Of a stretch of DNA of 25,058 nucleotides, positions 1 to 25,058 are shown in pieces (position 1 is the stretch's first letter; each line of letters starts with the position of its first letter). The stretch is from a virus: IMG/VR virus record IMGVR_UViG_3300032560_000885, positions 1 to 25,058 of that record. One strand, given 5' to 3'. The translations under genes and the position numbers were made by a program. A model generated the notes under the pieces. It saw only the letters and a list, made by a program, of their open reading frames with translations, ran no database searches and was not told the DNA's origin.

Positions 1-1
1 T

Positions 2-385
2 CGAGCATTCACCATTAACGGTGGAGACTTTTCAACTCCGGATGGTACTTGTATTCGCGACTATGTTCACGTTTGGGATATTGCACAAGCACATCTTAAG
101 GCAGTTGATTATATTTTGCCGGCATGGCTAGACGGAACACCCAATGTAGGTGCTAGTATATTCAATCTTGGTACTAACACAGGTGTTAGCAATAAACAAA
201 TTGTCGATTATGTAATGGAACACTACGGATTGTCATTTGTAAATTATGGCCCAGTACGGTGGGGCGACCCTGCAGAGCTGGTTGCTGATGCTACAGAAGC
301 AAGACTAAAGCTAAAATGGGAACCTAAATACAGCGACATTGCCACCATTATCGATACGGCTTACAAGTGGTATAGTAGTCAATGA
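2..385 (+). CDS. galE: UDP-glucose 4-epimerase-type NAD-dependent epimerase, C-terminal part (5' end outside window)
   Basis: The reading frame is open from the left edge and ends in TGA at 383-385, so this is the C-terminal ~127 residues of a longer protein. It contains the GalE hallmark GTCIRDYVHVWDIAQAH, followed by FNLGT, then GDPAELVAD and a terminal WEPKYSD segment; these form the substrate-binding C-terminal part of extended short-chain dehydrogenase/epimerases that interconvert UDP-glucose and UDP-galactose or their N-acetyl forms. The Rossmann NAD-binding part and the YxxxK catalytic pair lie upstream and are not visible. Its stop overlaps the start of the aminotransferase gene (ATGA), so the two are probably co-translated in a nucleotide-sugar pathway. 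Exact substrate is inferred. Confidence 0.9.
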   Translation, partial: RAFTINGGDFSTPDGTCIRDYVHVWDIAQAHLKAVDYILPAWLDGTPNVGASIFNLGTNTGVSNKQIVDYVMEHYGLSFVNYGPVRWGDPAELVADATEARLKLKWEPKYSDIATIIDTAYKWYSSQ

Positions 386-969
386 GCTTTCAAACACTAT
401 TTGACTTTGAATCTGCATTGGCCAAGTTCACAGGTGCGCCTTACGCGGTAGTAACAGATGGGTGTACACATGCACTAGAACTTTGTCTACGGTACGATGA
501 AGTAGAAATTCTCGGTCTTACTCCGTATACATATCTGAGTATTCCACAGTTGTTAAATCAACTCGATATCGGGTACTATTATCTCAATGAGTCAGAACAA
601 ACTTGGATTGGTGAATATCAATTTGAGGATACACGTATCTGGGATAGTGCCCGCTTATTACGTCAGGGCATGTATCGACGTAATCAATTACAATGTTTAA
701 GTTTTGGTCACGGCAAGCCACTTGAACTAGGCAAGGGTGGCGCTATCTTAACAGATAGTCTAAATGTGTACGAAACTTTAAGCTGTTGGCGTAGCGATGG
801 TAGAGATCTACGTATTAGCCCTTGGGAGAATCAATTAACATTTAAACAAGGATATCACTACTGCCCTACTTTAGAACTTTGCCGAGATGGAGTAGTTCAA
901 TTACCTTATGCAAATCAGGAGACTCAACATTATCAGTATCCTGATTTGCGAAAGATAAATTTTCAATGA
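382..969 (+). CDS. Short DegT/DnrJ/EryC1-type PLP-dependent sugar aminotransferase
   Basis: The 195-residue product keeps the large-domain landmarks of sugar aminotransferases: FTGAPYAVVTDGCTHALEL (residues 16-34, cofactor phosphate/ring region), TPYTYLS (47-53), the Asp of IWDSAR (D88, which would hold the PLP pyridine nitrogen), and SFGHGKPLELGKGG, where K112 aligns with the Schiff-base lysine of the family motif SFHxxK. The usual Glu of GEGG is Lys here. Family members are normally about 370 residues, so the C-terminal small domain is missing; no frameshifted remainder is seen downstream because the next gene begins at once (ATGA overlap). It may be a compact variant, or inactive. Partnered with the epimerase it suggests amino-sugar synthesis. 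Confidence 0.75.
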   Translation: MSFQTLFDFESALAKFTGAPYAVVTDGCTHALELCLRYDEVEILGLTPYTYLSIPQLLNQLDIGYYYLNESEQTWIGEYQFEDTRIWDSARLLRQGMYRRNQLQCLSFGHGKPLELGKGGAILTDSLNVYETLSCWRSDGRDLRISPWENQLTFKQGYHYCPTLELCRDGVVQLPYANQETQHYQYPDLRKINFQ

Positions 970-1679
970 GAATTTTAGTCAATGGAAGTAGTGTTAGTAG
1001 CAGTGGGATTAGTTGGCCGGTACATATACAATCCCAACTAGACTGCGAGTTAATTAATCTATCTCTTGCCGGTGCCGGAAATACGTATATTTCAGAATCC
1101 ACTATTGCAGAACTAAGCGAGAGGCAATATGATTTAGTATTAATTATGTGGGCGGATTTTATGAGAATGGATTTTAAAATACACGATCCTAGTGATTTTA
1201 ATAATACATACTATACATCTTTTTGCCCAGAGATGCTACGAGATCGCACTACTACAGAATTTGAGTATATACAAAAAGACTGGGTATTTGGCGTATCATC
1301 ACGTGGTACTAATGCCGGTAATGCTGAATCAAATGTAAAGGAATTGTTTGATGGTTATTATAGATTTACCAACAATCGACAACAAGTCTTTTCTAGCTTG
1401 ATTAAAATTATTTCTTTACAGAATACGTTAAAAACTTTAAATATTCCGTACCTTTTCATGAACTATCATCCATTTGCAGGTCGGCAACGATTTCCAAAAT
1501 TATTTGAGATGATCGACTGGACTCAAGTTCACGAAGAACACTTGCATACTATAGCCATTAATAACCAATGGTGGGATAATGATTCCAATCATCCCACTAT
1601 TGACGCCTACAAGAATTATGCCGATTTAGTAATACAACGAATTGAGCAAACTACGGGAAACCTTACCCGCCGGGTTTAA
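966..1679 (+). CDS. SGNH/GDSL-like hydrolase-fold protein (copy 1)
   Basis: The 237-residue product begins MRILVNGSSVSSSG, a block I position in which the GDS of SGNH hydrolases is GSS (S8/S9 as candidate nucleophile). LAGAGN (34-39) fits the block II Gly/Asn region, and DSNHPTIDAY (206-215) supplies the terminal Asp-x-x-His pair of block V. No signal peptide is seen. Such enzymes are esterases or acetylhydrolases of glycans and lipids; here it follows sugar genes with ATGA coupling, which fits glycan decoration, but the substrate is unknown. A second related protein lies at 9416-10165. The last 54 nt overlap the 3' end of the oppositely oriented ligase gene. Confidence 0.6.
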   Translation: MRILVNGSSVSSSGISWPVHIQSQLDCELINLSLAGAGNTYISESTIAELSERQYDLVLIMWADFMRMDFKIHDPSDFNNTYYTSFCPEMLRDRTTTEFEYIQKDWVFGVSSRGTNAGNAESNVKELFDGYYRFTNNRQQVFSSLIKIISLQNTLKTLNIPYLFMNYHPFAGRQRFPKLFEMIDWTQVHEEHLHTIAINNQWWDNDSNHPTIDAYKNYADLVIQRIEQTTGNLTRRV

Positions 1680-2711
1680 CGGTATTAGTTCTACAGATTC
1701 TAAAATACTTGGTCTGCAATGACTACCCAATGATAATAAGAAACTAATAATAGTGTCTTTATCACAATTGCCTACATATACACAGTTAACATTGTCAGTT
1801 CCAAATACCGCACATTCCTGCATGCCATCAACAGATTCAAGTAATTGTTTTTCTAGACTCAATGGATTTAATTTAACACCTTTGATATTGATTTGATCGC
1901 GGTGACGTCCTAATATTTTGTAGTAACCTTGGTCATCTTGTTCGGATAGGTCTCCGGTATCAAACCATCCGGGGGTTGCAATATTAGCTCCACAAATTTC
2001 TAAATGGCCATTAATGATACGTGCATCAATACCATCTGGTAATCCCACAGTACCTATACGTTGTTTGCCATGTAACGGATTACTAAAGCAATGACTAAAT
2101 GCTTCGGTCATTCCAAATGCTTCTATTATAGGAATATTGAATTTATTCTGCAGACCCTTGTATAGTAGATCCGGCAAAGGGGCACTAGCACCACGAATAA
2201 ATCTTAAATTGGTATTAAATTCAAGTTCACCAATAACTCTGAGTAAGTCTGGGATAGCTGTAATAAAAGTTGGACTATATTTGGGTAGATGTCTAATTTC
2301 CTTAACCGGCAAATAGTGAGTTTCACATCCAGCCAATTGTGTTGCCCAATAAAATCCCTGACCATGTGCATGCCATAAACTCATAACACTCACATACCTA
2401 TCATTGGCTGTAATATCATAAGCATTACAAATAGTCTTGGCCATGCTGTCCAGTTGGTCTTGACTAAAACTACAGAACTTACTGTCGCCAGTGGTTCCAC
2501 TGGTGTACCAAAGTACACGCTCGTTTGGATAGTCGGCACCATCTCTATGTTTTTCTTCAGTGTCTGTTATTAGTAAACTCCAGTCCGAATTGGCTAATAG
2601 GTATTGATTTCGTGCAGGAGTGGCATTAGGATTAATTACCATAATGCTATAGTTGTTTAATTTAGGAATATAATCTTGTGGATTAGATACACACAGAACG
2701 GCACGTTTCAT
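1626..2711 (-). CDS. Short AMP-forming acyl-adenylate ligase (AMP-binding superfamily)
   Basis: This 361-residue protein carries the adenylation motifs in order: phosphate loop YTSGTTGDSK (69-78), FGMTEA (199-204), DTGD (251-254), GRHRDQINIKGVKLNP (268-283) and the C-terminal NPAGKVSR with K350 as the candidate catalytic lysine. It would activate a carboxylic acid to an acyl-adenylate and perhaps pass it to CoA or a carrier protein. Typical members have about 500 residues; roughly 150 N-terminal residues before the phosphate loop are missing, so it may be a standalone compact ligase. It is the only - strand gene, converges on and overlaps the SGNH gene by 54 nt, and is divergent from folE. 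The acid and acceptor are unknown; acylation of an amino sugar made by neighbours is an inference. Confidence 0.82.
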   Translation of the reverse strand: MKRAVLCVSNPQDYIPKLNNYSIMVINPNATPARNQYLLANSDWSLLITDTEEKHRDGADYPNERVLWYTSGTTGDSKFCSFSQDQLDSMAKTICNAYDITANDRYVSVMSLWHAHGQGFYWATQLAGCETHYLPVKEIRHLPKYSPTFITAIPDLLRVIGELEFNTNLRFIRGASAPLPDLLYKGLQNKFNIPIIEAFGMTEAFSHCFSNPLHGKQRIGTVGLPDGIDARIINGHLEICGANIATPGWFDTGDLSEQDDQGYYKILGRHRDQINIKGVKLNPLSLEKQLLESVDGMQECAVFGTDNVNCVYVGNCDKDTIISFLLSLGSHCRPSILESVELIPLNPAGKVSRSLLNSLYY

Positions 2712-2736
2712 TGAACATGTATTTATTCTAAATGTA

Positions 2737-2765
2737 TTGACTCCTAGGTCTAAATACTATACAAT
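2737..2765 (+). promoter_or_regulatory. sigma70-like promoter for folE
   Basis: TTGACT (2737-2742), a 17-nt spacer and TACAAT (2760-2765), each matching the consensus in five of six positions. It lies in the divergent gap between the ligase and folE, about 40 nt before the folE start. A CTAAATA string resembling a T4-type late element overlaps the spacer. Confidence 0.7.
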
Positions 2766-2804
2766 AACTGAATAAAGTCATCCACGACAGAAAATAGGAA
2801 AACA

Positions 2805-3497
2805 ATGTCAGAAAAAAACTTAGCACAAGTATTACGTGAAAAAATGAAAGCGGATAAGAAACGCTTTTGGGCTGGTGATAACATCAGTGAATACGTAACA
2901 GAAGAAGTAAAAGCAGAACTAATCAAGGAAGCCACTGTGGCTTTTGAGCAGGTATTAGATACGCTACTAATTGATCGTGAAAACGATCCCAATAGTCAAG
3001 GTACAGCTAAACGCTTGGCCAAGATGTACTACAATGAAATTATGGCAGGTAGATATGAATCTGCACCAGATGCAACAAGTTTTCCCAACGAGGTAGATGA
3101 TGGATATAAAGGCATGTTGGTTGTACGGAGTGAATTGCGCTCTATGTGTAGTCATCATCATCAGCCAGTTGTGGGAGTGGCTTACATTGGGATTATTGCC
3201 GCCAATAGGCTTATTGGTCTTAGTAAGTATACTAGGATTGCTCAGTGGTGTGCTCGTCGCGGCACACTACAAGAAGAACTGTGCAACGACATAGCACGTG
3301 AGATCGGCTTAGCAACTGGTAGTAAAAATATTGCAGTTTATATTCAGGCCACACACGGATGTTGCGAAAATCGTGGTATTATGGCAGGTAGCTCATTGAC
3401 TCAAACTACCGTATTAACAGGTGCATTCCAAATTGACATGAATACTAAAAAAGAGTTTTTTGATAATATCAAATTACAACAAGGTTATGCACGATGA
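2805..3497 (+). CDS. folE: GTP cyclohydrolase I
   Basis: FolE hydrolyses GTP to 7,8-dihydroneopterin triphosphate, the entry step of both folate and 7-deazaguanine synthesis. The 230-residue product matches FolE through CSHHHQPVVG (C115 and H118 as zinc ligands, H117 beside them), IGLSKYTRIAQWCARR (138-152) and QATHGCCENRG (181-191) with H184 and C186 at the positions of the catalytic His and third zinc Cys. The N-terminal helix region (1-60) is present, so it looks full length. A strong promoter and an AGGA ribosome site precede it. With queD and queE downstream it probably feeds deazaguanine synthesis, although folate supply cannot be excluded. Confidence 0.95.
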   Translation: MSEKNLAQVLREKMKADKKRFWAGDNISEYVTEEVKAELIKEATVAFEQVLDTLLIDRENDPNSQGTAKRLAKMYYNEIMAGRYESAPDATSFPNEVDDGYKGMLVVRSELRSMCSHHHQPVVGVAYIGIIAANRLIGLSKYTRIAQWCARRGTLQEELCNDIAREIGLATGSKNIAVYIQATHGCCENRGIMAGSSLTQTTVLTGAFQIDMNTKKEFFDNIKLQQGYAR

Positions 3498-3757
3498 AAT
3501 GGCTAAAGAGAATTGTTGTTAAGTGGGTTAGAGATGACTGGTCTGTAGCACAGGATGTAGCTGTAGGTGCAAGATCAGTTGATGTAGAAGGACTATCCTT
3601 TAATGTTATGCCGGCACAAGGCGGAACTGTAGTGCAGATTCGTAGCTACGATCGTCGAACAGATCGTAATAATAGCATCACACATGTTATCCCCGACGGC
3701 GAAGATATTGCAACACGCATCGGACATATTGTTAGCATGGAATTATTGCGTTCATGA
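3494..3757 (+). CDS. Small protein of unknown function, first of a tandem paralogous pair
   Basis: This 87-residue protein begins with a basic, Trp-containing helix (MKWLKRIVVKWVRDDW) and ends in a beta-rich part. The segment MPAQGGTVVQIRSY, then HVIPDGEDIATRIGHIVSM, aligns with TPANGGTIVQM, then YIIPDGADFDRELGKIITM, of the next gene, so the two arose by duplication. It overlaps folE by ATGA. I do not recognise a family; the amphipathic N-terminus could bind membrane or a partner protein. Confidence 0.8.
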   Translation: MKWLKRIVVKWVRDDWSVAQDVAVGARSVDVEGLSFNVMPAQGGTVVQIRSYDRRTDRNNSITHVIPDGEDIATRIGHIVSMELLRS

Positions 3758-4083
3758 GCTTCTGGTTCAAGAACTTCCGCATCAGCATATTAAACTGGTT
3801 AGCAGCAGGTAGAATTACAATAGAGAAAGATAAAAAACCCATGTCATACACCTTAGGCGGCAGTCAAGGAACTATTAATATTAATCCAGCTGGATATGGG
3901 GTTGCACAAACGCCACAGTCCAGTCAAACAATGACTATTAAAATTACCCCAGCCAATGGTGGTACTATTGTTCAGATGAATCTGCAAGAATATAGCAATG
4001 GCGAGCTGTATATTATCCCCGATGGTGCAGACTTTGATCGTGAGTTAGGCAAAATTATTACTATGAGCAAGTTAAAAGCATGA
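3754..4083 (+). CDS. Small protein of unknown function, second of the tandem paralogous pair
   Basis: The 109-residue product has the same plan as its upstream neighbour: an aromatic amphipathic start (MSFWFKNFRISILNWLAAG), then a variable insert rich in Gly, Gln and Ser (about residues 28-62), then the shared module with GGTIVQM and IIPDGADFDRELGKIITM. Start and stop overlap neighbouring genes by ATGA at both ends, implying translational coupling. Function unknown. Confidence 0.8.
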   Translation: MSFWFKNFRISILNWLAAGRITIEKDKKPMSYTLGGSQGTININPAGYGVAQTPQSSQTMTIKITPANGGTIVQMNLQEYSNGELYIIPDGADFDRELGKIITMSKLKA

Positions 4084-4307
4084 TAGTCGAATCGTTGCAA
4101 ACTGTCGTTGGAGAAGTCAATGGATTATGGTCTTGGGTCATCGGTATTGTTGCTGGGTGGGGTTTAACATTTAGCTTAGTAGTTGCTGCATTGGTATATG
4201 CTCATGTTCGCATCGTTAGACTAAATCACAAAATATTGCAACTTGAAAATCGTATTATTACCGAAGGCAGAGATGTTAGCCTACGTTTAACCAAGGTTGA
4301 AAAATGA
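4080..4307 (+). CDS. Small single-pass membrane protein with a coiled-coil tail
   Basis: In this 75-residue product residues about 16-42 are strongly hydrophobic (WSWVIGIVAGWGLTFSLVVA) and fit one transmembrane helix; residues 45-75 have Leu/Ile/Val heptad spacing with many charged residues and fit a short coiled coil. It is coupled to its neighbours by ATGA overlaps. No family recognised. Confidence 0.75.
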   Translation: MIVESLQTVVGEVNGLWSWVIGIVAGWGLTFSLVVAALVYAHVRIVRLNHKILQLENRIITEGRDVSLRLTKVEK

Positions 4308-4660
4308 TTAATAATATCTATTCTAACACCTCAGGATATCTACATGTCAGCGGACACAACAATACTCCATACGTTTATCCTGATCCGAGTGGTAACCCAG
4401 CAACTGGTATGATTCGCATGAATGGCAATCATTGTGAAGTCTATAACGGAAGCAACTGGCTTGCGTTTGGTAGTACTGCTGAAGTTAGTTTAAGCGGTGC
4501 GGCTATTAGTGCTCTAGATTGGTGCCATAAGAAAATGGCCGAAGAAACTCGTATCAAAGAACTTGCCGCCAAGAATGTTACAGTAGCAGATGCACTTGCC
4601 AAGTACGAACTAGCACAAGCTCAACTTAAAATGGTTTTAACCTTAACTGACGCAGAGTAA
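4304..4660 (+). CDS. Phage hypothetical protein, possibly virion-associated
   Basis: The 118-residue product has an N-terminal beta-rich Gly/Asn/Ser region (residues 1-55) including the segment TGMIRMNGNHCEVYNGSNWL, which resembles receptor-facing or decoration segments of phage structural proteins where a displayed value is followed by a W. The C-terminal half (65-118) is an Ala-rich, charged helix. The structural role is inference from this pattern only. The stop TAA overlaps the next ATG by one base. Confidence 0.7.
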   Translation: MINNIYSNTSGYLHVSGHNNTPYVYPDPSGNPATGMIRMNGNHCEVYNGSNWLAFGSTAEVSLSGAAISALDWCHKKMAEETRIKELAAKNVTVADALAKYELAQAQLKMVLTLTDAE

Positions 4661-4983
4661 TGCAACAACTTCCCCCAGGATGCAAGGTAGCATACGAAAT
4701 CCGTTTTATGGTCAACGAACTCACTGACGAAATGGGCGAGTGGTTTAACATGATTGGCGGAAGTGCTACTAGAGTACGCTGGTGGGATGGCCGTGGTCGC
4801 GAACATTTTACAAATCAAGTACAATACGGTAAAGCCAAAGCCAGCTACAAAATGCAAGATGGCACAGGTTTAACCTTAGTAAGGTTTGATGGAGCAGATG
4901 CAAGCGCCGCAAGTATGTTCCTGTTAAAATTTATAGATTATATACAAACACACAACCTAAAAGAAGCAGAACATTATGTCTAG
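4660..4983 (+). CDS. Small protein of unknown function with a Phe-Leu-Leu-Lys-Phe motif
   Basis: 107 residues, compact, with VRWWDGRGREHF (59-70 region) and SAASMFLLKFIDYI near the C-terminus. The latter resembles the terminal FxLKWG motif of the small proteins at 20628-21607, but here continues for another 15 residues. It overlaps the phosphoribosyltransferase start by 8 nt. No known family recognised. Confidence 0.75.
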   Translation: MQQLPPGCKVAYEIRFMVNELTDEMGEWFNMIGGSATRVRWWDGRGREHFTNQVQYGKAKASYKMQDGTGLTLVRFDGADASAASMFLLKFIDYIQTHNLKEAEHYV

Positions 4984-5566
4984 AAAAGTATTTTACAAAG
5001 AAGCAACAATTAAGGGCTGGGTACACGAAATCATTCGTGCAATGGCCCGAGATGGATGGCGCCCCGACTATGTTGTGGGACTTACCCGCGGCGGCCTAAT
5101 TCCTGCTAATATGTTAAGTCAATATTTAGATGTACCAATGGAAACCCTTAAAGTTAGTTTCCGCGACGATAATGCTAACCCAGAGTCTAATCTATGGATG
5201 GCCGAAGAAGCATTCGGATATTTTCCAACAGAATATACAAGTGAAATAGGACCAATTGCAGTTAATAATAGTGTACTTGGCGGCGACAATTCGTTTGATT
5301 ATACTATATATGCTAAAAATATTCTTATTGTAGATGATATTAACGACACTGGTGCTACACTCAATTGGATCAAAGAAGATTGGCGTAGCGGTTGCTTACC
5401 CAATCATCCACGCTGGGAAAATGTTTTTGGTAACAATGTACGCTTTGCTGTACTAATCAACAACGAAGCAAGTGACTTTAAGGATGTAGACTATGCGGGT
5501 ATGTCCATAAACAAATTAGAAGATCCTATTTGGTGCGTATTTCCTTGGGAGGAGTGGTGGCAATAA
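4976..5566 (+). CDS. Phosphoribosyltransferase (type I PRT fold)
   Basis: This 196-residue protein has YVVGLTRGGLIPA (32-44), a PPi-loop and first strand pattern seen in xanthine/hypoxanthine-type PRTases, and the PRPP-binding loop ILIVDDINDTGAT (116-128) with the acidic pair D120/D121. The end WCVFPWEEWW is like the C-terminal Trp/Pro motif of XGPRT-type enzymes. It would join a base to PRPP to make a nucleotide. Its place between folE and queD/queE makes purine or 7-deazapurine salvage a plausible role, but this is inference from position only. There is an insert of about 40 residues (70-110) between the two motifs. Confidence 0.85.
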   Translation: MSRKVFYKEATIKGWVHEIIRAMARDGWRPDYVVGLTRGGLIPANMLSQYLDVPMETLKVSFRDDNANPESNLWMAEEAFGYFPTEYTSEIGPIAVNNSVLGGDNSFDYTIYAKNILIVDDINDTGATLNWIKEDWRSGCLPNHPRWENVFGNNVRFAVLINNEASDFKDVDYAGMSINKLEDPIWCVFPWEEWWQ

Positions 5567-5907
5567 AGAAGTTTGAACTCGATGAATCTCTCGAATGGCA
5601 CCTTGCTACTTATGAAGAATGGAATAGTTATCTAAACCAGGACGTTGTTACCGACGAAGATCTTGTTGAAGTCCTTAAAGGTAAGGGCAAGTGTAGTATG
5701 ACCGGTAGCGATGATGGGCCAGAGTTTAAGGCATTACGTGAGCAATTAGAAACCCTAGGTTATATTCGGATTCAACGTAGTTGGTGGAATGGTGATAGGG
5801 TATTAAAACCATTTATGTTAAACGGAATCACGTTTAGAAAAGATACCCAGTTTTCGTCTGGAGCCGCTATGAAAATGCATTTAGAATTTGCCAGGAAATA
5901 TAAATGA
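5557..5907 (+). CDS. Hypothetical phage protein
   Basis: The start is taken at GTG 5557, preceded by a GGAGG ribosome site at 5548-5552 and giving MAIKKFELDES; a GTG at 5554 and a TTG at 5530 are in frame but worse placed. The ~116-residue product is charged and contains WNSYLNQD, an Asp/Glu-rich stretch, IRIQRSWWNGDRVLKPF and NGITFRKD. It overlaps the phosphoribosyltransferase by 10 nt, so translation is probably coupled. No function recognised. Confidence 0.65.
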   Translation: MAIKKFELDESLEWHLATYEEWNSYLNQDVVTDEDLVEVLKGKGKCSMTGSDDGPEFKALREQLETLGYIRIQRSWWNGDRVLKPFMLNGITFRKDTQFSSGAAMKMHLEFARKYK

Positions 5908-6089
5908 TAGCCCTAACAGCCCTGATGTGTGCTTTACTTGGATACCAAGTGACAATGCCTGCGGTTGACAATGCCAAATATACCTTTACAGTTCACGAAG
6001 GGCATATTGTACGCATGAATACCCAAAATGGTACATTTGAACTATGCGATGATAAACTTAAATGCACCCAAATTGAACAAGATAAATAG
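5904..6089 (+). CDS. Small exported or membrane-anchored protein
   Basis: 61 residues. The N-terminal MIALTALMCALLGYQVTMPA is hydrophobic and signal-like, without basic residues at the start; the rest is soluble with a Cys pair, C48 and C54 (LCDDKLKC). It is coupled by ATGA to the gene before. It is the last gene before the queD promoter. Function unknown. Confidence 0.65.
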   Translation: MIALTALMCALLGYQVTMPAVDNAKYTFTVHEGHIVRMNTQNGTFELCDDKLKCTQIEQDK

Positions 6090-6129
6090 TTATATCCCCA
6101 AAAACATCGGTCTTATGGCGTCATCCCGA

Positions 6130-6158
6130 TTGATAAATTCTGCCGCCTATGCTATAAT
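6130..6158 (+). promoter_or_regulatory. sigma70-like promoter for queD
   Basis: TTGATA (6130-6135), 17-nt spacer, perfect TATAAT (6153-6158) with an upstream TGC (extended -10). An AGGAG ribosome site follows at 6165-6169, before ATG 6177. Confidence 0.8.
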
Positions 6159-6176
6159 TAACATAGGAGAATTATT

Positions 6177-6677
6177 ATGAATCAAGCAATACAATACAAG
6201 TACACCAGTACAAAAGAATATCATGACGCATTTCCGTGTGCATATCGCCAATGGAAATCCGATAGTCACTGTAACTTAATTCACGGTTATAGTTTTAGTA
6301 TGAAATTTTACTTTGGTACAGATACATTAGATACCCGCCACTGGGCTGCCGATTATGGCGGACTTAAAGAGCTTAAAGGTATTTTAGAAAGTCAATTTGA
6401 TCACACTTTATTAGTGGCAGAAGATGATCCTGAATTAGAAACATACAAACTTTTACAAGAAAAAAATCTAGCTAAACTTACTATCCTTCCTAGGCTAGGG
6501 TGTGAAGGACTAGCAGATATGTTGTACAAATATGTCAATGGTGTTTATATCCCTGACATGTGGGGTGAAGCTGAAGCAGATCGTCTATGGTGCTACAAAG
6601 TCGAAGTTAGAGAAACCCAAAGTAACATGGCGTTTCGTGAAGGACATCGTGAGTGGAATGAAGACCTGTTCGCCTAA
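6177..6677 (+). CDS. queD: 6-pyruvoyl-tetrahydropterin synthase / 6-carboxytetrahydropterin synthase family (QueD-like)
   Basis: QueD converts dihydroneopterin triphosphate, the FolE product, to 6-carboxy-tetrahydropterin. The 166-residue protein has FPCAYRQWKSDSHCNLIHGYSF (split here: FPCAYRQW at 19-26, SHCNLIHGYSF at 30-40), with C32 at the catalytic Cys and H36 at the first His of the usual LHGH. The second HGH histidine is Tyr (Y38) and the upstream AAH histidine is also Tyr (Y23); H31 may replace a zinc ligand. FDHTLLV (74-80) retains the Asp-His of the active site and VEVRET the terminal Glu. This HGY subtype is, as I recall, a distinct subgroup in phages and some bacteria. Own promoter; followed in overlap by a MazG-like gene. 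Confidence 0.85.
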   Translation: MNQAIQYKYTSTKEYHDAFPCAYRQWKSDSHCNLIHGYSFSMKFYFGTDTLDTRHWAADYGGLKELKGILESQFDHTLLVAEDDPELETYKLLQEKNLAKLTILPRLGCEGLADMLYKYVNGVYIPDMWGEAEADRLWCYKVEVRETQSNMAFREGHREWNEDLFA

Positions 6678-6939
6678 GGTAAACAAAATCCTAGACATAC
6701 TCCAAGAGGAGTGTGCGGAAGTAATTGTTGCTATCAGCAAGATTCGCCGCTTTGGCATAGACAATAGTTACAAAGATGGCGGCACTCAACGTGAGCACTT
6801 AGTACAAGAGTTGGGCGATGTTACTTTACTAATAGAATTACTTAAAGCACACCAAGTATATACAGATAAAGAATTACATGTAGCACAAGTGAAAAAAAGT
6901 CAAAAACTAACCGAATGGTCAAACATATATGAAGATTAA
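6658..6939 (+). CDS. MazG-like nucleotide pyrophosphohydrolase
   Basis: A 93-residue all-helical protein with the MazG-type metal-binding pattern LQEECAEV (E17, E18, E21) and ELGDV (E51, D54). Such enzymes hydrolyse NTPs or dNTPs to monophosphates and pyrophosphate; in phages they are thought to tune nucleotide or (p)ppGpp pools. ATG 6658 is chosen because it gives MKTCSPKVNKIL directly before the conserved helix and overlaps queD by 20 nt; upstream in-frame starts lie deep in queD. Association with queD could indicate clean-up of modified nucleotides, which is speculative. Confidence 0.8.
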   Translation: MKTCSPKVNKILDILQEECAEVIVAISKIRRFGIDNSYKDGGTQREHLVQELGDVTLLIELLKAHQVYTDKELHVAQVKKSQKLTEWSNIYED

Positions 6940-7243
6940 AAAAATGTCAAAGAAAAAAGTTGATGTTAGCTTTTTAGATCCAGTAACGTTTGAAGTGATA
7001 TGTACGTTTAATCAATGTGTAGACAAATTTACCATTGAGGGGTCGGAAGTATTAGAAAAGCAACCTAAATGGGCAGGTGGAGAGGTTATATTACACGAAA
7101 TGTTTTATCACGAATGCAACGAGTGTGGTAGGCGTGTATTTGCTAAAGGTGATAGAACTAAAGCATATCATAGCTATTTGTCCGGTGTAATGCAGAAATC
7201 TGCAAATAATAATTTAATTAATCCCGAAGACCCAACTCAATAA
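6929..7243 (+). CDS. Hypothetical protein with a CxxC motif
   Basis: 104 residues; ATG 6929 overlaps the MazG-like gene by 11 nt and a second in-frame ATG at 6944 is an alternative. FYHECNECGRRVF contains a Cys-x-x-Cys pair with a nearby His, suggesting one metal or redox site but not a full zinc ribbon. The N-terminus is lysine-rich. No family recognised. Confidence 0.65.
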   Translation: MKIKKMSKKKVDVSFLDPVTFEVICTFNQCVDKFTIEGSEVLEKQPKWAGGEVILHEMFYHECNECGRRVFAKGDRTKAYHSYLSGVMQKSANNNLINPEDPTQ

Positions 7244-7331
7244 AAATTAAATGCGTAGGGTAGAAGAACACCAAAAGAATGGCGTGGCAAAACACCAAGA
7301 GAGTTAGGATTTGATATGTTAAAGGACAATA

Positions 7332-8195
7332 ATGGCAAAGATTAAAGTAAGTGAATTGTTTTATTCACTTCAGGGAGAAGGAAGATTTGTTGGCGTGCCA
7401 TCAGTTTTTCTGCGGACGTATGGTTGCAATTTTACGTGTAGTTCATTTGGTTGCAAGCCCGGTGAAAAATCCACAGGTGCAGATGAAGTTGCTAAAGAAG
7501 TTAGCAAATATGATACTTTCTTAAGTTTACCCTTAGTTGAAACAGGTTGCGATAGTTACGCAAGTTGGCATCCTGCATTTAAACACCTAAGTCCAACATT
7601 AACTACAGAAGAACTTGTAGAACAAATGTTAGCATTAACTCCTAATAACATGTGGGCGCAGAATAACGGCAATGATGTACACCTGGTTATTACTGGCGGT
7701 GAACCATTGTTGGGTTGGCAACGTGCTTATGCTGAGTTGCTGAGTCATCCACGTATGGCAGACTTAAAGAACATTACATTTGAAACCAATGGTACCCAAG
7801 AGCTACATGAAGACTTTCGTGATTACTTAATCGATTGGGTTGATGAATTACCCGGACGTGAAGTTACCTTTAGCGTAAGTGCCAAGTTAAGTGCTAGTGG
7901 GGAAACTTGGGAAGATGCTATCAAGCCCAAGGTTGTTAATATCTATCAAACATATGGACACACATATCTTAAGTTTGTTGTGGAAACAACGGATCACGTT
8001 GACGAGGCAGTTCGGGCTGTAGATGCTTTCCGTGCAGGTGGATTTACTGGTGTTGTTTACTTGATGCCACAGGGCGGTGTTGTTGATCCATATGAATCAA
8101 ACAAACTAAACATTGCCAATATCTGTTGCGAACGTGGATTTAATTATAGCCCACGCTTGCACGTAGACTTGTGGGGCAATGGTTGGGGCAAGTGA
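7332..8195 (+). CDS. queE: 7-carboxy-7-deazaguanine synthase, radical SAM (QueE)
   Basis: QueE rearranges 6-carboxy-tetrahydropterin to 7-carboxy-7-deazaguanine with SAM and a 4Fe-4S cluster. The 287-residue protein starts with the family signature ELFYSLQGEGRFVGVPSVFLR and then GCNFTCSSFGC, with cysteines C31, C35 and C40 (CX3CX4C rather than the textbook CX3CX2C; C77-region GCDSYASW is another cluster candidate). TGGEPLL follows as the SAM-binding GGE motif, and FETNGT and VVETTDHV match later strands. Length is above the bacterial ~220 because of the insert after the cluster loop, as in other phage QueE forms. Ribosome site AAGGA lies at 7321-7325. It completes the FolE-QueD-QueE series. 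Confidence 0.88.
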   Translation: MAKIKVSELFYSLQGEGRFVGVPSVFLRTYGCNFTCSSFGCKPGEKSTGADEVAKEVSKYDTFLSLPLVETGCDSYASWHPAFKHLSPTLTTEELVEQMLALTPNNMWAQNNGNDVHLVITGGEPLLGWQRAYAELLSHPRMADLKNITFETNGTQELHEDFRDYLIDWVDELPGREVTFSVSAKLSASGETWEDAIKPKVVNIYQTYGHTYLKFVVETTDHVDEAVRAVDAFRAGGFTGVVYLMPQGGVVDPYESNKLNIANICCERGFNYSPRLHVDLWGNGWGK

Positions 8196-8464
8196 AAGTA
8201 AGGTACGGAATGTTTCCGCAAGGCTTATACGGAATGAATATAACAGGAATGTGGATGGACGAACAATACGATCCTTTTAATACTCGTGCAGAGTTTAAAT
8301 TAGTTTATTTGCTATGGCCTAAGCGTTGCCATATAACTGGTCGGCGTCTTTGGCTAACCCATGCTTACAAAGGTACAGCAGTATGGACTGGGCCTGGAAC
8401 TCCAGTTGAAGAACATCGTTACTACAACGAAGTAGAATACATTATACAGAAATTAAAACAGTGA
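8192..8464 (+). CDS. Hypothetical phage protein
   Basis: About 90 residues from GTG 8192, which overlaps the queE TGA (GTGA); another GTG at 8171 is in frame but inside queE. The product is aromatic and basic: YGMFPQGLYGMNITGMW, then FKLVYLLWPKRCHITGRRLWL, then a short helix. Nothing identifies a function. It also overlaps the following GTG start, so it is translationally coupled on both sides. Confidence 0.65.
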   Translation: MKVRYGMFPQGLYGMNITGMWMDEQYDPFNTRAEFKLVYLLWPKRCHITGRRLWLTHAYKGTAVWTGPGTPVEEHRYYNEVEYIIQKLKQ

Positions 8465-8922
8465 CTGATAAAAGGTCTAATGTCAGTGACGGGCGTACCA
8501 GCTTTGATATCACTGTGGGCAATGTCTTAATACCCTTCTTTAATAGAAATGTTAGCACGTATCCTACAGAGTCTAGTGGTCCAAAGTTTGATCTTGTACC
8601 TGTCACTAAACAAAAAGACATAATGATCAATCATGCTAGGATGTATGCCCAGCAGGAGTATGATCGTATTATGGAACTAGTTGCAGTACTACAAAAGCAA
8701 GCAGAAGGTATTAAACGTCGGTTAGATATCACCGACATGGTGCATGCTGCCGAATACCAGTTTCAAGTAGTAATGGGTAACCTGTACTGGTTAGTATGGG
8801 ACCGTAGAAAAGAACAAATGTTGTTGGTGCAAACAGGACCCACAGATTGGACTACTGGTGTACCAGTTGACTATGAGTACCTAAGTCAAGTAAAATACAT
8901 GGTTAGAAATTCAGGAGAATGA
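8461..8922 (+). CDS. DUF2452-like protein
   Basis: 153 residues from GTG 8461 (GTGA overlap). The part from residue 40 on (LVPVTKQKDI, a long helix EYDRIMELVAVLQKQAEGIK at 66-85, HAAEYQFQVVMGNLYWLV, and TGPTDWTTGVP) follows the order of DUF2452 proteins, the family that includes human C1orf50: a helix, then a GN(I/L)Y strand and an EW/DW turn. The biochemical role of the family is unknown. The assignment is from recalled family pattern, not a search. Confidence 0.7.
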   Translation: MTDKRSNVSDGRTSFDITVGNVLIPFFNRNVSTYPTESSGPKFDLVPVTKQKDIMINHARMYAQQEYDRIMELVAVLQKQAEGIKRRLDITDMVHAAEYQFQVVMGNLYWLVWDRRKEQMLLVQTGPTDWTTGVPVDYEYLSQVKYMVRNSGE

Positions 8923-8924
8923 AA

Positions 8925-9404
8925 ATGGCAACTAAAAAGCCAGTAGCAAAGAAAACAGTAACTAAGAAAGTTGCAGTTAAAAAGCCAGTAGCAAAGAAAA
9001 CAGTAACTAAGAAAGTTGCAGTTAAACAGCCAGTGGCTAAAGCAACTGCAACACCTAAAGTCAAGACAACCAAGAAGATTGATTTTACAGGAATGACTCC
9101 GCGACAAGCAGCTGACGCCAAAGGAGAACCTTGGGTTAGTGTAGTAGCAGTGGAATTAGATCCAGATAATATCGGCAATGGTGCGTTTGAATTAGACTGG
9201 AATGAAAAGTTCATCACAAACTTGGTACGTGCCGGATACAAAGGCAAAACAGATAGTGACATGGTAGACCTATGGTTCCAAGACGTATGTAAGAACGTGG
9301 TAGCCGAAAACTTTGAACAATGGGAAGCCAATCAACCAATTAATGATCGTCCTAGAGAAATCAATCGTAGAGATATCGGTGATGGACGCACCGAGGTAAG
9401 TTAA
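8925..9404 (+). CDS. Protein with a Lys/Ala/Pro histone-H1-like repeat tail fused to a conserved phage domain
   Basis: ATG 8925 is chosen because the AGGAGA ribosome site ends 6 nt before it; ATG 8919 abuts that site. Residues about 1-48 are made of Lys-Pro-Val-Ala-Lys-Lys type repeats (KKPVAKKTVTKKVAV twice, then a diverged third), like the tail of histone H1 or bacterial H1-like proteins, and would bind nucleic acid or other polyanions. The remaining ~110 residues (GMTPRQAADAKGEPW, FELDWNEKFITNLVRAGY, DMVDLWFQDVCKNVV) form an acidic, probably helical domain I recall as a conserved phage hypothetical. A role in DNA compaction or binding is inference. Confidence 0.8.
   Translation: MATKKPVAKKTVTKKVAVKKPVAKKTVTKKVAVKQPVAKATATPKVKTTKKIDFTGMTPRQAADAKGEPWVSVVAVELDPDNIGNGAFELDWNEKFITNLVRAGYKGKTDSDMVDLWFQDVCKNVVAENFEQWEANQPINDRPREINRRDIGDGRTEVS
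8934..9023 (+). repeat. Two perfect 45-bp tandem repeats inside the Lys-rich tail gene
   Basis: Copies at 8934-8978 and 8979-9023 are identical base for base; a diverged third begins at 9024. Each unit encodes 15 residues, so gain or loss of units keeps the frame and changes tail length. Confidence 0.95.
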
Positions 9405-9415
9405 TATAGGTCAGT

Positions 9416-10165
9416 ATGATTGTATATGTAAATGGTGATAGCCATAGCGCAGGTGCTGAAGCAGTTAACCCACATGCTTTTGCAGAAGATGATCCCTTGT
9501 ACTGGGCACTGGGCCGACAACCTCACCCAGACAATCTACGTGTTAGCTATGGTTGCGAACTGGCCAATATGTTGTATGCTGTTCTAGAATGCGCTGCTGA
9601 AAGTGCTGCAAGCAATGACCGGATTCTAAGAACCACGCAGGAATATCTAGCAAACTTTCCAAACGACTCTAAACCAGATCTTGTTGTTATAGGATGGTCA
9701 ACTTGGGAACGTGAAGAATGGCTTCACAATGGAATCTATTACCAAGTAACTGCAAGTGGCACAGATACTGTTCCTCACGAATTGAAAACGCAATATAAAG
9801 AATGGGTCGTTATGCAGGACCAGCCATATCGAGAAAAACGCTTGCTGGAATGGCACACACGTATACATAACTTCCATAAAGAATTGGATGAATTAAACAT
9901 TCCGCATGTATTCTTTAATACCTATAGCCACTTTGCTCCTATACGTACAGGACAGATAACTGTATCCAGCATTCCACATAAAGAGCTCGACTGGGGCAAT
10001 TCATATATTGACCCATATAATCCAGATCTTACCTACTACAATTGGTGCATCCAAAAAGGATTTAAAACAGTTAACCCAACGTCTTACCATTTTGGTGTAG
10101 ATGCCCATTGTGCATGGGCAGAGTTCTTATATCAACGCATAGTCGAAAAGAACTTGACAGCTTAA
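9416..10165 (+). CDS. SGNH/GDSL-like hydrolase-fold protein (copy 2)
   Basis: The 249-residue product opens with VNGDSHSAGAEAVN, a clear GDS(H) block I with S9 as candidate nucleophile. LVVIGWSTWEREEW follows the central strand and SYHFGVDAHCAWAEFL near the C-terminus supplies D229 and H231 for the triad. No signal peptide. Its overall plan, including the final Ala/Asp..QRIVE helix, resembles the protein at 966-1679, so the two are likely paralogues. Probable esterase of a glycan, lipid or virion component; substrate unknown. Its last codons contain the promoter of the next gene. Confidence 0.7.
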   Translation: MIVYVNGDSHSAGAEAVNPHAFAEDDPLYWALGRQPHPDNLRVSYGCELANMLYAVLECAAESAASNDRILRTTQEYLANFPNDSKPDLVVIGWSTWEREEWLHNGIYYQVTASGTDTVPHELKTQYKEWVVMQDQPYREKRLLEWHTRIHNFHKELDELNIPHVFFNTYSHFAPIRTGQITVSSIPHKELDWGNSYIDPYNPDLTYYNWCIQKGFKTVNPTSYHFGVDAHCAWAEFLYQRIVEKNLTA

Positions 10166-10182
10166 TCATTAAATGCTATTAT
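10154..10182 (+). promoter_or_regulatory. sigma70-like promoter for the 5' nuclease gene, inside the end of the SGNH gene
   Basis: Perfect TTGACA (10154-10159), 17-nt spacer, TATTAT (10177-10182) preceded by TGC. The -10 ends only 6 nt before ATG 10189, so the expected transcription start falls on or beside the start codon. Confidence 0.75.
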
Positions 10183-10188
10183 AACTCA

Positions 10189-11181
10189 ATGAGATACTTA
10201 CTTGTAGATACCGCAAACACATTCTTCCGTGCTAGACACGCCGCTCACCGCCAAGCAGATACCTGGGATAAACTGGGTTTTGCTATACATACTACGCTAG
10301 GTAGTGTTAGTAAAAGTTGGAGAGATCAAAAAGCAGATCACGTTATTTTCTTCTTAGAAGGACGTAGCTGGCGCAAAGACTTTTATACACCATACAAGGC
10401 TAACCGTGCTGTGGCACGTGCGGCACTTACAGAAACAGAACAAGAGGAAGATAAACTCTTTTGGGAATCATTTGATAACCTTAAAGACTATCTTGCCAAC
10501 AAGACCAACTGCACAGTACTGCAACACGAAAATTTAGAAGCAGATGACTTAATTGCAGGTTGGATTCAGAGTCACCCAACAGATCATCACACTATCGTAT
10601 CAAGCGATAGTGACTTCCATCAACTACTAGCAGACAACGTAAATCAATACAACGGGATCGCAGATGAGCTCCACACTATTCAAGGTATTTTCGACAAAAA
10701 GGGTAAAGCAGTCATCGATAAAAAAACTAAGGAAGCAAAGGTCATTCCGGATCCTAAGTGGATTCTTTTCGAAAAGTGTATGCGGGGAGACCCCACCGAC
10801 AACGTATTTTCGGCTTACCCGGGAGTACGTCGGAAAGGAACTAAGACTAAAACTGGTCTTGAAGAAGCCTTTGCCGACAAAGATAAGAAGGGCTTTGCAT
10901 GGAATAATCTAATGCTACAACGCTGGACTGATCATAATGAAGTAGAGCATAAGGTTCTAGATGATTATAATCGCAATGTGGTCTTAGTCGACTTATCTGC
11001 ACAACCGGACGATATTAAAGCCAAGATTACTACTACTATCGCCGAAGGAGCAGTTCTGTTAAATCGCCCTATGGTAGGAGCACACTTCTTAAAGTTCTGC
11101 GGCAAGTATGATCTTATTAAGATGTCAGAGATGGCTGATAGTTATGTTCGTTTCTTAGAAGCACCGTACCCGGAGAAATAA
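10189..11181 (+). CDS. 5'-3' exonuclease / flap endonuclease (T4 RNase H type)
   Basis: A 330-residue FEN-family nuclease that removes RNA primers and 5' flaps during replication. Metal-binding acidic residues are visible in order: D7 (LLVDTANTFFRARH), E57 in FFLEGRSWRKDFYTPYKANR (Asp is usual), E117/D119/D120 in ENLEADDLIAGW, D140 and D142 in SSDSDFHQLL, and D201/D204 in MRGDPTDN just before the helix-hairpin-helix-like AYPGVRRKG. Start at ATG 10189 gives a protein beginning with the catalytic strand, like homologues; an in-frame ATG at 10108 would add 27 residues encoded by SGNH-gene and promoter sequence. There is no ribosome site before 10189. Confidence 0.9.
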   Translation: MRYLLVDTANTFFRARHAAHRQADTWDKLGFAIHTTLGSVSKSWRDQKADHVIFFLEGRSWRKDFYTPYKANRAVARAALTETEQEEDKLFWESFDNLKDYLANKTNCTVLQHENLEADDLIAGWIQSHPTDHHTIVSSDSDFHQLLADNVNQYNGIADELHTIQGIFDKKGKAVIDKKTKEAKVIPDPKWILFEKCMRGDPTDNVFSAYPGVRRKGTKTKTGLEEAFADKDKKGFAWNNLMLQRWTDHNEVEHKVLDDYNRNVVLVDLSAQPDDIKAKITTTIAEGAVLLNRPMVGAHFLKFCGKYDLIKMSEMADSYVRFLEAPYPEK

Positions 11182-11182
11182 T

Positions 11183-11359
11183 ATGTGGATAATGTATGCT
11201 GGATTATTCCTTGCTACTGGAATAGGTATTGGATTCTTCGGTGCTATGTTAGTAGCCACTGTTATGGATTGGCGTCAAGCTCGCCTGGCTAAAAAGAATC
11301 TTGTTTGGTCAGAATTACAACGTACCGATTATGAACGTAGACGTCCTGCGGCAAACTAA
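11183..11359 (+). CDS. Small single-pass membrane protein
   Basis: 58 residues (MWIMYAGLFLATGIGIGFFG...). Residues 2-28 form a glycine-containing transmembrane helix; the C-terminal half is basic (RQARLAKKNL, ERRRP) and would stay in the cytoplasm. It begins just after the nuclease stop, with GGAGA upstream at 11172-11176. No family recognised. Confidence 0.7.
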   Translation: MWIMYAGLFLATGIGIGFFGAMLVATVMDWRQARLAKKNLVWSELQRTDYERRRPAAN

Positions 11360-11368
11360 GAAAAGTAA

Positions 11369-12115
11369 ATGAATAAATTATTAGTGTTATCCTGCTTATT
11401 AGTTAGTTCCGTGGTGTATGCACAGCATAACCCAAGTAATCCTGCAGACTTTTCGTCTGCTACCTATGCACCAGACCAGTATGTAGATACTGCTCATTAT
11501 GCCAATGGAGATAAAATTCCATATCTACTAACAGAATATCCAGGTGCGAAACCCAAGTATGCTGTTATTTTAATGCCCGGTGGCAATGGCACAATAGGAT
11601 TACAAAAAGAAGCAGACGGTACAATCTTCTTTAATACCAAAGGTAACTTTTTAATTCGATCAAGAATACTGTTTGCCGACAAAGAAACTGTAACAGTAGT
11701 TATAGATCGGTTTAGTAGCGTTGACCGTATGCGTGGATTAATTGATGATTTGCAACGTAGATATCCGGGAGTTAAAATATTTGTTGCTGGTACTAGTTAT
11801 AGTACACCTGACACAATGTATCTAGCAACACACATAGATGGCGAAGTTGCAGGGTTTATACATACTTCAGCTGTGGGCAGTTTTGACAGCACTGGATTAA
11901 AGAGTAAAAATATTGTAGTCGGTCACATTGGCGATAGTTGTAAATGGACCAACGGACCAGGCGCTGTTACCCACTCCAAGGCACTAGGTACAGATACTAT
12001 CATGATGGATGGCGGTGATATCGGAGGTAATGAATGCTCGGGTATTTCACATCACGGATTCCTTGGAATCGAAAAAGAAACCGTTGACAAAATTAAAGAA
12101 TGGATGAAGAAATGA
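11369..12115 (+). CDS. Secreted alpha/beta-hydrolase
   Basis: 248 residues with a clear Sec signal peptide (MNKLLVLSCLLVSSVVYA, cleavage before Q19). The mature part has an alpha/beta-hydrolase layout: oxyanion region ILMPGGNG (67-74), nucleophile elbow VAGTSYST with S143 (GxSxS instead of the usual GxSxG), and SHHGF (227-231) with a candidate catalytic His near the C-terminus. Cys residues at 191 and 223 could form a disulfide after export. It would act in the periplasm or outside, which is unusual for a phage early/middle gene region and suggests a host-derived cargo gene. Substrate unknown. Confidence 0.8.
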   Translation: MNKLLVLSCLLVSSVVYAQHNPSNPADFSSATYAPDQYVDTAHYANGDKIPYLLTEYPGAKPKYAVILMPGGNGTIGLQKEADGTIFFNTKGNFLIRSRILFADKETVTVVIDRFSSVDRMRGLIDDLQRRYPGVKIFVAGTSYSTPDTMYLATHIDGEVAGFIHTSAVGSFDSTGLKSKNIVVGHIGDSCKWTNGPGAVTHSKALGTDTIMMDGGDIGGNECSGISHHGFLGIEKETVDKIKEWMKK

Positions 12116-12279
12116 AAAAGTTTTTATATTGGTACGACCTGCACTTTACACAAATCAGTTGGTTCACAATCGGCTGGATGAGTATGTGCTTGCTAGTGGA
12201 CTTTGGCAAGGGTGAGTGGACGAGTTGTGTACTTGATATTGCCCTTATTGCATTAAATTATGTATTTCAAAGAAAATGA
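12112..12279 (+). CDS. Small two-segment membrane protein
   Basis: 55 residues: an aromatic N-terminus (MKKFLYWYDLHF), hydrophobic segment about 15-30 (ISWFTIGWMSMCLLV), a short polar turn FGKGEWTS and a second hydrophobic segment 39-51. Both ends overlap neighbours as ATGA, supporting that it is a real, coupled gene. Function unknown. Confidence 0.65.
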   Translation: MKKFLYWYDLHFTQISWFTIGWMSMCLLVDFGKGEWTSCVLDIALIALNYVFQRK

Positions 12280-12464
12280 CTACTGCTAAAGAACACTTGT
12301 TAATGTGGCCTGCGCTGGCAACTTTGGCTATCCTGATGGGGTTACTATTCTATGGCATTAATAGTTCTATGTCAGGGCAGGTAATGATTAACTGTAGTAT
12401 TGCGGAAATTAGTCCAGACTATACTCCTGCTATGAAAGAAGAATGTAGAAAGTTGCGTAAATGA
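12276..12464 (+). CDS. Small membrane protein with a Cys-containing tail
   Basis: 62 residues: a transmembrane helix at about 10-30 (WPALATLAILMGLLFYGI) followed by a periplasmic- or cytoplasmic-side tail INCSIAEISPDYTPAMKEECRKL with two cysteines 17 residues apart. The plan is shared with the protein at 23884-24045. Coupled by ATGA overlaps. Function unknown. Confidence 0.7.
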   Translation: MTTAKEHLLMWPALATLAILMGLLFYGINSSMSGQVMINCSIAEISPDYTPAMKEECRKLRK

Positions 12465-12820
12465 CATTAACTTTATTATTGATTTGCTTGTTTACTAAAC
12501 ACTTCATTATAGACTTTCCCCTACAATGGGAATATCAGTGGAAGAACAAAGGCAAGTATGGACACCCAGGTGGCCTAATACATGCCACACTACATGGCAT
12601 TGGCACATACCTTTGTTTCATCTGGTTTGATATTACTATAGCATTGGTATTTGCCGTTGCAGATGCTGTAGTACACTATCATATTGACTGGGCAAAAATG
12701 AATCTAAATGCTCATTTTGGATGGAAGCCAGAGTCAAGTGAAAAGTTTTGGTGGTTATTGGGCCTTGACCAATACCTACACGCATTAACATATATAACAA
12801 TGATAGGATTACTTGTATGA
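12461..12820 (+). CDS. DUF3307-like integral membrane protein
   Basis: 119 residues, mostly hydrophobic, with the polar landmarks I associate with DUF3307: KHFIIDFPLQWEYQW near the N-terminus, NKGKYGHPGGLIHATLHG, then DAVVHYHIDWAK, and LDQYLHALTYI before the last helix. Conserved His and Asp residues at membrane boundaries could bind a metal or act in catalysis; the family has no established function. Three to four membrane segments are likely. Coupled to both neighbours by ATGA. Confidence 0.75.
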   Translation: MTLTLLLICLFTKHFIIDFPLQWEYQWKNKGKYGHPGGLIHATLHGIGTYLCFIWFDITIALVFAVADAVVHYHIDWAKMNLNAHFGWKPESSEKFWWLLGLDQYLHALTYITMIGLLV

Positions 12821-13290
12821 CTGAAATGATTGCTAAACCGATTGTAAAGAATAAGATGTGGATTGTTGAGCGGTATGGCAACAAGGTAGGAAACATCATG
12901 GCCGTGGAAGAAGGCGGATTTGTATATGTACACGATAATCAACGTGAACAATTTCCTAGCATTAAAATGATCAGTGCCAAGTACAATATTGAATTTGTCA
13001 AGGCCGAGAAGCCAAAGAAAGTTAAACAAGATACATACGATGTATATGGGTTTCCTACTAATACACAGCCCAATAATGAAGTACTAGATGTTCAACGTTA
13101 CTTGCCTATCTACACCAAAGGCGCAAAGTCAAAGAGTTTCTTTTGTGCAGGCTATTATATCATTAAGTTTAGTAGCACATGGGTCCGTGCATACTGCCCT
13201 AAACTGATTACGTTAAATCGTTACGAATACCAAGGTCCATTTAAAACTCAAGAGCGCATGGTAGAATCAATGAAAGAAGCAAATGGATAA
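12817..13290 (+). CDS. Conserved T4-like phage protein of unknown function
   Basis: 157 residues. N-terminal half: KNKMWIVERYGNKVGNIMAV, GGFVYVHDNQREQFPSI; then a Lys-rich linker around residue 65-72; then YDVYGFPTNTQP, LPIYTKGAKSKSFFCAGYYI and RAYCPKLITLNRYEYQGPFK. I recall this protein as well conserved in T4-like marine phages. The C-terminal KSKSFFCAGYYIIKF part looks like a compact beta domain with paired Cys. Role unknown. Confidence 0.8.
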   Translation: MTEMIAKPIVKNKMWIVERYGNKVGNIMAVEEGGFVYVHDNQREQFPSIKMISAKYNIEFVKAEKPKKVKQDTYDVYGFPTNTQPNNEVLDVQRYLPIYTKGAKSKSFFCAGYYIIKFSSTWVRAYCPKLITLNRYEYQGPFKTQERMVESMKEANG

Positions 13291-13501
13291 TAACGTATCA
13301 CTACAAATTAAAAAGTTCAATGACAAAGTAAGAGCAATGAATCAAGCCAACGCCAAGATTCTAACCTTAAATGCCGACGAAGCTCGCGGTTTACATGCTG
13401 AAATTTATGATTTGATGGCCACTATTGCCGGTTTAAGCAAGGATAGTACTGTTGCCACAGAAGTTACGCAGATTACTATGGATGGCGGCGGTTTTAAATA
13501 A
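13283..13501 (+). CDS. Small conserved phage protein
   Basis: 72 residues, mainly helical: SLQIKKFNDKVRAMNQANAK, then ILTLNADEARGLHAEIYDLMATIAGL, ending GGGFK. It overlaps the preceding gene by 8 nt and I recall similar proteins beside the same neighbour in T4-like phages. Function unknown. Confidence 0.75.
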   Translation: MDNNVSLQIKKFNDKVRAMNQANAKILTLNADEARGLHAEIYDLMATIAGLSKDSTVATEVTQITMDGGGFK

Positions 13502-13517
13502 ACTGGGTATATATTGA

Positions 13518-13525
13518 GATAAATA
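13518..13525 (+). promoter_or_regulatory. Possible T4-type late promoter element
   Basis: GATAAATA followed by A, 24 nt before the homing endonuclease ATG, resembles the T4 late -10 TATAAATA. The same octamer occurs at 6081-6088. Weak evidence: short AT-rich motif. Confidence 0.3.
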
Positions 13526-13549
13526 AACTGTATATCAAGGATAGTTAAA

Positions 13550-14071
13550 ATGTCAGCATTCAAACCCACATGGTTATATATTAAGCAACATAATATCACC
13601 GGGTTACAGTATTTTGGTAAAACCACAAGGAAAGACCCAATTAAATATTCTGGGTCAGGAAATCGCTGGTTAAATCATCTAAAAGCACACGGATTTGATA
13701 TAACTACACACTGGTGTCAATTGTTCGTAACTGAAGACTCGCTAGTTGAGTATGCTACTAAATTTTCCTCTGAAAACAATATTGTCGAGTCGGCCTCGTG
13801 GGCAAACTTAAAAATAGAAAATGGCCTTGATGGCGGTGGTCGAATTAAAGGACAATATACTCATTCTCCGGAAGTAAAACAAAAAATTAAAGAAGCAAGA
13901 GCAAAACAACTGAATCTCCGCACAGGACAGAAACATTCTAAAGAAACAATAGATAAAATTAAAGACAAAAGATCTCAACAAATTAATATTGGTATGCGTG
14001 GTAAGAGTCACTCTGAAGAAACTAAGTTAAAGATATCACAAACAAAAAAGTTAAAAGGAACAACATCATGA
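13550..14071 (+). CDS. Free-standing homing endonuclease, degenerate GIY-YIG with NUMOD3 repeats
   Basis: In this 173-residue protein the N-terminus WLYIKQHNITGLQYFGKT (8-25) is a diverged GIY...YIG nuclease core (LYI / YFG). NLKIENGLDGGG ends the catalytic part. Three NUMOD3-type DNA-binding motifs follow at about 104-118 (HSPEVKQKIKEARAK), 129-142 (HSKETIDKIKDK) and 153-166 (SHSEETKLKISQ). Such enzymes cut a homologous locus lacking the gene and spread by repair. It sits alone between two conserved phage genes, with AAGGA upstream, and its codons are more A-rich than neighbours, which fits lateral insertion. Confidence 0.85.
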   Translation: MSAFKPTWLYIKQHNITGLQYFGKTTRKDPIKYSGSGNRWLNHLKAHGFDITTHWCQLFVTEDSLVEYATKFSSENNIVESASWANLKIENGLDGGGRIKGQYTHSPEVKQKIKEARAKQLNLRTGQKHSKETIDKIKDKRSQQINIGMRGKSHSEETKLKISQTKKLKGTTS

Positions 14072-14355
14072 GTCGACCTAAACCAACGGTGCTGTTGGAT
14101 CATGTAAACAAGACAACATATAAAAGCGAACAGGTGTTAGCCTCTGAAGGCATCTGGGCAGTATTCTATGACAACCAACCCATCAATCTAAAGACACACA
14201 ATATACTTGTGTCGTACCCTGGCCCGAAATATAAAAAAGTATCCTTCTCAAATAGCGGACATGCGATTAATCTTTGCAAAAAGCTCAATACCTTGTTTAA
14301 GAGCGATAAATTTTCGGTAGTACTTTTACGTGCCGGTGACAAAATCTTCCCCTAA
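14068..14355 (+). CDS. Conserved T4-like phage protein of unknown function
   Basis: 95 residues: MSRPKPTVLLDHVNKTTYKS, then EGIWAVFYDNQPINLKTHN, YPGPKYKKVSFSNSGHAINL and a basic end. I recall close relatives in T4-like cyanophages. Its ATG overlaps the homing endonuclease stop (ATGA). The GPKYKKVSFSNSG loop is basic and could contact nucleic acid; this is a guess. Confidence 0.8.
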   Translation: MSRPKPTVLLDHVNKTTYKSEQVLASEGIWAVFYDNQPINLKTHNILVSYPGPKYKKVSFSNSGHAINLCKKLNTLFKSDKFSVVLLRAGDKIFP

Positions 14356-14716
14356 GCGTTACACCCAACGTCAGCTTACTAAAATATTTGTAGACCAAGC
14401 TGGTATTCCTATTGGCATGACTACTGACATGCAACGGCGCTGGTGGAAAAATCCCACAGATGCAAACAGTCTCAGATTAAGTTTAGCCGGTCTACAGTTT
14501 GTTAAAGCTAATCTTAAAATGCAAAGTTATGAATTTGCACTTTCAGAAGAACTATCTAATCGCAATTTACTTCAACTCGAACGGTTGTTTAAGGGCATGT
14601 ACTACTTGCTTAAACGACAAAAAATCATAGTATTTGAAGAAGAAGAAGCACTGATGCTGACATTGCACGGAAACGATTTAGTGTCGTATTTAGACAACAT
14701 AGAAACAAACGGTTGA
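14336..14716 (+). CDS. Conserved phage protein of unknown function
   Basis: About 126 residues from GTG 14336 (MTKSSPKRYTQRQL); GTG 14330 is also in frame. Helix-rich with RLSLAGLQFVKANLKMQSY, LSNRNLLQLERLFKGMYYLL, KIIVFEEEEALMLTLHGNDL. It overlaps the preceding gene by 20 nt. I recall this as a T4-like phage family; no biochemical role is known to me. Confidence 0.7.
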   Translation: MTKSSPKRYTQRQLTKIFVDQAGIPIGMTTDMQRRWWKNPTDANSLRLSLAGLQFVKANLKMQSYEFALSEELSNRNLLQLERLFKGMYYLLKRQKIIVFEEEEALMLTLHGNDLVSYLDNIETNG

Positions 14717-14741
14717 CCCCTAATACTCATTAATATATAAT
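14713..14741 (+). promoter_or_regulatory. sigma70-like promoter for the PD-(D/E)XK-like nuclease gene
   Basis: TTGACC (14713-14718), 17-nt spacer, TATAAT (14736-14741). The -35 overlaps the last codon and stop of the preceding gene. CGGTTGAC (14711-14717 region) and GTTAACCG (14751-14758 region) form an imperfect inverted repeat flanking the promoter, a possible operator. Confidence 0.75.
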
Positions 14742-14772
14742 TTACAGTTAGTTAACCGATTGGAATTATTAA

Positions 14773-15450
14773 ATGAAAAATATCAAAGAGATAACACGTA
14801 AGATTGCAGAAAACTCTGCAGAGATTAAGCGTCAAATGAAAAATAATTCCTTTGACCTTAAAAAATTCCACGGTGCGGATGCTCATGCAGGTGACCTATC
14901 TGCTTTTGTATTATCTGCAAAAGCATTTGATATTTTAGCAGCTGCACATATTGGTGCATTACCTTACCTTAAAGAAAAGCGCGGTGCAGATGGTATTTTT
15001 ATTAAAAACGGAAAAATAACAGAAGTAGAATTCAAAACGTCGTCGAGAACAATTAATACAGATAATTCATTTGTTACTAAACGTGGAGCAATTTATCTAA
15101 CTAAAGAAGACAATAAACTGCTCGAGTGCGTTAAAAAAAGTGAATGTGTAAAGTTGGAATCGGCGTTTACTGCATCTTTTGGTGATATACAATATGAATC
15201 CAATTTGCAATCAAAATGTAGAGATACTTATCTGATTGCATTTGATGAACATACAAATCAAATTATTGATTGCTTTATGCTCACCGGAGATATCGTTGTT
15301 GATTATTTACAAACAAGTAATTCGATTAAGTTAGGAACCTTTATCAAACATGGCAAACAAGTGGCACTTGAATCGGGACCAGTAATTGGATATGCACAGT
15401 GGAAGAAAGCACTCGGGGTTACATTGCCATTAAAAAATACCTGGCAATAA
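14773..15450 (+). CDS. Putative PD-(D/E)XK-fold nuclease (restriction-endonuclease-like)
   Basis: 225 residues, more AT-rich than neighbours. KRGADGIFIKNGKITEVEFKTS (split: D73 in GADGIF; E86-F87-K88 in EVEFK) fits the Asp-x(n)-Glu-x-Lys catalytic signature of type II restriction enzymes and related nucleases. Before it a helical part includes HGADAHAGDLSAFVLSAKAF; after it are Cys residues at about 119, 124 and 148. It has its own strong promoter and no overlap with neighbours, so it behaves as an independent unit. It could degrade host DNA, be a restriction relative, or move DNA like a free-standing homing enzyme. Function is inferred from one motif. Confidence 0.55.
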   Translation: MKNIKEITRKIAENSAEIKRQMKNNSFDLKKFHGADAHAGDLSAFVLSAKAFDILAAAHIGALPYLKEKRGADGIFIKNGKITEVEFKTSSRTINTDNSFVTKRGAIYLTKEDNKLLECVKKSECVKLESAFTASFGDIQYESNLQSKCRDTYLIAFDEHTNQIIDCFMLTGDIVVDYLQTSNSIKLGTFIKHGKQVALESGPVIGYAQWKKALGVTLPLKNTWQ

Positions 15451-15466
15451 TACAAAAATTATAATA

Positions 15467-16018
15467 ATGTTAAAAGAATCCTTATCAAAGTTTACTAAAG
15501 CAGACTACGCCAAGGTCAAACGCAGCAATATCACTCATGCAGAAAGTTTGATCATTGCAGTAGATGAACTTGATCGCTTAGTAGAACGTTACAATCGTAA
15601 TGAACATACTGCACAAACTGGCCGACTACTTCGAGATAGCATGGACCATTGGATACGTCGTTATCATGGATATGTAATTGAGGGCGGTATTGGAGCCCAT
15701 TATACAGAAGTAGGAGTCGATTTAAAGAATTGTATTTTTGAACATGTTATTCCTGCAGCTAAGGTCCGCGACATGTTAATACAAGGTATATTAACAACTG
15801 CCCAGGCGCTGAATACCCCCACTTGTTTTATTAGTAAATCCAACGATCGGTTATTACGTGAACATAAGCGAGTGAGTTCAAGTCCCGATTATTGGCAATT
15901 CTTTAAACGCTACAATGTCTTTGATACTACTACAAAGTTTACAACTCACACAGGTAAAGAGATTGATATTAACAAATGGACCTTGCAAGACCATTTTAAC
16001 CTTTTTGGAATTGTATGA
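15467..16018 (+). CDS. Conserved phage protein of unknown function
   Basis: 183 residues. N-terminal helices (KADYAKVKRSN, ESLIIAVDELDRLVERYNRN), then YHGYVIEGG, then NCIFEHVIPAAKVRDMLIQG and a loop TPTCFISKSNDRLLREHKRV. The EHVIPA segment recalls the start of an HNH-type site, and H-N spacing in the loop might continue it, but the full motif is not clear. It ends by overlapping the ATPase-acetyltransferase start (ATGA). Confidence 0.7.
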   Translation: MLKESLSKFTKADYAKVKRSNITHAESLIIAVDELDRLVERYNRNEHTAQTGRLLRDSMDHWIRRYHGYVIEGGIGAHYTEVGVDLKNCIFEHVIPAAKVRDMLIQGILTTAQALNTPTCFISKSNDRLLREHKRVSSSPDYWQFFKRYNVFDTTTKFTTHTGKEIDINKWTLQDHFNLFGIV

Positions 16019-17067
16019 GCTACTTAGAAGAAATTAAAAAGAAGTACGATATCACAGATCATAAAGAAGCTAAGGTTAAAATACCCGAGCTTCCTACTAA
16101 TGGCATTGTACTCATAGTAGGTACTAGCGGCTCAGGTAAAAGCACGATCTTGAACACATTAGGCAATAGCAATCAGATTCAATTTGATCCACGTACCGCA
16201 GTTATTGAAAATTTCTCTACTGCTGAACGTGGAGAAGAACTATTGCTTGCCTGCGGCCTGCGTACTATCCCTGCTTGGTTCCGTACACCCAACACACTAA
16301 GCAATGGTGAGCATCACAGATTTGTTATGGCCCTATGCTTAGATCAAGGAATCAATACCGTTGATGAATTTACCTCCGTAGTTGACCGCGATACTGCTAA
16401 AAGTCTTGCATTAAGTATTCGCAAGTTTTATGATCGACGTGGCACAACAGATCCATTGTATATTGCCAGTTGCCATAGAGATATCATTGAATGGTTGGAT
16501 CCTGAATACGTTTATGACACAGATCTCTGTGTCTTAGAAAACCGGAGGTCACTTCTTCGACTGGGGAGACGACCAGAACTTGCACTCACCATCAAAAGCT
16601 CAAGTGTCGACTATTGGAGATATTTCAGTAAGTATCACTATTTAGATACTGCTATCAGCAAGTCAGCACACTACTATGTCTTGTTGTTAGGTGATAAACC
16701 AATTGGCTTTCATGCCGCCATACATTCAACCAACAGAGATATTCATTCGTACTGGCGCGGTCATCGTACAGTGATCCTGCCAGAGTTTCAGGGTATGGGT
16801 ATAGGTACACGATTTAGTGATGCCGTTGCTGAAATATATGTTAGTCGTGGGCTACGCTACTTTAGCAAGACTGCACACCCTAGCTTTGGCGAGCATCGCG
16901 AAAATAGTCCACTTTGGAGACCTACGTCAATGAACAAGAAAAGCCGTGTGGGTAGCTATCTAAACAAGGATGGTACTGCTAGAAAGATGGCCGGATATGG
17001 TGGTACAACTACAGTCCGTGATGCTTACCGAGTATGCTACAGCCACGAATATTTGGGCAAAAAATAG
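16015..17067 (+). CDS. ABC-type ATPase fused to a GNAT acetyltransferase domain (COG2401-like)
   Basis: 350 residues, two domains. Residues 1-180: Walker A GTSGSGKST (36-44), ABC signature-like TLSNGEHHR (94-102), Walker B ending VDEF (115-119; D117, E118) with D-loop SVVDRD, and switch H154 (IASCHRD). Residues ~190-350: GNAT fold with motif A ILPEFQGMGIGTRF (254-267), where Q259-G260-x-G262-x-G264 forms the acetyl-CoA pyrophosphate loop. COG2401 is described as an ABC-type ATPase fused to a predicted acetyltransferase; its substrate is not known. The ATPase is soluble, without transporter partners. It is coupled to the preceding gene and ends the operon before the rubrerythrin promoter. Confidence 0.85.
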   Translation: MSYLEEIKKKYDITDHKEAKVKIPELPTNGIVLIVGTSGSGKSTILNTLGNSNQIQFDPRTAVIENFSTAERGEELLLACGLRTIPAWFRTPNTLSNGEHHRFVMALCLDQGINTVDEFTSVVDRDTAKSLALSIRKFYDRRGTTDPLYIASCHRDIIEWLDPEYVYDTDLCVLENRRSLLRLGRRPELALTIKSSSVDYWRYFSKYHYLDTAISKSAHYYVLLLGDKPIGFHAAIHSTNRDIHSYWRGHRTVILPEFQGMGIGTRFSDAVAEIYVSRGLRYFSKTAHPSFGEHRENSPLWRPTSMNKKSRVGSYLNKDGTARKMAGYGGTTTVRDAYRVCYSHEYLGKK

Positions 17068-17068
17068 T

Positions 17069-17097
17069 TTGTTCTATTAATAGAAATACTATATAAT
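17069..17097 (+). promoter_or_regulatory. sigma70-like promoter for rubrerythrin with a palindrome in the spacer
   Basis: TTGTTC (17069-17074), 17-nt spacer, TATAAT (17092-17097). A perfect 14-nt palindrome, TTCTATTAATAGAA (17072-17085), overlaps the -35 and spacer and is well placed for a dimeric repressor. Confidence 0.75.
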
Positions 17098-17125
17098 GTT
17101 TTAACTTAATTAATTTGGAGACAAT

Positions 17126-17575
17126 ATGTCAATTACACTAGAAAACTTAAAATCGGCCTTTGCTGGAGAGTCACAAGCATTTACAAAGTATATGTATTTT
17201 GCCAAAATCGCTCGCGCAGAAGGCCACGAAGATATTGCAAAGCATTTTGAACACACCGCTGGACAGGAACTATTACATGCACACGGTCATTTAGAATTGT
17301 TAGTAGGTAAGCCAACCACTGCTGAATGTTTGCAAATGGCTATCGCCGGCGAAACAGAAGAATACACTCACATGTACCCAACAATGCTTAAAGAAGCAGT
17401 TGAAGAAGGTAATATCGTTGCTGCACTTGAAGCACAAACACAAATTGACGAAAGCAAAGCTCACGCAAGTGAATTTACTGCTATTCTTGCCAAAGCAGAA
17501 AAACGTTTTGCAGCCTTGGCTCGAGTAGAGAAGCGTCATGCAGAAGCATATCAAACTAAATTGGAGACACTATAA
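17126..17575 (+). CDS. Rubrerythrin-type diiron protein lacking the rubredoxin domain
   Basis: This 149-residue four-helix ferritin-like protein has diiron ligands at family positions: E15 in AFAGESQAFTKY, E48 and H51 in GQELLHAH, E76/E79 in AIAGETEEY, and E135/H138 in VEKRHAEAY. Rubrerythrins reduce hydrogen peroxide and protect against oxidative stress, taking electrons from rubredoxin. The usual C-terminal rubredoxin domain is absent but is encoded by the next gene, overlapping by one base. Own promoter with possible operator; ribosome site GGAG before ATG 17126. Confidence 0.92.
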   Translation: MSITLENLKSAFAGESQAFTKYMYFAKIARAEGHEDIAKHFEHTAGQELLHAHGHLELLVGKPTTAECLQMAIAGETEEYTHMYPTMLKEAVEEGNIVAALEAQTQIDESKAHASEFTAILAKAEKRFAALARVEKRHAEAYQTKLETL

Positions 17576-17706
17576 TGGAACAGCATATTTGTATCGTATG
17601 TGGACATGTCCACGATGAAGCAGTAGAAGGCGCATGGGATTCATTGCCAGAAACATTTGAATGCCCAGAGTGTGGTTGCGGTAAAGAAGATTACACAACA
17701 ATGTAA
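17575..17706 (+). CDS. Mini-rubredoxin, electron donor partner of the rubrerythrin
   Basis: A 43-residue protein, MEQHICIVCG at the start and FECPECGCGK near the end. The two Cys-x-x-Cys-Gly knuckles (C6/C9 and C30/C33) would bind one iron, as in the rubredoxin domain that ordinary rubrerythrins carry at the C-terminus. Its ATG shares an A with the rubrerythrin TAA (TAATG), so both are made from one mRNA. A terminator follows directly, closing a two-gene operon. Confidence 0.88.
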   Translation: MEQHICIVCGHVHDEAVEGAWDSLPETFECPECGCGKEDYTTM

Positions 17707-17731
17707 TCTGTAGCATAAAAACAACACCCTT

Positions 17732-17757
17732 AACCCCCTGTTTTTAGGGGGTTTTTT
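17732..17757 (+). terminator. Rho-independent terminator after the rubrerythrin operon
   Basis: Stem AACCCCCT (17732-17739) with AGGGGGTT (17746-17753), loop GTTTTT, then a T run to 17757. Confidence 0.93.
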
Positions 17758-17773
17758 GTACTTAAAATTTTGG

Positions 17774-17802
17774 TTTACCATTAATTACCAAAATGCTATA
17801 CT
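17774..17802 (+). promoter_or_regulatory. sigma70-like promoter of the 17833-18320 genes
   Basis: TTTACC (17774-17779), 17-nt spacer, TGC then TATACT (17797-17802). Downstream box GTTGTTATAGTGAA resembles that of the promoters at 19084, 22100 and 22459. Confidence 0.7.
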
Positions 17803-17832
17803 GTTGTTATAGTGAATAACAAGGAGCAGACC

Positions 17833-18111
17833 ATGCAAGTACAAGTAAAAGACATTATTCGTTCTTACGATTTCAAGCCAATGGTTAACAGAGAAGATTG
17901 CTTTGTTGAAGGCGAAGTATTGGATCGTAACGATAGCACTCGTGGTTACCAAGCATATAAAATCCGTGTTACTAAAGATGTGTTTGATGGCAAAGAGTTT
18001 ACTGAAGTTGGTTACAAAAATACAGGTAACCGTGTTGGTGAGATCGTGTTCGTTCCTTGGAAGGTTAGCTTTATGGAATACCAAGGTCGTATTATCAACT
18101 TGTCAAGATAA
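17833..18111 (+). CDS. Small phage protein of unknown function
   Basis: 92 residues from ATG 17833, which follows AAGGAG at 17821-17826; an in-frame GTG at 17812 lies in the promoter region. The product (DIIRSYDFKPMVNREDCFVEG, YKIRVTKDVFDGKEF, VGEIVFVPWKVSFMEYQGRI) looks like a small beta-barrel. Codons look well adapted. Role unknown. Confidence 0.8.
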   Translation: MQVQVKDIIRSYDFKPMVNREDCFVEGEVLDRNDSTRGYQAYKIRVTKDVFDGKEFTEVGYKNTGNRVGEIVFVPWKVSFMEYQGRIINLSR

Positions 18112-18122
18112 GGAGAAGCAAA

Positions 18123-18320
18123 ATGGCTTACAACAGAAAAAATCATGTGATCCAAACAGCAGATGCCATCTGCGAAGACATGGGTTACGACAACTACGCA
18201 GAATTTGAAGCCGACGACATTGAATACATTGGTATGGAATGTCAGTGCAATTTCAAAGATGTTTGTGAAATACTCAACATTCCGTTGCCTGCATCGTTGG
18301 GCCCAGTAATGGCAGGATAA
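18123..18320 (+). CDS. Small acidic phage protein
   Basis: 65 residues, acidic, preceded by AAGGAG. It contains DADAICEDM-like helices and four Cys (C17, C40, C42, C48 region), ending DVCEILNIPLPASLGP. The Cys cluster might bind a metal. No family recognised. It is followed by the structured intergenic element. Confidence 0.7.
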   Translation: MAYNRKNHVIQTADAICEDMGYDNYAEFEADDIEYIGMECQCNFKDVCEILNIPLPASLGPVMAG

Positions 18321-18435
18321 GGCTGTAATGGGGCCGTGCGGTCCCTGGGGAGCCTTGATACCCCAGAATACGAAGCGAGTCAATTTTTGCTGGTGGTTGC
18401 GACTCACAAACCTAAAACCAGCACTTTTTAACTAA
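18319..18435 (+). ncRNA. Candidate structured RNA leader / attenuator
   Basis: This GC-rich 117-nt gap has several pairing blocks: AAGGCT (18319-18324) with AGCCTT (18351-18356); GGGGCC with GGTCCC around a GTGC loop (about 18330-18345); CTGGGG (18345-18350) with CCCCAG (18361-18366); GAGTC (18377-18381) with GACTC (18401-18405); and TGCTGGTGGTT with AACC...ACCAGCA (18388-18423). Some pairs cross or compete, allowing pseudoknots or alternative folds. It ends in a terminator-like stem. No known riboswitch class recognised. The same stretch also holds a 35-codon frame from ATG 18328. Confidence 0.45.
18388..18430 (+). terminator. Terminator-like hairpin at the end of the structured gap
   Basis: TGCTGGT (18388-18394) pairs with ACCAGCA (18417-18423), GGTT with AACC inside it, followed by C and TTTTT (18425-18429). 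It lies directly before the ribosome site of the next gene, so it could be an attenuator rather than an operon end. Confidence 0.5.
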
Positions 18436-18445
18436 GGAGATGTTG

Positions 18446-18634
18446 ATGTCAAAATGTCAAACTATTGCCGAGTACAAAGAAATGGTACGCAACATGCCCG
18501 TGCAAGAATTAATGGGCTTAGCCGATACCTACAACGATTGTCAAAGCCCAGGGGTCAACGACGTTGTTATCCGCGACATTCTCAACAACGAAGTTGAGCG
18601 TCGTATTAATAACTGGGAAATCGCAGAAGTATGA
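18446..18634 (+). CDS. Small helical phage protein
   Basis: 62 residues from ATG 18446, which is 6 nt after TAAGGAG (18433-18439); ATG 18440 abuts it. Sequence features: KCQTIAEYKEMVRNM, LMGLADTYNDC, VVIRDILNNEVERRINNW, all probably helical. It overlaps the next gene by ATGA. Expression may depend on read-through of the hairpin just upstream. Function unknown. Confidence 0.75.
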   Translation: MSKCQTIAEYKEMVRNMPVQELMGLADTYNDCQSPGVNDVVIRDILNNEVERRINNWEIAEV

Positions 18635-18759
18635 ACTACGAGCTAACGACTTGGGGCAACCGCGACACAGGCGAAATACACTATCTGGTAGATGGCGTAG
18701 AAGTTAGTAAAGCCGAATACGATCGCTGTTTTGCAGAGTACCAAAATGCAAGAGGGTAA
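18631..18759 (+). CDS. Small hypothetical protein
   Basis: 42 residues, MNYELTTWGNRDTGEIHYLV..., starting in ATGA overlap with the gene before and ending inside the next gene. Beta hairpin then helix (KAEYDRCFAEYQ). Kept because the frame fills the gap exactly and is coupled on both sides; function unknown. Confidence 0.65.
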   Translation: MNYELTTWGNRDTGEIHYLVDGVEVSKAEYDRCFAEYQNARG

Positions 18760-19087
18760 TCTGTTTATCATGGCCTGGGACTGCAATGGTCTTGAGGCTG
18801 TGGTTAATATTACAGATCTTGAAAAAGAAGCTACTTGGGCAACTCTGCAAGACAAGGAACCTTCAAAAAAAATTAGCCATATTGTAAATTACCTAATGAC
18901 GCGAGCTCGTGCAAATAGTCAAAGACACTACGAAATCTATACTATGAATGTTCAAGAAGGACTTACAGACGAAGATATTCGCGGTATGTTTGAAAACGAT
19001 CCGCAAGGTAGTGCTGACTTAATTCGTGATCGTGGTAATAAGATATATAGCGATCGCAGAGATGCAACAGCGGTAAAGATTGTTTGA
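18746..19087 (+). CDS. Conserved T4-like phage protein of unknown function
   Basis: 113 residues from ATG 18746; an in-frame TTG at 18731 is less likely. It contains FIMAWDCNGLEAVVNITDLEKE, IVNYLMTRARANSQRHYEIY and EDIRGMFENDPQGSADLIRDRG, an arrangement I recall in many T4-like marine phages. It overlaps its upstream neighbour by 14 nt and is followed by a promoter, so it ends an operon. No function known to me. Confidence 0.8.
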   Translation: MQEGNLFIMAWDCNGLEAVVNITDLEKEATWATLQDKEPSKKISHIVNYLMTRARANSQRHYEIYTMNVQEGLTDEDIRGMFENDPQGSADLIRDRGNKIYSDRRDATAVKIV

Positions 19088-19112
19088 CCGTTAAAGATCA
19101 ATATTGTATAAT
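19084..19112 (+). promoter_or_regulatory. sigma70-like promoter for the MoxR-type ATPase
   Basis: TTGACC (19084-19089, overlapping the preceding stop), 17-nt spacer, TATAAT (19107-19112), then the downstream box AGTTGTATAGTAA, identical to that at 22488-22500. Confidence 0.85.
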
Positions 19113-19169
19113 AGTTGTATAGTAAGAAATAAGTTAAATTCCGTAGTTAAATTTTAATAGGAGTCGTAA

Positions 19170-20270
19170 ATGAGCGTTAGTGAAAATCGTACAGTTACCC
19201 CAAGTGAAACCCGTAGCCGTTTGTTACGTGCTTTCAAAGTAAAACGTCCAGTATTCTTGTGGGGTCCTCCAGGCGTAGGTAAATCAGAATTGGTAGCAGA
19301 CTTGACTCAAGAATTAGGCGGCCTGTGCATTGACTTGCGTCTAGGTCAGATGGAGCCGACAGATTTGCGTGGTATTCCGTTTTATAACAAAGACAACGGT
19401 AAGATGGATTGGGCTGAGCCTATCGACTTGCCAACTGCCGAAATGGCCAAAGAGTATCCAGTTATCACTTTGTTCTTGGACGAAATGAACGTAGCGGCAC
19501 CTGCTGTTCAAGCTGCAGCGTATCAGTTGATTTTGAACCGTCGTCTAGGTAAGTATCATTTGCCAGACAATGTTGTAATTGTTGCGGCTGGTAACCGTGA
19601 ATCAGATAAAGGTGTAAGTTTCCGTATGCCAATGCCTTTAGCAAATCGTTTCGTACACTTAGAAGTACGTGCAGACTACGATTCATGGAACGAGTGGGCA
19701 GTTAAGCATCGTGTACATAAAGACGTTGTAGGTTACATCGGCTTCGCTAAACAAGACTTGATGGACTTTAACCCACGTTCAAGTTCACGTGCTTTTGCTA
19801 CACCACGCTCATGGAGCTTCGTATCAGAGTTCTTGTATGATGAAGATGCTACAGATGCAGAATTGAGTGATTTGATTGCCGGTACTGTAGGCGATGGTTT
19901 GGGTGTTAAGTTTATGGCACACCGTAAGGTAGCTGGACAAATGCCTAACCCAAGCGATATTTTAGCTGGTAAAGTAAAAGAGTTGAAGGTTAAGGAAGTA
20001 TCAGCAATGTACTCATTGACTGTTAGTATGTGCTACGAATTGCAGGATAGCTATGCCAAACTAGGCAAAGAAAAGATCGGCGAATGGCATGAACAAGCAG
20101 ATAACTTCTTCAGATTTATGATGGATAATTTTACCACTGAGTTGGTTGTTATGGGAGCTCGCGTAGCTTTGACAACCTATAATCTTCCACTAGTACCAGG
20201 TAAGTTGAAGAACTTTGATGAGTTCCATAAGCGTTACGGCAAGTATATTATTGCTGCAGGCGGTAAGTAA
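19170..20270 (+). CDS. MoxR-type AAA+ ATPase
   Basis: A 366-residue AAA+ protein: Walker A WGPPGVGKSE (31-40), Walker B TLFLDEMN (100-107), sensor 1 AAGNRESDKG (139-148), and RMPMPLANRF (152-161) with candidate arginine finger. This is the MoxR/AAA_5 pattern; family members act as chaperone-like ATPases on a partner with a von Willebrand A domain. Such a partner is encoded at 22518. The C-terminal third (from about 190) is helical and specific to this group. It has its own strong promoter and an AGGAG ribosome site, implying high expression. The remodelled target is unknown. Confidence 0.9.
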   Translation: MSVSENRTVTPSETRSRLLRAFKVKRPVFLWGPPGVGKSELVADLTQELGGLCIDLRLGQMEPTDLRGIPFYNKDNGKMDWAEPIDLPTAEMAKEYPVITLFLDEMNVAAPAVQAAAYQLILNRRLGKYHLPDNVVIVAAGNRESDKGVSFRMPMPLANRFVHLEVRADYDSWNEWAVKHRVHKDVVGYIGFAKQDLMDFNPRSSSRAFATPRSWSFVSEFLYDEDATDAELSDLIAGTVGDGLGVKFMAHRKVAGQMPNPSDILAGKVKELKVKEVSAMYSLTVSMCYELQDSYAKLGKEKIGEWHEQADNFFRFMMDNFTTELVVMGARVALTTYNLPLVPGKLKNFDEFHKRYGKYIIAAGGK

Positions 20271-20301
20271 GATTCACTAGCATCATAAATGGGAGGCATT
20301 C

Positions 20302-20586
20302 GTGAGATATAAGACCTTCCTACTTTTAACGGCACTACTGCTAAACGGTTGTGCCGTTCCTATGTTTATAGCAGGTGTAGCCAGCGTAGGAGTAAATGAA
20401 TCAACAGGTCGTACTGTGTCGGATCATGTAGTAAGTGGAGCGACGGGACAGGATTGTAGAATAGCAAGATCGTTTGAAGGTCGAGATATTTGCCAAGGCA
20501 ATACAGTTGCACCTACTTTATCGGTAACAGAGTCAAAGTATCAGTCATCGTCGACAGCAGAGATTACAGCAAGGTATAACAAGTGA
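20302..20586 (+). CDS. Small lipoprotein
   Basis: 94 residues from GTG 20302 after a GGGAGG ribosome site. MRYKTFLLLTALLLNGC is a lipoprotein signal peptide with C17 as the lipidated cysteine. The mature part contains VGVNESTGRTVSDHVVSG and GQDCRIARSFEGRDICQG, with two Cys that could pair; this resembles small lipoproteins of Gram-negative bacteria. It supports a Gram-negative host. Possible role in envelope interaction or superinfection exclusion is inference. Confidence 0.8.
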   Translation: MRYKTFLLLTALLLNGCAVPMFIAGVASVGVNESTGRTVSDHVVSGATGQDCRIARSFEGRDICQGNTVAPTLSVTESKYQSSSTAEITARYNK

Positions 20587-20627
20587 AGGTAACTCGGTTA
20601 GATCGGCGCCACACTTGCTATAATATT

Positions 20628-20900
20628 ATGAAGTATCACGTAGAAACTGAGTATGATTTTATGGGCGGGAGTGAACCCAGGATAGAAAAGTTTAAAGAAT
20701 GGCGTAATTGGTGCCACGAAGTGTTTGGTCCAGGTTGCGAAACTAAGTGGATTGTAATCCGTGCAAAGCCAGCTGGCAATGAAGGTCAGTGCCGGATGGA
20801 ATCAACGACTCGTTGGGCTTGGCATACAGAAAAAGATGAAATGCGTTTATATTTTAAAGATGATGAAACGCTAAGTGCGTTTATGTTGCAGTGGGGGTAA
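20628..20900 (+). CDS. Small phage protein with C-terminal Trp-Gly motif (member 1)
   Basis: 90 residues from ATG 20628; GTG 20583, overlapping the lipoprotein stop, would add 15 residues encoded by a stretch containing TGCTATAAT and is the alternative. The C-terminus MRLYFKDDETLSAFMLQWG aligns with the ends of the next two proteins. WRNWCHEVFGPGC and a WHTEKDE turn precede it. T4-like phages carry many short proteins ending this way; role unknown. The final TGG GGG codons act as the ribosome site of the next gene. Confidence 0.75.
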   Translation: MKYHVETEYDFMGGSEPRIEKFKEWRNWCHEVFGPGCETKWIVIRAKPAGNEGQCRMESTTRWAWHTEKDEMRLYFKDDETLSAFMLQWG

Positions 20901-20901
20901 T

Positions 20902-21357
20902 ATGGAATACAAATTTATAAGAAATGATACAGATAGAATTCGTGCAATACATAACGGTAGGCCGCCTATGTTTGTACTCTTTTCTTTCCGTGACCAATGG
21001 TCAAAAGAACAGGTTAGAATTACCGAATCTAAAAATGGTTTCGAAGGATATTGGGTTAAGGTTAAAATTGATGATCCAGTAATCCAACAGGATTTTGAGG
21101 ATACTGTATTAAAAAACTCAATTAATTGGGATCAAGTTGCCAATGATCGACATAATAAAGAAAAACAACACCTATTAGATTCATATCCATTTGTAATGCA
21201 GGCAAGAAAACTATCAATAGACGAGTGTCAAGAGTTAAGTAAATGGATATGTGCAAAATTTGGTAAGGAAGGACAACGGTGGGTAACTCATCGAGAAATT
21301 GGAATATTATTTAAAAATGAAGAAGATGCAATTTTATTTGCATTAAAGTGGGGGTAA
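20902..21357 (+). CDS. Small phage protein with C-terminal Trp-Gly motif (member 2)
   Basis: 151 residues from ATG 20902, 4 nt after the G-run of the preceding gene; TTG/ATG codons upstream fall inside that gene. The last part REIGILFKNEEDAILFALKWG matches member 1. The rest (DRIRAIHNGRPPMFVLFSF, IDDPVIQQDFEDTVLKN, IDECQELSKWICAKFGKEG) is not recognised. AT-rich compared with neighbours. Confidence 0.8.
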   Translation: MEYKFIRNDTDRIRAIHNGRPPMFVLFSFRDQWSKEQVRITESKNGFEGYWVKVKIDDPVIQQDFEDTVLKNSINWDQVANDRHNKEKQHLLDSYPFVMQARKLSIDECQELSKWICAKFGKEGQRWVTHREIGILFKNEEDAILFALKWG

Positions 21358-21358
21358 T

Positions 21359-21607
21359 ATGATTTATAAAATGCCATTCCCGGTTTGGGAAAAGATTTCT
21401 GAATCATTTCCATTGATCGATAGTGGATATATAGACGAAGAAAGTATTATAAAATATCTTAAAAATGATTGCGGGCTTGTAGATACTGGTAAGTGGGAAC
21501 ATCCTGAAAAAGATGAATTTGGTGAGTGGGAAGATGGTAAAGAACTATACCATTATCGTGTTTCTAACAAGAAAAAGTTTGCATTATTTTTATTGAAGTG
21601 GGGGTAA
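21359..21607 (+). CDS. Small phage protein with C-terminal Trp-Gly motif (member 3)
   Basis: 82 residues: MPFPVWEKISESFPLIDSGY, a stretch of charged and aromatic residues, and the end KKKFALFLLKWG. Start and stop junctions repeat the arrangement of its neighbours, GGGGGTAATATG. Unknown function. Confidence 0.78.
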   Translation: MIYKMPFPVWEKISESFPLIDSGYIDEESIIKYLKNDCGLVDTGKWEHPEKDEFGEWEDGKELYHYRVSNKKKFALFLLKWG

Positions 21608-21608
21608 T

Positions 21609-22067
21609 ATGGAAGAAGCAGAATTATTATTTAAAAGGTTCCCTGCAGAAAAGCAGGATCAAGTTCGTGGTTTAGTTGAATATGCTACTCTCATGGGCTT
21701 GACAGGCAAGGACCTTGTCAGCATCGGCGGCAAACTTGATCGTATCAAAGCGCAAAAAGAACGTGCTCGTAACATGGAGATTATCAAAAGTTTTAAGATA
21801 GACACTATCGGCGACGATAAACGGTACAAAGGTATCAATCGCGAGTCCGCATTAGATAATCGCTTTAAGATTCGTACTGCTACAGGTGCGTATAACTTCC
21901 AATACAGTTACTACGGCTGGGAAGTCCAGAGCTTGAAAACTGGTGTCGGAGTACGTCATAAGATCGATATCTACGCATACGAACTAGGTGATCGTAACTG
22001 GAGCCGCCTGTGTCGCTATGCTATGATGTTAGACGTTGCACATGGTAAAATCCAGCTGAATTTCTAA
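21609..22067 (+). CDS. Hypothetical phage protein
   Basis: 152 residues. N-terminal helices (ELLFKRFPAEKQDQVRGLVEY, LTGKDLVSIGGKLDRIKAQKER) lead to a basic beta-rich half with TGAYNFQYSYYGWEV and RNWSRLCRYAMMLDVAHGK. Unlike the three genes before it, it lacks the Trp-Gly end and its codons are less AT-rich. It ends the operon: a terminator follows. Function unknown. Confidence 0.75.
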   Translation: MEEAELLFKRFPAEKQDQVRGLVEYATLMGLTGKDLVSIGGKLDRIKAQKERARNMEIIKSFKIDTIGDDKRYKGINRESALDNRFKIRTATGAYNFQYSYYGWEVQSLKTGVGVRHKIDIYAYELGDRNWSRLCRYAMMLDVAHGKIQLNF

Positions 22068-22069
22068 TT

Positions 22070-22097
22070 AGAGCCCCTGTTTATGGGGTTCTATTTT
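22070..22097 (+). terminator. Rho-independent terminator
   Basis: AGAGCCCC (22070-22077) pairs with GGGGTTCT (22085-22092, one G-U pair), loop TGTTTAT, then ATTTT. It overlaps the start of the next promoter region. Confidence 0.85.
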
Positions 22098-22099
22098 GG

Positions 22100-22128
22100 T
22101 TGCCCATTAATTCCATTAAATGTATAAT
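22100..22128 (+). promoter_or_regulatory. sigma70-like promoter for the 22159 gene
   Basis: TTGCCC (22100-22105), 17-nt spacer, TATAAT (22123-22128), downstream box GTATGTATAGTGAA, then AAGGAG before ATG 22159. Confidence 0.8.
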
Positions 22129-22158
22129 GTATGTATAGTGAAATTAAAGGAGCGTTAA

Positions 22159-22440
22159 ATGTTTGAACTTATTGGTGAAATTACAGTCGGTTTAGTTGGT
22201 GTAGTTATCCTTGCTGTCGTTGCTTATAATTTGTTTGATATCGCCCGCACCGCAGTATTGGGCACAGACTTTTTACGCTGGTATATTGCACAATCTAAAA
22301 AGACTAATCCTACTTACAAAATGAAGGTTAATATTTTTAGTGCATGGATTGAAGCGTTTAAAACCATGTATGAGTACGGTGATGAAACTTCAATTACTCA
22401 CAATAACGGTGCCAAATACAAACCATTTAGTCGAGTTTAA
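22159..22440 (+). CDS. Small membrane protein
   Basis: 93 residues: N-terminal transmembrane helix (GEITVGLVGVVILAVVAYNL, 6-25), then a soluble part with RWYIAQSKKTNPTYKMKV, FSAWIEAFKTMYEYGDE and a basic end. It stands alone between a terminator and the next promoter. Unknown role. Confidence 0.78.
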   Translation: MFELIGEITVGLVGVVILAVVAYNLFDIARTAVLGTDFLRWYIAQSKKTNPTYKMKVNIFSAWIEAFKTMYEYGDETSITHNNGAKYKPFSRV

Positions 22441-22458
22441 ACCGTTGTTTTTAGACTA

Positions 22459-22487
22459 CAGACCAACAAATCAGTTTAATGTATAAT
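22459..22487 (+). promoter_or_regulatory. sigma70-like promoter for the VWA/metallopeptidase-like gene
   Basis: Weak -35 CAGACC (22459-22464), 17-nt spacer, TATAAT (22482-22487), downstream box AGTTGTATAGTAA identical to that of the MoxR promoter, then AGGAG before ATG 22518. Confidence 0.75.
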
Positions 22488-22517
22488 AGTTGTATAGTAA
22501 AAATTTAGGAGCATTTA

Positions 22518-23783
22518 ATGACTACATTAGCAGAAAAAAGCAAAGTTAAAACAGTAACAGATCCCAAGGTAGATGCTAGTGCCCGTGAAAAATTGATCAC
22601 TGCACGTATCGGCTTGCTGTTACGTCAGCCGTTCTTTGGTAACCTTGCTACCCGCATGAACTTGATCAATGCTGACGAATGGTGTCCTACTGCCGCAACA
22701 GACGGACGTAGGTTTTATTACAACTCAGAATTCGTTAATTCGCTTCCGCTGAAGCAGTTGGAGTTCTTGGTAGGCCACGAAGTGTTACACGCTGTTTATG
22801 ACCATATGGGACGTCGTGGCAATCGCGATCCTAAGTTATGGAACATTGCCGATGACTATTGTGTAAATTGGGACTTGGTAGAACAACGTGTTGGTGACAA
22901 GATTCCTGTTGCCTTATACGATTCTAAATACAAAGGTATGTGCGCCGAAGAAGTTTACGATGACTTGTATGCCAATGCAGACAAAATCAACGTTGATCAG
23001 TTGCTCAAGCAATTACTAGATGAGCACTTGGACGGTACCGGAGAAGAAGATGGAGAAGGTGACGGTACTGAAAGCGACAAATCTGGTCAAGGCAACGGAC
23101 GTCCTAAGCTCACAGAAGCTGAAAAGAAGGAAATCCGTGACGAGATCAAAGAAGCTGTCTTAGCCGCAGCAACCAGCGTAGGTGCAGGTAATGTACCAGG
23201 CGGTGTCAAGCGCATGATCAAGGACTTGATTGAGCCTGTAATGGATTGGCGTGAACTGTTACAACAACAGATCGAATCTACAGTTAAATCAGACTTTACT
23301 TGGGCACGTCCTTCACGTCGTAGCTGGCATATGGATGCAGTTATGCCAGGCATGAAACCGGGCGAACAGATTGATGTTGTCATCGGTATTGATACTTCTG
23401 GATCAATTACAGACCAAGACCTAAAGATCTTCTTGAGTGAAATCAAAGGTATCATGGAAGCCTACGATGAGTACAAGATCACAGTAATGGGTTGGGATAC
23501 CGAAGTCGGCAATGTAGCTACATTTACATCAGACAACTTAGAAGATATCAGCAGTTTTGAACCAGGTGGTGGTGGTGGTACAGATCCACATTGTGTTTGG
23601 AACTACCTGCGTGAAAACGACATTGAACCTAAGAAACTGATCATGTTTACTGACTTTTGCTTTTACGGTTGGAGTCCTGCAGAGGTAGAACTGTACTGTG
23701 ATACTGTTTGGATTATCAAAGGTAACAAGTCAGCAGAACCAGAGTTTGGTGTTTGGGCTCACTACGAGGATGCAGACAAGTGA
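22518..23783 (+). CDS. VWA-like and putative metallopeptidase protein (DUF2201 type), MoxR partner
   Basis: 421 residues, three parts. Residues ~20-150: metallopeptidase-like domain with VGHEVLHAVYDH (85-96), the HExxH zinc motif at H87-E88-H91, and NIADDYCVN downstream. Residues ~155-205: acidic Gly/Asp/Glu linker. Residues ~285-421: VWA-like domain with MIDAS motif IGIDTSGSI (289-297; D292, S294, S296), GGGGTDP (351-357) and MFTDF (376-380). This two-domain plan is DUF2201. With the MoxR ATPase at 19170 and an identical promoter box, the two most likely form an ATPase-adaptor pair. Whether the zinc site is catalytic is unknown. Confidence 0.88.
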   Translation: MTTLAEKSKVKTVTDPKVDASAREKLITARIGLLLRQPFFGNLATRMNLINADEWCPTAATDGRRFYYNSEFVNSLPLKQLEFLVGHEVLHAVYDHMGRRGNRDPKLWNIADDYCVNWDLVEQRVGDKIPVALYDSKYKGMCAEEVYDDLYANADKINVDQLLKQLLDEHLDGTGEEDGEGDGTESDKSGQGNGRPKLTEAEKKEIRDEIKEAVLAAATSVGAGNVPGGVKRMIKDLIEPVMDWRELLQQQIESTVKSDFTWARPSRRSWHMDAVMPGMKPGEQIDVVIGIDTSGSITDQDLKIFLSEIKGIMEAYDEYKITVMGWDTEVGNVATFTSDNLEDISSFEPGGGGGTDPHCVWNYLRENDIEPKKLIMFTDFCFYGWSPAEVELYCDTVWIIKGNKSAEPEFGVWAHYEDADK

Positions 23784-23881
23784 TAGGAACTTGGTTAACC
23801 GAAGCACTTTGTATAGTAGCTATTGCTTTTATACTATGTACTTTGGTTATCCATATTCTTAAACTAATAGATGAGGATTAA
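23780..23881 (+). CDS. Very small membrane peptide
   Basis: 33 residues from GTG 23780, overlapping the stop of the VWA gene (GTGA): MIGTWLTEALCIVAIAFILC, then TLVIHILKLIDED. One hydrophobic helix covers most of it. The tight coupling and clean membrane profile argue that it is real. Unknown function. Confidence 0.6.
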   Translation: MIGTWLTEALCIVAIAFILCTLVIHILKLIDED

Positions 23882-23883
23882 AA

Positions 23884-24045
23884 ATGATTACACAGTTTGA
23901 AAAATGGTTATTCTTGGGCATAGGCTTTGTTATTGTTTCTATGATTGTGGCCGGCGGACTAGCAATGAAAAGTTCTAAAGAATGCAGATTAGAGTTAGCC
24001 AAGTCTGGTCGTAGCGCCGAAGAGATTGTAAAACTATGTCCATAA
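23884..24045 (+). CDS. Small membrane protein with Cys-containing tail
   Basis: 53 residues: a transmembrane helix (WLFLGIGFVIVSMIVAGGLA, 8-27), then KECRLELAKSGRSAEEIVKLCP with two Cys 18 residues apart. The plan is the same as for the protein at 12276-12464. Preceded by GAGGA. Its end overlaps the next gene by 10 nt. Unknown function. Confidence 0.72.
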   Translation: MITQFEKWLFLGIGFVIVSMIVAGGLAMKSSKECRLELAKSGRSAEEIVKLCP

Positions 24046-24275
24046 ATTTTACTGCTAGCGAAAGTCCGTGGGTTACCCTACGTCGAGGTGATCCAAGTTT
24101 TCAACTAAATGGACCTTATAGTTTAGCCAACCGTGCCGGTATTCAGATCAATCGAGATTGCCCAGGTAATATTGCTAACGATATCAATTGGGCGATACAA
24201 CACGGTTTCATTGAAGCTGTAGCAACTGTACCAAAAGATGATCCTACTTATATGTGGGAAACCTTAAAGAGATGA
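24036..24275 (+). CDS. Hypothetical protein
   Basis: 79 residues: SPWVTLRRGDPSFQLNGPYS, ANRAGIQINRDCPGNIANDI, ending in a helix. It overlaps the genes on both sides (10 nt; ATGA). No family recognised. Confidence 0.7.
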   Translation: MSINFTASESPWVTLRRGDPSFQLNGPYSLANRAGIQINRDCPGNIANDINWAIQHGFIEAVATVPKDDPTYMWETLKR

Positions 24276-24445
24276 AACCGTTGCCCAATTTCCCGGATGA
24301 CGAATTTCTAAAAGTGCGTTATAATTTTAATACTTGGAAACCAACAGTAAGAAGTCGTCAACTAAAAATGGTTAAGACTGGTACTTGGATGTTTGGCTTA
24401 CTTGGCACTTATAAACTTGTTTACACAGATTGGACAGAGGAATAA
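24272..24445 (+). CDS. Small hypothetical protein
   Basis: 57 residues from ATG 24272 (ATGA overlap, AAAGAG just upstream); a GTG at 24254 is in frame but inside the previous gene. Basic, aromatic: VRYNFNTWKPTVRSRQLKMV, then WMFGLLGTYKLVYTDW. It shares a short TWxP/WxP-Tyr-rich flavour with its downstream neighbour but no clear homology. Confidence 0.65.
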   Translation: MKPLPNFPDDEFLKVRYNFNTWKPTVRSRQLKMVKTGTWMFGLLGTYKLVYTDWTEE

Positions 24446-24624
24446 TGGAAACATCATTTAGAAGTAATAATGGAATTTTGTATAACCGATATTATGCATG
24501 GATTCCCACGCAAGTAACTAGCGGAGCATGGGTTTGGCTTACTATGTACTATGCTCGCGAAAAGAAAGAATTAGGGTGGGTAACTATGACCCCGTTTGAA
24601 TTTATACTCGACCATAAAATTTAA
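24445..24624 (+). CDS. Small hypothetical protein
   Basis: 59 residues from ATG 24445, sharing one base with the preceding TAA and following AGAGG at 24436-24440. Aromatic: NRYYAWIPTQVTSGAWVWL, MYYAREKKELGWVTMTPFEF. Unknown function. Confidence 0.65.
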   Translation: METSFRSNNGILYNRYYAWIPTQVTSGAWVWLTMYYAREKKELGWVTMTPFEFILDHKI

Positions 24625-24632
24625 GGACAATA

Positions 24633-25040
24633 ATGGAATTTAAAAACCCTAAAGATTTAAAACCCAAAGAAGCACGTCAGTTAGCACTGGACCTGCAGGT
24701 TCGTATGCTTGATATAGAAAACTGTTTAGATGACCTAATGAGAGCTGTAGAGATTTCACAATACACTAAACAGTTCAATGTTACTGAAGTGTTTATTCGC
24801 GACGCCGAGGCATTACTCAAAGATCGCATTGTTATTCCTGAAGTTGATCAAGGCGCTTATAAAGCTACTATTGTAGAATCATCTGAAGAAGGAATACAGC
24901 AGGGACTAGATATTTTACACGAAGATCCTACCATCGAAAAGCGTAAGCACGGTGCTATTACCGGTATTGTAAACGAAAAGGGTGAGCATCAAGCGCCTAA
25001 GAAGCGTGGTAACATTCACGATACTGATGCTGAAGTATAA
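24633..25040 (+). CDS. Hypothetical phage protein
   Basis: 135 residues, charged and helical: KPKEARQLALDLQVRMLDIE, LDDLMRAVEISQYTKQ, FIRDAEALLKDRIV, with a flexible basic/acidic C-terminus ending KKRGNIHDTDAEV. AAGGA upstream. No family recognised. The last 18 bases of the window after it hold nothing identifiable. Confidence 0.75.
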   Translation: MEFKNPKDLKPKEARQLALDLQVRMLDIENCLDDLMRAVEISQYTKQFNVTEVFIRDAEALLKDRIVIPEVDQGAYKATIVESSEEGIQQGLDILHEDPTIEKRKHGAITGIVNEKGEHQAPKKRGNIHDTDAEV

Positions 25041-25058
25041 GGAAGCCAATCCCTTGGT

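Follow-up and report, generated by a model that had tools for sequence, protein, structure and literature searches.

A structured RNA of a previously uncatalogued family, matching no family in Rfam, lies between two small genes of the lake-virus stretch analysed here (the window: positions 1 to 25,058 of the 25,058-nt virus record IMGVR_UViG_3300032560_000885, to which near-identical contigs were found in IMG/VR). It forms two tandem pseudoknots, PK1 (helices P1, P2 and P3) and PK2 (helices S1 and S2), and ends in a terminator-like hairpin with a U-tract (Table 1). We infer, tentatively and with slightly less than an even chance, that it represents a new phage noncoding RNA family, formed at the 3' terminus of a short transcript from a strong promoter, with a probable action in trans.

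Table 1. Transcription unit and elements of the structured RNA in the window.
Feature	Position	Strand	Basis or remark
sigma70-like promoter, extended -10, TTTACC-N17-TATACT, heading the transcript	17774..17802	+	9/12 positions plus TG
up92, first gene of the unit, 92 aa, no known family	17833..18111	+	homologue directly 5' of the RNA in many relatives
up65, second gene	18123..18320	+	stop TAA (18318-18320) extends into the start of the RNA
structured RNA element (PK1, linker, PK2, U-tract)	18319..18429 (gap 18318-18429)	+	28 distinct copies, covariation
P1 5' strand AAGGCU, partner 18351-18356	18319..18324	+	AGGC/GCCU core nearly invariant
P2 hairpin GGGCC-GUGC-GGUCC, within P1	18331..18344	+	both sides change at 3/5 pairs
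P3 5' strand CUGGGG, partner 18361-18366 across P1 (pseudoknot 1)	18345..18350	+	paired 26/26
P1 3' strand AGCCUU	18351..18356	+	family alignment
loop GAUA between P1 and P3	18357..18360	+	invariant in all copies; partly selected by search patterns
P3 3' strand CCCCAG	18361..18366	+	family alignment, by-stem pair counts
S1 5' strand GAGUC, partner 18401-18405 (pseudoknot 2)	18377..18381	+	covarying variants across copies
U-run loop between S1 and S2	18384..18388	+	at least 3 U in each full copy
S2 5' strand UGCUGGU, partner 18417-18423, terminator-like stem	18388..18394	+	G-C/A-U compensatory pairs
S1 3' strand GACUC, within the S2 loop	18401..18405	+	family alignment
S2 3' strand ACCAGCA	18417..18423	+	family alignment
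U-tract, one base past S2	18425..18429	+	U-rich in 24/26 copies
Shine-Dalgarno AAGGAG for the next gene	18434..18439	+	sequence
dn62, next gene, 62 aa, no known family	18446..18634	+	read-through of the hairpin required
35-codon frame of the preliminary description	18328..18435	+	rejected as a conserved peptide

Homologues were gathered with BLAST, the gap serving as query against loci fetched with neighbouring genes, with pattern scans of IMG/VR and with a covariance model. The copies found by BLAST are 80-84% identical to the gap, and their flanking genes are far more diverged or different altogether. Of the 28 distinct copies that IMG/VR contigs yielded, 26 are full length, and these counts are lower bounds on the distribution; the carriers are mostly large phages, with contigs of up to 357 kb, and a single covariance model matches the copies at E values of about 1e-16 to 1e-30. 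The RNA is single: among 49 phage records searched whole, 28 had one significant copy each and the rest had none, a second, weak match (E 0.085) occurred in one record (G005), and a model of PK2 found no second copy in the 343,632-base phage record G034. At one contig end (L165, positions 1-172, from IMGVR_UViG_3300032248_000845), an incomplete second copy lies in tandem with a 109-nt period, which may be a real duplication or an assembly effect. At the sensitivity used, no copy was detected in cultured phages, plasmids or GTDB genomes, and the cultured relatives PA5oct, BUCT-ZZ01 and Phosso gave no significant match (E 0.4-0.8); the sole GTDB match for the core falls inside a coding ABC-type gene (L132) and was discarded as a host-borne copy. 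With Rfam 15, no match in the window reached the gathering cut-off, the whole stretch giving just two unrelated sub-threshold lncRNA matches, and five other copies with their flanks had no match at E up to 1, in agreement with the preliminary description, which had recognised no known class.

That description had proposed two pseudoknots from complementary blocks in the gap. The blocks AAGGCT/AGCCTT, CTGGGG/CCCCAG, GAGTC/GACTC and TGCTGGT/ACCAGCA, and the TTTTT followed by AAGGAG, are all present, AGCCTT lies within the loop closed by CTGGGG/CCCCAG, and GACTC lies within the loop of the last hairpin. The family alignment bears the proposal out. PK1 consists of P1 (the AGGCY/RGCCU region), the hairpin P2 and P3, which joins the strand just 5' of the P1 3' strand to the strand four bases (GAUA) 3' of it, and in PK2, where S1 and S2 interleave, the loop that separates the two 5' strands is rich in U and the one preceding the last strand is rich in A. 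With the pseudoknots included, 98.2% of 616 alignment cells are paired, compared with 37-60% when the partners are slid by 1-3 columns. Two-sided changes occupy 30 cells against 8.5 in shuffles, a control that leaves relatedness in, yet the changes recur across different stems and lineages. Compensatory substitutions, whose absence from homologues had been set beforehand as a refutation, were thus found in P2, P3, S1 and S2.

By stem, P2 covaries at three of its five pairs (GGGCC/GGUCC, GGGUC/GAUCC, GGCAG/CUGCC, GGGCG/CGUCC and GGGAG/CUUCC). P3 covaries at two of six: an inner G-C becomes A-U (GGGG/CCCC to GGAG/CUCC) in L164, L165, L170, L171 and L177, and the outer pair is C-G, U-G or U-A. 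The search patterns fixed P3 and the GAUA loop in part, so that the invariance of both is partly selected; a pattern that left P3 and the loop free, and another that freed the inner P3 pairs, recovered compensated P3 variants. The core of S1 occurs as GAGUC/GACUC, AAGUC/GACUU, GAGUU/AACUU and GGUC/GACC, while S2 has G-C/A-U compensatory changes at two of six pairs. P1 hardly varies, apart from the loss of its outermost pair in 9 of 26 copies, and is therefore neither supported nor refuted by covariation; its pairing is predicted from complementarity. Because G-U pairs are used, the plus strand is favoured, with 98.7% standard pairs against 91.3% on the other strand. Folding energy was dropped as evidence, since it does not set the gap apart from shuffled sequences (z -0.58, with 59 of 200 shuffles being as stable), and the RNA is judged to be beyond chance because of its conservation across 28 copies and the pairing excess over slid partners, not because of energy. 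The richness in G and C that had first drawn attention to the gap does not characterise the family, the content being 50% in this copy and about 41% in another. A likeness seen by eye to helices 23/24 of 16S rRNA (UGGGGAGC...GAUACCC) was set down to chance, because the shared GUGCG changes in several copies.

A protein-coding explanation does not fit these data. The leader peptide suggested for the 35-codon frame is not kept, as the frame varies from 14 to 62 codons across copies, loses its ATG in L107 and is shifted in L170, and the Cys-Trp-Trp run within it is not conserved among copies. Conservation does not follow codons either, third positions being as frozen as the others and pair changes leading to radical residue changes. 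The protein-coding reading, including read-through of the upstream stop, was therefore rejected.

At the 3' end, where a terminator had been proposed, S2 with a U-rich tail gives a terminator-like arrangement in 24 of 26 copies; the tail is weak in L170 and absent in L125, where S2 is kept. However, one spacer base precedes the U-tract, the upper stem of S2 is AU-rich, and a consensus scan made no call here. The next gene starts within about 20 nt in most copies, usually about 10-20 nt past the U-tract, and a terminator here must therefore be leaky; in the window, expression of dn62 requires read-through of the hairpin, because the intervening space is too short for a promoter.

A stop codon lies at most a few bases from the start of the RNA and often contains it, and the RNA always follows the first or second gene of its operon. 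In the copies examined, a promoter near TTGACC-N17-TATAAT, matched at 10 or more of 13 positions, lies about 142-704 nt upstream, with one or two small genes between it and the RNA. No conserved promoter was found directly in front of the RNA in these loci, so that a separate small RNA would need processing. Proximity to a promoter is moderate evidence, because such promoters are frequent: the related genome G034 (L188-L205) holds 69 near-consensus TTGACC-N17-TATAAT sites, 62 of them on one strand, and the density in this part of the genome is about one per 1.7 kb. In the same record, promoters are dense around 70-95 kb, where short accessory units headed by promoters appear to cluster. In L170 and L177 the sole gene between promoter and RNA is an ORF of about 35-40 codons, probably for a small membrane protein. 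The cumulative GC skew of G034 rises almost throughout and does not turn at the RNA, and a replication origin or primer was accordingly rejected.

The genes on both sides of the RNA turn over. Six or more gene families occur upstream of it (up92, up65, the AYAGSRLD family, the L120 and L112 types, and the tiny ORFs of L170 and L177), and downstream there are at least six unrelated ones, including, in L016, L115 and L125, moxR with its own promoter region between. At the same junction, the sequence is ...TAAGGAG..ATG in close relatives that lack the RNA and TAAGG-CUG...U-tract...GGAG in those that carry it; a gene pair like up92-dn62 also occurs without the RNA. Moreover, the copy in L109 is a mosaic, its upstream flank being shared with L140 (86% over 346 nt) and its downstream flank and the 3' half of the RNA with L038 (93% over 399 nt). 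Recombination at the RNA is thereby supported, and it is probably a by-product of the conserved sequence.

Elsewhere, the window contains folE, queD-like and queE-like genes (2805-8195), which suggest that this phage group has 7-deazaguanine DNA modification or a metabolism of the queuosine type. A MoxR-type AAA ATPase gene and a DUF2201 VWA/metallopeptidase-like gene (19170-23783) stand in an order conserved in relatives, and the MoxR protein is 49% identical to its counterpart in Pseudomonas jumbo phage PA5oct. One protein (16015-17067) combines an ABC-type P-loop N-terminal part with a GNAT acetyltransferase C-terminal part (phrog_11143), and adjoining rubrerythrin and rubredoxin genes (17126-17706) are followed by a strong terminator (17732-17753).

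An element controlling one gene in cis would be expected to move together with it. The RNA, in contrast, is retained although the genes on both sides change, is found as one copy in each genome and is missing from comparable gene pairs in close relatives, all of which favours a noncoding RNA with its own function. In the proposed course of events, host RNA polymerase would presumably read the strong sigma70-like promoter early in infection and give a short transcript of one or two small genes. The RNA, starting at or a few bases from the last stop codon, folds into PK1, a P1/P3 pseudoknot with P2 inserted, and then into the H-type PK2 with its U-rich first and A-rich last loops, a fold that covariation shows for all helices but P1. 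S2 and the U-tract would halt a fraction of the polymerases and so set the 3' end, which PK2, possibly with U.A-U triples, may shield from 3' exonucleases. The product would be a stable RNA of the 3' end, either by itself or as a 3' UTR, and it would most likely act in trans, the near-invariant PK1 surface (GURAU, the P2 loop and GAUA) being presented to a protein or ribonucleoprotein. Its conserved sequence also acts as a crossover point for the exchange of flanking genes, a role supported by the mosaic copies. The constant operon position counts against this reading, since a purely trans-acting RNA would not require it.

Chief among the rivals is a cis attenuator or riboswitch, in which PK1 would sense a ligand, a protein or translation of the upstream gene, in the last case through the upstream stop codon inside P1, and S2 would be a conditional terminator for the following genes. 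Pseudoknot riboswitches with terminator platforms offer the same sequence of parts, a compact pseudoknot with invariant loop bases and then a terminator-like hairpin, and the phage RNA indeed has a conserved, aptamer-like fold (a covarying PK1 with near-invariant loops) followed by the hairpin and the ribosome site of the next gene. A leaky terminator close to the next gene is also the layout of a cis attenuator, and a ribosome terminating at the overlapping stop must open P1. The competing folds of the preliminary description exist in so far as GGCUGU (18321-18326) is complementary to GC.AGUC (18375-18381); their helix would be incompatible with P1 and S1 and belongs to the best nested fold in L126. 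However, this helix shows no covariation among the copies, its invariant pairs being uninformative, needs a bulge in 8 of 26 and has one mismatched pair in 7 of 26; a switch through it is possible but unsupported. Also against control in cis are the lack of a consistent downstream gene type, of the kind seen with riboswitches, among the six or more families (moxR with its own promoter region included), the occurrence of the up92-dn62-like pair without the RNA, the single copy and the loss of the U-tract in L125. Unlike the known pseudoknot riboswitches, the phage RNA matches no Rfam class and has a covarying second pseudoknot inside the terminator hairpin itself. The riboswitch or attenuator first suggested is thus weakened, and we consider it unlikely, at about one chance in four.

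More doubtful still is that the double pseudoknot is simply an mRNA 3' stabiliser, blocking 3' exonucleases and preserving the preceding short mRNA without a partner in trans. The RNA always abuts a stop codon, and PK2 resembles triple-helix pseudoknots in having a first loop rich in U and a last loop rich in A. Yet there is one RNA against 69 promoter-like sites, making its unit the sole carrier among dozens of promoter-headed units, the upstream gene varies, and stabilising calls for structure, not for near-invariant sequence in the PK1 loops. Bacterial small RNAs derived from 3' UTRs are likewise bounded by a stop codon and a terminator-like, U-rich end; they have an open seed, whereas the phage RNA is a rigid double pseudoknot found here in phage contigs only.

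A gene-shuffling cassette like the PeSLs of T4-type phages, in which promoter and stem-loop DNA would serve as a homology patch for accessory-gene exchange, appears improbable. PeSLs also combine a host-like early promoter and a stem-loop around exchangeable small genes, with recombination at the element, and here the mosaic copies break at the RNA, the layout is promoter, gene and hairpin, and presence or absence is clean between TAAGG and GGAG. In PeSLs as generally described, though, the stem-loop stands beside the promoter, whereas the hairpin of the phage RNA follows a gene; the early promoter joined to a stem-loop was not found, as genes intervene. Furthermore, DNA kept as a homology patch would not require two pseudoknots to undergo compensatory change, and by-stem covariation already largely shows that selection keeps the RNA fold and not DNA identity. 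According to a secondary citation, the shuffling regions of T4-type phages hold many PeSLs (PMC4503421), compared with one covarying double-pseudoknot RNA per genome here.

Least probable is a decoy of a host pseudoknot RNA, such as a mimic of a type III toxin-antitoxin RNA: phage PhiTE offers the precedent of a phage-encoded noncoding pseudoknot RNA, pseudo-ToxI, which expands in tandem and defeats ToxIN (PMC3475682), and the L165 copy may be tandem, but pseudo-ToxI consists of 36-nt repeats resembling a plasmid antitoxin and the phage RNA is a single unit of about 110 nt with no sequence relation found to it and no Rfam match, the L165 duplication could be an assembly effect, tandem repeats of about 36 nt beside a ToxN-like nuclease were not found, that nuclease being absent among the proteins scanned, and ten nearby proteins gave no convincing toxin or defence family match.

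Returning to the trans-acting noncoding RNA, its more specific form, which we hold at roughly one chance in three, would be a new class of double-pseudoknot RNAs, made from strong host-type promoters, that binds a host factor such as a ribonuclease, a ribosome-associated factor or a defence protein and diverts it, and is kept in single copy while its neighbours are swapped. Strongly covarying structured RNAs without an Rfam match are uncommon, and the function of this one is directly testable, given a defined boundary, natural presence/absence pairs at one junction and about 26 full-length variants. Phage-borne RNAs of defined fold are good leads to the host factors that phages need to control, and the present family shows that large phages can keep a noncoding RNA through replacement of the genes that flank it.
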